A DNA stretch of 61,108 nt from Calditrichota bacterium. GTDB taxonomy: Bacteria > Calditrichota > Calditrichia > Calditrichales > J004. Both the position numbers and the translations under genes were made by a program. The DNA is taken from contig JAJRVW010000010.1 of the NCBI GenBank assembly GCA_024277115.1, forward strand, positions 1 through 61,108, read 5' to 3'. Position 1 is the stretch's first letter; each line of letters begins with the position of its first letter. The notes below the pieces were generated by a model. The model made no database searches and was not told the DNA's origin. It worked only from the letters and a program-made list of their open reading frames with translations. Shown piece after piece: positions 1 to 61,108 of the stretch.

Positions 1-282
1 ACAGCGAAAATGGAAGGCGTATTACCCGAAAAAAAATTTCAGCAGCGCTGCTGAAAAACAAGAACAAGAACAGCCCTTTTTAATGTAAAAAACACATTAA
101 AAAGCGTTAAAAACAGTCAACCTTTTTCAGGACGCTTCACTGTCATGCTGAGGCGTTTTTCCGAAGCATCCCACCCGCGAGAGCGAAGAAGAGACCTGGC
201 AGATCTTTTGACTCCGGAAAGGATGGATTCCATCGCTCCAAACGATGGTGTCCGTCCATTTGAAGCGGCATTAAACCTGATT
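1..282. other. Non-coding left edge with repeat-like remnant
   Basis: No convincing gene lies here. The stretch from about 130 to 250 contains a phrase of the type 'tgtcatgctgagg...cgaagcatcc', which resembles the dispersed intergenic repeats common in FCB-group and related genomes, and a short inverted pair (ccatcg / cgatgg) near 229-250. It sits just downstream of the POR beta-subunit gene. A minus-strand open frame at 143-337 overlaps the end of that gene and has no protein-like features, so it is not called. The repeat assignment is by general resemblance only. Confidence 0.35.
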
Positions 283-1188
283 CTAGTTCTCTGAAAAAAG
301 CTCGCCCATTTCCACTTTCTTCATCAATACTTCCCATTTAGTATCCGTATCTACCTGAATCTGTTTGATTTGCTCTTTGCTTAAATGTTTAAAGCGTCCC
401 TGGTGTTTTAAGTATTCTTCCACCGGAATATTTTTATGGTTGAGACTTATTTTATAGCGGTAACCATCTTCCACTTCATATAATGGGAAAACTTTACTGT
501 TAACGGCCAGGCGTGAAATATGAACGGATTGTTCCGGAGCCGACTTCCATCCTGGTGGGCATGGTGATAAAATTTGGATAAATTTCATGCCGCGTATGGA
601 TTTGGCCTTTTTCATTTTACGGATAAAATCATCCGGGTATGCCACAGATGCAGTTGCCACATACGGAATATGGTGGGCCAGTAAAATATCGATAATGTTT
701 TTCTTTGGCCGCGATTTTGGTGTTTTTGTTGGAGTTGTAGTTGTCCATGCGCCCCAGGGCGTGGCCGAGCTGCGTTGAATACCCGTGTTCATGTAGGCCT
801 CATTATCATAGCAGACATAAATTATATCTTCGTTGCGTTCAGCCGCACCGGAAAGGGCTTGCAGTCCAATATCAAATGTACCGCCGTCGCCCGCCCAGGC
901 CATAACCGTCGTGTCGTTATCACCTTGTCGGCTTAACCCGGCTTTTATACCCGTTGCTGTAATGGCAGCTGTTTCAAAAGCGGTATGAAAAACGGGAACG
1001 CCATTTACAGAACATGGACTTGGCCCGTCGATTATTGCCCAACAACAAGCCGGTATTACAATCATCGTATTTTGACCGAGGGCTTTAAGGGCATAGCGCA
1101 TCGCCATACTTGCACCACAACCCGGGCAGGCAACATGGCCGGATTTCATTAATTCAATTTTGGGTATTTCAAATTTCATCTGACTCAT
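283..1188 (-). CDS. porB: 2-oxoacid (pyruvate):ferredoxin oxidoreductase, beta subunit
   Basis: This is the thiamine-diphosphate-binding subunit of a 2-oxoacid:ferredoxin oxidoreductase, which oxidatively decarboxylates pyruvate or a related acid to the acyl-CoA in the cytoplasm. The 301-residue protein carries the TPP/Mg motif GDGGTFDIG (about 100-108) and cysteines C21, C24, C49 and C210 in the usual places of the beta-subunit [4Fe-4S] ligands (CPGCG at 21-25). Length matches the archaeal-type beta subunit. Its start overlaps the alpha-subunit gene by 20 bases, so it is the last gene of a gamma-GltD-alpha-beta operon. Pyruvate is the likely substrate from overall similarity, but 2-oxoisovalerate or 2-oxoglutarate cannot be excluded from sequence reading alone. 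Confidence 0.9.
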   Translation of the reverse strand: MSQMKFEIPKIELMKSGHVACPGCGASMAMRYALKALGQNTMIVIPACCWAIIDGPSPCSVNGVPVFHTAFETAAITATGIKAGLSRQGDNDTTVMAWAGDGGTFDIGLQALSGAAERNEDIIYVCYDNEAYMNTGIQRSSATPWGAWTTTTPTKTPKSRPKKNIIDILLAHHIPYVATASVAYPDDFIRKMKKAKSIRGMKFIQILSPCPPGWKSAPEQSVHISRLAVNSKVFPLYEVEDGYRYKISLNHKNIPVEEYLKHQGRFKHLSKEQIKQIQVDTDTKWEVLMKKVEMGELFSEN

Positions 1189-2398
1189 AATTTAGCTCCA
1201 TCCAAATTAAATCTTCGCCCTTTTCCGCAGCGATAAGATGATTGATGACTTTTTCTATGGTACTTGGCGTCACATCACGCCCACCAAGCCCCGCAACATA
1301 GCCATTTATAAGCGGCCTGGTTTCCAGGTTATACAACGCCGACTTAAGTTCATTAAAAAAAATACCGCTTTGCCCAAAGGAAATATTACGGTCAATAACA
1401 GCAATTTTTTTTGCCCGGCCTGCACTTTCCTGAACAACTTTTACCGGGAAGGGCCGAAAAACACGCATTTTTAGCAAGCCTACTTTTATGCCTTTATTAC
1501 GAAACGCATCAACTACAATGCGGCTTGTTCCTGTAATTGTTCCCGATGTTACCAAAAGATATTCTGCATCTTCGGTCAAGTATTCCTCCACCAATCCCCC
1601 ATGGTGCCGTTTGATAATTGCATCATATTCATCCGCAATTTTTGGAATTAAATCCAGGGCACCTTCCATTGATTTTTGAATATTATAGCGCAATTCCATG
1701 TAGCGGTCAGGCGTTGCCAATCCACCAAAAGCGCGCGGGTCTTTTATATCCATTTTAAATTTTGGATTATATCCCGGTAGAAACTGATCGACCAAATGTT
1801 GTTTGGGAATGGCAACCGGCTCTGTTGTGTGCGAAAGAAAAAAAGCATCCATATTAACCATGACCGGAAGCATAATTTCCTCTGCAAGGCGATAGGCCTG
1901 CAAAACCATATCCAAAACTTCCTGATTACTTTCGGCATACAACTGCACCCAGCCTGTATCACGCTGGGCAAGGCTGTCACTCTGGTCGGCCCAGATATTC
2001 CATGGCGCACCCAACGCCCGGTTTACATTTACCATCACAACGGGCAAACGGGCGCCTGCCGCCCAATGCAATTCTTCGTGCATCAGCGCCAGGCCCTGGC
2101 TGGACGTTGCCGTAAAAGACCGCGCCCCTGTGGATTCCGAACCGATCACACACGCCATGGCCGAGTGCTCGGATTCTACTTTTATAAATTCCGCGTCTAT
2201 TTCACCCGAAGCGCACATCTCGGATAGTTTTTCCACGATGGACGTTTGCGGTGTTATTGGATAGGCCGATATAACTTTTACACGCGCCAGACCCACCGCG
2301 TAGGAGGCTGCATGTGTCCCCTCTGTTACTTTTACTTCCTCGGTTGTTTCCGGGTTAAAATATTTTTCAAGACCGGCTGTAATTACTCCGTTTTCCAT
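1169..2398 (-). CDS. porA: 2-oxoacid (pyruvate):ferredoxin oxidoreductase, alpha subunit
   Basis: This 409-residue subunit holds the pyrimidine-binding and transketolase C-terminal-like domains of the complex. The YPITPQT motif at about 46-52 and the following ESEHSAMA stretch are characteristic of the family, and a transketolase-C-like domain occupies roughly the last 150 residues. It overlaps the upstream flavoprotein gene by 16 bases and the downstream beta-subunit gene by 20 bases, so the genes are probably translationally coupled. No fused gamma or ferredoxin domain is present; those are separate genes upstream. Assignment to the family is firm; the exact 2-oxoacid is inferred. Confidence 0.9.
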   Translation of the reverse strand: MENGVITAGLEKYFNPETTEEVKVTEGTHAASYAVGLARVKVISAYPITPQTSIVEKLSEMCASGEIDAEFIKVESEHSAMACVIGSESTGARSFTATSSQGLALMHEELHWAAGARLPVVMVNVNRALGAPWNIWADQSDSLAQRDTGWVQLYAESNQEVLDMVLQAYRLAEEIMLPVMVNMDAFFLSHTTEPVAIPKQHLVDQFLPGYNPKFKMDIKDPRAFGGLATPDRYMELRYNIQKSMEGALDLIPKIADEYDAIIKRHHGGLVEEYLTEDAEYLLVTSGTITGTSRIVVDAFRNKGIKVGLLKMRVFRPFPVKVVQESAGRAKKIAVIDRNISFGQSGIFFNELKSALYNLETRPLINGYVAGLGGRDVTPSTIEKVINHLIAAEKGEDLIWMELNYESDEI

Positions 2399-4071
2399 TT
2401 TATCTCCTCTTCAAAAGCCATGGCATCGCGCGGGCATTCGTACACACAAATTCCGCACCCTTTGCAATAATCATAATTAATGGTGTAGGGAGCGCCATTA
2501 TCTGAATGTGTGATGGCCACATCCGGGCAAAATACCAGGCAGGTATCACAGGTTGTGCAATAGCCACAACTAAAACAACGCTCGGCCTCATTTTTAGCTT
2601 GATCTTTATCCAAGCCCAGGTTTACCTCAGAAAAATTATTAGTTAATTTTGTTTGATCACTTCGAGCCTCAGCCGGGCGTTCTTCTTTATGAAAATAATC
2701 GAGATTGATCTTATCAAATCCAACCACATTATTATTATTTATAAAATGATAGGATTTATCATTTAAAAATGCATCGATAGTAAAAGCGCTGTTTTTTCCG
2801 GTTGCAATGGCATCAACCACTGTCCCAATCGGGCCATTAGCCGAATCACCACATGCGAAGACACCCCTGTTGTTGGTCATCTGAAATGAATCCACATCAA
2901 CACGTCCCCATTGTGCGTTTATCGAATCAGGAAGAAAATCCAGCGCCGGAATTTCACCAATAGCCAGCATCACCTGGTCGGCTTCAATCTCAAACTCCGA
3001 TCCTTGTACTTCGACCGACCTCCTGCGTCCATCATCATCCGGTTCACCAAGTTCCATGCGGATCAAGCGAATTTTCCTCACCCTGGAATCACCAATAAAT
3101 TCCACAGGGTTAGTCAAATAATTTATTTTGACTCCTTCAGCTTCAGCTTCTTCAATTTCTTCCGGTACCGCGGGCATTTCTTTGTGTGAACGGCGATAAA
3201 CGATGGTCACATCAGCGCCCAGCCTTACTGCGCTTCGGGCACAGTCGATGGCCGTATTTCCACCGCCAACAACCACAACTTTCCGTTTTATTTCTTTTTT
3301 ATCATCAAGATTAAATTCGCGTAAAAACTGTAGTCCAGGGGCAATTCCTTTTTTTTCTTCACCCGGTATGTTTAGCGGCCTGCTTTTTATGGCGCCCGTT
3401 GCAATTAAAACGGCATCATAGCTCATTTGCAGGTTTTGCCAGGAAATATCTTTACCGACGGTACATTTTGTTTTAATTTTTACCCCAAGGGTTTGAATGT
3501 CTTTTATCTCTTTTTTTAAGACTTCACGGGGCAAACGGTATTTCGGGATGCCCATTTGTAACATTCCGCCCGGCTGGGCAAGGGATTCATAAATTGTAAC
3601 GGCATGCCCCTTTCGCGCCAACTGATACGCAGCAGAGAGTCCCGCCGGACCAGAGCCAATAATGGCAATTTTCATCTCTGTTTTTTCAACATGAAAATGT
3701 TTGGGATAGCCATTGGCCATATTCTGGTCTGCCACGAAACGCTCCATATTATTTATAGCAATCGGACTATCCAGGTCTTTTCGGTTGCAGGCGCCTTCGC
3801 ACGGATGATAACACACACGGCCACAGACACCGGGCAAGGGGTTGTCTTCCAGAATAATATGCCAGGCTTCTTCAAATTTACCGGCTTTTACTTTATCAAA
3901 ATAATCCGGGATTTTTTCACCCGTGGGGCAACCCTTTATACAAGGCGCGGTTTTATTTTGATAATAGGGACGCATATAGCGCCAACTGCCGGTTTTATTC
4001 TTGCTCATATCCGTGATAGACATTGCTGAAACCGGCATTCCCTCTTTAAAATCGAGTGCATTTTTTTTCAT
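2383..4071 (-). CDS. GltD-like NAD(P)H flavoprotein fused to ferredoxin domains, POR operon
   Basis: A 562-residue protein related to the small subunit of glutamate synthase (GltD). It has an N-terminal Cys-rich domain (C44, C48, C83, C87, C91, C95), an FAD-binding GSGPAG at about 139-144 and an NAD(P)H-binding GGGN at about 269-272. The C-terminus is a ferredoxin-like region with Cys clusters at about 499-516 and 536-546 (CKGCGIC). It lies between the gamma and alpha subunit genes with overlaps on both sides (4 and 16 bases), where the short delta ferredoxin subunit would normally be. The inferred role is to pass electrons between the oxidoreductase and NAD(P)(H). Possible alternatives are an electron-bifurcating partner or an independent NADPH:ferredoxin oxidoreductase. 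Confidence 0.85.
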   Translation of the reverse strand: MKKNALDFKEGMPVSAMSITDMSKNKTGSWRYMRPYYQNKTAPCIKGCPTGEKIPDYFDKVKAGKFEEAWHIILEDNPLPGVCGRVCYHPCEGACNRKDLDSPIAINNMERFVADQNMANGYPKHFHVEKTEMKIAIIGSGPAGLSAAYQLARKGHAVTIYESLAQPGGMLQMGIPKYRLPREVLKKEIKDIQTLGVKIKTKCTVGKDISWQNLQMSYDAVLIATGAIKSRPLNIPGEEKKGIAPGLQFLREFNLDDKKEIKRKVVVVGGGNTAIDCARSAVRLGADVTIVYRRSHKEMPAVPEEIEEAEAEGVKINYLTNPVEFIGDSRVRKIRLIRMELGEPDDDGRRRSVEVQGSEFEIEADQVMLAIGEIPALDFLPDSINAQWGRVDVDSFQMTNNRGVFACGDSANGPIGTVVDAIATGKNSAFTIDAFLNDKSYHFINNNNVVGFDKINLDYFHKEERPAEARSDQTKLTNNFSEVNLGLDKDQAKNEAERCFSCGYCTTCDTCLVFCPDVAITHSDNGAPYTINYDYCKGCGICVYECPRDAMAFEEEIKWKTE

Positions 4072-4646
4072 GATTGCTCCATCATCAAAGCGACAGGATC
4101 GGTTTTTAATTTTTCATAAGCTTCGTGCGTTGCCCGCACATTGGCCTCTTTTTTTATTGGGACCGCATCATGGATAGCAGCTTCAATTGCCGTGACCCCA
4201 AGGATTCCTGTAAATTTTGAAAAAGCCCCAAGAATCGCCGTATTAACAATGGGCGTTGAGCGTGAACCCAATCCGTTCGCAATTGCGATGGAGTTGGCAT
4301 CAATAGTCCTTACTTCATATTTATCGGGCAGGTTAAATGATTCGGGCGCAAGTGTGCTGTTTATGAGGATTTTTCCGCCCGGTTTTAGACCAACAGTTAC
4401 ATCGATGGTTTGTAACAGGCTGGCATCAAGAATAATCAGATGATCCGGTTCATAGATTTGGGTTCGGAGATGAATGGGTTTGTCATCAATACGTGTAAAA
4501 GCCATAACCGGGGCGCCACGGCGTTCTACACCAAAAGCGGGAAAAGACTGGGCAAATTTACCTTCTCGAAACAGGGCGTTTGCTAAAATCTTGCATGCAA
4601 TCACGGCGCCCTGTCCACCGCGTCCATGCATTCTAATTTCGATCAT
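4068..4646 (-). CDS. porG: 2-oxoacid (pyruvate):ferredoxin oxidoreductase, gamma subunit
   Basis: The 192-residue gamma subunit, first gene of the operon. The GRGGQG motif at residues 8-13 is the hallmark of the family and fixes the start at MIEIRMHGRGGQG. The length is normal for a stand-alone gamma domain. In the complex this subunit contributes to CoA binding and packs against alpha and beta. The stop overlaps the start of the GltD-like gene by 4 bases (ATGA arrangement), consistent with coupled translation. A promoter should lie in the 380-base spacer upstream, but no clear one was picked out. Confidence 0.9.
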   Translation of the reverse strand: MIEIRMHGRGGQGAVIACKILANALFREGKFAQSFPAFGVERRGAPVMAFTRIDDKPIHLRTQIYEPDHLIILDASLLQTIDVTVGLKPGGKILINSTLAPESFNLPDKYEVRTIDANSIAIANGLGSRSTPIVNTAILGAFSKFTGILGVTAIEAAIHDAVPIKKEANVRATHEAYEKLKTDPVALMMEQS

Positions 4647-5026
4647 ATTTCTACCTCATTTAAGAATCCATTATTAAGAAATATTTCACAAGAAAGGTTT
4701 TATCCACAATTTCAGGAAAAGAAACCAGTACAAATATACAAAATTAAATCAGCGATAACAAAAAGATAAATGCTTTTTAACCCGCTTTATTCATAAACCA
4801 ATCAAAGAAATCGTCACCCAGAACTTGTTTCAGGTTCCTTTATGGCAGGATTCCGAATGACAGCATAGTTAAGTTATTCTTGCAGTGGACCATTTTTAGA
4901 ACATTTAGGAAGAGGAGGAGATTTAAAATAAAATCCCCGATTTAAATCATCGAGGATTTTCACGAACAGAATTTACATAACCAAGAAGCCGGCTTCATTA
5001 CCAACATAACTTCAGCCAGGTTTATA
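4647..5026. other. 380-base spacer with repeat remnant
   Basis: No gene is visible. It separates the aldo/keto reductase gene from the POR operon, and must hold the POR promoter. Bases about 4815-4868 (gaacttgtttcaggttcc ... gattccgaatgacagc) resemble the 'aggattccgaatgaca' type of dispersed intergenic repeat, a counterpart to the phrase near base 150. A perfect DnaA-box match (ttatccaca) occurs at 4700-4708, but it stands alone. A weak hairpin near 4930-4960 could end the reductase transcript. Confidence 0.4.
4930..4960 (-). terminator. Weak hairpin after aldo/keto reductase gene
   Basis: An imperfect inverted repeat pairs aaaatcc-ccgat with atcga-ggatttt around a short AT loop. It lies about 70 bases downstream of the reductase stop on the minus strand. 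The exit side is A/T-rich but lacks a long uninterrupted U-run, so termination is only possible, not strongly supported. Confidence 0.35.
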
Positions 5027-5998
5027 TTAATCAAGATCATATACAAATGATTTTATTTCCCCTTCAGGAATTGGGCCATAATCCGAACTGGCACTGTTAT
5101 CCTGAACTTGTGAAGGTGTTTTTGCGCCAGGGATTGTTGTTTGGCAGGCCGGGTGGGAAATACAAAAACGCAAACTTACCTGGGCTTTGCTTTGATCTTT
5201 ATAGCGGGCAAAAAGAGGCTCATATTTTTCAAGTTCTTTAAGATAGGTTTCAAGCTTCTCTGCAGAAAGGTTCATTCTGCGGTGGTCATCCTCACCAAAA
5301 GTAGAACGGGTATTAAACTTCCCGGTCAACAATCCAAATAAAAGCGGGATGCGTACGATTACTCCAACACCATATTTGATTGCCTTCGGGAAAAGTGTTT
5401 CTTCTGCCTGTCTTTCCAAAAGATTGTAGCTTACCTGGATACAATCCAAAATGTCGTTGTGTAAATCCAGTAGGTGCGCCTGTTCGTTTTCTTTAAAGGA
5501 TTGAATGCTCAGACCTGCATGTTTAATTTTTCCCGATTTTTTTAATTCCTCCAGGGCCAGCCAAGGCTCGTCCTGTTCCAGTTTTGCCAAATCCGGACTA
5601 TGAAGTTGTAATATATCCAGGGCATCTACATTCAATCGTTTCAAGCTTTTTTCCACTGCAAAAATGAGATACTCTTTTGTATAGGTTTGTTTTATGGAAC
5701 CATAACCTTCGTCATCATCATCCGTAGCGTTGTAAAAATCGTTGCCCGCTTTTGTGGCAATTACAATATTTTTTTTACCCCGCTCTTTTATAACTTTTGC
5801 TATTAAATCTTCCGAATGGCCAAAACCATATACATCTGCCGTATCAATTAAAGTAACGCCCCGATCGATCGCTTCGTTTAAGGCATTTATTGAAACCGCG
5901 TCATCCGTCTCACCCCAATTCATTCCGCCAATAGCCCAGGCGCCAAAACCAACCGTTGATACTTCCGGGCCACGTTGCCCAAGTTGTTGATATTTCAT
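5027..5998 (-). CDS. Aldo/keto reductase
   Basis: A 323-residue NADPH-dependent aldo/keto reductase of the YghZ/Tas-like bacterial type. The catalytic tetrad is visible as D52, Y57, K83 and H133 (DTADVYGFG at 52-60, TKAG near 82-85, QLHSPD at 131-136). The protein has a normal (alpha/beta)8-barrel length and no signal peptide, so it acts in the cytoplasm, reducing aldehydes or ketones. The physiological substrate cannot be told from the sequence. It is transcribed alone, with spacers on both sides. Confidence 0.88.
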   Translation of the reverse strand: MKYQQLGQRGPEVSTVGFGAWAIGGMNWGETDDAVSINALNEAIDRGVTLIDTADVYGFGHSEDLIAKVIKERGKKNIVIATKAGNDFYNATDDDDEGYGSIKQTYTKEYLIFAVEKSLKRLNVDALDILQLHSPDLAKLEQDEPWLALEELKKSGKIKHAGLSIQSFKENEQAHLLDLHNDILDCIQVSYNLLERQAEETLFPKAIKYGVGVIVRIPLLFGLLTGKFNTRSTFGEDDHRRMNLSAEKLETYLKELEKYEPLFARYKDQSKAQVSLRFCISHPACQTTIPGAKTPSQVQDNSASSDYGPIPEGEIKSFVYDLD

Positions 5999-6126
5999 TT
6001 TTAGACCTCTTGTTAATTTTATGGAAATTTAACATACGGTTTAATCGCTATCAAAGATAAAATTTTCCTTGATTGGTTTTAAGTTAAATAAATTGTTCAC
6101 CATAAAAGAGGTTTTTTCCGATAATT

Positions 6127-6924
6127 CTATTTATCTGTTATAATAGTTTTAGAAACGACCTTATGAAAAATTTGAATTATGTCTGGCGATATAGAACAAA
6201 GTTTGGACTTTTTCGCTGACAGCTTTCCACCTCTCAAAATTTCATAGCCGGATAAATCCCCGGGAAGTTTTTTCGGAATACCGTCCAAAATTATCGAGGA
6301 AATAGATAAAGCCGTTAAATATGAACCGAGAACTGATGGATGCGACTTATCTCCTTTATAGAGTTCTATACTTTTATCTTCTCTCAACTCAGCCCAAACC
6401 AATCCAACCGGGGCAAGTTTACATCCCAACTCTTTGGCCATCGAACTATATGCAGCGGTTATGTATTTTTGATTATCTTGTTGGTTTTTTCGCGCCCAGG
6501 TCATGAACAATACGGTTTCACCATTGTTTTTTTTAATTTCATGGTCAAACTTTCTAACATATTTATAGAATTGTTCCAGGCTTTTAGGATTCGTTAAGTC
6601 TTTTGTTCCTAGCATGCTCTGCCCTTGCAATACAACGTAATTCCACTTTCCCGTTCTAATTTCCTTTAAAGCTAAACCAACATCCCAGTGTTTTTTTATG
6701 GTGGCGCCACCGCCTCCAATAAATTTTACGTTGACCTTACTTTCCGGTAAATTGTGAGCAATCAAAGCCTTCAACATTTGAGGCATACTGTTGTAATACG
6801 TGTAGCTGTTCCCAATAAATAAAACACGATATGTTGCCTCTTGCGTTTTATTAAACCCCTGAACTGTGGCAAAAAAAAATAAAAGAATCAGGGTTAAGTG
6901 AAATCTTAGACGGGTAAATCTCAA
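6127..6924 (-). CDS. Secreted SGNH/GDSL-type hydrolase
   Basis: A 265-residue exported protein. Residues 1-23 form a basic, then strongly hydrophobic signal peptide. The SGNH nucleophile block is FIGNSYTYYNSMP with Ser40, a QGQS block occurs in the middle, and the catalytic Asp/His pair is seen as GDKSHPS followed by LGSYL near the C-terminus. This pattern fits the DUF4886-like branch of SGNH hydrolases, typically esterases acting on carbohydrate or lipid esters in the periplasm. The actual substrate is unknown. A small ExbB-like membrane gene lies 15 bases upstream and could be co-transcribed. Confidence 0.75.
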   Translation of the reverse strand: MRFTRLRFHLTLILLFFFATVQGFNKTQEATYRVLFIGNSYTYYNSMPQMLKALIAHNLPESKVNVKFIGGGGATIKKHWDVGLALKEIRTGKWNYVVLQGQSMLGTKDLTNPKSLEQFYKYVRKFDHEIKKNNGETVLFMTWARKNQQDNQKYITAAYSSMAKELGCKLAPVGLVWAELREDKSIELYKGDKSHPSVLGSYLTALSISSIILDGIPKKLPGDLSGYEILRGGKLSAKKSKLCSISPDIIQIFHKVVSKTIITDK

Positions 6925-6939
6925 AAATATAATCTCCGG

Positions 6940-7296
6940 TTAGTTTTGAAGGCTTTGCTGTTTAATTCTTAAAATGAACCAAAAAATTAATGAAACAATA
7001 AAAACGGCAAAACCAAACAATAAGGCCAGCAAAGAAGTTGCATAACCGGCGGCAAACTGCTCGGTCGTAAATTGCCCAAAAAGTTGTAAACCAAGATATA
7101 GTCCTGAGAAATGTGAAAACACACCAACTGCCAAGGCGAGGACAGCAAGAACCATTATACGGTTTATATCGATAAATTTGTCTGATTTATTGCCAAACAG
7201 AGTAAGCATATATTTTATTATTAAAACCACATTGGCTACGGCAATAAATATTAGAGGCCATCCATACGTTCCTAATTGACTGATAAAGTTAAGCAT
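6940..7296 (-). CDS. Small membrane protein resembling MotA/TolQ/ExbB N-terminus
   Basis: A 118-residue protein with three predicted membrane segments (about 12-34, 47-68 and 85-110). The opening 'YGWPLIFIAVANVVLIIKY' stretch and the later Ala/Leu-rich helix pair resemble MotA/TolQ/ExbB proton-channel proteins, but the protein is about half the usual length and no ExbD/TolR gene is next to it. It lies directly upstream of the SGNH hydrolase gene on the same strand. The resemblance may only reflect membrane-helix composition, so function is left open. Confidence 0.5.
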   Translation of the reverse strand: MLNFISQLGTYGWPLIFIAVANVVLIIKYMLTLFGNKSDKFIDINRIMVLAVLALAVGVFSHFSGLYLGLQLFGQFTTEQFAAGYATSLLALLFGFAVFIVSLIFWFILRIKQQSLQN

Positions 7297-7417
7297 ATTT
7301 TTCCTTTTCTTTAAATGTGAAGTCTTTGATCCCCAAAACAGGGACGTAATATTTGTTGGAAAAATATAAAAAAGGAAACGGGACTAAATAAATTTACTGT
7401 TTCAAATGCTCAAACAA

Positions 7418-8122
7418 CTAGCATAGCGCAAGCATTTCTTTTATAGTCTTGATCCGATTTCGGCTCACCGGCAATTCGTCGCCCGTTTTAAGAACAAGGC
7501 TATATTTACTGCCACCATGCGTACGGATTTTTTCTACAAAGTAAAAATTAACAATATATGATTTATGAACACGGACAAAATTTGAGGGTAATAAAATATC
7601 AACTTTTTCGAGGTTTTGATGATGAAGTTCTTTCCGCCCGTTTGATAAGAAAATCTCTGAATAAACACCCGCGCCTCTTAAATGGATAATTTGGCTAATC
7701 TCAAGAAGTTTGATTTCTCCTTCGCGTTTAATCGATAGAAATTTTGAGGTAAAATTATGTTTCGCGTCAAACCGGTTTATTTTTTCAAATGCCCGGGCCA
7801 GGCGCTCTTTATCAAATGGTTTTTCGATAAAATCAAGCACCGGATAATCAAATGCCCGGACGGCCCGTTCACTAAAGGCCGAGATTATAACCGTGTAAAA
7901 ACTACCGCTCTGGGTATCATCTAAAATTTGATAACCGTCCTGCCCTTTTAAGTTTAAATCTAAAAAAAGCAGGTCTATTGAATGTACCACTAAATATGAT
8001 TTGCTCTCTTCAACGGACACACATTTTTTAATAGAGGTTATCCGGTCGCCCAGTATTTCCCGTGTTAGGCGTTCGATACGCTGGGCAATAACCGGCTCGT
8101 CTTCGGCAATAAGTATTTTCAT
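7418..8122 (-). CDS. LytTR-family response regulator
   Basis: A 234-residue response regulator of the LytR/AlgR type. The receiver domain (1-~120) has acidic residues EDE near the N-terminus, the phosphoacceptor Asp in LFLDLNL near residue 55, and a conserved Lys in IEKPFD near 102. A LytTR DNA-binding domain occupies about 135-232, with motifs such as LRGAGVYSEI and FVRVHKSYIVN. It overlaps the kinase gene by 4 bases (ATGA), so the two form a LytS/LytR-type operon. The partner kinase is interrupted by a stop codon, so whether this regulator is still phosphorylated by it is uncertain. Confidence 0.88.
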   Translation of the reverse strand: MKILIAEDEPVIAQRIERLTREILGDRITSIKKCVSVEESKSYLVVHSIDLLFLDLNLKGQDGYQILDDTQSGSFYTVIISAFSERAVRAFDYPVLDFIEKPFDKERLARAFEKINRFDAKHNFTSKFLSIKREGEIKLLEISQIIHLRGAGVYSEIFLSNGRKELHHQNLEKVDILLPSNFVRVHKSYIVNFYFVEKIRTHGGSKYSLVLKTGDELPVSRNRIKTIKEMLALC

Positions 8123-9321
8123 TTTATAATTTTGATGTTAGTTTGCCAGGCATTTTCTTTTGGCCCGGATTTTAAAAGCCACTTACCGGGAAACCCTTGT
8201 TCCAGTCGTGATTTTATATAGGCCATCCCCAATCCTTCGCCATCAAAAGTTTGTCCCTTCAACGGTTCTGTCTTAAAAATAAATTCCGTTTCTCTTTTTG
8301 ATTCAATTTGTTCTAATTCGAAGCGGCCCTTCTCTTCAACTGAGTGCGTCAATCCGTTTTCTACCAAAGTATGAAAAACCATTGGGGGGATTTTAGTTTC
8401 CGGTCCAATATTTTTAGTTTCCAGAATAAATTCTTTTGATTGTTTTGCGTTAAACATCTCCAAGTGCACACGGCACATATCAAGCTCTTCATTAATTGGG
8501 ATAAGGTCCTTATCGGATACCTGCATAATAAAACGAAACTCCCTGGACAATAATCCTATTTGTTTAATAGCAAGCGCGGGTTGTTCTTCAATCCATTAAC
8601 TAAGAATAGTTAATGTATTTAAAAGAAAGTGAGGTTGGATTGATTTTTTTAGCATTTCATTTTCGAGCTCCACTGCCCTTATTTTAAGTGATTTTACCAA
8701 AACCTGCTGTGCTTTAATATCCGAAAACACAATATACATAACCGCTAAGATCAGAAAAAAAGATGATATGCCGATACTATCAATAAAAAACGAATCTGAA
8801 ATAAGAAGTATATTAAATAGAAATATAAGGGCTGTTATAATACTTATCAGCTGTGCGGATGATCCATTGTTTTTTACTGCACGTAATGCTATCAAGGACG
8901 ATGCCATTAGTGTAATTGCATAAAATGACCAGGCAGCCATAAAGATTATTGTGGTGGATTGTGTTAAAAGCGGTTCGATAAAGAGAGCAATCAAAACGAA
9001 TAACAAAAGTAAAAATATTAATATTATTTTAGAATACCTAACCTTAAAAAATGTTATAAAGAATGAGAGTAAGAATAAGTTTGAGAGTAAAAAAGAAAGC
9101 AGAAAAAGCAATGATTGCGCCATGAGTAAATTATAAAAACTACGCGCCGAAAACAACAGATATAAAAAAAAGTGCAGGTACGTCCTTTTTTTATTTAGTC
9201 CAAAATAGATGCTTAAAACAAATATTGCACTTGCCAGAAACACCCCAATAAGCAAAAATATTTCACTGCTTACCGAAAAAGATGCGAACTCATCCAAATT
9301 CTTCAAATCTATTTTCTCCAT
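8119..9321 (-). pseudogene. LytS-type sensor histidine kinase interrupted by in-frame TAA
   Basis: The N-terminal half (9321 to 8599) has seven hydrophobic segments, a short linker and the phosphoacceptor motif QPHFLLNTL. An in-frame TAA at 8598-8596 follows. Immediately after it the same frame continues as WIEEQPALAIKQIG and then into an HATPase domain with an N-box (HTLVENGLTHS) and a glycine box (GEGLGMAYIKSRL), ending at 8119. Without the stop this would be one normal kinase of 400 residues plus the stop-codon position, encoded just ahead of its LytTR regulator. The stop separates the His-box from the ATPase. Possible reasons are a nonsense mutation, a base-call error, or readthrough; nothing in the sequence favours readthrough. 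A separate start at ATG 8550 would give only the ATPase half. Confidence 0.85.
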
Positions 9322-9530
9322 AAATTATAGTCTATAAATAAAACTGCCCGGCTGCATTTTATTAAATTAAAATGGTAAACAAATATAGAAAAAAGAATTT
9401 AATAGATGTGAATAATATTTAAAACGCTCAGATAATATGGGATTGGTATAATTCCAAAATTTCTACCCTTAGTCCATACTTTTTCTTATATTTATATTCT
9501 TCATTTTAAACAGTCAAAGGAATATAAAAT

Positions 9531-10727
9531 ATGAAAATTTTATCAAACCGTGGGCACGATATGCCCTCATCGCCAATCCGCAAACTGGTGCCCTTTGCCG
9601 ATAAAGCTGTTGCCGATGGCAAGCATGTTTATTATTTAAATATTGGCCAGCCCGATATTAAAACGCCCGAAACTTTTTTAAACCCAATTAAAAACCTGGA
9701 TATGCCTGTTGTGGCTTACGGCCCCTCTGCGGGCTTTCTTTCACTGCGTAAAAAGTTCGCCGAGTATTATCAACGCTTTAATATGGACGTGGAGGCTGAT
9801 GACATTTTAATAACAACAGGTGGCAGTGAAGCAATTATTTTTACTTTGATGGCCATTATGGATATTGGCGACGAGGTTATTATCCCCGAACCTTTTTACA
9901 CCAATTATAACGGGTTTGCCGTACAGGCCGGTGTAAATGTTGTGCCGATTAAATCCTCTATTGAAGACGGTTTTCAACTCCCCCCGATTGAATCTATCCG
10001 CGAAAAAATTACGAATAAAACCCGGGCCATTATGATTTGCAACCCAAACAACCCAACCGGTTATGTTTATTCCAAAGCCGAGATGGAAGCATTACGGCAG
10101 ATTGTACTCGACAATAATCTTTTCTTGTTGACCGATGAAGTGTACCGGGAATTTGTTTACGATGGCGCGGAGCATATTTCTGCCATGCATTTAAAAGGAA
10201 TCGAGGACCGCGTGATCATGCTGGACAGCGTTTCAAAAAGATATTCGGCTTGCGGCGCACGCATTGGTATGATTGTTTCAAAAAACCATGAAGTAATTGA
10301 ATCCGCATTAAAATTTGGTATGGCCCGGCTTTGTCCGCCAAGTATTGAACAAGTGGGTTGCGAAGCTGCCGTTGATACACCCGATTCTTATTTTGAAGAA
10401 GTAATTATTGAATATAAGAAACGACGTGATTTGATGGTTTCTCTTTTAAGGGAAATTCCTGGTGTGGTATGCCCAAACCCCAAAGGGGCATTTTATCTTG
10501 TGTGTAAATTACCCGTGGACGATGCCGATAAATTTGCGCAGTGGATGCTTACCGATTTTTCTGTAAACAATGCTACGATGATGATGGCGCCGGCCAATGG
10601 ATTTTATGCAACAGAGGGATTGGGAAAGGATGAAGTGCGTATCGCTTATGTTTTAAATACGGATGACATAAAAAAATCTATACATATTTTAGCTGAGGGT
10701 TTAAAAGCCTATCCCGGAAAACTATAA
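9531..10727 (+). CDS. Pyridoxal-phosphate aminotransferase, class I/II
   Basis: A 398-residue fold-type I aminotransferase resembling bacterial aspartate aminotransferases. Visible features are the NPNNPTG motif, the DEVYREF strand with the PLP-nitrogen-binding Asp, the SVSKRYSACGARIG block containing the PLP Lys, and an Arg near the C-terminus in DEVRIAYV. It is the only clearly plus-strand gene left of the origin. It starts at ATG 9531 after an aaagga ribosome-binding site and ends in a hairpin terminator. Substrate (aspartate, aromatic or other) is not settled by these motifs. Confidence 0.88.
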   Translation: MKILSNRGHDMPSSPIRKLVPFADKAVADGKHVYYLNIGQPDIKTPETFLNPIKNLDMPVVAYGPSAGFLSLRKKFAEYYQRFNMDVEADDILITTGGSEAIIFTLMAIMDIGDEVIIPEPFYTNYNGFAVQAGVNVVPIKSSIEDGFQLPPIESIREKITNKTRAIMICNPNNPTGYVYSKAEMEALRQIVLDNNLFLLTDEVYREFVYDGAEHISAMHLKGIEDRVIMLDSVSKRYSACGARIGMIVSKNHEVIESALKFGMARLCPPSIEQVGCEAAVDTPDSYFEEVIIEYKKRRDLMVSLLREIPGVVCPNPKGAFYLVCKLPVDDADKFAQWMLTDFSVNNATMMMAPANGFYATEGLGKDEVRIAYVLNTDDIKKSIHILAEGLKAYPGKL

Positions 10728-10732
10728 AATGC

Positions 10733-10765
10733 ATCTTCCGGGTTTTTGAAGCCGGAAGATTTTCC
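10733..10765 (+). terminator. Rho-independent terminator after aminotransferase
   Basis: A perfect 9-base stem (atcttccgg / ccggaagat) encloses a 10-base loop and is followed by a T-rich run. It begins 6 bases after the aminotransferase stop codon. Confidence 0.75.
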
Positions 10766-10847
10766 TTTAATTAAAAATAACGTGAGTTCGATATAAAATT
10801 TTTGCATTGAGAAAATTATTTTATCCTTAAGATAGGCATATAAAAAC

Positions 10848-10951
10848 AACTCGCCCCTAAGCAGTTTTTGCTGATTTTTAAGTTTTTCAAGTCCCCTCTC
10901 TTATTGAAAATCCCGAATATCGGGGCAAGAGAGGGGATTTAGGGGTGAGTT
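10848..10951. repeat. Nested palindromic (REP/MITE-like) element
   Basis: Three nested inverted repeats share one centre. The outer arms are aactcgcccctaa (10848-10860) and ttaggggtgagtt (10939-10951). The middle arms are tcccctctctt and aagagagggga (10892-10902 / 10927-10937). The inner pair is cccga/tcggg around 10912-10924. The element lies between two convergent genes. The high symmetry and size fit a mobile REP/MITE-type repeat more than a simple terminator; no second full copy was seen in this window. Confidence 0.65.
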
Positions 10952-11002
10952 CCCAAAAAAATTATACTGAAAATAAATGTTTTCTTTAGATCGAACTGTA
11001 GG

Positions 11003-11596
11003 TTAAAAATAGTATTTTAAGCCTGTTCCAAAAAGATTGTAAGCTTCATCTGCAGCTCCAATCTCCGCTTCAAAAAGGAGGGTTAGTCTTTTACCTATTA
11101 CGACCTCCGAGCCGAAAAATATCCAGGATAGAAACTTTAAGTCCGATTCTTTTCGCCATTTATCTGCCTTAATATCCCACTCACGTTTTTCAGCAAAAAC
11201 AAAATCTGTATCAAAACCACCGTATAAGTTTACAAGCTTATTTACAGAGCCGGACAGGTTAAAAGAAAAATCCAAACCAATATCATCAAAACTATGGATG
11301 CCACCACTAATTGAAACTATTGGAAAAGAACGGATTATTGTTTTTTCTATGGCCACGCCGAAATATGTTTTATTTAAACCCAAACTAAGTTTTGTAGTAA
11401 CTTCCATATCTCCGCCGATACCATACTCTCCATGTAAAAACATTCCGGCGTCATCAGCGAGTAAATCATTTATTAACAACGGGTTTAAAGAAAATGTAAG
11501 TTGATGGTTTTTTAAAACTTTTGCAGAAGAAAAAACCTGTGCATTTACTGATGAAAATGAAAATAGAAGGAATGTAACAAGTAGACGTGACATCAA
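11003..11596 (-). CDS. Exported protein, probable small outer-membrane barrel
   Basis: A 197-residue protein with a signal peptide (about 1-19, ending near VNAQ). The remainder is rich in alternating hydrophobic/polar stretches with aromatic girdle residues and a C-terminal aromatic residue (LKYYF), as in outer-membrane beta-barrels. No known family was recognised. It is isolated, with the palindromic element downstream and the Kdo transferase gene downstream on the same strand after the neighbouring start. Function unknown. Confidence 0.65.
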   Translation of the reverse strand: MMSRLLVTFLLFSFSSVNAQVFSSAKVLKNHQLTFSLNPLLINDLLADDAGMFLHGEYGIGGDMEVTTKLSLGLNKTYFGVAIEKTIIRSFPIVSISGGIHSFDDIGLDFSFNLSGSVNKLVNLYGGFDTDFVFAEKREWDIKADKWRKESDLKFLSWIFFGSEVVIGKRLTLLFEAEIGAADEAYNLFGTGLKYYF

Positions 11597-11675
11597 TACT
11601 CCGATTAAATATTATCTTTTTTTGTTTAAAAAAATAATCGGATGGATGGGTTTAAGGGTTAGAAAAAAGGGCAAG

Positions 11676-12944
11676 TTAATCGGAAGTTGTCTTAGTTTTT
11701 TTTAATGTTGAATCGATATAATTTAGTATTCTTTTAGTGCTTCCACTATTTTTTAAAGCAAATTGTTCGGCCTTTTCACCAATTAGCTCACAATATTTTT
11801 TATTCTTTAAAAGTTTTTGTACTGCCTCATAAAAAGCGGAAGCATCATGTACAACAAGTGCGCCTTCTGCCTTGTTTAGGCTAATGGCCTCGAAAGAGTT
11901 TTTATAAACTGGCCCATATATTACCGGCACTTTATAGATCGCAGGCTCCAACACATTATGGATACCCTGCTGAAAACTGCCGCCCACGTAGGCAATATCA
12001 GCATATTTATACATGTCTGCCAATAAACCGATTTTATCAATAACAAGTGCCCTGCCAGCCGGGTTTATTTTTTCACTATAAAAATCATATTCGAGCTCGC
12101 CCGAAAAAACAAGGAGCTTTTTAATAATCTCTTCTGTGGGTTGATGCGGGATAATTAATACTTTAAGATCAGGATTATTTTGGAGCAATTGCGGTAAATT
12201 TTTTAATACATGTTCTGCATCCTGTGGCCATAAACTTCCAAAAACCAGGATTTTTTTCTCCTTTCGCCAGGCAGGATCAAGTAGTTCAAGGTTTTCAGAG
12301 TTTTCTTTTCTTATTAAAACCTGGTCAAATTTTGTATCGCCACTTATTTCGGTATTTGTGCAACTAAAGGTTGTTTTAAATCGATTGTCATCTTCGGCGC
12401 TTATGGTAAAAATTTTGTCAAAGGTTCTATACGCTTTGCCTAAAATCGCCTTTGCCAAAAAGGACTGCCGACTCGAAGAAGCGCTTAACGAGGCATTTAT
12501 CAATGCTGTTTTGATGCCTCTTTTTTTTGCAATGCGCATTTGATTGGGCCACACGTCATGCTTGGAGATAAGTAAAACTTCACAATTAATGGCCGCATAA
12601 AATTTATTCCATAACCAGCCAAAATCATACGGTAAATAAAAAAATTCCTTTACACCCGGGAATGATTTTACATTTTCATAACCCGACGGAGAAAAGAAGG
12701 TAATAAAAATATTTACATCCAAATCCGTATTAATTTTGTTTATAACGGGCTTAATATGTTCAAATTCGCCCATGGATGCAGCATGGATTAAAATACTTTT
12801 TTTGGTGGTTTTAAGGTTTTTAATTTTTATTAGGATTTTGTTCCGCTGAAATATTGGGTCTCTTAATTTCTTAGAAAACAACGTCACTAAATTTGCAATA
12901 ATAAATAGCGCCGGAAGGATAAAAGTGGAATAGATAAAATTCAT
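11676..12944 (-). CDS. waaA: 3-deoxy-D-manno-octulosonic acid (Kdo) transferase
   Basis: A 422-residue inner-membrane-associated glycosyltransferase that adds Kdo to lipid A precursor. It has an N-terminal hydrophobic anchor (about 5-22), then the family block ILIHAASMGEFE with the catalytic-type Glu, a central SKHDVWPN block corresponding to the usual ExxxWPN motif, and a C-terminal glycosyltransferase half with VYGPVYKNSFEA. In most members the central block reads 'ETELWPN'; here it is KHDVWPN, a lineage variation. It overlaps the GT9 gene by 4 bases, forming an LPS core operon with it. Number of Kdo residues added cannot be predicted. Confidence 0.88.
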   Translation of the reverse strand: MNFIYSTFILPALFIIANLVTLFSKKLRDPIFQRNKILIKIKNLKTTKKSILIHAASMGEFEHIKPVINKINTDLDVNIFITFFSPSGYENVKSFPGVKEFFYLPYDFGWLWNKFYAAINCEVLLISKHDVWPNQMRIAKKRGIKTALINASLSASSSRQSFLAKAILGKAYRTFDKIFTISAEDDNRFKTTFSCTNTEISGDTKFDQVLIRKENSENLELLDPAWRKEKKILVFGSLWPQDAEHVLKNLPQLLQNNPDLKVLIIPHQPTEEIIKKLLVFSGELEYDFYSEKINPAGRALVIDKIGLLADMYKYADIAYVGGSFQQGIHNVLEPAIYKVPVIYGPVYKNSFEAISLNKAEGALVVHDASAFYEAVQKLLKNKKYCELIGEKAEQFALKNSGSTKRILNYIDSTLKKTKTTSD

Positions 12945-13966
12945 TTAGCCACCAACTTTGTTTTTACTTCTTCAAAAACGCGCGCTGTTGATGTTAGCCG
13001 CATACATTTAAAATGTCCAAGGGGACATTTGCCTCGGCCAACGTGCGAACATGGCCTGCACCATAAATCATTTTCAACTATTGCCGCATCAGCACGATAT
13101 GGGAAAAAACCCAATTCTCTTACCGTTGAACCAAATATGGCGACAACTGCTTTTTTTAATGCAACAGCCATGTGCATTAATCCGGAATCGTTACTAATTA
13201 GGCCGGTTGATTCTTTTATTATTGAGGCCGATTCCAATAAGCTCAATTTGCCACTTAACGCAACAACATTTTTTATATTTTCTATTTCTTTTAACAGGCT
13301 CTTTTCTTGAGGGCTGCCCAAGATAGCAATTTTGTAATCTGTCTCTTCACTGATCTTTTTAATCAATTTTTGATAATTTTCGATGGGCCACATTTTTGTA
13401 AAATGTGCAGCTCCCGGTCCAATACAAATATACTGTACCGGGATAAGATCATATATTTTTAAAATTTCAAGGTTATTCTCTGCATTATTTGTGGACAAAA
13501 ACAATTCCAGGCCCTGGCCATCATCCTGAATATTAAATTTTTTTCCCACCTCTAAATAACGTTCAGGAATTGATTTTATGGTTTTATATAAATTTATTTT
13601 CAAAAAAACCAAAGCAGCACGTCTAATTTTACTCTTCTTTATTTTAGAAATATGCGCCGATTTTAACCCTGCCAAGAGTCTGTTTGTACGCAGATTATTG
13701 TGCAAATCAAAAATTAAATCATATTTTTCTTTTTGAATAATACGATTTAAATCTTTTAAGCCAGACATTTTTGTGGCAGAATCAAAAGCGATAATTTTAT
13801 TGATGTATGGATTATGGCTCAGGAGGGATTGAAATTCTTTTTTTACAATATAGGTGATGCGCGCATTGGGATATTTATTTCGGACCTGGCGGATAAATGC
13901 GGTGGTCAGTAAAATATCGCCGATTGAACTTAGACGTAAAATCAATATTTTTTTTACATCCAACAT
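12941..13966 (-). CDS. Glycosyltransferase family 9 (heptosyltransferase-like)
   Basis: A 341-residue GT9 enzyme of the ADP-heptose:LPS heptosyltransferase family. It opens with ILRLSSIGDILLTTAFIR, typical of WaaC/WaaF, and has the C-terminal half motifs GPGAAHFTKMWP and SNDSGLMHMAVALKK followed by the AIFGST loop. The C-terminal Cys-rich patch (LWCRPCSH, KCPLGHFKCM) is also usual in this family. Neighbouring waaA and the later gmhB support a role in LPS inner-core assembly. It starts 2 bases after the polyprenyl synthase stop. Confidence 0.85.
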   Translation of the reverse strand: MLDVKKILILRLSSIGDILLTTAFIRQVRNKYPNARITYIVKKEFQSLLSHNPYINKIIAFDSATKMSGLKDLNRIIQKEKYDLIFDLHNNLRTNRLLAGLKSAHISKIKKSKIRRAALVFLKINLYKTIKSIPERYLEVGKKFNIQDDGQGLELFLSTNNAENNLEILKIYDLIPVQYICIGPGAAHFTKMWPIENYQKLIKKISEETDYKIAILGSPQEKSLLKEIENIKNVVALSGKLSLLESASIIKESTGLISNDSGLMHMAVALKKAVVAIFGSTVRELGFFPYRADAAIVENDLWCRPCSHVGRGKCPLGHFKCMRLTSTARVFEEVKTKLVAK

Positions 13967-13968
13967 TT

Positions 13969-14961
13969 TTACATCGACCGTTCAATTACATATTCTACAA
14001 ATTTTAAAAGTGCCGATTTTACATCGCTATCTGGATAAAGGTTTAAAACATCTTTTGCCTCTTTGGCATATTTATCCTGCATTGCCTGCGCGTAAGTAAT
14101 TCCATTGTATTTTTCTGCAAAAATGATTATTTCTTTTATCTCTTTTCGTTTAACCCCTTTTTTGATTTTCTTTTTTATAATGGAAACTTCTTTTTTGGAT
14201 GCTTCCTTAAACGCATGGATTAGAGGCAGGGTTAGTTTTTTATCTTTAAAGTCATTGCCAATTGGTTTGCCAACAAGTTTTTGGTTGCCATAATAATCAA
14301 GTAAGTCATCGTGAATTTGAAATGCTATCCCAAGGGACTCACCAAATTTTTTCATATTTTTACGATCGTTTTCATCATCGCTTGACGTTATTGCGCCCAA
14401 CTCTGAAGCCGCACCAATCAATGCAGCGGTCTTATCAGAAATCATGCCTAAAAATTCTTCTTCGGTAATATTGAGTGAGCGTGATTTTTCAATTTGCAAT
14501 AACTCGCCTTTACTGAGCCTTTTCGATGAATCGGCCAGAATATTCATTACTTCCAGGCTACCGGTTTTTGTTCCGCCAATTAAACATTTTGAAAGTAAAT
14601 AATCACCAATCAACACAGCAATCTTATTTTTCCATGCCGCATTTATTGATGGAAATCCCCGTCTTAATTCTGCCTCGTCAACGACATCGTCATGAACAAG
14701 CGTTGCTGAATGAAGCATCTCTACAATGGATGCCACGATGTAGGTGTTATTATTTGGCGTACCGGTAAGTTTTCCACTCATTAAAACAAGCAGAGGGCGA
14801 AGATTTTTCCCTTTGTGTTTTACAATATATTTAACGACCGTATCAATCAGTGTCACATTGGACGACATGATTTCTTTAAAAACACGATCGTATTCTTTTA
14901 ATTCAGCAAGAAAGGGTTTTTGAATTTCTTTAATTCTGCGGGTCATATAAAATAGTTTCAA
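13969..14961 (-). CDS. Polyprenyl diphosphate synthase
   Basis: A 330-residue trans-isoprenyl diphosphate synthase that condenses isopentenyl diphosphate onto allylic diphosphates to make the quinone or carrier side chain. Both Asp-rich motifs are present: VHDDVVDEAE (first DDxxD) and HDDLLDYYG (second). GKNLRPLLVLMSG matches the substrate-binding GKxxRP. It looks like the octaprenyl/heptaprenyl (IspB/HepT) branch, but chain length cannot be read off safely. The reading frame opens with TTG at 14961; ATG at 14946 (MTRRIKEIQ) is an equally plausible start. Confidence 0.87.
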   Translation of the reverse strand: MKLFYMTRRIKEIQKPFLAELKEYDRVFKEIMSSNVTLIDTVVKYIVKHKGKNLRPLLVLMSGKLTGTPNNNTYIVASIVEMLHSATLVHDDVVDEAELRRGFPSINAAWKNKIAVLIGDYLLSKCLIGGTKTGSLEVMNILADSSKRLSKGELLQIEKSRSLNITEEEFLGMISDKTAALIGAASELGAITSSDDENDRKNMKKFGESLGIAFQIHDDLLDYYGNQKLVGKPIGNDFKDKKLTLPLIHAFKEASKKEVSIIKKKIKKGVKRKEIKEIIIFAEKYNGITYAQAMQDKYAKEAKDVLNLYPDSDVKSALLKFVEYVIERSM

Positions 14962-15028
14962 TTTTTGACAAAAAGGAAAGTAACACTTCTATATACTTTT
15001 TTCAATTTTGATTTTAAGATGTACAAAA

Positions 15029-15754
15029 TTACTTCTTTTTCTCTTTTCGTGAAATAAAGTATAATAAAAATATTGTTATTTCATATAGTAGGATCAAGGG
15101 TACTGCTAAAAACATTTGTGTCATCGGGTCTGGCGGAGTAAGGATAGCGGCTGCCACAAAAATAGTAACAATGGCATATCTGCGATACTTCTTTAAAAAA
15201 GCCGGGGTTATTAATCCCATTTTGGCTAAAATTATGCTAATTACAGGGAGCTGGAAAACAATGCCAAAAACAATCAGTAACCGAAGTAAAAAACCAAAAT
15301 AAAAATCTATTGAAATATTATTACTTACATTCTGTGGTGCCAGTCCCAAAAAGAAATCCAACGCATAAGGCACAATAATGTAATAGGCAAAAGAGGCGCC
15401 AATTGAAAAACTTACCATCGAAAAGATAATTATGGGCCAAATATATTTCCGCTCTTTTTGGTGTAAACCCGGTGACAGGAATGACCAAATTTGAAATAAA
15501 ATTACCGGAATGCTTAAAAGAACACCTAGAATTAAAGCTATTTCTAATTTTATAATAAATACAGCCTGAACTTTTAAAACTTGTAAACTGATCTGCGCCT
15601 CTACTTTTGAAGCCGGTTCCAAAAGCCAGGTTAATACATAATCTGAAAATAAAAATGCAATTATCGTAAAAATTACAACACTTGAAAGAGCTTTGATTAT
15701 GCGCCATCTAAGCTCCTCTAAATGATCAAGGAAAGGCATTTCGTTTTCGTGCAT
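15029..15754 (-). CDS. tatC: Sec-independent protein translocase TatC
   Basis: A 241-residue polytopic inner-membrane protein that recognises twin-arginine signal peptides. The N-terminal cytoplasmic motif FLDHLEELRWRII is the TatC signature, and six membrane segments follow in the usual spacing, with the ILTPPDPMTQ loop between the last segments. No tatA or tatB lies nearby. It is downstream of glyA but separated by a strong terminator, so it probably has its own promoter. Confidence 0.93.
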   Translation of the reverse strand: MHENEMPFLDHLEELRWRIIKALSSVVIFTIIAFLFSDYVLTWLLEPASKVEAQISLQVLKVQAVFIIKLEIALILGVLLSIPVILFQIWSFLSPGLHQKERKYIWPIIIFSMVSFSIGASFAYYIIVPYALDFFLGLAPQNVSNNISIDFYFGFLLRLLIVFGIVFQLPVISIILAKMGLITPAFLKKYRRYAIVTIFVAAAILTPPDPMTQMFLAVPLILLYEITIFLLYFISRKEKKK

Positions 15755-15767
15755 TTTATGATCCTAC

Positions 15768-15794
15768 AAAAAAAAAGCCCCGCAGGCGGGGCCT
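15768..15794 (-). terminator. Rho-independent terminator after glyA
   Basis: A 7-base GC stem (gccccgc / gcggggc) with a 2-base loop is followed, reading on the minus strand, by a run of T (the plus-strand aaaaaaaaa at 15768-15776). It lies just beyond the glyA stop and before tatC, so it separates the two transcripts. Confidence 0.88.
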
Positions 15795-15809
15795 TAAAAA
15801 ATGTAAATA

Positions 15810-17096
15810 TTAGTAAAGTTGAAAGTTTTTATTTATTTCACGGACAGCAAGGGCCGTTTTCTTTATTACATCTTCAGAATCAACATTGGATAAAACATCA
15901 TTAATAAACCCGGCAATGGTTTTCATTTCGTTTTCTTTCATCCCTTTGGTAGTCATCGCGGCAGTTCCTAAACGTATACCGCTTGTTACAAAGGGTGACC
16001 GAGTATCAAACGGTACCATATTTTTATTGACTGTGATCCCGGAAGCATGCAGGGCATTTTCTGCTACTTTCCCCGTTATATTTTTATCTGTTAAGTCTAC
16101 CAAAAAAACATGGTTATCAGTCCCGCCGGAAACAATTTTATAACCCATCGATTTTAATTCTTCCGAAAGCGCCTGCGAATTATTTATAACTTGCTGGGCA
16201 TAAGTTTTAAATTCGGGCTTTAGCGCTTCGCCAAATGCAACTGCTTTTGCAGCAATAATATGCATTAAGGGCCCGCCTTGAATTCCCGGCATAACCTGGC
16301 TGTCTATCAACTCAGACATCATTTTAACCCGTCCGGATTTTGGAGCAACTTTGCCTAATTTATTTTCATAATCTTTGCCCAACATAACCATGCCACCGCG
16401 CGGGCCACGTAAGGTTTTATGGGTGGTTGTGGAAACAACATCACAAAAAGGAAGTGGGTTTGGATGCAAGCCGGCCGCAACCAATCCTGCCGGATGGGCG
16501 ATATCACAAAAAAGTACAGCATCAACCGAATCGGCAATTTCCCTAAATTTTTCAAACTCATAGTGGCGTGAATAGGCACTTGCCCCTACAACAATCATTT
16601 TGGGCTTGTTCTCTTTTGCTTTAGAGCTTACAACATCCATGTTAATTTTACCATCCTGCTCATCCACACCGTACGATACAAAATTATATAAACGACCGGA
16701 AAAATTTACCGGTGATCCGTGAGTGAGGTGCCCGCCATGTGCCAAATCCATACCAAGGATTGTATCGCCCGGATTTAGATACGTAAAGTACACCGACATA
16801 TTTGCCTGGGAGCCAGAGTGTGGTTGCACATTTGCATACTCACATCCAAAAAGTTCCTTGGCCCTGTCGCGTGCAATGTTTTCGGCAATATCTACAAATT
16901 CACAGCCACCATAATATCTTTTTCCCGGATAGCCCTCGGCATATTTGTTTGTAAGAACAGAACCGGCGGTTTCAAGAACGGCTTTTGAGACAAAATTTTC
17001 AGAGGCAATTAATTCTATTGTATTATTTTGCCTGTCGCGTTCCTGTTCAATAGAATCAAAAATTTGTTTGTCTTGTTTTTTTAAATTTTCCAACAT
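15810..17096 (-). CDS. glyA: Serine hydroxymethyltransferase
   Basis: A 428-residue cytoplasmic PLP enzyme interconverting serine and glycine with transfer of a one-carbon unit to tetrahydrofolate. The PLP lysine is K227 in [14 protein letters not shown]. The N-terminal [11 protein letters not shown] and the QPHSGSQAN blocks are family hallmarks. Length is typical for the bacterial enzyme. The gene begins 2 bases after the rpiB stop, so both are probably co-transcribed, and its transcript ends at the hairpin at 15768-15794. Confidence 0.96.
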
Positions 17097-17098
17097 CC

Positions 17099-17539
17099 TT
17101 ATAACCCGGTTAATTTTGAGATCAGTTCCAGCCTTTTTTCATGACGGCCACCTTCAAAAGAGGTGGATAGCCACGTTTCAACATAAATTCGTGCATCTTT
17201 TTCATCGGTCATGCGTGAGCCCAAACATAAAACATTGGCATTATTATGCAGGCGGCTCAACTCGGCTGTTTCTTTGTTGTAAACCAAGGCCGCGCGGACC
17301 CCTTTTACTTTATTGGCAGATATACTCATTCCGATGCCTGTTCCACAAACAAGGATTCCCATATCGGCCTCACCTTTTAAAATAGTTGTGCCTACTTTAT
17401 AAGCAAACTCCGGATAGTCTACAGATTCTTCTTTAAAGGTACCTAAATCTGTAAATGCGATTTCTTTTGAACTTAGATATTCTTTAATACTTTCTTTTAA
17501 CAAATATCCTGCATGGTCTGCGCCAAGAACTACTTTCAC
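17099..17539 (-). CDS. rpiB: Ribose-5-phosphate isomerase B
   Basis: RpiB interconverts ribose 5-phosphate and ribulose 5-phosphate in the pentose phosphate pathway. The protein opens with [10 protein letters not shown] and contains the [14 protein letters not shown] block with the active Cys. The open frame reaches back to ATG 17578, but family alignment places the true start at GTG 17539 ([12 protein letters not shown]), giving 146 residues, the usual length. That GTG shares its first G with the TAG stop of the upstream TPR gene (TAGTG), suggesting translational coupling. The galactose-6-phosphate isomerase LacAB subfamily is related but unlikely here. Confidence 0.88.
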
Positions 17540-18819
17540 TATTTTATCCCTGTTTTCCCAACCAAAAAGCTGTAACATGGGCTTTTAATTTTAGCATTGG
17601 GATTCATAAATATGTCTTCTTTTGTCCGGATAAAAGGTTTTAAGTTTCTAATTTTAGTTTTTGATTTTGACCTGTACGCTACATCTTTTTGTGCCTGTAG
17701 ATAAATTTTTTGAGCTTCTTCGTAAGCGATCTTATCTTCCAGTTGCATTTTTCCGCCACGCTTGTCCTGACAGTGTGCAACCATCGCTTCAACCATTTCA
17801 CCACGAATGATATAAGGTTTTCCATAACCCGGCTTTTTACGAATTGCCTTTGAAATCCAATTATTGGCTGTTTTAAATTTATATAAAGTCGAATAATTTT
17901 CAGCAATCGAAAGCATAAAATCGGCGTTATCCGGCTCCATCATCAAACACGAATTTAGGTCATGAATGGCGCTGTCAAATCTACCAAGATTTTCACAGGC
18001 CGTGGCCCGTAATTTATAGTCAGCAGTTTTGGCTTCTTTTTTAATGATAACATTTAAAGGCTCCATGGCTTTTTCGTATTCGCCTTCTTCAATGGCATAC
18101 TTAGCAAAATTTCGTCCCGCTTTAAAATTTGTCTTATCCTGGTTCCATGCTTTTTCCCAAGCAGCTAATGGACTTTCACCCGATGCCGCAATATATCTCG
18201 CAATGGTATCTTGAGCTTTTGCATTACTTGGATCGAGGTCTATTACTTTTTGCTGTGTTTCAATCGCTTTTTCATACTCTTGCGATTTTGAATACAAAAA
18301 AGCCAGTGTAGATAAGTAAGCGATACTCTTCGGATTCTTTGCTACCATTGCTTCATAATGTGGAATGGCACATGAAGATTTACCCAATTCCTTTTGTAAA
18401 AAGCCGGCATAATAATGTAATTTTTGGTTGTTTGGAAATTTCTCCAAACCTTTGTAACAAGCAATTAAGGTGCTATCTATTTTTTTCTCTTTAAAATAAC
18501 TTTCTGCGATTTTACCAATTGCCCGGCTTGAGCTTTTGCTTTTATTTAAAAAGACTTTCCACAAATAGGGCAAGGCTTCTTTATAATTTTTATTTTTAAA
18601 ATATTCACTACCAAAGCTATAAAGTTGGCTTAACTCTCGCGCATCTGTAATTTTTCCGGCTAGCGAATCGAAAGGAACGGCAAGGCTTTGTGGAATACAA
18701 ACAACTTCCTCTTCAGTATTTTCCTCTTCATCAAGAATCTCAAAATCATCTTGAGAGAACGCTTGTCCTGCAAAAAACAGAATAATTAAAAAAAGTCCTA
18801 GTATTTTTATCTGTAACAT
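17539..18819 (-). CDS. Exported TPR-repeat protein
   Basis: A protein of about 426 residues with signal peptide (MLQIKILGLFLIILFF...FSQ) followed by an acidic linker and roughly eight to ten tetratricopeptide repeats across residues 60-390. ATG 18819 is chosen because it gives a proper signal peptide and has a GCGAGGG ribosome-binding site; an in-frame ATG at 18858 would put 13 residues ahead of it. It follows the barrel-like protein gene by 14 bases and precedes rpiB with a stop/start overlap. Likely a periplasmic scaffold working with the barrel protein and lipoprotein encoded upstream; function unknown. Confidence 0.75.
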   Translation of the reverse strand: MLQIKILGLFLIILFFAGQAFSQDDFEILDEEENTEEEVVCIPQSLAVPFDSLAGKITDARELSQLYSFGSEYFKNKNYKEALPYLWKVFLNKSKSSSRAIGKIAESYFKEKKIDSTLIACYKGLEKFPNNQKLHYYAGFLQKELGKSSCAIPHYEAMVAKNPKSIAYLSTLAFLYSKSQEYEKAIETQQKVIDLDPSNAKAQDTIARYIAASGESPLAAWEKAWNQDKTNFKAGRNFAKYAIEEGEYEKAMEPLNVIIKKEAKTADYKLRATACENLGRFDSAIHDLNSCLMMEPDNADFMLSIAENYSTLYKFKTANNWISKAIRKKPGYGKPYIIRGEMVEAMVAHCQDKRGGKMQLEDKIAYEEAQKIYLQAQKDVAYRSKSKTKIRNLKPFIRTKEDIFMNPNAKIKSPCYSFLVGKTGIK

Positions 18820-18833
18820 ATTTTTCCCTCGCT

Positions 18834-20066
18834 TTAGTCTACTAAATTTACAAACCATAATTCATTTGCGCTTATTGAAAAGCTAAATCCAACAATAGTC
18901 TCTTCCAAAAAATTCTTTGACAGGTTCCCACGTTTTGAGATAAATCCTGCAAAATCTATTTTAGATTTAAAACGCTGAATCGGTAACGAAATTCCTGCTG
19001 TGATCCCCACTTCATTTACTTTGTTTCGATCAAGGTCATTATAAGTTGAGAGTTGATTGTAAAACCCACCAAGTCGCAAATCAATTTGCTGAATATACTT
19101 TACAAATTTACGGCTACTACCCTTCCGTTCTAAACCAAACCCCAAATGATAAAACAGTTCATGATTGCCGACTTTTTTATTATCGATTTTATAGCCGTTT
19201 TTCCAATCTTGCCATACTAAATCCATACCTAATGAATATGTTGGATTAAAACTATATTCAAGGCCTAAATTATACTCTGCGGGTATTTCCATCTCCAATA
19301 CACGTTCTTTATTTAAAAAATCGGATGTACTTTCTGCTGATCTTGTTATCTGGCCAAGTACCGTAGGCCTAACCACTATACCAAAATTAAAATTCTCTAC
19401 CGGTGTACCAAAAAAACTTAAAATGATTCCATTTCCGGCTACCTGTGATTCAGATTTAAGGCTTACAGAAGAACCTAAATTATCATCAATATTAAATAAA
19501 ACGTTTTCCGTTAGTTTACCAAAAGTAAATTCATAGCCTATCCCAAAAGAATAGTTTTCTATCGGCTTGTAAACCAGATTAATATTTGCCTTACTAATTC
19601 CGCCGTTTATATAAATATTTTCTGATATATCTTCACCTATTTGTTTCGACTTGTTTTCAAGTCTCTGTTCCACAGATGTAAAAGGCTGTAAACCAACGCC
19701 TAATATAAGTTTTCGTGGTTGTAGAGGGATCGCTAGAAAAACACCAGCAAAATTTGCATTGTCAAAGTAATATTTTTCTGTTTTATTTTTACCCAAATAA
19801 CCATTATAACCTAAATTCCATGAAAATGTTGTTCGAGAAATATTTGTCCATGTTGCAAAATTACGGAAATTCAATTGCACGGAATCGCTTTTTGCCACCT
19901 CATACGAGCTTGCGAGTCCGGAAGACGAATAAGGAAGTTGAATATTGCCGAGGCTATTATTTACTAAGCCAAATTGAGATTCACCAGCCTGGCCAATCCC
20001 TATTAAGATTAATAATGATAAAATGTATTTAGTTAGTTTCAAACGATTTATCCTAGTTTTGTGCAT
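18834..20066 (-). CDS. Outer-membrane beta-barrel protein
   Basis: A 410-residue protein with an N-terminal signal region (about 12-31) and many alternating-pattern strands with aromatic residues, consistent with an outer-membrane barrel of the PorV/FadL/OmpP1 kind. Stretches such as YSFGIGYEFTFGKL, NFGIVVRPTVLGQI and YSLGMDLVWQDW look like barrel hairpins. Its start overlaps the lipoprotein gene by 14 bases. Membership in the OmpP1/FadL-like superfamily is a guess from appearance; no conserved motif was identified with certainty. Confidence 0.7.
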   Translation of the reverse strand: MHKTRINRLKLTKYILSLLILIGIGQAGESQFGLVNNSLGNIQLPYSSSGLASSYEVAKSDSVQLNFRNFATWTNISRTTFSWNLGYNGYLGKNKTEKYYFDNANFAGVFLAIPLQPRKLILGVGLQPFTSVEQRLENKSKQIGEDISENIYINGGISKANINLVYKPIENYSFGIGYEFTFGKLTENVLFNIDDNLGSSVSLKSESQVAGNGIILSFFGTPVENFNFGIVVRPTVLGQITRSAESTSDFLNKERVLEMEIPAEYNLGLEYSFNPTYSLGMDLVWQDWKNGYKIDNKKVGNHELFYHLGFGLERKGSSRKFVKYIQQIDLRLGGFYNQLSTYNDLDRNKVNEVGITAGISLPIQRFKSKIDFAGFISKRGNLSKNFLEETIVGFSFSISANELWFVNLVD

Positions 20067-21234
20067 TTAAATATTTTATGATCACTTTAGGTGATTGGGT
20101 TTTATCAGCTTTTGCCCCCAAAAACCTTTTTACTGAAAGACTTTCAATACTATTTATAAATTCTAATTCGAACCACTTATTTGTAAGGACTCCGTTTTTT
20201 ATTCCCTGAACCACAGTAGTTGCAAAATCTGATTTATGTGTTCCCAAAATCGACGTGAACCCTTCATCGCTCCTTAATGAAAAGGTTCTTGTCGGGTTAT
20301 AGACAAAATCATCTTCATCTGCGGCCACTTCTTCAATAGCCCTCAATAGAAAGCTCGTAGAATTATCCGGGTTTTCATAAGGATTTGTATCGTCATCTGT
20401 TAGAACCAAGTCTGCACTAAAGATGATTGCATTTTTCGGTACTGTACTAAAATCAAATTTTATTAATACCCGTGAACCAATACCGCTGGAGACAATAATT
20501 TGATTGGGGCTAAAATTTAATGCCTGCCCATTCTGATCATCATAATTAAATACCGTGGCATCACGTCTGGTAAAAATTGTATCGATCACAACACTATCGT
20601 TAATATGTGTATAATAAAATAAAACAGGGGTAAATGAAGAATTTCGTGAATTAATTTCGAGAACTACATCTTCTTCCAATGGAGAAAAGTACAAGCCAAA
20701 ATTCTTATCGTTATTTTCACTCCACTTTTCAAAAACGTCATTTGGAAGCTTAACAGATGTTTGAGCTGAATCTGCAAGGTTAAATTGCACTGCATTTATT
20801 TCAGAAAGAAATGCGCCCTCTGTAGGGTTTCTCCAAATGTCCTTGATATTTATGCTGTCTGTATCAATCGAGTCAATAATTTGATACATCATAGCAGTTA
20901 CCGTTTCATTTGCATTGGGACCGAAACTGTTTGCTGTGTTAAATTTTAAATAAACAGAATCAACTACAAGCGCTGTATCTTTAAAAATATTATAGGTAAT
21001 TTCAAAACCTGCTTTCAGGCCATCGAATTCACCTAAAGAAAGTTTTGCCGTTAAGCTCGTATTTAAAAACTTACCCCTAATGACCGAATCGGCCTGGGCG
21101 TAAATTGTATCTTGCACAAAGTTGCCATATCGGCCTTCTTTTCCGTACAAAGGGTTGGGCGCGCTATTTGGCTCAACATTTGAACATGAATAGAGCATAA
21201 GAATAACTATAAAACTACTGATTTTAATAAACAT
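20053..21234 (-). CDS. Lipoprotein with DNRLRE-like domain
   Basis: A 393-residue lipoprotein: hydrophobic leader followed by the lipobox LYSC (Cys17). The mature part is beta-rich, and the segment SRVLIKFDFSTVPKNAII with following SADLVLT resembles the DNRLRE/disaggregatase-type beta-sandwich domain found in extracellular proteins. Two such sandwiches may be present (about 50-200 and 225-390). It heads a lipoprotein-barrel-TPR operon leading into rpiB and glyA. A surface role with the barrel protein is an inference. Confidence 0.7.
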   Translation of the reverse strand: MFIKISSFIVILMLYSCSNVEPNSAPNPLYGKEGRYGNFVQDTIYAQADSVIRGKFLNTSLTAKLSLGEFDGLKAGFEITYNIFKDTALVVDSVYLKFNTANSFGPNANETVTAMMYQIIDSIDTDSINIKDIWRNPTEGAFLSEINAVQFNLADSAQTSVKLPNDVFEKWSENNDKNFGLYFSPLEEDVVLEINSRNSSFTPVLFYYTHINDSVVIDTIFTRRDATVFNYDDQNGQALNFSPNQIIVSSGIGSRVLIKFDFSTVPKNAIIFSADLVLTDDDTNPYENPDNSTSFLLRAIEEVAADEDDFVYNPTRTFSLRSDEGFTSILGTHKSDFATTVVQGIKNGVLTNKWFELEFINSIESLSVKRFLGAKADKTQSPKVIIKYLNAQN

Positions 21235-21291
21235 ACTTTCCTGCTTTAAATAAAAAATTTCTGATTGTAATACTTTGTTCCAACTAATTTC

Positions 21292-21885
21292 TTAGGCTGA
21301 AGTTTCAACTTTTTGGATTATGTGTGCTGCCTCCAAAACATTTTGACAGATATAATCGGGCTGTTTTAACCAATTTTTTTTTTCATAAGTGTACTCTCCC
21401 AACCCGTAACCCGTAAGCACCATAATCGATTTTAATCCGTTTGCCTGGCCAAATTGGACATCCTTATACCGGTCGCCAATCATGTATGATTTTTTTAAAT
21501 CCAAATCGTAATCTTTTTGGGCCTGAAGCAACATACCCGGTTTGGGCTTGCGGCAATTGCATTCTTTTTTATATTTTTCAACCACACCATCTTTATGATG
21601 CGGGCAAAAATAAATTTTTTCAATAACGGCTTCTTCACTCCTGGCCTTTTCAAGAAAACCTTTGTGGATCTCATCCAAAAGCTTTTCATCAAAATAGCCA
21701 CGTGCCAACCCCGATTGATTTGTAATCACAAAAACCATAAATCCCGCTTTATTTAACAGACGGATGGCCTCCAATGTAAAATCAAAAAGTATAAAACGAG
21801 AGGCATGGTTTATGTACCCCATTTCTTCATTTAAGGTACCATCCCTATCCAGAAATACAGCTCTTTGTTTTTTTGATTTTGTCAT
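21292..21885 (-). CDS. gmhB: D-glycero-beta-D-manno-heptose-1,7-bisphosphate 7-phosphatase
   Basis: A 197-residue HAD-family phosphatase of ADP-heptose synthesis for the LPS core. The nucleophile motif FLDRDGTLNEE has the two catalytic Asp at about 13 and 15, and the zinc-binding Cys/His cluster CPHHKDG ... CNCRKPKPGM is present as in GmhB. The later MIGDRYKDV motif carries the Mg-binding Asp. The histidinol-phosphatase branch is similar, but the presence of Kdo and heptosyltransferase genes nearby favours GmhB. The preceding gene on the strand is glgA, 15 bases away. Confidence 0.87.
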   Translation of the reverse strand: MTKSKKQRAVFLDRDGTLNEEMGYINHASRFILFDFTLEAIRLLNKAGFMVFVITNQSGLARGYFDEKLLDEIHKGFLEKARSEEAVIEKIYFCPHHKDGVVEKYKKECNCRKPKPGMLLQAQKDYDLDLKKSYMIGDRYKDVQFGQANGLKSIMVLTGYGLGEYTYEKKNWLKQPDYICQNVLEAAHIIQKVETSA

Positions 21886-21900
21886 TAGCGAAGTGGCGGC

Positions 21901-23379
21901 TTATGCTGAAATCATCTTTTCATAGATTTCCAGGTAGCGCTTTGCAGAAATGCCCCAGGAAAAATCTTCCTGCATGATTCTTTTTTGAAGCTCTTGCCAT
22001 TTTTCGGGTGTTTTATATAATGTGATCGCTTTAACCACCTCATCAACCAAACTTTTTGCGGTCAGCTTTTCCATCACAAATCCCGTTCCATCATCTATTT
22101 GTGTATCATATTCTTCAACCGTATCTAAAAGGCCACCAATCGGGGAAACAACCGGGATGGTTCCATAGCGTAAACTGAAAATCTGGTTTAGGCCACACGG
22201 CTCGTACTTGGACGGCATTAAAAATATATCTGCCCCGGCCTCAAATAAATGAGACATATTTTCATCATAAGTTACATTTATACTTAATTTCCCGGCATAT
22301 TTAATCTGTGCGTCCATTAGGGTTTGTGCAATTTCCGGATCGCCCTCTCCTAATATGCAAAGCTGTAAATCCATTTCCATTAATTTTGGCAGGGCTTCTA
22401 TTACTAAATCCAATCCTTTTTGCTCAGTCAGTTTGGAAACCATGGTCAAAACGGGTACGCCTTCTGTGTAAGGCATTCCCAGGCGGGTCAATAAAGCTTT
22501 TTTATTTTCTTCTTTACCGGCCATATCTTCGATAGAATAATTTGACGGCAACGTCTTATTTTTTTCAGGTGACCAGATATCATAATCCACACCATTTAAA
22601 ATGCCTTCAAAATTTTCGCCTTTATCTTTTAATAAAGGCCCGAATGAAAAACCGGTTTCATCATTTTCAAGGATTTCTGTTGCGTAGTTTTCTGAAACGG
22701 TCGTGATATGATCCGAAAAATAGATAGCGGCCTTTGTCAGGTTCAATTTCCCCTCTTTACCGAACATACCGTCTTCTTTTACTTCGTTCTCATCGAAATC
22801 GATTTTCTCAGCAATCGATTTATCAAAAGAACCCTGGCTTGTTAAGTTGTGGATTGTATAAACCGTTTTTATGCCCTTAAAAAATTCATCTGCATGATAA
22901 ATAGTTTTAAGGTAAACAGGCACATAAGCTGTCTGCCAATCATTACAATGAATCACGTCGGGCTGCCAGGAAAGGGTTTTCAATGTTTCCATTGCAGCTT
23001 TGGCAAAAAATGCAAACCGCTCCGCATTGTCTTCATAAACTTCATTTGTTATGGGATCGTTGTATAATCCCGACCGGTTAAAGAAGTCGGCGACTTCAAC
23101 AAAATAAACCTGGACCTTACTTTCGGGCACAAAGGCTGATTTTACACTTGCTAATTCGGTACGCCCATTAACCGTTACAGGAATTTCCCTAAGGCGGATA
23201 ACTTCGCGTAATACAAATTTTCTTTCATTGATCGATTTATATTTTGGCATGATTATCCTGATTTCCTGATTCAGGTTTTTTAGCGCTTTTGGTAAGGCGC
23301 CTGTCACATCACCTAGGCCGCCTGCCCTGGCAAATGGTGTAACTTCCGATGCTAAATATAAAATTTTGAGATGATCCAT
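21901..23379 (-). CDS. glgA: Glycogen synthase (ADP-glucose type)
   Basis: A 492-residue GT5 enzyme that extends alpha-1,4-glucan from ADP-glucose (or a related nucleotide sugar). The N-terminal ILYLASEVTPFARAGGLGDVTGALP is the glucose-donor-binding block; here it has ARAGGL where E. coli has KTGGL. The C-terminal half contains PSKYEPCGLNQIFSLRYGTIPVV, the catalytic E-x7-E type region. It lies 9 bases downstream of galT and upstream of gmhB on the same strand, a sugar-metabolism cluster. Donor specificity (ADP- vs UDP-glucose) is not certain from the changed Lys. Confidence 0.9.
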   Translation of the reverse strand: MDHLKILYLASEVTPFARAGGLGDVTGALPKALKNLNQEIRIIMPKYKSINERKFVLREVIRLREIPVTVNGRTELASVKSAFVPESKVQVYFVEVADFFNRSGLYNDPITNEVYEDNAERFAFFAKAAMETLKTLSWQPDVIHCNDWQTAYVPVYLKTIYHADEFFKGIKTVYTIHNLTSQGSFDKSIAEKIDFDENEVKEDGMFGKEGKLNLTKAAIYFSDHITTVSENYATEILENDETGFSFGPLLKDKGENFEGILNGVDYDIWSPEKNKTLPSNYSIEDMAGKEENKKALLTRLGMPYTEGVPVLTMVSKLTEQKGLDLVIEALPKLMEMDLQLCILGEGDPEIAQTLMDAQIKYAGKLSINVTYDENMSHLFEAGADIFLMPSKYEPCGLNQIFSLRYGTIPVVSPIGGLLDTVEEYDTQIDDGTGFVMEKLTAKSLVDEVVKAITLYKTPEKWQELQKRIMQEDFSWGISAKRYLEIYEKMISA

Positions 23380-23388
23380 TTAATCCCT

Positions 23389-24318
23389 CTACTTATCTAA
23401 ATAAGTTTTTAATTGGTTTGCTGTATGGCCCGGATTTATTTGATTAATGTAAATACCCGTTGCCAGTTCAAATCCTGCAAATTGAGCCGTTTTTGGAATC
23501 AGTTGAATGTTCCAGTGAAAATATGATTTATGCGATGCTAAGAACCCCGTATTAATTATTAAATTAAATGGGGGGAAATCTAAACACTTATTTACTGCTT
23601 TAAATACTTTTAAAATGACTTCTGCCAATTTATTTAAATCATCGTGCGAACTCTGTTCATAAAAAGTTTTATGATCTTTGGGAACTATCCAGCACTCAAA
23701 AGCAAATCGTGCTGTTTCCGGCACAAATGCCATAAATAAACTATTTTCATAGATTTTATTTTTAATATGGTCCAGGCTGCACAAATAACATTTTTTTGTT
23801 TTGTTATAAAACCTTTTTAATCTTTTAAGCTTTTTATTTACAGCCTTAGGAACAAAGTCAATCCCAACAACTTGAGAATGCGGATGCTCCAGAGACGCGC
23901 CTGCAAAAAATCCATGATTCTTAAAAACAACAATGTACTTAATATTTTTGACGTTTTTTAAAGATGCTATCCTGTTTTTATATACCTCAAGAACTTTTAC
24001 TAAATGCCCGCGTGTATAAAGCCCCATATTCAGATCGTGACTAACCGATTCAACTATTACTTCCTGAATACCTGAAATGTGTTCTGAAGGTTCAGTAAAT
24101 GCGGGATATTTATTAGGAAAGGATCGAATAGTCCACTTATTAAAATTATCCTTTTGGCAAAATGTGTCTGCGGGTGTTAAATGCTCATTTCCCGGACAAA
24201 AGGGACATTTTGTTGAAGCAGCTTTTAAGCTACCCCAACCGTCTATTGGTCGTTTGTTTCTTTCCGGCGCAAATACAACAGCATCTTTGCTAATTGGATC
24301 AAGCCGAAGTGTTGACAT
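23389..24318 (-). CDS. galT: Galactose-1-phosphate uridylyltransferase-like protein
   Basis: A 309-residue HIT-superfamily nucleotidyltransferase. The active-site block is EHPHSQVVG with His145 and His147, and a zinc-site pair is seen as KCPFCPGNE (C38, C41). A second domain with WNIQLIPK follows. GalT exchanges UDP between glucose and galactose phosphates, but the same fold includes ADP-glucose:phosphate adenylyltransferase-like proteins, and the position beside glgA leaves that open. The gene begins with a good frame start MSTLRLDPIS. Confidence 0.8.
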   Translation of the reverse strand: MSTLRLDPISKDAVVFAPERNKRPIDGWGSLKAASTKCPFCPGNEHLTPADTFCQKDNFNKWTIRSFPNKYPAFTEPSEHISGIQEVIVESVSHDLNMGLYTRGHLVKVLEVYKNRIASLKNVKNIKYIVVFKNHGFFAGASLEHPHSQVVGIDFVPKAVNKKLKRLKRFYNKTKKCYLCSLDHIKNKIYENSLFMAFVPETARFAFECWIVPKDHKTFYEQSSHDDLNKLAEVILKVFKAVNKCLDFPPFNLIINTGFLASHKSYFHWNIQLIPKTAQFAGFELATGIYINQINPGHTANQLKTYLDK

Positions 24319-24400
24319 TAATTTCCATTAAAAATTTTTAAAGTTAAATTTACACAGATTTTAGAATCTAATCAAGAAAGAGTACAGCGTTCTATTTGAA

Positions 24401-25150
24401 TTAAGAAAGCATGCGCGAAATAAAGTTCATTGTTTCCTTTTTTATGATATTTTTATCATTATCAAGCGAGAGGACATGATAAGAATTTGTTAACGTGAGA
24501 ATCCTCTTTTCTTTTGATGATATATTTTTATAAATATATTCAGAACTCTTATAGTCTATAACGTGATCTTGTTTTGAATGAAAAATCAAAGTTGGTACAT
24601 AAATTTCAGGCAAGTCATGTTTTACATGGGCAAATAGTTTATTGAGTTCTATTATTCCACGTACCGGCGTTTTATCATAAGAAACAGCTTTTGCGCGTGA
24701 AACTTCATTTTTAATATCTGGGCCACCTTTTTTATTTATGTATTTTTTTAACCCAGAGATTGCAGGCAGCAGCGCCGACCCTTTTTGCTTTAAAAACAAC
24801 CCCGGCGCCAATAAAACTAAACCTTCAATTTGATAATGTGCCGCAAGGTGAAGCGCTAAAGTACCTCCCATGGATTGGCCAATTACAAAAACTTTTTTGC
24901 ATGATTTTCTTAACTCGAACAATGCGTTTTTTGCATCTTCAAACCATTGGTACCACTGGCAATTTTCCAGCTCTTCAACATTTTTACCATGCCCCCGCAA
25001 CAAGGGCACACTAATCGAGAATTTTTTTTCAATAAAATCTTCAGAGAACTCTTTAAACTCAAAAGGCGACGCCGTGAAACCATGTAGCATTAATAGGCCG
25101 TTTTCGGATTGTTGTTTAAAAAACGGTTCACTGTTGGGAAGTATCTTCAT
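24401..25150 (-). CDS. Alpha/beta hydrolase (carboxylesterase/monoacylglycerol lipase-like)
   Basis: A 249-residue cytoplasmic hydrolase close to the Est30/carboxylesterase group. The oxyanion block is LMLHGFTASPFEF, the nucleophile is Ser in GQSMGGTLAL, the acid is Asp in HSKQDHVIDY, and His lies in NSYHVLSLD. It has no signal peptide. Lid-region residues are short and hydrophobic, suggesting small acyl esters or monoglycerides. It sits between the APC transporter gene (6 bases upstream) and galT. Substrate unknown. Confidence 0.83.
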   Translation of the reverse strand: MKILPNSEPFFKQQSENGLLMLHGFTASPFEFKEFSEDFIEKKFSISVPLLRGHGKNVEELENCQWYQWFEDAKNALFELRKSCKKVFVIGQSMGGTLALHLAAHYQIEGLVLLAPGLFLKQKGSALLPAISGLKKYINKKGGPDIKNEVSRAKAVSYDKTPVRGIIELNKLFAHVKHDLPEIYVPTLIFHSKQDHVIDYKSSEYIYKNISSKEKRILTLTNSYHVLSLDNDKNIIKKETMNFISRMLS

Positions 25151-25156
25151 TTATTT

Positions 25157-27250
25157 CTACCGCGAATGATCATATTTTTCATATAATTGTTCAATACCAA
25201 TCGGATAACCAATTAATGTCAGTTGGTCATTTTGTTCTAAAATGGTTTGGCCCTGCGGCACAATAATTTCACCTGCACGGTGGATTAATGCGATCAAACA
25301 ACCATCAGGCAGGTTTAGCTTGTTAATTGGCGTTCCAATCAGCTCTGCTGCAGGAGAATTTGGCAACAGCATCAAACGCATGTAGCGGTCATCCCGCAAC
25401 AACAGCTCCTTAATATCTTGCTCGTTCTTTGCATCAAGCCAGTTTTTAATAAATTTTTTATCATCAACATGGCTGGCTATTTGTGCCAATATCCGCAAAT
25501 GCTGACCAGGATTATTTTCCGGGCTAATCAAAAAGAAAAATGCGTTTATTTTATCCGTTGGCAAATGTTTTCCTGAAACCTCATGGTCAATTTCCACATT
25601 GATTCCATATTTTGCCCGTATAATAATCATTTCGGAGTGTGCTAAATCAGGCAACCTTAGATGAGGCAATGCGGCATTATTTGAAACCGGCGTAGCGCCA
25701 ACCAGGGTTCCATCTAAAAAACTCTTTTTTAAGATTGAGGCATCAACTTTAACAAGTTTTTCAAATTTTTCAGAGGCTTGTCTAACTATGTATTCAAAGT
25801 CGGTTTTATAATTTATATCGATTATTTTAGCGCTGGCCACAACAGCGTCAAAGGGATCTTGGTCACGTAATCCTTTTTCTTTTAATATCCCCCTAAGTTC
25901 CGCATCCAACCCTTCGAAACGCTGCTCGCCAAGCCGGGCAAAAATATGGTAAATCGCGCCATCCCGGATGACTTTGCCTTTTGCGTAATAAAAATACCAA
26001 AAAGACCCTGCCCCCAGCAAACCAAGCGAAAAGAGCGATGGCAGCCAGCCCATTTCCACAATTATCCAAAAAGGCGTAATAATTCCGAAAATTTGCATCC
26101 AGGGGTACAAAGGTGATTTATAACCCGGGTCGTAAGAAGCGATTCTGCTTTCACGCATTACAATTACCGCCAAAGAACTCAGTGCAAAAAGGAGTAATTG
26201 AAATGCCCCGGCCAGTTTTGCGATTCTTGTTATGTCAAAGACAAGAAGTATTAAAATAATCAACACGACCGTAATTATGATCGCATTAACGGGAACCTGG
26301 TTCTTATTTAGTTTTCTAAATATCGGTGGAACAAGATGGTCACGGCTCATAGCCAATGGATAACGGGACGAGCTTAAAATCCCTACATTTGCAACAGATA
26401 AAAAAGCCAGCACCGCGGCAATCGTCATTAGAACCGCGCCCCATTTGCCAACCAGAATATTTGCGGCAGTCGCAACCGGTGTTAAATTATTTGATAATTC
26501 ATTACCAGGGATTACACCTATCATGACCGATGTACCCACCAAATAAATCAACACAGCGGTACCAAGCGCCATAAACATGGCCAACGGCAAGTTTCTTTCC
26601 GGGTTTTTCACTTCTTCAGAAACACTGGCAATTTTAGATAAACCAACATAACTAACATAAACAAGCCCCGCTGTACTGAGCACGGGCACATAATCTGTTT
26701 TAAATAAATTGGTAAAAAAGACCGCCTTCATTTCAAACAATCCAATAAATGAAAACCAAACCAAGATTGCCAGAATCCCCAACACTAAAACGGTTTGGAA
26801 ACCGCCTGTTTTTTTTGCCCCAAAAAGATTAATAAAGCCAAATATCACGGCAAAGCCAACCGCAAAAGGCATCATTGGAATATCAGGAAAAAACAAACCC
26901 ATATACGCGCCGATACCAACCAGGGCAAAAGCTGTTTTAAGGATCAGCGCCAGCCACGTACCAAGCCCACCTATTGTCCCCAATAGCGGGCCCATACTCC
27001 GGTCTAAAAAAAAGTAAACACCACCGGCGCGTGGCATAGCAGTAGATAGTTCCGACATGCTAAATAAGGCAGGGATTACCGGGATTACAGCGATCAGATA
27101 ACTGAGGATCATTGCCGGGCCGGCGCTGGAATAAGCCATACCTGGAAGTAAAAAGAAACCGTCAGCGATTGTTGCCCCAGTCGCAATGGCATACACATGC
27201 AGCAGGGACAATTCTTTTTTTAGCTGTTTTTGTTTATCAAGAATACTCAT
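25157..27250 (-). CDS. APC permease fused to PTS EIIA-like and TrkA-C domains
   Basis: A 697-residue membrane protein. Residues about 15-420 form an amino-acid/polyamine/organocation permease with roughly 12 membrane segments and the early GATIADGFFLLPG helix break. A cytoplasmic tail follows. Residues about 470-610 resemble a PTS IIA (fructose/nitrogen type) domain with His530 in LPHLRLP at the phosphorylatable position, and 630-697 is a TrkA-C ligand-binding domain (SPAAELIGTPINKLNLP). This suggests transport gated by phosphorylation or a nucleotide ligand, but the substrate is unknown. It precedes the hydrolase gene by 6 bases. Confidence 0.82.
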   Translation of the reverse strand: MSILDKQKQLKKELSLLHVYAIATGATIADGFFLLPGMAYSSAGPAMILSYLIAVIPVIPALFSMSELSTAMPRAGGVYFFLDRSMGPLLGTIGGLGTWLALILKTAFALVGIGAYMGLFFPDIPMMPFAVGFAVIFGFINLFGAKKTGGFQTVLVLGILAILVWFSFIGLFEMKAVFFTNLFKTDYVPVLSTAGLVYVSYVGLSKIASVSEEVKNPERNLPLAMFMALGTAVLIYLVGTSVMIGVIPGNELSNNLTPVATAANILVGKWGAVLMTIAAVLAFLSVANVGILSSSRYPLAMSRDHLVPPIFRKLNKNQVPVNAIIITVVLIILILLVFDITRIAKLAGAFQLLLFALSSLAVIVMRESRIASYDPGYKSPLYPWMQIFGIITPFWIIVEMGWLPSLFSLGLLGAGSFWYFYYAKGKVIRDGAIYHIFARLGEQRFEGLDAELRGILKEKGLRDQDPFDAVVASAKIIDINYKTDFEYIVRQASEKFEKLVKVDASILKKSFLDGTLVGATPVSNNAALPHLRLPDLAHSEMIIIRAKYGINVEIDHEVSGKHLPTDKINAFFFLISPENNPGQHLRILAQIASHVDDKKFIKNWLDAKNEQDIKELLLRDDRYMRLMLLPNSPAAELIGTPINKLNLPDGCLIALIHRAGEIIVPQGQTILEQNDQLTLIGYPIGIEQLYEKYDHSR

Positions 27251-27287
27251 TTATCGCTTAAGTTAAATAGAAACAATATATTGGCCC

Positions 27288-28214
27288 TTATGAATCTTTG
27301 CGCCAATCATTTAACGCCTTTTTAAGGAAACCATCATTGTTTTCTAAATATTTTTTGGCTTCTTCCGGGGTAACATCTGTAAGGGATAGGAAAATTGCTG
27401 TTTTTACATGACCATTGGATTGCTCTAAATATTTTGAGGCTTCATTATAATCAACATTTGCAGCAAGCATTATTATTTTTTTTGATCGTTCTACCAACTT
27501 TAGATTATTCTGCTGCAGGTCTATCATCATATTTTCATAGACTTTTCCGAGTTTAATCATAGAGGCTGTGGTGAGCATATTTAAAACCAACTTCTGCGAA
27601 GTCCCTGCTTTTAGCCGCGTGGAACCCATCACAACTTCAGGGCCGGGAACCGGACAAATGGCCACATCCACATCAAACGAAACCTGTTCCCGCGGGTTAC
27701 ACACAACAGCCAGTGTTTTAGCCCCACGCTTTTGTGCTTCTTTGAGGGCGCCTAAAACATAGGGTGTTCTTTTACTTGCAGCAATTCCACAAAGCACGTC
27801 TTTATCGGAGAGGTTAATCGAACCAACATCTTTTGCCCCATTTTCTTCAAAGTCTTCAAACCCCTCAACAGCTTGGTGCAATGCCTCGTAACCACCGGCG
27901 ATCAATCCAACGACCATCCCTTTAGGAACACCAAAAGTGGGTGGGCATTCTGAAGCGTCCAAAACACCTAAACGGCCTGATGTGCCTGCACCTGCATAAA
28001 CCAATCTTCCACCATTTTTAAACGCGTGTGTTATTATTTCCACAGCTTCCGTTATATAAGGAAGTTCCTTTTTTACAGCTTCTGCAACCTTGTGATCTTC
28101 TTTATTTATAAGCGCTAAAAGATCGCCCGTATTTAATTCATCAATATTAAAAGTATTTTCATTACGGCTTTCTGTTACCAAAAGCGACAGCTCATTAAAT
28201 ATTTTATTTTTCAC
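27288..28214 (-). CDS. murQ: N-acetylmuramic acid 6-phosphate etherase
   Basis: A 308-residue SIS-domain enzyme that cleaves the lactyl ether of MurNAc-6-phosphate during recycling of peptidoglycan. The block GAGTSGRLGVLDASECPPTFG is highly characteristic of MurQ, as is the later PEVVMGSTRLKAGTSQK. The C-terminal UBA-like helices appear complete. It overlaps the rsmG stop by 11 bases, which is unusual company: in most genomes parA/parB follow rsmG here. No other recycling gene (anmK, nagZ, murP) is in the window. Confidence 0.92.
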   Translation of the reverse strand: MKNKIFNELSLLVTESRNENTFNIDELNTGDLLALINKEDHKVAEAVKKELPYITEAVEIITHAFKNGGRLVYAGAGTSGRLGVLDASECPPTFGVPKGMVVGLIAGGYEALHQAVEGFEDFEENGAKDVGSINLSDKDVLCGIAASKRTPYVLGALKEAQKRGAKTLAVVCNPREQVSFDVDVAICPVPGPEVVMGSTRLKAGTSQKLVLNMLTTASMIKLGKVYENMMIDLQQNNLKLVERSKKIIMLAANVDYNEASKYLEQSNGHVKTAIFLSLTDVTPEEAKKYLENNDGFLKKALNDWRKDS

Positions 28215-28869
28215 GTTTTGTTCTCAATTTTAAATAAACTTTATTTGTTAGATATCCTGAAAAATCTTTCCAGTGATTTGGTATTTCATTTTCTACTACA
28301 TCATACTTTTCACTGTTTTTAACTTCTTTGATATAGTCCATTCCTTTCATTGTATGAATATCGGCTTTATCCATAAACGCAGCGGCCAAAGAGATTAAAT
28401 CTTCTATAGAAGCCAGCGCCCTTGCAGAAATAAACTTAAAAGAGGGTGTTTTACTTTTTTGATATTCTTCTATTCTTGTGCAATGAACAGTGCAAGAAAG
28501 GCCTAATTCTTTGGCTACCTTTTTAAGAAAAAGCGTTTTCTTTCGCACGCTGTCTACTAAAACCACATGATTGTTTTCAAGGACAATACTTAAGATAATC
28601 CCTGGAAAACCCGCCCCACTCCCTAAATCAAGAATATTATCACCAGGTTGGATTTCCTTTTTAATTTGATGCGCATAATAAAAACTACTTAGGAAGTGCC
28701 TCGTGACAATCAACTCAGTATCATTGCGGTAAATGATTCTATGTGAAACAGAATACCTTTCAAGATAACTTAAATATGTTTTCAGCTTTTCTTGTTGATT
28801 AACCGAAAGGACAATTCCCTCACCTTCAACAAAGCGAATTAGTCGGTTTAATTCTTCATACTGTTTCAC
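28204..28869 (-). CDS. rsmG: 16S rRNA (guanine-527-N7)-methyltransferase
   Basis: A 221-residue SAM-dependent methyltransferase modifying G527 of 16S rRNA. The SAM-binding block LDLGSGAGFPGIIL is clear, followed by LVDSVRKKTLFLK and ISARALA, all characteristic of RsmG. It overlaps mnmG by 14 bases, the classic gidA-gidB pair, and overlaps murQ by 11. Length is normal. Confidence 0.93.
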   Translation of the reverse strand: MKQYEELNRLIRFVEGEGIVLSVNQQEKLKTYLSYLERYSVSHRIIYRNDTELIVTRHFLSSFYYAHQIKKEIQPGDNILDLGSGAGFPGIILSIVLENNHVVLVDSVRKKTLFLKKVAKELGLSCTVHCTRIEEYQKSKTPSFKFISARALASIEDLISLAAAFMDKADIHTMKGMDYIKEVKNSEKYDVVENEIPNHWKDFSGYLTNKVYLKLRTKREK

Positions 28870-30733
28870 GTGAAACTTTTTCTCTTAAATATTTTTCGAT
28901 ATAGATCATTAAAATAGATAAATCGGAATGTCGTACACCGCTAATCCTTGAAGCTTGCCCAAGACTTTTAGGTTTTATTTTATTAAGCTTTTCCCTCGCC
29001 TCAGCAGAAAGCGATTCAATTGACAAGAAATCTAAATTTTCGGGGATGCGTTTTTCTTCCATCTTATTAAACTTTTTTATAAGCGCTTCCTGTCGCTCGA
29101 GATAGCCTTTATATTTAACTGAATACTCTACATCTAAAATCGAACTTTTGATAAAGTCATTCTTAATTTCTAAACGATCCAACAACTCCTGTAACCTCAA
29201 CTCGGGCCTTCTTAAAAGCTCCTCGATTGTTACCGTTTGTTTTAGTAGGCTTGATTGTAGGTCTTTTCCAAACATATTAAACCGCGTCGGATCAATCTTT
29301 TTTGGCAAAACAGAATCAGTGATTTTTTGAATATGATTTCTTCTTAACACTAATTTTTGTTCAGCTTTTTCATCAAGAACACCAAACTTTTTCGCGTAAT
29401 CCATTAACCGTAAATCAGCATTATCCTGTCTTAGCAACAACCGGAACTCTGCACGCGATGTAAACATTCTGTAGGGCTCTGCATGGATTTTATTAATTAA
29501 GTCATCTATCAATACACCGATGTAGGCTTCAGACCTTTTTAAAATAAACGGACTTTCGTTTTGTAATGACAAAGTCGCATTTAATCCCGCCATTAATCCC
29601 TGGGCGGCCGCTTCTTCATATCCGGAGGTTCCATTTATCTGTCCGGCAAAATATAGATTTTTAATCTTCTTGGTTTCAAGGGTATTAACCAGTTGATCCG
29701 GTGGAAAAAAATCATAATCAACGGCATAACCCAATCTTAATATTTCAGCATTTTCTAAACCGGGTACCTTTTTAATGGCCTTCTCTTGTACCTCGCCCGG
29801 CAAGCTTGTGGAAAAACCATTGACATAAATTTCATCACTATTATATCCCTCTGGCTCTAAAAATAATTGATGTCGGTTTTTATCCGCAAAACGGTCGATT
29901 TTATCTTCAATGGAAGGGCAATAGCGCGGCCCCATACCTTTGATTCTTCCGGTAAACATTGGGGATCGATCAAAGCCGGTCCTTAATATATTATGCGTTT
30001 CCTCATTGGTGTATGTAATGAAGCAATTTACCTGCGCCCTGTTTATCCCATCAGTAGAATATGAAAATGGCTGTGGCACATCGTCCGGTTTTTGTATTTC
30101 CAGCTTTGTATAGTCCAAGGAGTCTTTATGAATACGTGGTGGAGTGCCTGTTTTTAAGCGTCCCGACTTAAATCCATATCGTTGTAGTGATTCAGTAATT
30201 CCAACAGAAGGTAAGTCACCGGCGCGTCCCGCTTTAAGATTATGTGTCCCTACGTGAATCACGCCATTTAAAAATGTTCCCGCCGTAAGAACAACCCTAT
30301 CTGCAAAAAGCTTTTTATTATTCAGCAACACTAAACCGACGGCGCTGTTCTTTTCAACTAAGATTTCAACTGCCATATCCTCAATAACTTTTATGTTATT
30401 ATGTGCAGCAATATGTTTTTGAGCTACTTGGGCGTAAAAAGAACGGTCTGCTTGTGCCCTGGGTGATTGGACTGCCGGCCCTTTTGAAGTGTTGAGCATT
30501 TTAAAATGAATACCAGCTTCATCAATTATCTTTCCCATGACTCCGCCAAGCGCATCGATTTCCCGAACCAACTGCCCTTTTGCCAACCCGCCAATTGCCG
30601 GGTTACAGGACATCAGTCCAATTTTATTTTTATCCAGAGAAATCAAGGCCGTTTTAAAACCTCTCTTAGCAGAAATTACAGCTGCTTCGATTCCGGCATG
30701 GCCGCCACCAACTATGGCAATATCAAAATGCAT
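28856..30733 (-). CDS. mnmG: tRNA uridine-5-carboxymethylaminomethyl modification enzyme MnmG
   Basis: A 625-residue FAD-dependent protein (GidA) that with MnmE modifies the wobble uridine of certain tRNAs. The N-terminal FAD motif is IVGGGHAGIEAA, and the GTFLNGVIHVG, LKTGTPPRI and GYEEAAAQGLMAG blocks match the family throughout. The length is complete. It lies 23 bases after the mnmE stop, so the pair is likely co-transcribed. Confidence 0.96.
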   Translation of the reverse strand: MHFDIAIVGGGHAGIEAAVISAKRGFKTALISLDKNKIGLMSCNPAIGGLAKGQLVREIDALGGVMGKIIDEAGIHFKMLNTSKGPAVQSPRAQADRSFYAQVAQKHIAAHNNIKVIEDMAVEILVEKNSAVGLVLLNNKKLFADRVVLTAGTFLNGVIHVGTHNLKAGRAGDLPSVGITESLQRYGFKSGRLKTGTPPRIHKDSLDYTKLEIQKPDDVPQPFSYSTDGINRAQVNCFITYTNEETHNILRTGFDRSPMFTGRIKGMGPRYCPSIEDKIDRFADKNRHQLFLEPEGYNSDEIYVNGFSTSLPGEVQEKAIKKVPGLENAEILRLGYAVDYDFFPPDQLVNTLETKKIKNLYFAGQINGTSGYEEAAAQGLMAGLNATLSLQNESPFILKRSEAYIGVLIDDLINKIHAEPYRMFTSRAEFRLLLRQDNADLRLMDYAKKFGVLDEKAEQKLVLRRNHIQKITDSVLPKKIDPTRFNMFGKDLQSSLLKQTVTIEELLRRPELRLQELLDRLEIKNDFIKSSILDVEYSVKYKGYLERQEALIKKFNKMEEKRIPENLDFLSIESLSAEAREKLNKIKPKSLGQASRISGVRHSDLSILMIYIEKYLREKVSRETV

Positions 30734-30756
30734 ATAATTGTTCCACGTGAAACGTG

Positions 30757-32136
30757 TTATTTCCCAATACAGAACGAAGAAAAAATATTGTTTAAAATAT
30801 CGTCTGTTGTTATTTCACCTGTTATTTCAGATAGTTTATTTATTATTTCCCGTAAATCTGCTGCGATAAATTCATGTCCGGGGTTGTGTGAAAAAGAGTC
30901 CCTGGTGGTAATAATTTTTTCTTTTATCTCTAATAAAATATTATGATGTCTTTTATTTGTAAGGATTAATTCATCGGGCTCATTTTGTATTTCTCTTTTA
31001 ATATGAAAAGAAATTGCTGAGCGGAGCTGGTTAATATTTTCAGATAATTTAGCGGAAACCAGAATCTTGTTATTTGAAAACGAATTAATAAAATCAATCG
31101 TTTCCTTTTTTATCTTTTTATCAATCTTATTACCAATTATTATTACGTCTTCACCCTTGTCCTTGATTAAACGATTTAGCAGTTCTTTGTTTTCAATACT
31201 TATTCCCTCAGCTAAATCAAAAAGAGCTAAAACTATATCAACCTTGTCTATTAGTTTTTTTACCCTGTCTACACCGGAAGCTTCTATGTGGTCATCCGTT
31301 ATTCTGATTCCTGCCGTATCAATAAATCGAACAAGCGTATCTTCTAAAATAATATCTTCATGGATGATGTCCCGGGTCGTTCCTGGGATATGGGAAACAA
31401 TAACCCTATCTTTTTCGAGCAAAGCATTCATCAGGCTGGATTTTCCAACATTTGGCTCGCCAACAAGTAAAACTTCTATCCCCTTTTGAAAATCACGGCT
31501 ATTTGAAAAAGATTTTATTAATGTATTAATCTCGTCTAATAGAATATTTAATTTATTTATAACCTCGTCATTCGATACTATTTCCAAATTCTCTTCAGAA
31601 AAATCTAAACCTAATTCTAAAAGAGAGGCAAGGTCGATAATGTCTTTTTTTAATTCTTTTATTTTTTTAGAGAGGCCACCTTCAAGAAAAAGTAATGAGT
31701 TTTTTACCCCTGCTTTAGATTTGGAAGAAATAATATCCGCAACAGCTTCTGCTTGGGTTAAATCCATTTTCCCATTTAAAAAAGCCCGCTGAGTAAACTC
31801 ACCGGGTTTTGCAGTTCTACAACCATTTTGTATAAAAAGCTGTAAAATTTCTTCAATAATAAACACATTGCTGTGGCAACTAATCTCTACAATATTTTCT
31901 CCGGTATACGATTTTGGCGCCCGGAATATATAGACTATTACCTCGTCAATGACCTGATTGTTTTCTGCTATTAATTTTCCAAAATAAAATTTTCCACCTT
32001 CTGCTTTTTCCAGGTTAACAGAAGAAAAAAACCGGTTGACAGTTTGAATCGCAGAAATTCCTGAAAGTCTAATCAAGGAAACGCTTGCACCTGAAACTGA
32101 AGAAATAGGAGATATTATTGTGTCTTTTTCATACAT
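30757..32136 (-). CDS. mnmE: tRNA modification GTPase MnmE
   Basis: A 459-residue GTPase partner of MnmG. The N-terminal tetrahydrofolate-binding domain (SSVSGASVSLIRLSG) is followed by helices and an inserted G domain: G1 GEPNVGKSS near 220, IPGTTRD (G2 region), DTAGIR (G3) and NKID (G4). The protein ends in the invariant CIGK, whose Cys is needed for activity. Full length for the family. It follows yidC by 23 bases. Confidence 0.96.
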   Translation of the reverse strand: MYEKDTIISPISSVSGASVSLIRLSGISAIQTVNRFFSSVNLEKAEGGKFYFGKLIAENNQVIDEVIVYIFRAPKSYTGENIVEISCHSNVFIIEEILQLFIQNGCRTAKPGEFTQRAFLNGKMDLTQAEAVADIISSKSKAGVKNSLLFLEGGLSKKIKELKKDIIDLASLLELGLDFSEENLEIVSNDEVINKLNILLDEINTLIKSFSNSRDFQKGIEVLLVGEPNVGKSSLMNALLEKDRVIVSHIPGTTRDIIHEDIILEDTLVRFIDTAGIRITDDHIEASGVDRVKKLIDKVDIVLALFDLAEGISIENKELLNRLIKDKGEDVIIIGNKIDKKIKKETIDFINSFSNNKILVSAKLSENINQLRSAISFHIKREIQNEPDELILTNKRHHNILLEIKEKIITTRDSFSHNPGHEFIAADLREIINKLSEITGEITTDDILNNIFSSFCIGK

Positions 32137-32159
32137 AAAATAACCCCTTGAAAAGAACT

Positions 32160-33917
32160 CTATTTGTTTTTTCTTTTTATTTGTTTTCTTTCAACAGGTT
32201 TTCCTTTTTTATCGTCATCTTTCTCTTTAATAAATTTTTGTTGAATTATCGTCAGAAGGTTAAACAATGTATAATAAAGATTTAGTCCCGAAGGAAATCG
32301 ATTAAATATTGCCAGCATAAATATAGGCATAATATAAACCATTGCCTTTTGTTTTGGATCTTGCATTGTCATTTTTGATTGAAAAAACATAGTTACTGCC
32401 ATCAAAATTGGCAACACATTAAAGTGATCTCCATACATTGGAAGGGAGAACGGTAAAGTGAACAATGTATCAGCTCGTGATAAATCATCAATCCAACCGG
32501 GAATAAAAACAGCGCCACGTAATTGGATGGTTGACCTAAAAACAATATACAGAGCTAATAGTAAAGGCATTTGTAATAACATAGGTAAACATCCGCTAAG
32601 CGGTGAACCCTCCGTTTTATACAAAGCCATCATCTCTTTATTTAATCGTTGTTGATCATTTTTATACTTCTCTTTAATTGCATTCATCTTTGGGGTTAAT
32701 GTTTGCATTTTTTTTGTGGATTGATAACTCTTTTTGGTTAATGGCCACAAAGCAACTTTTATCAATATCGAAAAAATAATTATTACAATACCCCAATTAG
32801 GGATAAAAGAATGTAGAAATTCAAGTAATGGTAGAACAACATATTTTGTTACAGGGCGAAATGTTCTTTCGTACGCACCATTGTTCATGATTAATTCATC
32901 TAAATTATTATCATATTTCTCCAGCTCATTATTATCTAGTGGGCCTATATAAATTCTATAGATGTCGCTCCCTTTATTGGGATTATATCTGGCAAAAAAA
33001 CCGTAGTTAAAAAGTTTTTGTAAATAGTCTGGTTGTTCAATTCCACGTCCCTGAAAATAAATCCCATTGGAGACATCTACATCGATTGCTGAGATTGTAG
33101 CTACAAAATACTTAGTCCTAATCGCAAGCCAATCAGCTTTTCCTGACAGTGCAGATAGTGGAGTTTGTCCCGGTTCATCTACTTCAAAATTTTCTAAGTC
33201 ATCCGCCATATACGCATAGGCCATACTGTATTGGCTGTCATCTTCAATATAAGATTCTGTGGATGGTAGTCCGTTTATCCAATTAATCTGGTATTGATTA
33301 TTTAAAAGCGAAGTCATATTAGAAAAAGATACCTTCAGGTCAATATGATAAGCATCCTTATAAAAAGTAAATTCTTTTCTTATTTCCGTGTCATTATAAT
33401 TGAGCGTATAAATAAGACTAAAACTATTTTCATTATTCAGATATTTTTGTGAAATATCGGAAGAAACGTTGTATATAAAGTTTTTCGTATCAACATAACT
33501 GCCTCCGGCTTCTTGAAAAGAAAGTGTTATATTGTTTTCAAGTTCTTTAGATATCATGTTTACCAAACTGGAGTCATATTTAGTATACTTTTTAAGAACA
33601 TAACTTTTTAAACTTCCACCACCTTTATTAGATAGTTCAACTATATAATCATCTGTTTCTATAGTTATACTTTTTTCAAGACTATCGGGAATCCCAATTA
33701 GTGTTTTATCAGTGTTATCGCTACTTATCTCAGAAACTTTTTCGTTAGTAACAACTTTATTGACAGACGCTTTTTCTACTATATCTTTTTTAATTGGCTC
33801 GTGTGTTACAGGTTCAACTTTATCGGGTTTCACGCCCAATACATATTCCTGATAAGAAGGAAGTAACATTAAAATTACTGCGATGAGCAACATTGCCACC
33901 AGGGATTTTTTATCCAT
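32160..33917 (-). CDS. yidC: Membrane protein insertase YidC
   Basis: A 585-residue inner-membrane insertase of the Gram-negative, long form: N-terminal anchor (about 6-24), large periplasmic beta domain (roughly 85-360), then five transmembrane segments with the conserved PSGLNLYYT near the end and a basic Lys/Arg-rich cytoplasmic tail. The basic tail is consistent with ribosome contact. It starts 10 bases after the rnpA stop, leaving no room for yidD, which commonly lies between rnpA and yidC. Confidence 0.95.
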   Translation of the reverse strand: MDKKSLVAMLLIAVILMLLPSYQEYVLGVKPDKVEPVTHEPIKKDIVEKASVNKVVTNEKVSEISSDNTDKTLIGIPDSLEKSITIETDDYIVELSNKGGGSLKSYVLKKYTKYDSSLVNMISKELENNITLSFQEAGGSYVDTKNFIYNVSSDISQKYLNNENSFSLIYTLNYNDTEIRKEFTFYKDAYHIDLKVSFSNMTSLLNNQYQINWINGLPSTESYIEDDSQYSMAYAYMADDLENFEVDEPGQTPLSALSGKADWLAIRTKYFVATISAIDVDVSNGIYFQGRGIEQPDYLQKLFNYGFFARYNPNKGSDIYRIYIGPLDNNELEKYDNNLDELIMNNGAYERTFRPVTKYVVLPLLEFLHSFIPNWGIVIIIFSILIKVALWPLTKKSYQSTKKMQTLTPKMNAIKEKYKNDQQRLNKEMMALYKTEGSPLSGCLPMLLQMPLLLALYIVFRSTIQLRGAVFIPGWIDDLSRADTLFTLPFSLPMYGDHFNVLPILMAVTMFFQSKMTMQDPKQKAMVYIMPIFMLAIFNRFPSGLNLYYTLFNLLTIIQQKFIKEKDDDKKGKPVERKQIKRKNK

Positions 33918-33927
33918 TATTACACCT

Positions 33928-34876
<949 letters not shown>

Positions 34877-35992
34877 ATGAAATTTTCTGTTTCACGCGAC
34901 AATTTTTTTAAGGCATTGCAAAAAGTTATTAATGTAATTCCCTCAAAATCAACAGTCGATATTTTGTATAATGTTTTAATTACAATAAAAAACAACAAAC
35001 TATCCATAATTGCAACTGATCTTGAAATAACCCAAATATCGTGGACAGAATGTGAAGCTATGGAAGAAGGGGATATCACGGTTCCTGGAAAATTATTATT
35101 AGATATTATCCGTGAATTGCCAAATGTAAATATAAGTTTTTCGGCTGATTCTAATCATAAAATTCTTATAAAATCTGATCATGGTGAGTACAAATTATCT
35201 GGTGAAGATAAAACAGAATTTCCTTCTGTACCTCTCGTTGATTCGGACCAGCAGGTAGAAATTGAAAACGGTTTATTAAAAACTATGATAGAAAAAACAA
35301 TTTTTGCATGTTCTACCGATCATTTTAGGCCAGCGCTCACAGGTGTTTTATGCCAGATTATGGAAAATGAATACAGAATGGTATCTACCGACGGGCACCG
35401 ACTTGTAAAAGTAATAAATAAAAATTTTAGTGGAAATGGTATTTCGAGGGATTTAATTATTCCAACAAAAGCTTTAAACTTTGTTGCACGAAACTTGCCC
35501 GACTCGGGCAACCAAAAAATTATACTTAGTGAAAACCATATCCTTTTTGAATTGCCCGATACTAAAATATTTTCACGGATAATTAATGAACCTTATCCTG
35601 ATTATGACCGGGTTATTCCAGCTGAGTTTTCTAAAGAACTCGTTATTGACAGAGCCGAGTTTATTTCATCGGTTAAACGCGTTTCTTTATTTTCAAATCC
35701 CATAACTTCCCAGGTTAAAATAGTACTCAGTCAAAATTCAATGAATATTTCTGCACAAGATATTGATTTTGGGGGAGAAGCAAATGAAAATGTGCCCTGT
35801 AAATATGAGTTTGAAAATATAGATATTGCCTATAACGCAAATTATCTTATTGATATATTAAGACATATTGACGAAGAAAAAGTTAAATTAACAGTGAACG
35901 ATGCAGATGGTCCTGCATTAATTTTTCCTGAAAATAATGAAAATGCTGATCTGAATATGGTTATGTTGATAATGCCTGTCAGAATTAATTAG
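34877..35992 (+). CDS. dnaN: DNA polymerase III beta subunit (sliding clamp)
   Basis: A 371-residue sliding clamp. The open frame reaches back to 34790, but ATG 34877 is preferred: it begins MKFSVSRDNFFKAL, the typical clamp N-terminus, and has a GGAGGAG ribosome-binding site at 34868-34874. Three repeated clamp domains of about 120 residues fit the length, and the C-terminal VMLIMPVRIN matches the family's M-P-x-R end. recF starts at the very next base. Confidence 0.94.
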   Translation: MKFSVSRDNFFKALQKVINVIPSKSTVDILYNVLITIKNNKLSIIATDLEITQISWTECEAMEEGDITVPGKLLLDIIRELPNVNISFSADSNHKILIKSDHGEYKLSGEDKTEFPSVPLVDSDQQVEIENGLLKTMIEKTIFACSTDHFRPALTGVLCQIMENEYRMVSTDGHRLVKVINKNFSGNGISRDLIIPTKALNFVARNLPDSGNQKIILSENHILFELPDTKIFSRIINEPYPDYDRVIPAEFSKELVIDRAEFISSVKRVSLFSNPITSQVKIVLSQNSMNISAQDIDFGGEANENVPCKYEFENIDIAYNANYLIDILRHIDEEKVKLTVNDADGPALIFPENNENADLNMVMLIMPVRIN

Positions 35993-37093
35993 ATGTACCT
36001 GAGTAAAATTGAGTTAACAAATTTTAGAATATTTAAAAATTTTAAGGCAACATTTGATCCAAGGGTAAATGTAATTTATGGATCAAATGGACAAGGTAAA
36101 ACTTCAATATTAGAAGCTATTTATTTTAGCGTTATCACAAAAAGTTTTAAAACTAAAACGGATCAAACTGTAATTAACAACGAAAAAGATTTTTTTGACA
36201 TAAAAGGATATTTTTATAACAGCGAAAATATTTTAAGTGAACAGCGCGTTTATTATTCTAAAAAAGAAGGCAAGCATGCTTTTGTAAATCAAGAAAAAAT
36301 TAAAAATTTTTCATATTTAGTAGGGTTATTCCCCACAATACTTCTTTCTTTGGAAGATTTAGACTTAACTTATGGTATGCCTGCATCTCGTAGAAAATTT
36401 CTGGATATTTTACTTTCCCAACTTTATCCAAGCTATTTATTTGCGTTGCAAAAATATAAAAAGTGTATTCTTCAAAAAAACAAACTATTATCCTTTGATG
36501 ACTATCCGCAAAAAAGTGAAGAAATTGAGATATGGAACAAACAGTTAGCTGAATCCGGCTCAGAAATTTTGTTTTATAGGCTGGCATTTATCCGTTTTCT
36601 TAACAAAAATATTAGTACCTCCTATAATCAGATATCAAAAAAATTAGAGGATATTAAAATTAAATATAACTCTACTGTTCAGGATATAATTGAATTAAAA
36701 AAAGGAGAGATAGAACCTATTTTTATTGAGGCACTTAAAAAAAATAAAAAAAATGAAATTAAAAGACAAACAAGCATTATTGGTCCACATCGGGATGATA
36801 TTGATTTTTTAAAAGATGGGTTCCCTTTTAAGTCACACGGTTCACAAGGCGAAAATAAATCATTTTTAATTGCGTTAAAATTATTAGCTGCTAAATATAT
36901 TTTTGACATAACCGCAAAAAACCCAATATTGCTCTTAGACGATATTTTTGGAGAACTGGATACATTCAGAATAGAAAATTTATTAAAAATAATTTTAAAT
37001 ACCGGACAAACATTTATTACAACCACCGATGAAAAAAAAGTGACAAGTATAATTAAAAATAAATCCAGTTTTTTGCATCTTGAAGGCAACTAA
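35993..37093 (+). CDS. recF: DNA replication/repair protein RecF
   Basis: A 366-residue SMC-like ATPase that loads RecA at gaps. Walker A is YGSNGQGKTSILEAIY (about 30-45), the ABC-type signature appears as SHGSQGENKSF, and Walker B is ILLLDDIFGELD. The N-terminal ELTNFRIFKNF is typical. Its ATG immediately follows the dnaN stop. The low GC of this gene is shared with its neighbours. Confidence 0.94.
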   Translation: MYLSKIELTNFRIFKNFKATFDPRVNVIYGSNGQGKTSILEAIYFSVITKSFKTKTDQTVINNEKDFFDIKGYFYNSENILSEQRVYYSKKEGKHAFVNQEKIKNFSYLVGLFPTILLSLEDLDLTYGMPASRRKFLDILLSQLYPSYLFALQKYKKCILQKNKLLSFDDYPQKSEEIEIWNKQLAESGSEILFYRLAFIRFLNKNISTSYNQISKKLEDIKIKYNSTVQDIIELKKGEIEPIFIEALKKNKKNEIKRQTSIIGPHRDDIDFLKDGFPFKSHGSQGENKSFLIALKLLAAKYIFDITAKNPILLLDDIFGELDTFRIENLLKIILNTGQTFITTTDEKKVTSIIKNKSSFLHLEGN

Positions 37094-37099
37094 AGTAGG

Positions 37100-39309
<2,210 letters not shown>

Positions 39310-39326
39310 AGGTAAAAAAATAAAAA

Positions 39327-41783
39327 ATGGCTGAAAACGAAAATATACTCCCCCGGTTAATTGAAGATGAAATGAAAGAATCGTACCTCGACTATTCAAT
39401 GTCTGTAATAGTTTCGAGGGCGTTGCCCGATGTGCGTGATGGTTTAAAACCTGTTCACCGCAGAGTTCTTTTTGGGATGCGCGAACTTTCCATGTCTTAT
39501 AACCGCCCTTATAAAAAAAGTGCGCGTATTGTTGGAGAGGTCTTAGGAAAGTACCATCCACATGGTGACACCGCTGTTTATGACACAATTGTGAGAATGG
39601 TTCAAGATTTTTCCCTGCGTTATCCTTTAATCGATGGCCAGGGCAATTTTGGTTCGGTGGATGGCGACTCCCCTGCTGCGATGCGTTATACAGAAGTAAG
39701 GATGGATCAAATATCAGATGAACTTCTTACGGATATTGATAAAAATACAGTAAACTTCTCCAGAAACTTTGATGATACATTAGATGAACCAACGGTTTTA
39801 CCAGCAAAAATTCCAAACCTTTTAATAAACGGTTCTACCGGCATTGCGGTTGGCATGGCCACAAATATTCCACCCCATAATCTGCGGGAAGTGATCGAAG
39901 CTGTAAAAGCTACAATCGACAATCCTGAAATTGAAATTTTAGATTTAATGCAATTTGTTAAAGGTCCGGACTTCCCCACTGCTGGAATTTTGTATGGTAC
40001 AGAAGAAATTAAGCGGGCCTATACCACCGGCCGCGGCAAGGCACGTGTTCGCGCGCGCGCATCAACCGAAGAAATGAAAAATGGCCGCACACGTATTATT
40101 GTTTCCGAAATACCCTATCAGGTAAATAAATTGAACCTGCTCAATAAAATAGTTGAGCTTATAAAAGATAAACGGATTGAAGGTATTTCTGATTTACGGG
40201 ACGAATCGGATCGTGATGGTTTACGAATAGTGCTTGAACTTAAAAAAGATATTGATCCGGATGCCATTTTAAACCTGCTTTACAAACACACCCAAATGCA
40301 GACAACATTCGGGATCATTTTACTTGCCCTTGTAAATGGCGAACCAAAAGTTTTAAATCTTAAAGAAATTATTAGTCACTTTATCAACCACAGAATTGAA
40401 GTTGTTGTAAGGCGCACGCAATTTGAGTTGGACCAGGCACAACGTCGGGCACATATTTTAGAAGGCTTGCGCATTGCCATTGATAATATTGATGAAATAA
40501 TCGAACTCATCAAAAAAGCAAGTGATCCGGTGGACGCCCGCGAAAAATTAATACAACGCTTCGGGTTGTCTGAAATCCAGGCAAAAGCTATTTTAGATAT
40601 GCGGCTTCAAAGATTGACAGGCCTGGAGCGTGATAAAATTGAAAATGAGTATCAGGAATTACTTGTTCAGATTGAAGGCTTTAAAGCTATATTGGCCAGC
40701 AAAGAAAAACAATTCCAGATTATTAAAGACGAGTTGGATGAAATTCTTGAACGTTATGCTGATGAGCGTAGGACCGAGATAGTCGAAAATTATGAAGAAA
40801 TTGCTTATGAAGATTTAATTGCTGAAGAGGAAATGGTCATTACAATTTCCCATGGTGGTTTTATAAAAAGATTTGCCTCTCAAGAATATAAAACACAGCA
40901 TCGGGGTGGAAGAGGTGTCTCTGGTGCCAGTGTAAAAGACGAAGATTTTGTTGAGCACTTATTTGTTGCCAGCACGCATGATTATATTTTATTTTTTACT
41001 GATCGTGGGCGTTGTTATTGGCTAAAAGTTTATGCCATTCCGCAGACAAGTAAAACGGCTCGCGGCCGATCAATTATCAACCTGATAAATATCGAACCGG
41101 GAGAAAAAATCCAGGCGTTTGTTTCAGTCCGTAATTTTACCGAAGGCGGGCATATTACAATGGCCACACAAAATGGTACCATTAAAAAAACAGAACTGGA
41201 AAAATTTAGCCGCCCGAGAAAAGGGGGTATAATTGCCATTAATATCCGTGAAGAGGATAAGCTGATCAATGCACAAATTACTTCCGGGGAAGATGAAGTT
41301 TTAATTGTTACCAGAAATGGCCGCTCAATCCATTTTAATGAAAACGACGTGCGATCCGTGGGAAGAAACTCAACAGGTGTTAAGGGTATTACCTTAAAAA
41401 ATGATGACAAAGTTATCTCCATGACGATTGCGGATAAAAATAAGATGCTGCTTACTTTATCAGAATTTGGATATGGCAAGCGTACCCGGATTGAAGACTT
41501 TAGGGTTCAGAATCGTGGTGGAAGTGGGATAATTGCCATGAAAGTAACTGAAAAAACCGGTAAGCTTGCCGCTGCTGTGGAAGTATCTGGTGATGAAGAT
41601 ATAATGATTATCTCAGAAAAAGGTATTGTAATCCGGCAAAAAATTGAGCAGGTTAATATTATTGGTCGCAATACCCAGGGTGTACGCATGATTAGGTTGG
41701 ACAAAAATGACACGGTTAGTGATATAGCCTTGGTAATTAATGGTGACGATGAGCCTGAAGAAGAAGAAGCAACTGAAGAGTAA
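39327..41783 (+). CDS. gyrA: DNA gyrase subunit A
   Basis: An 818-residue gyrase A subunit. The catalytic Tyr is Y121 in AAMRYTEVR, and the GyrA box QHRGGRG is present at the start of the C-terminal beta-propeller, distinguishing gyrase from topoisomerase IV. The residue equivalent to E. coli Ser83 is Thr82 (HGDTAVYD), a common natural variant. The C-terminal tail is acidic. The TAA stop shares its final A with the ATG of rex. Confidence 0.97.
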   Translation: MAENENILPRLIEDEMKESYLDYSMSVIVSRALPDVRDGLKPVHRRVLFGMRELSMSYNRPYKKSARIVGEVLGKYHPHGDTAVYDTIVRMVQDFSLRYPLIDGQGNFGSVDGDSPAAMRYTEVRMDQISDELLTDIDKNTVNFSRNFDDTLDEPTVLPAKIPNLLINGSTGIAVGMATNIPPHNLREVIEAVKATIDNPEIEILDLMQFVKGPDFPTAGILYGTEEIKRAYTTGRGKARVRARASTEEMKNGRTRIIVSEIPYQVNKLNLLNKIVELIKDKRIEGISDLRDESDRDGLRIVLELKKDIDPDAILNLLYKHTQMQTTFGIILLALVNGEPKVLNLKEIISHFINHRIEVVVRRTQFELDQAQRRAHILEGLRIAIDNIDEIIELIKKASDPVDAREKLIQRFGLSEIQAKAILDMRLQRLTGLERDKIENEYQELLVQIEGFKAILASKEKQFQIIKDELDEILERYADERRTEIVENYEEIAYEDLIAEEEMVITISHGGFIKRFASQEYKTQHRGGRGVSGASVKDEDFVEHLFVASTHDYILFFTDRGRCYWLKVYAIPQTSKTARGRSIINLINIEPGEKIQAFVSVRNFTEGGHITMATQNGTIKKTELEKFSRPRKGGIIAINIREEDKLINAQITSGEDEVLIVTRNGRSIHFNENDVRSVGRNSTGVKGITLKNDDKVISMTIADKNKMLLTLSEFGYGKRTRIEDFRVQNRGGSGIIAMKVTEKTGKLAAAVEVSGDEDIMIISEKGIVIRQKIEQVNIIGRNTQGVRMIRLDKNDTVSDIALVINGDDEPEEEEATEE

Positions 41784-42408
41784 TGCAAATGAAAAAAATA
41801 TCAGATTCCACAATACGAAGATTATCAAAGTATTATAGGACTCTTTCTTCACAAATTGAAAAAGGCGTAAGCACAATATCGTCCAATGAAATTGCCCAAT
41901 TAAACAGCATAACCTCTGCACAGGTTCGTAAAGATTTATCTTTTTTTGGGACATTTGGAAAAAGAGGCCTTGGATATAACACCGAGCAATTAAAAGATCA
42001 GATCGCAAATATTTTGGGGCTAAAAAAAGAATGGCGTGTTGGTCTTGTGGGTTTTGGAAATATTGGCCGGGCCCTGTTAAGATACGACGAGTTTAAAAAA
42101 CAAGGTTTTAATATAAAGGCAATTTTTGATAACGACCCGACAAAACTTGGCCAGCAGATTGATAACCTGAAAATTGATAAAATTGAAGATGCATGTAATG
42201 TTGTGGCAAAAGAAAAATAGAAATAATAATTGTTGCTGCGCCTAGTCAATATGCACAAATAATAGTTGATCAATTTATTGAATGTGGGATCAAGGCATTC
42301 CTAAATTTTGCTCCAATTAGCTTAAAGGTTCCCGATGATGTTCTTGTTAAAAATGAAAATATGTCTATAGAGCTGGAAGCGCTCTCATATTTCCTTTTTA
42401 ATAAGTAG
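41783..42408 (+). pseudogene. rex: Redox-sensing repressor Rex, frameshifted
   Basis: The first 145 codons (41783-42217) give the winged-helix domain (ISSNEIAQLNSITSAQVRKDL) and the Rossmann NAD(H) domain with VGFGNIGRALLRY. They stop at TAG 42218-42220. The rest of a normal Rex continues in the -1 frame from 42217 as KIEIIIVAAPSQYAQIIVDQF through NFAPISLKVP to LEALSYF, stopping at TAG 42406-42408. The combined length (about 207) is that of Rex. The shift is at an A-run (gaaaaatag). Rex binds operators according to the NADH/NAD+ ratio; the truncated form would lack the domain-swapped C-terminus. Sequencing or assembly error in the homopolymer is the leading explanation. Confidence 0.88.
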
Positions 42409-42499
42409 GCCATAATGAGTTTTGATTCAAGAAAACTCATCGTGTATTGGATTGCTTAGTATTAAAAATAATTAGTATATATCAAACTGATTCTTAATA

Positions 42500-42538
42500 A
42501 AAAAAAGGATTGTCTTTTAAAGACAATCCTTTTTTTTG
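42500..42538. terminator. Bidirectional terminator between rex and TPR lipoprotein genes
   Basis: A perfect 13-base stem (aaggattgtcttt / aaagacaatcctt) with a 1-2 base loop, flanked by an A-run on the left and a T-run of at least 8 on the right. It lies between convergent genes and can end both transcripts. Confidence 0.92.
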
Positions 42539-42553
42539 TAATCTGACGCTGTA

Positions 42554-43636
42554 TTATTTTTCTAACTCATCTGCACGTTGAAAGGCTGCGGTGGCTTTCT
42601 CTTTTTCATTCAAAAAAGTATAGCTTTTGGCCAGGTCAATCCACATCTGTGCGTCTTCAGGAAATAATTCGACCCCTTCTTCCAAAGTCTCTTTTGCATC
42701 TTCAAACTTTTTATTTTGTAGTTCGGCATTGCCTTTAAGCTGGTAAGAGCTTTTAAAATCAGGATTAATCTCAATCGATTTTTCAAAAAATTCTATAGCC
42801 ATGTTCAGCTTTTCAGTTTTGGTCTCTTCGGGAATACCTTCTACTACAGCGGCTTTATAGAGAAGTAAACCTAAGTTGAATGGAATAGCGGAATCGCCTT
42901 CGTTTACCTCAATCGCTTTTTTATAAGCAGGGATAGCTTTCTCTGGCATATTTAAAAAATCATAAGTTTGTGCCAGATAAGTCAAGGCTTCACTATTTTC
43001 ACCATCAATTTCTGTAGCTTTTTCAAAATTTTCTGCTGCTTTATCAAATGCTTTTTGATCATAATAGAACTTACCCAAAGTTAACCATGCCTTTGCAGAG
43101 TCTGGGTACTGGGTTGTTAAATTTATAACACCTTCCAAGGCTTTATCACTTTCACCAATTAGATTATATCCCTGGTTGATTAAATTTAAAGCGCCATAAC
43201 TTTCCTTGATTATATTTGCATCAGTAAATCTTTTGATTGCAGTCATCATAACTTTTTTTGCTTCGTCGGTAGAATGATCTTCAAGTTTTAAATATTTATT
43301 ATAAGATTGAACGCCACCGTTAAATTTACTGGCAAAATAAGTTTGCTTATCGATGCTAATTTTTTGCTCGAAGGTTTTAGCAAGTTCCAAAGATTTATCA
43401 TAAGCCTTCATCATATCGGCAATGCGGTCTTTTTTACCATAAAGTTGGCCAAGTAAATACCAGCCTTCAGGATTTGCAGGATGTTCGGTTGTTACTTTTT
43501 CAGCCAAAGTAAGGGCCTGGTCAATTCTACCATTTTTAAAATGGACAAATGCACCTTCCAGCTCAGGTGGACGGCAACTCGACAAGGCAAGTAGTAATGT
43601 GATGGCAATAATGCCGATTAAATTTAATTTCTTCAT
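42554..43636 (-). CDS. TPR-repeat lipoprotein
   Basis: A 360-residue lipoprotein. The leader MKKLNLIGIIAITLLLALSS ends in the lipobox LSSC (Cys21). The mature part consists of about nine tetratricopeptide repeats (for example GWYLLGQLYGKKDRI, AWLTLGKFYYDQKAF and EALTYLAQTYDFLN). Such proteins are periplasmic scaffolds of envelope complexes. The upstream gene is mtnA, 10 bases away. No specific role can be assigned. Confidence 0.83.
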   Translation of the reverse strand: MKKLNLIGIIAITLLLALSSCRPPELEGAFVHFKNGRIDQALTLAEKVTTEHPANPEGWYLLGQLYGKKDRIADMMKAYDKSLELAKTFEQKISIDKQTYFASKFNGGVQSYNKYLKLEDHSTDEAKKVMMTAIKRFTDANIIKESYGALNLINQGYNLIGESDKALEGVINLTTQYPDSAKAWLTLGKFYYDQKAFDKAAENFEKATEIDGENSEALTYLAQTYDFLNMPEKAIPAYKKAIEVNEGDSAIPFNLGLLLYKAAVVEGIPEETKTEKLNMAIEFFEKSIEINPDFKSSYQLKGNAELQNKKFEDAKETLEEGVELFPEDAQMWIDLAKSYTFLNEKEKATAAFQRADELEK

Positions 43637-43646
43637 TAAAAATCTC

Positions 43647-44681
43647 CTATGGTTGTAATATATTTAGAATTTTATTTTTATCTGGTTTTTCAATAACGCC
43701 CAAATTTGTAATAATAGCAGTCACAAATTCGGCGGGTGTTATATCAAAAGCAGGATTATACACATTATAATTATCAGAATTGCCTATGCCCCAAAATGAA
43801 ACAACTTCTTCTTTCGAACGCATTTCGATTGGTATGTCTCTGCTGTTCTCAGCGTTCATATCAAAAGTAGAATCAGGCGCCGCCACATAAAACGGTATAT
43901 TAAAATGTTTGGCTAAAACAGCGAGTGGGAACGTACCAATTTTATTGGCAAAATCCCCATTTAAGGCTATGCGATCTGCCCCGACGACAACGGCATCAAT
44001 TAAATTCTGAGAAAATAAGCTTCCCGCAGCGTTATCCGAAAGTAGCGTGCATGGTACATTATTTTGCGAAAGCTCAAAATAGGTTAACCGGGCGCCTTGC
44101 CCAAGCGGCCTTGTCTCGTCAACATAAACATGTAATTTTTTATTTATTTTAAACGTCTCATAAAGTACAGATAAGGCTGTGCCGTTTCCACCTGTGGCTA
44201 ATATCCCCGCATTACAATGCGTGATTACATTATTATATTCTTTGAAAATTTTTGTGCCAAAATAACCAATTTTTTCACAACTTTTCCTATCTTCTGCATG
44301 TATTGAAAGTGCACACTTTTTAAGTTCTTCCAATAAAATATTTGATGTCCGCTCATTAAAATTAGAGTAGGCAGATTTCATTTTATTTATGGCAAAAAAT
44401 AAATTTACGGCTGTAGGCCGTGATAATGCCACCCTTTTACAAATAATATTGAACGATTTCTGGGACAAACTCCCTTTTTCCGTTAAAAGTTTTGCTTCAA
44501 GAAAAATTGAGTATGCAGCAATAATGCCAATTGCCGGCGCTCCACGAACACGTAGCTTTTTAATAGCTTCGATGGATTTGTTTAAACTGGCAAGAGTTAT
44601 TATTTTAATCTGCTTTGGTAACAGAGTTTGGTCTATTATTTTTAAAGTATCATTTTTAAATGATATGGCTTCTAATTTCAT
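43647..44681 (-). CDS. mtnA: Methylthioribose-1-phosphate isomerase
   Basis: A 344-residue eIF2B-alpha-like enzyme of the methionine salvage pathway, converting 5-methylthioribose-1-phosphate to methylthioribulose-1-phosphate. The catalytic Cys156 (ITHCNAG) and Asp236 (GADRIALNGD) are present, as is the RGAPAIGIIAAY motif at about 46-57. No other methionine-salvage gene is nearby. The similarity to ribose-1,5-bisphosphate isomerase is a caveat, but the sequence looks like the bacterial MtnA. Confidence 0.9.
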   Translation of the reverse strand: MKLEAISFKNDTLKIIDQTLLPKQIKIITLASLNKSIEAIKKLRVRGAPAIGIIAAYSIFLEAKLLTEKGSLSQKSFNIICKRVALSRPTAVNLFFAINKMKSAYSNFNERTSNILLEELKKCALSIHAEDRKSCEKIGYFGTKIFKEYNNVITHCNAGILATGGNGTALSVLYETFKINKKLHVYVDETRPLGQGARLTYFELSQNNVPCTLLSDNAAGSLFSQNLIDAVVVGADRIALNGDFANKIGTFPLAVLAKHFNIPFYVAAPDSTFDMNAENSRDIPIEMRSKEEVVSFWGIGNSDNYNVYNPAFDITPAEFVTAIITNLGVIEKPDKNKILNILQP

Positions 44682-44779
44682 AAAGCTTTAAATATAAGAA
44701 AAATTGTAAAAGTATTAAATACCTTATTTAATTTCAGTAAAAGTGAAATATAATTATAATTATTTAAAAAAGGAAAAAA

Positions 44780-45595
44780 ATGAATCTTGCTAAGCGTGGC
44801 ATTATATTACTTTTGTTTTTTGTATGCTCTAATTTATTTGCACAGGAAGAGTCTTTCGAAGAACAAAGTTTCTTTAAAAAACTTGAACAATCTTATTATT
44901 CATTGGCATCAACAAATGTTAAAAATTTTACAGTATTACTTACAAATTTAAAAACAGAGACCTTTGCAAAAAATAATTGGAACAATGCTGAAATTTTTCC
45001 GCTTCAACTGATCTGGTTATCGTCAAACAAATTGTTTTTGGCAGAACAAGGCGTGCCTTCCCTAAACGACTCTACAAAAAAACTCTATACACCGATGGTG
45101 TCAGACTTAAAAAAACAAGTTACGGGCATACTTTTTGATTTTAAAAGATTTTACTTAAACGGGATCAATAAAAGTATTTCGCAAGACTATGTTTTAAGAG
45201 AAATGAATGATATTGTTGAAATAAAATTTCATTCAATTTTAAAAGGCGATACTACAAGCTATACATATTCTTTTGGAAAAAACGGCTTATGCTTAAAAAT
45301 TGAGACACTCACTTTAGCAAGTAACACACATATTACAACTTACCCTCAATTTAAAATTGTTAAGACAAAATGGTTAATTACCGGATGGGAAGTTCAGATA
45401 ACAAAAAATAATCAAATTGAAACGGGCTTTATCATAGAGCTAAAAAGTAAAATATTGGGAGAAAATTGGGTGCCGTCCGAAATGTATATTACCGTACAAC
45501 AATCAAAAACACGCGGCACCACATATCAGGATGTAATAAAGTTTAGGAGTTTTTTATTTAACCAGCCCTTGCAATATATTCAATCTGTAAAGTAG
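44780..45595 (+). CDS. Exported protein of unknown function
   Basis: A 271-residue protein with signal peptide (about 1-21, ending FAQ). The rest is beta-rich, with stretches such as FSFGKNG and WVPSEMYITVQQSK resembling LolA/LppX-like open barrels (about 100-265), where an N-terminal helix precedes. No motif is diagnostic. It lies alone on the plus strand between mtnA and the ECF sigma factor, and is a candidate outer-membrane lipid or lipoprotein carrier, at low certainty. Confidence 0.7.
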   Translation: MNLAKRGIILLLFFVCSNLFAQEESFEEQSFFKKLEQSYYSLASTNVKNFTVLLTNLKTETFAKNNWNNAEIFPLQLIWLSSNKLFLAEQGVPSLNDSTKKLYTPMVSDLKKQVTGILFDFKRFYLNGINKSISQDYVLREMNDIVEIKFHSILKGDTTSYTYSFGKNGLCLKIETLTLASNTHITTYPQFKIVKTKWLITGWEVQITKNNQIETGFIIELKSKILGENWVPSEMYITVQQSKTRGTTYQDVIKFRSFLFNQPLQYIQSVK

Positions 45596-46174
45596 CTATT
45601 TTTTACGTTTGGTGTTTTCGTTAATATATCCACGTTTTTGTGCATAACTCCACAGGGTGCGTTGCAGTAATTTCCTGCCACGGTATAAACGGGACATAAC
45701 TGTGCCCAAAGGTGAATTTATAATATTGGCAATCTCGTTATAAGAAAACCCTTCCACATCGCAAAGAAGAACAACTAATCGAAACTGATAGGGAAGGTTC
45801 TCCAGGGCTGTTTTAATATCATCCTCAAAATAAGCCTCGGTTATATCGCCTTTGGATTCTACCTGGTCCGGGTTGATCAATTCACTCTTTTTATAAAGGG
45901 CAAAATCTTCCAAATCATCATAGCTCACTTTTTGGGGCGCTTTTACTGCCTTGCGGTAAGCTGTAATAAAGGTGTTGACTAAAATCCTAAAAACCCATGC
46001 CCTAAAATTTGTATTGGCCTGGTATTGGTCCAGGGCACGATACGCTTTGTACAAAGCTTCCTGTACCAGGTCTTCTGCATCAGACTTATTGCGTGCCATG
46101 CGCATTGCGGTACTATGCAAGGAAGGAAAATGCGGTTTAATAAGCAGGGAGAATCTTTGTTGTCTTTGATTCAT
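45596..46174 (-). CDS. ECF-family RNA polymerase sigma factor
   Basis: A 192-residue sigma-70 family protein. The sigma-2 region has ARNKSDAEDLVQEALYKAY and FRAWVFRILVNTFIT, and the sigma-4 region has LPYQFRLVVLLCDVEGFSYNEIANIINSP followed by GTVMSRLYRGRK. It has no sigma-1.1/3 domains, so it belongs to the ECF group. No anti-sigma gene with a typical transmembrane zinc-finger domain lies adjacent; a histidine kinase gene precedes it by 62 bases on the same strand. Its regulon is unknown. Confidence 0.93.
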   Translation of the reverse strand: MNQRQQRFSLLIKPHFPSLHSTAMRMARNKSDAEDLVQEALYKAYRALDQYQANTNFRAWVFRILVNTFITAYRKAVKAPQKVSYDDLEDFALYKKSELINPDQVESKGDITEAYFEDDIKTALENLPYQFRLVVLLCDVEGFSYNEIANIINSPLGTVMSRLYRGRKLLQRTLWSYAQKRGYINENTKRKK

Positions 46175-46236
46175 TGTAAACCTTTATGCTGTGAATTGTC
46201 CATTTTAAAGAAAAGGGATTTTTAAATCAAGGGTTC

Positions 46237-47442
46237 TTATATGGAAGAGGTTTTTTTTAGGCTGATTCTAAAAGTGGAGCCTTCATCAATTTTTGAATCT
46301 AATAGAAAAATTTTCCCCTGATGGTAGTCTTCAATAATGCGTTTTGCTAAACTTAAGCCCAGCCCCCAACCCCGTTTTTTAGTACTAAATCCGGGTTTAA
46401 AAACACTTTTCTTATTAACAGGTAAAATACCTTTTCCATTATCGGTAATATCGATATGAAACCATTTGGAGCTTTTTTTTGAATGTAATGAAATCGAAAT
46501 AACCCCATTTTTATTGCCGATCGAGTCAATCGAATTTTTAATTAAATTTTCGATGACCCACTCAAACAAATCACGGTTTAAATCATAATAAAAGGAATCT
46601 TTATTTTTTAGCTCGATCGAAACGTGTTTGTTTAAATTTGGCAGCCGTTTTTTATAATACAAAACAACACCTTCGATAAGCTGATTTATATTTTCACTTT
46701 TAAGTTGTGGAACGGACCCAATTTTGGAAAACCGGTTTGCAATTTTATTTAACCGTAAAAGATCGTTGCTCATCTCCTTTACGGCTGTATCCTTTTGGGA
46801 ATCATCGATGGAAATAAGTTCTAGCCAACCCGAAAGCGAAGTGAGCGGCGTACCAAGTTGGTGCGCTGTTTCTTTGGCCATTCCTACCCAAATATTTCTT
46901 TGTTCACTTTTTTTAATATATGTAAAGCCAATATAGCCAAATAAAATAAAGATTACGGCAATAACTATTGCAAAGACTGGCAGGTTTTTAATCTTGTTAA
47001 TTTCCTCTGGGAAACCATAATAATAATAACCGAGAACAGTTTCCTGATAAGCAATCGGAATGGGTTGGTTCTGGTTTTTAATGGTCTCCAGGTATTCATA
47101 TAAAAAAAGGGAATCCTCTTTATTGAGAGTGTTGACCGTATCCAAATGCGCGCTAATATTTACCCAGCTTTGTGGTTGCCCGTCAATATCGGTGTAAATT
47201 ATAGGATAATCCGCTTTTTTAATAACCTCGTTAAAGAAAAACCCCACATCGTGTTCGGACTCGGGATTATTGATATTGGATTCAAAAACCTTAATCCTAA
47301 ATTGCAGTTCCTTGGTCGATTTTTCTTTTAGTACATCAACCAATTGTTGGGTGTACCATAAAAAGCCACTGATAATTAAAAGGCCTACTACAAAGAGAAG
47401 GCCTTTAAAATTTGCGCTATTTTTTATAAAAAATTGAAACAA
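46237..47442 (-). CDS. Membrane sensor histidine kinase
   Basis: A 401-residue kinase with two membrane segments (about 12-30 and 155-176) bracketing a periplasmic sensor of about 125 residues. The H-box is KETAHQLGTPLTSL with His194, the N-box has IENLIKNSIDSI, and DNGKGI and KRGWGLGLSLAKRI form the G boxes. No response regulator gene adjoins it, so it is an orphan kinase or partners something elsewhere. It sits between an ECF sigma gene and a TPR gene, 9 bases downstream of the latter. Confidence 0.93.
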   Translation of the reverse strand: MFQFFIKNSANFKGLLFVVGLLIISGFLWYTQQLVDVLKEKSTKELQFRIKVFESNINNPESEHDVGFFFNEVIKKADYPIIYTDIDGQPQSWVNISAHLDTVNTLNKEDSLFLYEYLETIKNQNQPIPIAYQETVLGYYYYGFPEEINKIKNLPVFAIVIAVIFILFGYIGFTYIKKSEQRNIWVGMAKETAHQLGTPLTSLSGWLELISIDDSQKDTAVKEMSNDLLRLNKIANRFSKIGSVPQLKSENINQLIEGVVLYYKKRLPNLNKHVSIELKNKDSFYYDLNRDLFEWVIENLIKNSIDSIGNKNGVISISLHSKKSSKWFHIDITDNGKGILPVNKKSVFKPGFSTKKRGWGLGLSLAKRIIEDYHQGKIFLLDSKIDEGSTFRISLKKTSSI

Positions 47443-47451
47443 GAATTTATC

Positions 47452-48213
47452 CTATTGTAAATCTTCCAACATTTCTGCGGCAACTTTTTTATGGTCGGCA
47501 TCATTTGCGTGGCCAATTTCCAAAGCCAGGCATTTTTTCAGGCTTTCGATAGCGAGCGAATCTTCATCCATTACCTCATAAGTAATTGCCAGCTCCAAAT
47601 GATGGTTAATATAGTTCGGGTTAATTTCGATCGCCTTTTTAAAATTGGCAATGGCTGCTTCGTTCGATGCATCTTTTGGCACGCCGCCTAAAAACATATC
47701 TGCAAACCCGCGCTCTATCCAGCTAAGGTTAGAAATTTTTCTGTTCCAACGCCCAAGGACATGATAGGCGATATCATTTTGATCATTGTATTTAACAGCC
47801 AGATCTGCTTCTTTTTTTATTTCTTTAGACATTTTTATGCGTTGCTTTGCTCCGGCATCTAAGGCAACACGTCCCAAAGCAATACTTAAATAAAGATGGC
47901 CATTACTTTTTTCTTCATTATTATGCAGTGCGTTGTGCGCATATTTTTCGGCCTCTTTATAATATGCAGCGCGCTCATCATCATCTTCAAGGTCTTCGCC
48001 CAAATCAATATATGCACGGGATGTTTTCCAGTTTGCCTCATAATTTTCCGGGTTGATGGCAAGTGCTTTTTTGTAATTTTCTAAAGCTTTTTGGTTATCA
48101 AAACTGGCATAGGCTTCATCACCTTGCGCTATAAATGATTCTTCACTTTCCTGACTAATGGCCACGCCGGCGAATAGCCCCAATAGAATTATAAAACTAA
48201 TCAAACGATACAT
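47452..48213 (-). CDS. Exported TPR-repeat protein
   Basis: A 253-residue protein with a signal peptide (about 1-20, ending AISQ). It has tetratricopeptide repeats at about 25-110 and 185-240 (for instance EANWKTSRAYIDLGED and INHHLELAITYEVMD) flanking a less regular middle. The DDDERAAYYKEAEKY helix recalls RMD-like or regulator-of-microtubule-dynamics TPR proteins found in bacteria. It is the gene immediately upstream of the histidine kinase. Confidence 0.82.
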   Translation of the reverse strand: MYRLISFIILLGLFAGVAISQESEESFIAQGDEAYASFDNQKALENYKKALAINPENYEANWKTSRAYIDLGEDLEDDDERAAYYKEAEKYAHNALHNNEEKSNGHLYLSIALGRVALDAGAKQRIKMSKEIKKEADLAVKYNDQNDIAYHVLGRWNRKISNLSWIERGFADMFLGGVPKDASNEAAIANFKKAIEINPNYINHHLELAITYEVMDEDSLAIESLKKCLALEIGHANDADHKKVAAEMLEDLQ

Positions 48214-48242
48214 ACACTCCTCCTAATTTAATGAAATAGCTT

Positions 48243-50207
48243 TTATTGAAGGATAACATCGTCTATCTGGATATTATCCACAACATCCATACCTTTTATA
48301 ACTTTTCCAAATGCGGTGTAACTTCCACGCAAATGGGGTTGTTCTGATTGACAAATAAAAAACTGGCAACTTCCGGTGTCAAAGCCCGAAGTCGCGATCC
48401 CGATGGTGCCCCGTTCAAAATCTAAAAAATCTTCTGAAGGAACAAGATAACCTGCGCCGCCCCAGCCATTTCCTTTGGGATCACCGCCCTGTATAACAAA
48501 ATCTGCGATCACACGATGAAAAATTAAATTATTATAAAAACCGGATTCTGCCAGTTCGAGAAAGTTTTTAACGGTTATAGGGGCCGCTTTTGAAAAAAGT
48601 TCTAATTTAATTTCGCCCTTATTGGTGGTAATTTCAACAAATATATTTTTTGACGGTAAAGCCAGGATAGAATCTACGGTTAAGTAGGCTGGCATACTTA
48701 GTCCTTTTTTATTTTCACTAAGCAAAAAATTTGGATACTGCGCATGAAATTGAGTGCGTACTCTTTGTGTACTAATATTTTGTGTCAATGTGCTCAGTTC
48801 CTCTTCAGAAAGCTTTTCGTTTTTTGCCGCTAAAAGTTTGAGTATGAGTTCCTGGGTTTCAAACTCATCGGGTTGGTTAAACTTTTGAAAAGCGTCAATT
48901 AACAGATTTGTGCTTACAATTTTTTTCTTTGTTTTTTGCCAATCCAGTACACTAAACAAGACGGAATAATAATCTGTCTCCATCAAGTTCTTAATATCGT
49001 TAAAAGTAATCCGCCCTTTTTTGTTTAAAATTGAAAAGGCTAAATAAACCAGTCGTTTCTCATTTACGGATAAAAAACTTTTTATAGTATTGATTGTAAA
49101 CCGGCTATCTTTTAAAGCAAGTGCATTGATTAAGTCCTCTTTAAATGAAATGGTGCCTTTGTCCAGGTTTTGCTGGATTAAACGGTAGCCAATTTTGGGT
49201 GAATTTTGTGTAATTAAATTAATGAGCTGACCCTTTGTGGTAAAATCATTTTCTGTTTTAAAGTGGTTTAATAAATACAAAGTTGCCTTCTCCTGAAGGA
49301 GCGCTGCGTAGGTTTTATAGGCTGTAACTTTTAAATAACTTTTTGATTTACCGATTATATTTTTTATCAGAGTTTCATCGCTGCTATCCGCAAAAACGCT
49401 AAAACTTTTAAGGGCATACATCTTGTTTTGCCAAAGTGTATCATTTAAGATGATATCCTTTAGTGAGGCGTGTACATTTTTTATTATTGCGGAATCCAAT
49501 CGTACTTGCAGAAAAGACTTTTGATTGGCTGTCAGTTTTGCCAATGCTTTTAAATAGTATTTACGTGTGGTGAATTTCGTTTTTGTAAGGTTTTTGGTAA
49601 TATTTAAAAAATCGGATGTGTCCACACTTTGTAATATAAAATATGCGTTTTCCTTTAGGCCAGAGTAAGTCCATGTGGAATCAGAAAGGCGCTGTTTAAT
49701 TAAATGGACATCCATTTTTTTACGAGCAAAAATCCCGGCTGCTTGCAAAGCATGTTTTCGCAATGCCGGGTTGTCTAAGGCTCCAATTATTATTGGAATA
49801 GATATTTTGCCCCCACATTTTTCGAGGGCACGGATAATATTTGCTTTAGCGGTATTGGAACTAATTTTGTTATATAAATCAATTAAAATTTGTTCAGCCT
49901 TATTTGAACCGGTTTGGCCTAAAGCAAAGATTTGGGCATCCAAAACGGCATCGTCTGTTTCGTTTTCCAACTGATGTTTTAAGAAAGGAAGCAGGCTGTC
50001 ATTTTTTGTTTTGGCAATGGCATTGAGTGTTTCGATCTGATATTCCACAGGCAAACTATTATATAACTTTTCCCAGGTTTTTGGGTTGCCATTTCTGGAA
50101 ATTTCGAGCTCTTTAATTTTACGTGCAGCGGATATCTCAGCATCATTATCATTACAAGAGGCTGTTAAAAAGACGAGTAAAAAAATAAAAAAGAGGCGAA
50201 TGTACAC
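48243..50207 (-). CDS. Lipoprotein: HEAT-repeat scaffold fused to cyclophilin peptidyl-prolyl isomerase
   Basis: A 654-residue lipoprotein. The leader ends in the lipobox TASC (Cys18). Residues about 45-500 are made of HEAT-like alpha-helical repeats (for example SLLPFLKHQLE, IIGALDNPALRKHAL). Residues 524-654 are a cyclophilin domain: VEITTNKGEIKLELF, the catalytic IFHRV block with Arg565, QGGDPKGNGWGG, and the FGKVIKGMDVVD end. The isomerase would act in the periplasm or at the inner face of the outer membrane. The cyclophilin-plus-HEAT fusion is unusual in length, but the isomerase core looks intact. No partner genes give a clue to its client. Confidence 0.88.
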   Translation of the reverse strand: MYIRLFFIFLLVFLTASCNDNDAEISAARKIKELEISRNGNPKTWEKLYNSLPVEYQIETLNAIAKTKNDSLLPFLKHQLENETDDAVLDAQIFALGQTGSNKAEQILIDLYNKISSNTAKANIIRALEKCGGKISIPIIIGALDNPALRKHALQAAGIFARKKMDVHLIKQRLSDSTWTYSGLKENAYFILQSVDTSDFLNITKNLTKTKFTTRKYYLKALAKLTANQKSFLQVRLDSAIIKNVHASLKDIILNDTLWQNKMYALKSFSVFADSSDETLIKNIIGKSKSYLKVTAYKTYAALLQEKATLYLLNHFKTENDFTTKGQLINLITQNSPKIGYRLIQQNLDKGTISFKEDLINALALKDSRFTINTIKSFLSVNEKRLVYLAFSILNKKGRITFNDIKNLMETDYYSVLFSVLDWQKTKKKIVSTNLLIDAFQKFNQPDEFETQELILKLLAAKNEKLSEEELSTLTQNISTQRVRTQFHAQYPNFLLSENKKGLSMPAYLTVDSILALPSKNIFVEITTNKGEIKLELFSKAAPITVKNFLELAESGFYNNLIFHRVIADFVIQGGDPKGNGWGGAGYLVPSEDFLDFERGTIGIATSGFDTGSCQFFICQSEQPHLRGSYTAFGKVIKGMDVVDNIQIDDVILQ

Positions 50208-50349
50208 AAAATTTTCCTTTCAGTATATTTTTAAGTACTTTGTCTTTTAATATTAATGCAAAGGTTTGACATTAATTTAGTATTTATTTAATTTTTAGTT
50301 CCAATTTTCTATAATCTCAAATATATAAATATGTTTTGTTGGAGGAATA

Positions 50350-51516
50350 ATGGCCACACAATCTAAGGGCTCCATTTTGTATAAAATAATAATTCTTGTG
50401 TTAATAGTAGGACTGATACTTGTAATATTAATTCCTGCTAAAATATGGAAACAAGAAAAACAAGAAATGAAATCGGCCCAATTTAATATGGAAAGTATTT
50501 ATGAAGCCGAAAAATTTTATCACCGATTAACAAATACCTATACAACGGATCAGGAGCAGTTATTATCCGTGATAGGCCAGGATTCTACTTTAAAGCAAGC
50601 CCAACAACTTGTAAACCATACACAGAATCTAAAAAACCTCCTCGATAGTTACCAAAATATTCCTTATTTAAATAACCTTCTTATTGTTGATCAAAATCTA
50701 TCTACAATATCCAATGACTTAAATAGTAATGAACGTTGGTTTAAGAGCCGTGAAGACATCCAATCCCAGGCGGAAAAGTTAAATCAGGAATTAAGGACAT
50801 TAAATAGCGATCTTGAATTTCCAAACTATGTTGAAACAGCAAATATTTTAGACACACTCTATCAGTTAAGAAGGGATCTATCGGATTATAACTTACAAAC
50901 AGCAGCATCCCGCTGTGCAGATTTATCCGAAAGATTGAATGGGTTACTACCAAACGTGGAACTTGATAATCTTCAAGCTAAGTGGGCCCAACTTTTTAAA
51001 GACCTTACTACCTTCCGGAAAGACCTTGATGCGACAGATATTAGCAAGCAAACAAGTGTTGCTGCGAGGATTAGAGAATTTAGCTTAACCATTGATGAAA
51101 ACATGCAATTGTTGAAGTCCATCAATAAAGCAGAAAACACAAAGAAAGCTGAAGAAATCAGCCATTTATTATCTGAACAATATAATACATTTCTTCAGGA
51201 TTTTGTGATTACGAGTAAACGGGCATTATATAAATTGGCCAAAGAAGACTCGATGGTATTATATATTTCCAAGAATAATTTTATTAGTCCGGTCAACGGT
51301 CAGCCGTATGTTCTGGGAATTACACCGGATTCTTCGGATATTAAAGTAGAAAGCCCAATGCTTCTCGATGAACTACTTGCAATGATAGAAGCAGATGCTG
51401 GTACTATATCTACATTTGATTTTATTCCACACTATATGGCTTATCTGGATACACTTAAATCAATCCACCAAAAGGTTTGGCTATTAAAAAGTTATTACGA
51501 CGAAATATTGACATAA
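50350..51516 (+). CDS. Membrane-anchored coiled-coil protein, first part
   Basis: A 388-residue protein not recognised as a known family. A basic start and one membrane helix (about 10-30) are followed by SIYEAEKFYHRLTNTYTTD (about 47-65), which resembles the N-terminal region of type IV pilin-like or pseudopilin proteins, then long coiled coils (about 80-290), then a beta-like segment (FISPVNGQPYVLGI) reminiscent of pilin C-terminal loops. The frame ends at TAA 51514-51516, but similar coiled-coil sequence continues in the next frame from about 51477. It has a GGAGGA ribosome-binding site. It starts the cluster that leads to the PilM-like gene. Confidence 0.72.
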   Translation: MATQSKGSILYKIIILVLIVGLILVILIPAKIWKQEKQEMKSAQFNMESIYEAEKFYHRLTNTYTTDQEQLLSVIGQDSTLKQAQQLVNHTQNLKNLLDSYQNIPYLNNLLIVDQNLSTISNDLNSNERWFKSREDIQSQAEKLNQELRTLNSDLEFPNYVETANILDTLYQLRRDLSDYNLQTAASRCADLSERLNGLLPNVELDNLQAKWAQLFKDLTTFRKDLDATDISKQTSVAARIREFSLTIDENMQLLKSINKAENTKKAEEISHLLSEQYNTFLQDFVITSKRALYKLAKEDSMVLYISKNNFISPVNGQPYVLGITPDSSDIKVESPMLLDELLAMIEADAGTISTFDFIPHYMAYLDTLKSIHQKVWLLKSYYDEILT

Positions 51517-52031
51517 CCGTGAAGAATAAAGAACTGGAAGAAAGAATATCCAAGTATGAGAACGGTAGTGAGTTTTCTGCAGCTAATGATTTACGCCAAT
51601 TTGTCGACTTAGTGCATAACAGTAAAAGTTTTAGTGACCTTAAAGAAGGTATCGAAAAAGCACGTAATGCGGTAAGTATTATTAACCAAATTTACAGTGA
51701 AAACCTTTTTGCAAATATTGATTCGGTACATAAATCTGTTATTGCGGATTTAGAAGAATATAACACAATTTTGTCTGGCATTCGCAGACTTCCGAAAGGG
51801 GTCGAAAAGTTTGAAAACGAAATATCTCAACTTGAAACAGTTCTTTCAAATATTAAAAAGAAAACCGCTTCAACAGACTCAGAAATGTTAGCTAAAGTTC
51901 AGGCCAGCCTTGAAGACGCGCTATTATTTGCGACGGAAGGCAAGTCTATAAGAGTATACGGTGTATTCTGTAAAAATCAGCAAAACTATGGATATATAAA
52001 TCAATCAACAAAGAGCTGGGAAGAAAAATAA
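51477..52031 (+). CDS. Coiled-coil continuation (possibly frameshifted end of the preceding gene)
   Basis: A 184-residue reading frame overlapping the previous gene's end by 40 bases in the -1 direction. It could start at TTG 51477 or GTG 51519, but neither has a convincing ribosome-binding site. From KNKELEERISKYENG it continues the coiled coil of the upstream protein, then ends in a short domain with a Cys and aromatic residues (VFCKNQQNYGYIN, SWEEK). One continuous protein of about 550 residues, broken by a -1 shift near 51500-51520, is the simpler reading. A separate gene is the alternative. Confidence 0.6.
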   Translation: MAIKKLLRRNIDITVKNKELEERISKYENGSEFSAANDLRQFVDLVHNSKSFSDLKEGIEKARNAVSIINQIYSENLFANIDSVHKSVIADLEEYNTILSGIRRLPKGVEKFENEISQLETVLSNIKKKTASTDSEMLAKVQASLEDALLFATEGKSIRVYGVFCKNQQNYGYINQSTKSWEEK

Positions 52032-52067
52032 TTTTCTCAAAGGAAGAATCAATTTCCTTTCTTAAAT

Positions 52068-52955
52068 ATGAATAATACATTTAGTTTATCTTTTTCTGAT
52101 AATTCGTTTCAGTTGGTGCATTCAACAAATGATGGCGCTGAGAGCAAATTGGTTTCCTGCAGCGAGTTTTTATATCCCCGGCCAGTTCCGATCGATGAGG
52201 TGTTTTCCGATGCGAACATACAGGCCGTTACCGATTATGTGAACAGTCTAAAGACAGAAAATAATCTTCAAGAAGTTGATATTGTTTTTTCCCTCCCCTT
52301 TAATTATGCCCATATTAAAAGAGTTGCATATCCAACGGGTTCTGAAAAAATAGTAAAGCGGGGTCAGATCGAATGGGAATTAGGATATGTTCTCTCTGAG
52401 AATATTAAAAAATATAAAATATCCGTATTAAAGGATTCCAAAAATACTGACTACTCCGAAGCATTGATTGTTGCGATAAATAAAACACTCATACAATGTT
52501 TACAATCTATTGCTGAAAAAAGCGGTACACGTATTTCCGGTGTTTTGTTAAACTGCTTTGCGTTGGAAAACTATCTTGATAATAGCATCGCTTTTAGCCC
52601 GGACCAAAACTATATTTTTCTTAAAATTGGCGAAAAATACATAGAACAACATTTCTTTTTAGGCAAAGAGTATCTTACTTCTTATATCGATTCAGTAAAC
52701 GACTTACAAAATCGTACAAAAGAAGAAGTTGTTTTGGAATTATCCAGCGAACGTAGTAAACAGGTAGAAAGCCTGGCACAACAAATGGGTAATACCAATA
52801 ATTTTGATTTGGTAATTTATGGGAATTCCTTTTCTGAAAGTCTTAAAGATACGCTAAAAAATGGCCTTTCTCTATCTGTTGAATACGCCACCATTGGTAG
52901 CTATCCAGAAAAAGACGGGTATAAATTTATTGAAGCATGGGGCTCTATTCTATAA
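52068..52955 (+). CDS. PilM-like (ASKHA-fold) protein
   Basis: A 295-residue cytoplasmic protein with no membrane segment. Its N-terminal strand pair (FSLSFSDNSFQLVHS), the central SLPFNYAHIKRVAYP and WELGYVLSEN, and a final ASKHA-like region resemble PilM of type IV pilus machines, an actin-like adaptor that binds the PilN cytoplasmic tail. It is about 50 residues shorter than usual PilM, and the nucleotide-binding motifs are weak. The next gene encodes a protein with PilN/PilO shape, which supports the pairing. Assignment is by fold-like appearance and context only. Confidence 0.5.
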   Translation: MNNTFSLSFSDNSFQLVHSTNDGAESKLVSCSEFLYPRPVPIDEVFSDANIQAVTDYVNSLKTENNLQEVDIVFSLPFNYAHIKRVAYPTGSEKIVKRGQIEWELGYVLSENIKKYKISVLKDSKNTDYSEALIVAINKTLIQCLQSIAEKSGTRISGVLLNCFALENYLDNSIAFSPDQNYIFLKIGEKYIEQHFFLGKEYLTSYIDSVNDLQNRTKEEVVLELSSERSKQVESLAQQMGNTNNFDLVIYGNSFSESLKDTLKNGLSLSVEYATIGSYPEKDGYKFIEAWGSIL

Positions 52956-52981
52956 ACTCAGTTGTATACTGAGGAGGACTA

Positions 52982-54121
52982 ATGGCAAAATACAACTTAT
53001 TAGAAGATGATGACATCTTTGATGAAGATGATGACCTTACTGAAAACGATCCGATTGCCGGTTCGGATGAACCTTTACCGGATACAGGTATATCGGATGA
53101 TATAGATATTGAAATAGATGAAGACTTATTAAATATTGAACCAACGGATGAACTTGATGACCAGGGTTTTGAAGAAGAACCGGCCATAGATAACCTTCAG
53201 GAAGATATTGCTGCAGAACTTGACCCCGATCCACAAGAACTTGAACCTGAAATAAAAGAAGAAAAACCTGTTGAAGCAGATAAGCCATTTTTAACAGATG
53301 ATTTTGAAGACGATAAACAATCTGGTATAAATTATAAGCCAATTGTTATGATTGGCTCAGTCATAATAATTCTTATTCTAATGTATGTAGCTGTAGATAT
53401 CTGGGTTTTATCAGATTCCTCCCAGCCTGTGGCGGATACAGAACAGGTTGCCGAACCTACCAAAGAATCTGTTGCAGAAAAAAAAGCAGCGCTGGAAAAA
53501 GAGCAGAAACTGGTTTTCCTCTCAAAAATTTCCGGTAAAACAAGTGCCGATATTGCCGTTGTAAACAACGCTGTTAAAAATGCCCAATCCTCCGCAAAGC
53601 TTTCCTCATTATTATTATATGGCGAGTCCTTTTTGTTTGAAGTATTTGGCTCGGATAGAAATGAAATTGCCCGTGTAAATATGAGCTTAAAAAGTAATAT
53701 GCCCGGAAATAACTTTTCTGTAATTTCTTCACAGACACGGCCCGGCGCCAATGGCGGTGTTTTTGGGCTCTTTAAAGCTTCCCTCTCTTCTTCCGGTGGG
53801 AATGCCGCTGGAAAAAATGTTCAAATCAGTTTTAATTCGATTAATGATTTTGAAAAATGGCTTAAAAACACATCGTCTTCAAATGGTTTAAAAGTTAAGT
53901 CATTGTCCAATAAGTATGTAAAAGAAGAAAGTAAGTTTAGAAAATTTGAATTGGAAACAACTTTAACCGGATCTTTGGATGCCTGCAATACTTTCCTTAA
54001 AAAACTATCTGCAAACGGTAGCCAGGTGAATATCCGGAAACTCAACCTGGTAGCATCAGACCAAAAAAGTTTTCAATCAAAAAAATACCAGCTTAAGCTG
54101 ATTTTAGAAATTTTTGTGTAA
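52982..54121 (+). CDS. PilN/PilO-like membrane protein
   Basis: A 379-residue single-pass inner-membrane protein. Residues 1-115 form a strongly acidic cytoplasmic tail (Asp/Glu-rich), residues about 120-143 are the membrane helix, residues about 150-175 a short coiled coil and the rest (about 185-379) a periplasmic domain with the beta-alpha pattern of PilN/PilO or GspL/M-type ferredoxin-like folds (ending KKYQLKLILEIFV). A strong ribosome-binding site (GAGGAGG) precedes ATG 52982. It would be the partner of the PilM-like protein just upstream. The acidic tail is much longer than in standard PilN. Confidence 0.6.
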   Translation: MAKYNLLEDDDIFDEDDDLTENDPIAGSDEPLPDTGISDDIDIEIDEDLLNIEPTDELDDQGFEEEPAIDNLQEDIAAELDPDPQELEPEIKEEKPVEADKPFLTDDFEDDKQSGINYKPIVMIGSVIIILILMYVAVDIWVLSDSSQPVADTEQVAEPTKESVAEKKAALEKEQKLVFLSKISGKTSADIAVVNNAVKNAQSSAKLSSLLLYGESFLFEVFGSDRNEIARVNMSLKSNMPGNNFSVISSQTRPGANGGVFGLFKASLSSSGGNAAGKNVQISFNSINDFEKWLKNTSSSNGLKVKSLSNKYVKEESKFRKFELETTLTGSLDACNTFLKKLSANGSQVNIRKLNLVASDQKSFQSKKYQLKLILEIFV

Positions 54122-54124
54122 GTC

Positions 54125-54682
54125 ATGCGGATTATCTCCGGTGTTTATAAAGGCCGAAGGTTTCAAGCAGGAGAAGACCTTTCTATAAGGCCTACAACCG
54201 ACCGGGTTAAAGAATATATTTTTAATATCTTGCAGGACTTTCAGGAAAATAAAATTGTTGCAGATATATTTTCAGGAAGCGGCAATCTCGGTTTCGAGGC
54301 GCTTAGCCGTGGCGCACAGCATGTAACCTTTGTTGAGAAAAATATTTCTTCTATTCGGGTTTTAAAATCAAATATCTCCAGTTTTTCTTTAGCGCAATCC
54401 CAATTTAATATTGTTCATAAAACGGCCTAAGATTTTGCAAAGCAGGATCATGGCAAGATTGAACTCTATTTTTTAGACCCACCATTTGTGTATCCGAAAC
54501 TACAAGACCTTATCGATACATTGTTAAAATCAGATGATTTTAAAATTGGCAACCTGATGGTTCTAGAGCATGAAGTAATAAACCCAATCGCCAAAGAAAG
54601 TCCGTACTACAATCTGCTAAAGCAAAAAAAAATAAGCCGGAGTTTAATTTCTTTTATTGAAAAAAGGATAGAAAATGAGTGA
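54125..54682 (+). pseudogene. rsmD: 16S rRNA (guanine-966-N2)-methyltransferase RsmD, interrupted by in-frame TAA
   Basis: The first 101 codons give MRIISGVYKGRRF, RPTTDRVKEYIFNIL and the SAM-binding DIFSGSGNLGFEALSRGA of RsmD, but a TAA at 54428-54430 follows GlnPheAsnIleValHisLysThrAla. The same frame then resumes with DFAKQDHGKIELYFLDPPF, the family's catalytic DPPF motif, through to the stop at 54680-54682. Combined length is about 185, as normal. The last part overlaps the coaD start by 8 bases, as often seen for rsmD-coaD. A nonsense mutation, base-call error or readthrough must be considered; the two halves clearly belong together. Confidence 0.87.
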
Positions 54683-55166
54683 AAAAAAAATTTCTATTTA
54701 CCCGGGCACGTTTGATCCCATTACGCGTGGCCATATTGATATAATTTATAGGGCCAGTAAAATTTTTGATGAGGTGATCGTAACGCTGGCCGTAAACCAA
54801 TCTAAAAAACCGCTCTTTACAATTGATGAACGTATGGTCATGATACATGATGCCATCGATGAGTTCTCCAATGTGAAGGTGGCAGAATTTGATGGTTTAT
54901 TGGTGGATTTTGCCAGGGATAATTCTGCCCAGGTTATCATCCGTGGCTTACGTGCTATCTCCGATTTTGAATATGAATTTCAGATGGCGTTAATGAACAA
55001 AAAATTATCTCCCGAAATTACAACCGTATTTTTAATGCCCAACGAAAAATATACTTATTTGAATTCTACAATTGTTAAAGATGTAGCAAAATTTAATGGA
55101 AATGTTGATAACTTTGTCACTAAATTAGTCGCTAAAGAACTGACCAATAAATTTAGTGCACAATAA
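54675..55166 (+). CDS. coaD: Phosphopantetheine adenylyltransferase
   Basis: A 163-residue enzyme of CoA synthesis that adenylates 4'-phosphopantetheine. It starts SIYPGTFDPITRGHIDII with the TxGH nucleotide-binding motif, and the RGLRAISDFEYEFQMA block and the later YLNSTIVKDVAKF follow as in all CoaD. ATG 54675 lies inside the end of rsmD and is preceded by an AAGGATAG-type ribosome-binding site. Length is typical. Confidence 0.95.
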   Translation: MSEKKISIYPGTFDPITRGHIDIIYRASKIFDEVIVTLAVNQSKKPLFTIDERMVMIHDAIDEFSNVKVAEFDGLLVDFARDNSAQVIIRGLRAISDFEYEFQMALMNKKLSPEITTVFLMPNEKYTYLNSTIVKDVAKFNGNVDNFVTKLVAKELTNKFSAQ

Positions 55167-55204
55167 AACAAAATTCTCCAAAATGTTAATACAGAAAGAA
55201 AACC

Positions 55205-56179
55205 ATGGACTTTATTTCTCAAATTAGACAAAGCGCCCGACAGGCTGAAAATAAGAAAATTTTATTCCCGGAAGGTGAAGACCCACGCATCCTCGAAGCG
55301 GTCACAATCCTAAAAAAAGAAAATTTCATAGAACCGGTTTTATTGGGAACAAAAACGGACATTGAAAGTATCGCAGAAAAAAATAATTTTGATATCAGCA
55401 GTATTGAGATCGTTGATCCAATTCTTCAAAAAAACACGGATTTTAACAAACTCTATTTTGAACTGCGTAAACACAAAGGAATGACCGAAGGGCAAGCGGC
55501 CGAAACGATGAAAAACCCACTTTTTTATGCCGCGATGATGATCCGAAATAACCAGGCCGATGGCGCTTTGGCCGGGGCGGTAAATACAACAGGCAATGTT
55601 TTACGCGCGGCGATCCAGGTTATCGGGCTTGCAGAAAATATTACCGCTGTTTCCAGCTGCTTTTTTATGGTGCTTAAAGATGGGCAGGTTTTTACATTTG
55701 GCGATTGTGCCGTCATCCCCGATCCGGATGCAGAACAATTGGCCAGTATTGCCTTAAGTACCTCTGAAACCTATTTAAAAGTGATGCATCAAACGCCTTA
55801 TGTAGCCATGCTTTCATTTTCTACAAAAGGGAGCGCCAGGCATGATAATGTAAGCAAAGTTATTGAGGCCACTGAATTGGTAAAAAGGCAAAAACCTACT
55901 TTAAACATAGATGGCGAACTGCAATTTGACGCGGCCTATAATAAACAGATCGCTGAAAGCAAGGCACCCGGCAGCCCGGTGGCAGGTAAGGCAAACGTTT
56001 ATATTTTCCCTGACTTGGATTCGGGAAATATTGGATATAAATTAACACAACGCCTCGGTGGCGCGCAGGCAATCGGGCCAATAATACAAGGCCTGGCAAA
56101 ACCATATAATGACCTTTCGCGTGGCTGTAGTGTTGAAGACGTGGTTAATACTGCATGTATTTTAGGGCTTATGGCCTAA
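55205..56179 (+). CDS. pta: Phosphate acetyltransferase
   Basis: A 324-residue PTA_PTB-family enzyme that exchanges acetyl-CoA and acetyl phosphate. It is the short (single-domain) type without the DRTGG and N-terminal P-loop domains of the long E. coli form. The N-terminal ILFPEGEDPRILEAV and the GALAGAVNTTGNVLRA and SGSPVAGKANVYIFPDLDSGNIGYKL-like C-terminal blocks are characteristic. The butyryl-transferase branch is related but less likely. No ackA lies adjacent. It starts 38 bases after coaD. Confidence 0.9.
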   Translation: MDFISQIRQSARQAENKKILFPEGEDPRILEAVTILKKENFIEPVLLGTKTDIESIAEKNNFDISSIEIVDPILQKNTDFNKLYFELRKHKGMTEGQAAETMKNPLFYAAMMIRNNQADGALAGAVNTTGNVLRAAIQVIGLAENITAVSSCFFMVLKDGQVFTFGDCAVIPDPDAEQLASIALSTSETYLKVMHQTPYVAMLSFSTKGSARHDNVSKVIEATELVKRQKPTLNIDGELQFDAAYNKQIAESKAPGSPVAGKANVYIFPDLDSGNIGYKLTQRLGGAQAIGPIIQGLAKPYNDLSRGCSVEDVVNTACILGLMA

Positions 56180-56219
56180 GTAGAAGAGTTGTACGCTTAA
56201 AATGGAGCAATAATAAAAA

Positions 56220-56498
56220 ATGCCAACATACGATTATGTTTGTACGAGTTGTAATTATGAGTTTGAAGAGTTCCAGAAAATGTCGGATCCTTTATTAGAA
56301 GTATGTCCGCAATGCAAAGGAAAATTACGCCGTAAGATTGGCGGCGGTGCAGGCCTGCATTTTAAAGGAAGCGGATTTTATATCACCGATTATAAAAACA
56401 AAAATTCTTCGGGCAATGGATCTTCCAAAAAAGAAAAAACGGCAAAACCCGCCGAAAAGAAAAAAACGGAACCGGCCAAGAAAGAAAAAACGGTGTAA
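56220..56498 (+). CDS. FmdB-family zinc ribbon protein
   Basis: A 92-residue protein with an N-terminal FmdB-type zinc ribbon: MPTYDYVCTSCNYEFEEFQ followed by CPQCKGKL, giving four Cys ligands (C8, C11, C29, C32). A Gly-rich GGGAGLHFKGSGFY segment and a Lys/Glu-rich tail of about 35 residues follow. Proteins of this family are often encoded near housekeeping operons, and their role is regulatory or structural and unclear. It lies between pta and citrate synthase. Confidence 0.85.
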   Translation: MPTYDYVCTSCNYEFEEFQKMSDPLLEVCPQCKGKLRRKIGGGAGLHFKGSGFYITDYKNKNSSGNGSSKKEKTAKPAEKKKTEPAKKEKTV

Positions 56499-56597
56499 CT
56501 AATCAGGCGATCAACTTTTAATACACAGCAGCCTTGATTCCCTGGTTTATAACATCAACTAAAACCCAAATACTTTTTATAAAGAAAGGACAGTAAA

Positions 56598-57908
56598 ATG
56601 TCTAAATTAAAACAAAAACTCCAAGATAAAATTCCTGAGTATCGGGAAAGAGTTGGGAACTTGATTAAAAACCATGGACAGGTTAAGGTCGATGAAGTAA
56701 AAATGTTTCAGATATACGGCGGTATGCGTGGCTTAAAATCGCTTACTACCGATATTTCCTATCTTGATCCGGAAGAGGGCATCCGTTTCCGTGGTTATAC
56801 AATCCCTGAATGTCTGGAAAAAATGCCAAAGCCGCCAGGTGCAGAAATGCCTTATGTGGAAGGCCATTTTTATCTTTTGCTTACTGGGGAAATTCCAACC
56901 CAGGAAGATATCCAAAGCGTTGTAGAAGAATTTAGCGGCCGTAGTAAAGTGCCGGAATATGTGTTTGATGTGTTAAGGGCCATGCCTAAAGAAGCGCATC
57001 CGATGTCTCTGTTTACAGCGGCAATTACATCGCTTCAGCGCGAATCCCTTTTTGTGCCTGCTTATAATTCGGGTATTTCCAAAATGGATTATTGGGACCC
57101 GACCTATGAAGATTCGATCAACCTCTTGGCCAAACTGCCGGAGATAGCCGCATTTATTTACCGCTTAAAATATAAAAATGATGATCAGATCGGTAGCGAT
57201 CCTTCTTTGGATTTTGGCGCCAATTTTGCCCACATGATGGGTATCGATGCGCCTTATGATGAAATTTCCCGTCTCTATTTTATGTTGCACAGCGACCATG
57301 AAAGTGGCAATGTAAGCGCGCACACCACACACTTGGTGGGCACAGCTTTGTCGGATGCTTATTTCTCGTTTGCCGCGGGCATGTGCGGACTTTCCGGGCC
57401 ATTGCACGGTTTGGCAAATCAGGAAGTTCTCCGTTGGGTACAAGGTGTAATGGAAAAGATGGACCATAAAATACCATCCAAAGAGGAAATGAAAAAATTT
57501 GTGTGGGATACGCTTAACTCCGGCCAGGTAATCCCCGGGTTTGGACACGCCGTACTCCGGAAAACAGATCCCCGTTATGCAGCACAAAGAGAATTTTGCC
57601 TTAAGCACTTACCCGATGATGAGATTTTTAAAATTGTAAACCTGCTGTATGAGGTAGTGCCGGATATTTTGGTGGAACAAGGCAAAGCTAAAAACCCATG
57701 GCCCAATGTGGATGCACAATCGGGTGTTATACAGTGGCATTATGGTGTAACCCAATATGATTTTTATACGGTGATGTTTGGGGTTGGCCGCGCGTTGGGT
57801 GTTTTAAGCAACCTGATCTGGGACAGGGCTGTTGGCCAGTCTTTGGAAAGGCCAAAATCTTTAACCACCGATATGTTGGAAAAGATCGCCCGGGAAGCAT
57901 CGAAATAA
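56598..57908 (+). CDS. Citrate synthase, eukaryotic-type (long) form
   Basis: A 436-residue citrate synthase condensing acetyl-CoA with oxaloacetate. It is of the long type seen in mitochondria and some bacteria, with GLKSLTTDISYLDPEEGIRFRGY near residues 45-70, the LSGPLHGLANQEVL block (catalytic His), PGFGHAVLRKTDPR (second His) and a further Asp near LSNLIWDRAVGQSLERP. The usual prokaryotic dimeric/hexameric forms differ at these sites. It is preceded by an AAAGGA ribosome-binding site and followed by a strong terminator. Si-type stereochemistry is expected for this subfamily but not provable from sequence. Confidence 0.92.
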   Translation: MSKLKQKLQDKIPEYRERVGNLIKNHGQVKVDEVKMFQIYGGMRGLKSLTTDISYLDPEEGIRFRGYTIPECLEKMPKPPGAEMPYVEGHFYLLLTGEIPTQEDIQSVVEEFSGRSKVPEYVFDVLRAMPKEAHPMSLFTAAITSLQRESLFVPAYNSGISKMDYWDPTYEDSINLLAKLPEIAAFIYRLKYKNDDQIGSDPSLDFGANFAHMMGIDAPYDEISRLYFMLHSDHESGNVSAHTTHLVGTALSDAYFSFAAGMCGLSGPLHGLANQEVLRWVQGVMEKMDHKIPSKEEMKKFVWDTLNSGQVIPGFGHAVLRKTDPRYAAQREFCLKHLPDDEIFKIVNLLYEVVPDILVEQGKAKNPWPNVDAQSGVIQWHYGVTQYDFYTVMFGVGRALGVLSNLIWDRAVGQSLERPKSLTTDMLEKIAREASK

Positions 57909-57923
57909 ATTGAAATTTGAATG

Positions 57924-57953
57924 AAAAAAAGGCGCCTATGGCGCCTTTTTTTG
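57924..57953. terminator. Strong terminator after citrate synthase
   Basis: An 8-base GC-rich stem (aggcgcc/ggcgcct, loop of 2) with A-run on the left and T-run of 7 on the right. It lies 15 bases after the citrate synthase stop and would work in both directions. Confidence 0.92.
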
Positions 57954-58015
57954 TTTTGTGTCTTTGTAAAATGTGAGTGGAATTTAGCTTGTTATTTGAA
58001 ATATTATAATTTCTT

Positions 58016-58083
58016 CTAATACACTATTCGTTAGTGCAATCATTTTGCTGATACCACAAAATGATTGGAAACAGTGTTATTAG
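58016..58083. repeat. Nested inverted repeat at the end of the DUF6544-like gene
   Basis: The outer arms ctaatacact (58016-58025) and agtgttattag (58073-58083) are near-perfect inverted repeats; the inner arms caatcattttg (58037-58047) and caaaatgattg (58057-58067) are perfect, with a 9-base loop. The outer right arm overlaps the gene's TAA stop. There is no T-run, so a plain terminator is unlikely. The fold resembles an integron attC hairpin in outline, but the attC core motifs (RYYYAAC and GTTRRRY) are not present, so it is recorded only as a palindrome. Confidence 0.6.
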
Positions 58084-59180
58084 TGGCTGGCATTCCGGTT
58101 ATATTTTATATCCAATACCTCTAGTTTTAACCAAGTCCAATCGCCTTCATTCAGTTTCCACGTAGCCGTCATTATCGCAGGAACTTTAATGTTTTCAAAA
58201 GTCTTGTAGTCATTAATTGACATTACCCATTCCTCTCTTTTTGCATCGACGTCATTACCTTTATAACGTAAAGCAGAATATTTTGTAACGTCACCTTTGG
58301 AATTGAAATAAAATGTTCCGCTTCCTTTAGCCCCCTTGTAGGTCAAAGTCGCACTTGCCGTTGTATCATTTATTGGTTTCCAGGAAATGTATGGACCTAA
58401 CGCCAAAGAAGTAAACCAAACCATTTCTCCTAAATAGCGTTGTGCAGTGCTTTCGTCCATTTTTGCGCCTTTTTCATTTACTACATTGAAAAGTGAATTC
58501 AGTTTTATCAACATTTCACCTTTTCCGTTTTCAAATTTATCTCTGCCCTGGAAGTTGAGAAAACTATTCATTTTTACATCTACTGTCCATATAAAAGCAG
58601 GATTGTCTATGGTCGTATATTGAATTGCTGTAGCAGACATCCAATTATTTTGGTCTGGCTTCATTTTTATTTCGGCTTTTTGCATTACTTTTCCGACACT
58701 CATATAAGGCTTCCCAATTGCCCCGGAATGACGGAGCCAATTTTTTACAGGTTCAGGCAGGCCCTTTATAGCATTCTCTGTAATGACTTTTTCATCAAGT
58801 GCTTTGTTTTGGCTTAAGATATGATTTGTTTCCTGGTGAACAAGCTTCTGGAAGCTGTGAAACCCAAATGATATTATTGAGACGATTAAAATTACAATGT
58901 TGGGTATCGTTCCAAACCTGGCATCTTTCCAAAAAGTTATAATAAGTATTTGGGACATTAGTACGGAAATAAGTCCAATTAGCCAAGCGTATTCTGAGTT
59001 TGCACTATATAAAATCCCATACATTAGAAATAAGGCTGTTGCAGTTAACCAAACTAGCCCCATTGGTTTTGATATGGGAAGTGTCAATTCTTTCACTTCC
59101 TTCAGGCCATACCCTTTTACAAATCCAAGTAAATGAATTAGTCCGTGAATAAAAACGATTATTAAAAAAACTATTTTCAT
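58080..59180 (-). CDS. DUF6544 (DUF6920)-like membrane protein
   Basis: A 366-residue protein with an N-terminal membrane domain of about four segments (residues 1-20, 40-60, 65-85 and 90-115) and a soluble C-terminal domain (about 150-366). The soluble part (YMSVGKVMQKAEIKMKP, AYIWTVDVKMNSFLNF-like, and GSGTFYFNSKGDVTKYSALRY) fits the DUF6544 family common in Bacteroidota and Bacillota. No function is established. The gene is in the probably acquired right-hand stretch, with the palindrome at 58016-58083 at its end. Confidence 0.75.
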   Translation of the reverse strand: MKIVFLIIVFIHGLIHLLGFVKGYGLKEVKELTLPISKPMGLVWLTATALFLMYGILYSANSEYAWLIGLISVLMSQILIITFWKDARFGTIPNIVILIVSIISFGFHSFQKLVHQETNHILSQNKALDEKVITENAIKGLPEPVKNWLRHSGAIGKPYMSVGKVMQKAEIKMKPDQNNWMSATAIQYTTIDNPAFIWTVDVKMNSFLNFQGRDKFENGKGEMLIKLNSLFNVVNEKGAKMDESTAQRYLGEMVWFTSLALGPYISWKPINDTTASATLTYKGAKGSGTFYFNSKGDVTKYSALRYKGNDVDAKREEWVMSINDYKTFENIKVPAIMTATWKLNEGDWTWLKLEVLDIKYNRNASH

Positions 59181-59342
59181 TGTTCTTGTCTGTTTTTATG
59201 CTTGCTACTAACAATTGGGCTATGTGTATTGCTGACTTTTGAAGCGATAAATTTTTAATTTACCACAAATTTTATTTATTGTTATGATGTCCATATTTAG
59301 TACTATCTGCCAAATGCACTATATTTTTATTGTATGCTGCCC

Positions 59343-59543
59343 TTATTGCTCCTTTACAAAAATAAAAACATCTTCAATTTGTAATTTAAATATCTTTGAT
59401 ATGTCGTATGCAAGTTTCAAAGAAGGATTGTATTTTCCTTTTTCAAGAAAAACTATAGTTTCTCTTCTGACATCAACTAATTTGGCTAAGTCAAGTTGTG
59501 TTAAATTTTCCCTAGCTCTCAATTCTTTAATTCGATTAGTCAT
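59343..59543 (-). CDS. Small XRE-family helix-turn-helix regulator
   Basis: A 66-residue Cro/CI-type repressor with the whole [37 protein letters not shown], followed by [14 protein letters not shown]. Proteins of this length are commonly paired with a small membrane protein gene, and that is the case here: the upstream gene overlaps its start by 8 bases. It probably represses its own operon. Target DNA and signal unknown. Confidence 0.9.
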
Positions 59544-59832
59544 TTTTAAAACCGAAAAATTTTAAAACCACCCAAATTACAGTGAAAATAATCACCATTC
59601 CGATTACACCATAATTAATTATTTGACTAGTTTCAAAATTAAGGTTGTCACTGAAATAACTAATAAATATCCAGAAATAGAGCGACACATAAAATGACAA
59701 AGATGATGCCTTTTGTAAAATCAGTTTCGACAATTCATCACTTGAGGGCTCTCCTTTTCTAATGCTACCAATACGTCTGAACAAAATCAGCAATCCTAAA
59801 ACGGCTATTACCACTAAAATAATGTTTTCCAT
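59536..59832 (-). CDS. Small membrane protein paired with XRE regulator
   Basis: A 98-residue protein with three likely membrane segments (about 2-18, 42-60 and 70-92). It carries no known motif, but the arrangement (membrane protein gene with a stop overlapping the start of a short XRE gene) matches a common two-gene module. Function unknown. It lies in the possibly acquired right-end stretch. Confidence 0.7.
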
Positions 59833-60089
59833 AACTTGCCCCCGGTGTTATATATATCTAACACTAAGATAGAAATAAATAACATTCAATTCCAACTTTA
59901 TTTTAGAAATTATTTATTGACTGATATTCAGCTTGTAATTTTATTGGGCAGAATGGTTTGAATATGGTGCGTGCCGCACTTTAAAGTTGTTCACTTTCAA
60001 TTTACTATCAATGTATATTTAAAGCTCTATTTTTCATATTTACAGCTAATTGCGGTATGCACTATATTTTTTGTTACCACACGTATTTT

Positions 60090-60926
60090 TTATCCTCTTG
60101 CTATTTTCCTACATTTATCTTTATCATCTTTTAATTCTCGAAGTCTCATCGGATTATAAGTGTCATTTAAAAGGGGACAATATTTTTCAATTAAATCACT
60201 TTCAATATTAAAGTCACCCTCATATTTTGCAATACTCAATTCTATATTATTTTTCAACCATTCAATAATTTCTAATTTGTCATCGGTAGAGAATTTAAAG
60301 TTGTTCTGGTTAGATTTTCCTTTTAAATGCCCTTTAATTGGAAAATACTTCAAAACACAACCAATGCTTCTGAAAAACGTACCAGGTCTTTTCAGTTCTA
60401 ATTCTTGTTCTAATCTTTCTCTTAAAGTTTGTCCCTCTGCTTTTCCAATATAAATAAACTTGTATTTTCTTTGGTCTAATATTCTTTGATATCGGTCAGG
60501 GAGTCTGGAATTTTCTTTAAATCTTATGCAATAAAATCCAGTCGAGTCTAATATATCTTCGTCCAAATTTTCAATAGAACAAAATTTCCCGTTTACAATA
60601 AGTTCGTGTTCAATATCCTTATTTTCAACAAATGGTTTTTCAACCGTTGAATCTTGAGAATTTTTTTTCAAATCTTCTTTTATTTGTTTATTTTCTTTAT
60701 TCCCTTTCCCAACAATTTTGATTTCTCCAGTTATTATTAAATTGTCAAAGTCTTGAACGGTGTAACCTTTTTTACTTGAAAAATCGGAATAGTAAAAACC
60801 AAAACTTCTAATTCTGTTTCTGATTGTTTTCTGTTCATTTTTTGAAGCCATCAGTTTTTGTCTAATCAATTTTCTGATTTGATTTGCTTCATAATCTGTA
60901 AATTCTCTTTTTCCTTTCATATTCAT
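60090..60926 (-). CDS. GIY-YIG nuclease-domain protein
   Basis: A 278-residue protein. The N-terminal 100 residues are basic and lack a recognisable motif. From about 130 comes a GIY-YIG-like domain: FYCIRFKEN as the first strand, KFIYIGKAEGQTLRERLEQEL as the YIG strand and helix with its conserved Arg, and a later NPMRLREL. The spacing between the two strands is longer than in typical members (about 25 residues more). This form is met in stand-alone bacterial proteins of unknown function. It could be defence- or mobility-related, but nothing nearby proves it. Confidence 0.72.
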   Translation of the reverse strand: MNMKGKREFTDYEANQIRKLIRQKLMASKNEQKTIRNRIRSFGFYYSDFSSKKGYTVQDFDNLIITGEIKIVGKGNKENKQIKEDLKKNSQDSTVEKPFVENKDIEHELIVNGKFCSIENLDEDILDSTGFYCIRFKENSRLPDRYQRILDQRKYKFIYIGKAEGQTLRERLEQELELKRPGTFFRSIGCVLKYFPIKGHLKGKSNQNNFKFSTDDKLEIIEWLKNNIELSIAKYEGDFNIESDLIEKYCPLLNDTYNPMRLRELKDDKDKCRKIARG

Positions 60927-61038
60927 TGTTTTATCCTATATGTGTGGTAACGTAACAGCTAAGATAGGTTGGGTATTTCAATGTATTTTAGCGCGTGTTG
61001 TGCGTAGTTTATGCTTCCCAATTAGAACAGTTTCCACA

Positions 61039-61108
61039 ATGTGCCATGAGATAGAAAGAGAAATGCACGAATTATGTCGTTTAGGATCACAGCCTTCTAA
61101 GCGACCGT
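61039..61108 (+). CDS. Possible start of a gene cut by the window edge
   Basis: An open frame starts at ATG 61039 (MCHEIEREMHELCRLG...) and runs to the last base without a stop (23 codons). The frame is also open some 35 bases upstream. There is no clear ribosome-binding site, and the length is too short to judge. Recorded as a weak candidate only. Confidence 0.2.
   Translation, partial: MCHEIEREMHELCRLGSQPSKRP

Follow-up and report, generated by a model that had tools for sequence, protein, structure and literature searches.

A pilin-like, PilM-like and PilN-like gene cassette beside rsmD and coaD in Calditrichota: a possible motorless relative of type IV filament machinery

Proteins of the PilM/N/O type are usually regarded as parts of type IV pili or type II secretion systems (T2SS). 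A stretch of Calditrichota DNA of 61,108 nucleotides, referred to here as the window, carries a PilM-like and a PilN/PilO-like gene behind reading frames with pilin-like segments, and no T2SSE ATPase, PilC, peptidase or secretin gene is found in the window. The initial annotation, which had been made from the letters of this stretch, had noted this lack correctly; pilus/T2SS-like loci were found on other contigs of the same genome. What such genes are for when they stand next to the housekeeping genes rsmD and coaD is the question raised by this locus.

Translation confirmed the four adjoining frames that had been described on the plus strand at 50350-54121, although comparison with relatives reduced them to three genes, named A, C and D here. 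The frames 50350-51516 and 51477-52031 are halves of a single gene A of about 565 aa (50350-52031). In this assembly a frameshift near 51471-51478 cuts the gene in two; in 27 relatives it is unsplit and encodes one protein, of about 560-590 aa where complete. The downstream rsmD is interrupted here by an in-frame TAA (54428-54430), after which the remaining RsmD protein continues in frame. For these two lesions, less than 3 kb apart in an assembly of 255 contigs, assembly or sequencing errors are just as likely as mutations. The coordinates and frames below are given uncorrected for both.

50350..51516, + strand: gene A, N-terminal part, 388 aa as read, pilin-like and frameshifted; its N-terminus matches GspG/PilA profiles
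50350..50532, + strand: gene A leader MATQSKG|S and N-terminal membrane helix, from the class alignment (helix 10-62 in both predicted models)
51477..52031, + strand: gene A, C-terminal part in the other frame, where the A profile continues (positions 376-561); ends in NxG...SWE
51951..52028, + strand: gene A C-terminal signature, ending NYGYINQSTKSWEEK, common to class members and short homologues elsewhere
52068..52955, + strand: gene C, PilM-family (ASKHA-type) protein of 295 aa lacking the phosphate-1 ATP loop, from the PilM profile match
52982..54121, + strand: gene D, PilN-like bitopic protein of 379 aa with NLL motif, acidic cytoplasmic tail, one membrane helix and periplasmic domain
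52982..53002, + strand: gene D N-terminal MAKYNLL, counterpart of the PilN INLLP motif, from the pattern match in class and outside homologues
53336..53398, + strand: gene D single predicted membrane helix, from sequence and at the same position in relatives
53846..54112, + strand: gene D T2SSM_b/PilO-like domain, residues 289-377, from Pfam and profile matches
54125..54682, + strand: rsmD, conserved downstream neighbour, with the in-frame TAA at 54428-54430
54675..55166, + strand: coaD, conserved downstream neighbour (conserved synteny)

Gene A is the best conserved of the three. Over its N-terminal ~60-80 residues the window protein is matched by the type II pseudopilin GspG (1.5e-5), and the N-terminus of the A family profile is matched by the Myxococcus type IV pilin PilA (9.1e-7). 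In the alignment of the window's class (Calditrichia), the leader G and S ahead of the membrane helix are invariant, and a simple pattern detects the G|S leader in 25 of the 27 sequences, K occupying position +5 in 14 and E in 6; all 27 carry the C-terminal NxG...SWE motif. The G|S leader is absent from the A proteins of four other loci (L079, L081, L082, L137). Structure prediction, which had been proposed as a check, was run for A and yielded a confident model for a Calditrichia member (L045, mean pLDDT 91), in which a long N-terminal helix (10-62) is joined by two large insertions, both helical, and by two small beta elements; a short homologue of 167 aa (L077, pLDDT 80) was predicted with the same N-terminal helix and beta elements and without the insertions. 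Nevertheless, Foldseek returned no significant structural match for either model, and the pilin relation of A is therefore drawn from its N-terminus, the models giving no confirmation of a pilin fold for the whole domain. The pilin-like segments assigned to the first protein thus stand for the N-terminal part, whereas the C-terminal frame does not encode a separate protein and is largely a helical insertion of A.

The assignment of the second protein as PilM-like was borne out by profile comparison. The class C profile matched Myxococcus PilM (PDB 3jc8) with an E-value of 9.5e-11, the Pfam family PilM_2 was matched by 12 of 26 class members, and a profile built from C homologues of other lineages matched all three solved PilM proteins (3jc8 with 7.4e-31, plus 5eox and 2ych, the two other E-values being 2e-14 and 2e-12). 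C is probably not an ATPase, because the DxGxxxK phosphate-1 loop was missing from all 39 cassette C proteins; it was present in the ordinary PilM of L092, which served as positive control. A PilM_2 match on contig C116 of the same genome was considered as a second PilM and rejected, since its neighbours are FtsZ, FtsQ and Mur genes and the protein is FtsA. DUF3822, the Bacteroidota gene located before rsmD, could not be linked to C: the C profiles match neither DUF3822 nor its solved structure, and no linking account was found in the open-access literature.

Gene D starts with MAKYNLL, after which come an acidic tail, a single membrane helix and, further on, a T2SSM_b domain, in agreement with the single-pass protein of PilN/PilO shape described initially. 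The class D proteins mostly begin with M-x-x-[IVYF]-[ND]-L-[LMI], 20 of 27 passing a strict pattern, the N-termini of outside homologues mostly read M-x-x-[IVL]-N-L-L, and a control PilN starts with MMIRINLLP. D of the window matches Pfam T2SSM_b at 1.3e-5, above the curated cut-off; T2SSM_b is matched by 9 of 26 members, and PilO was matched in profile comparison (2.9e-4). D hence combines the INLLP-type N-terminal motif and one membrane helix of PilN, and the motif predicts PilM binding. The sequence profiles of C and D confirm the PilM-like-then-PilN/O-like gene order.

The cassette is widely conserved, which excludes a chance occurrence. A was found in 38 of the 40 Calditrichia genomes and not in G009 and G014, whose examined stretches are free of any cassette part, and the full order A-C-D-rsmD-coaD occurs in all six class families (f1-f5, f6). 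Outside the class, where 385 genomes were searched, the stronger matches are A proteins of two sizes, short ones of about 167-320 aa and long ones of about 430-560 aa, most of which lie in the same cassette. The usual order there is grpE, dnaJ, a gene for a ComEA-like protein (HHH_3), A, C, D, rsmD and coaD. The named outside loci come from a CoaD-based contig scan, and the following statements hold among the matches listed: the same gene order is seen in KSB1, Caldithrix sp. RBG_13_44_9, an FCB-group bacterium and Neomarinimicrobiota; Ignavibacteria and Kapaibacterium loci contain C without recognisable A or D; a Gemmatimonadetes locus contains ComEA, C and one further gene; and the A, C and D profiles found nothing near coaD in Firmicutes, Verrucomicrobia, Acidobacteria, Nitrospira or proteobacterial loci. 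In five lineages (L082, L085, L086, L087, L089), C and D are replaced by one protein composed of a PilM-like part, a membrane helix and a further domain. The first part of this fusion matches C in profile comparison with 97.5% probability, and its second part has no recognisable match to D. In no locus examined does the cassette adjoin a complete pilus operon. The synteny kept is thus the one with the housekeeping genes rsmD and coaD, which the initial annotation had named as neighbours, and confinement of the cluster to the side of an ordinary type IV pilus operon was not seen in relatives.

Pilus and T2SS genes of the same genome are distributed over contigs C12, C32 and C64, each of which has a T2SSE ATPase. 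PilC/GspF (T2SSF) matches were obtained only on C32 and C64, giving two PilC, and there are two prepilin peptidases (C32 and C64) and two secretins (C12 and C64). The secretin locus of C64 shows PilN, PilO and T2SSC matches, while in that of C12 a weak PilM_2 match precedes unassigned genes whose size and position fit. With both secretin loci thus equipped with PilM/N/O-type genes, the cassette is an additional set. Among 19 cassette genomes, the T2SSE ATPase was above the cut-off in 18, PilC and ComEC in 17 each, and the prepilin peptidase in 16. The motor-free case is one draft genome, G236 (0.9 Mb, 98% complete), in which T2SSE ATPase, the PilC family, prepilin peptidase and ComEC all gave no match above the cut-off, and in which A and a PilM-like fusion are kept before rsmD and coaD. 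The A protein of G236 has no G|S leader, as expected where there is no peptidase.

We favor, at a probability of roughly 45%, the reading that A, C and D make up a stand-alone, motorless inner-membrane module derived from type IV filament machinery. It starts from gene content, homology, leader, motifs, synteny, class-wide conservation and the genome without a detected pilus motor, the last of which points to a motorless complex. In such a module, the PilM-like C would bind, on the cytoplasmic side, the NLL tail of D, and D would span the membrane once and hold A with its periplasmic domain. We infer both contacts from ordinary systems, in which PilM binds the cytoplasmic tail of PilN and PilN/PilO domains bind pilins (PMC4471445). 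A would be anchored by its N-terminal helix, with a domain (predicted to be very large and helical in Calditrichia) projecting into the periplasm, and no motor, platform protein or secretin would be reserved for the module. Polymerisation of A into a long pilus is unlikely, and where ComEA adjoins, the module may help to hand over or take in DNA, or some other substrate, at the inner membrane. Counting for the module are the 38 of 40 class genomes, the shared order elsewhere, the PilM, PilN and pilin profile matches, the extra set and G236, as well as the one-protein replacement of C and D in five lineages, which follows the GspL plan. Counting against it, the ATPase in 18 and the peptidase in 16 of 19 cassette genomes make borrowing of a motor possible in most, and the G|S leader in 25 of 27 proteins and E at +5 in 6 fit processing, or even polymerisation; moreover, the motor-free genome is a single draft, the second half of the fusion is unmatched to D, and A has no Foldseek match. 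More doubtful is a wider proposal, according to which a so far undescribed branch of the type IV filament superfamily, lacking a motor, is conserved across FCB-type phyla; its PilM-PilN pair would not build filaments but permanently anchor a pilin-like protein, which would form a fixed structure in the periplasm.

Because ComEA adjoins the module in other lineages, a role in DNA uptake is the main rival, which we nonetheless consider rather unlikely. A would then be a pseudopilin and C-D the assembly platform of a competence apparatus that works with ComEA and ComEC and borrows its ATPase, PilC, peptidase and secretin from the other pilus loci. At most outside loci (L073, L074, L075, L078, L079, L080, L081, L083-L089 and, among the matches listed, L129, L130, L133, L137, L140, L155 and L184), the gene directly before A or C encodes a ComEA-like HHH_3 protein that has a membrane helix at its N-terminus, a recurrence that points to DNA handling; 36 of 40 class genomes possess a ComEA-like protein, and ComEC is found in 17 of 19 cassette genomes. 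However, ComEC also occurs in 10 of 14 control genomes and is widespread among bacteria generally, ComEA does not adjoin A in L082 or in the Calditrichia loci examined (in the genome of the window it follows dnaJ on a different contig from the cassette), and grpE, dnaJ, rsmD and coaD, none of them competence genes, are equally constant neighbours. G236 likewise speaks against a competence platform, as it retains A and the PilM-like fusion without ComEC, with A following dnaJ directly and no ComEA between them. The idea of a joint loss of ComEA and ComEC is drawn from G236 only, since L074 and L080 have ComEA. Among the Bacteroidota, the transformable species Riemerella anatipestifer requires a periplasmic HhH protein for transformation (PMC8459023); that protein is not known to belong to such a cassette.

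The cassette could also consist of spare pilus or T2SS parts, with C-D as an alternative PilMN(O) and A as a large minor pilin built by the PilB/PilC of the C12, C32 and C64 loci. We regard this as improbable: the genome does hold ATPases and two each of PilC, peptidase and secretin, and A retains a prepilin-type leader, but the secretin-bearing loci possess their own PilM/N/O-type genes, no complete pilus operon lies beside the cassette in the loci examined, and G236 keeps its version with no pilus motor detected. That the genes are pseudogenes decaying from an old pilus locus is very improbable indeed, the frameshifted A and the rsmD stop codon being set against an A that is one open gene in 27 relatives, is present in 38 of 40 class genomes and is the best conserved of the three, and against an otherwise intact rsmD, which makes assembly error as likely. 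Of the reduced or repurposed pilus/secretion platform suggested initially, the secretion part could not be established; the ComEA neighbour recurring in other lineages points to DNA handling, and the genome with no detected pilus motor to a motorless complex.

If the module reading is true, a pilin-PilM-PilN module without ATPase, platform and secretin would mean that this subcomplex can serve another purpose. No account of the A-C-D gene set was found in the open-access literature, to which the search was directed. A type IV filament system has been defined for survey purposes by an ATPase, an inner-membrane platform and a major pilin in one cluster (PMC6668835); the cassette has a pilin-like subunit, judged by the N-terminus of A, and neither the ATPase nor the PilC/GspF platform in the cluster, so that surveys demanding all three would miss it. 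The cassette is also a tangible candidate for a role in the envelope or in DNA uptake among Calditrichota, KSB1, Neomarinimicrobiota and related groups.

Compared with known systems, the cassette resembles ComEA-linked DNA-uptake pili in the ComEA-like gene that adjoins it in most outside lineages, and differs in that ComEA lies elsewhere in Calditrichia and is absent from the G236 locus, with no comG/pil operon alongside. The N-terminal helix of A, its mostly retained G|S leader in the class and the pilin-sized short homologues (about 167-320 aa) recall type IV pilins and pseudopilins (PilA, GspG, ComGC), whereas the +5 glutamate is limited to a minority, the leader is missing in some lineages, helical insertions extend A to 565-743 aa, a C-terminal NHGxIxxGxxSW-type motif is present, and there is no significant structural match to the pilin head. 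With type II secretion the cassette shares a single GspL-like protein in place of C and D in some lineages, the T2SSM_b match of D (GspL-GspM) and the GspG match of the A N-terminus, while GspC, GspD, GspE, GspF and the peptidase are lacking in it. From the PilM-PilN-PilO alignment complex of type IVa pili it is distinguished by the absence of adjoining PilP/PilQ, PilB and PilC, of the phosphate-1 loop in C, and by the long acidic tail of Calditrichia D, the pilin-like gene upstream and rsmD-coaD downstream; it resembles this complex in the PilM-family C, in the PilN-type motif, one helix and PilO/GspM-type domain of D, and in the order of PilM followed by PilN.

The pilin-like gene A is accompanied by a divergently oriented gene on its upstream side, both in the window and at many Calditrichia loci, and rsmD follows the cassette.

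Window 48243-50207, divergent from gene A: fusion of a HEAT-repeat protein with a prolyl isomerase of the cyclophilin type
Window 54125-54682: rsmD, with an in-frame TAA at 54428-54430

The rsmD reading frame resumes past this stop codon in the same frame, and an assembly error or a real lesion are both possible. Upstream of rsmD, the PilM-like gene C is retained in Ignavibacteria and Kapaibacterium loci (L132, L133 and L140), while neither A nor the PilN-like D is recognisable at these three loci. Since the A homologue of a Neomarinimicrobiota locus (L155:3114-5345) comprises 743 aa, large insertions in A also occur outside Calditrichia.

Elsewhere in the same genome, pilus and T2SS-like genes lie on other contigs.

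Contig C64, L069:238-2832 and 11755-19290: a pair of large proteins containing YD/RHS-like sequence repeats
Contig C32, L071:11368-13653: PilB-type ATPase (T2SSE, MshEN) with a C-terminal response-regulator receiver domain

The two repeat proteins stand on either side of the C64 T2SS-like genes (secretin, PilN-, PilO- and GspC-like). On C32, the receiver domain at the ATPase C-terminus suggests that phosphorylation directly controls a pilus motor.
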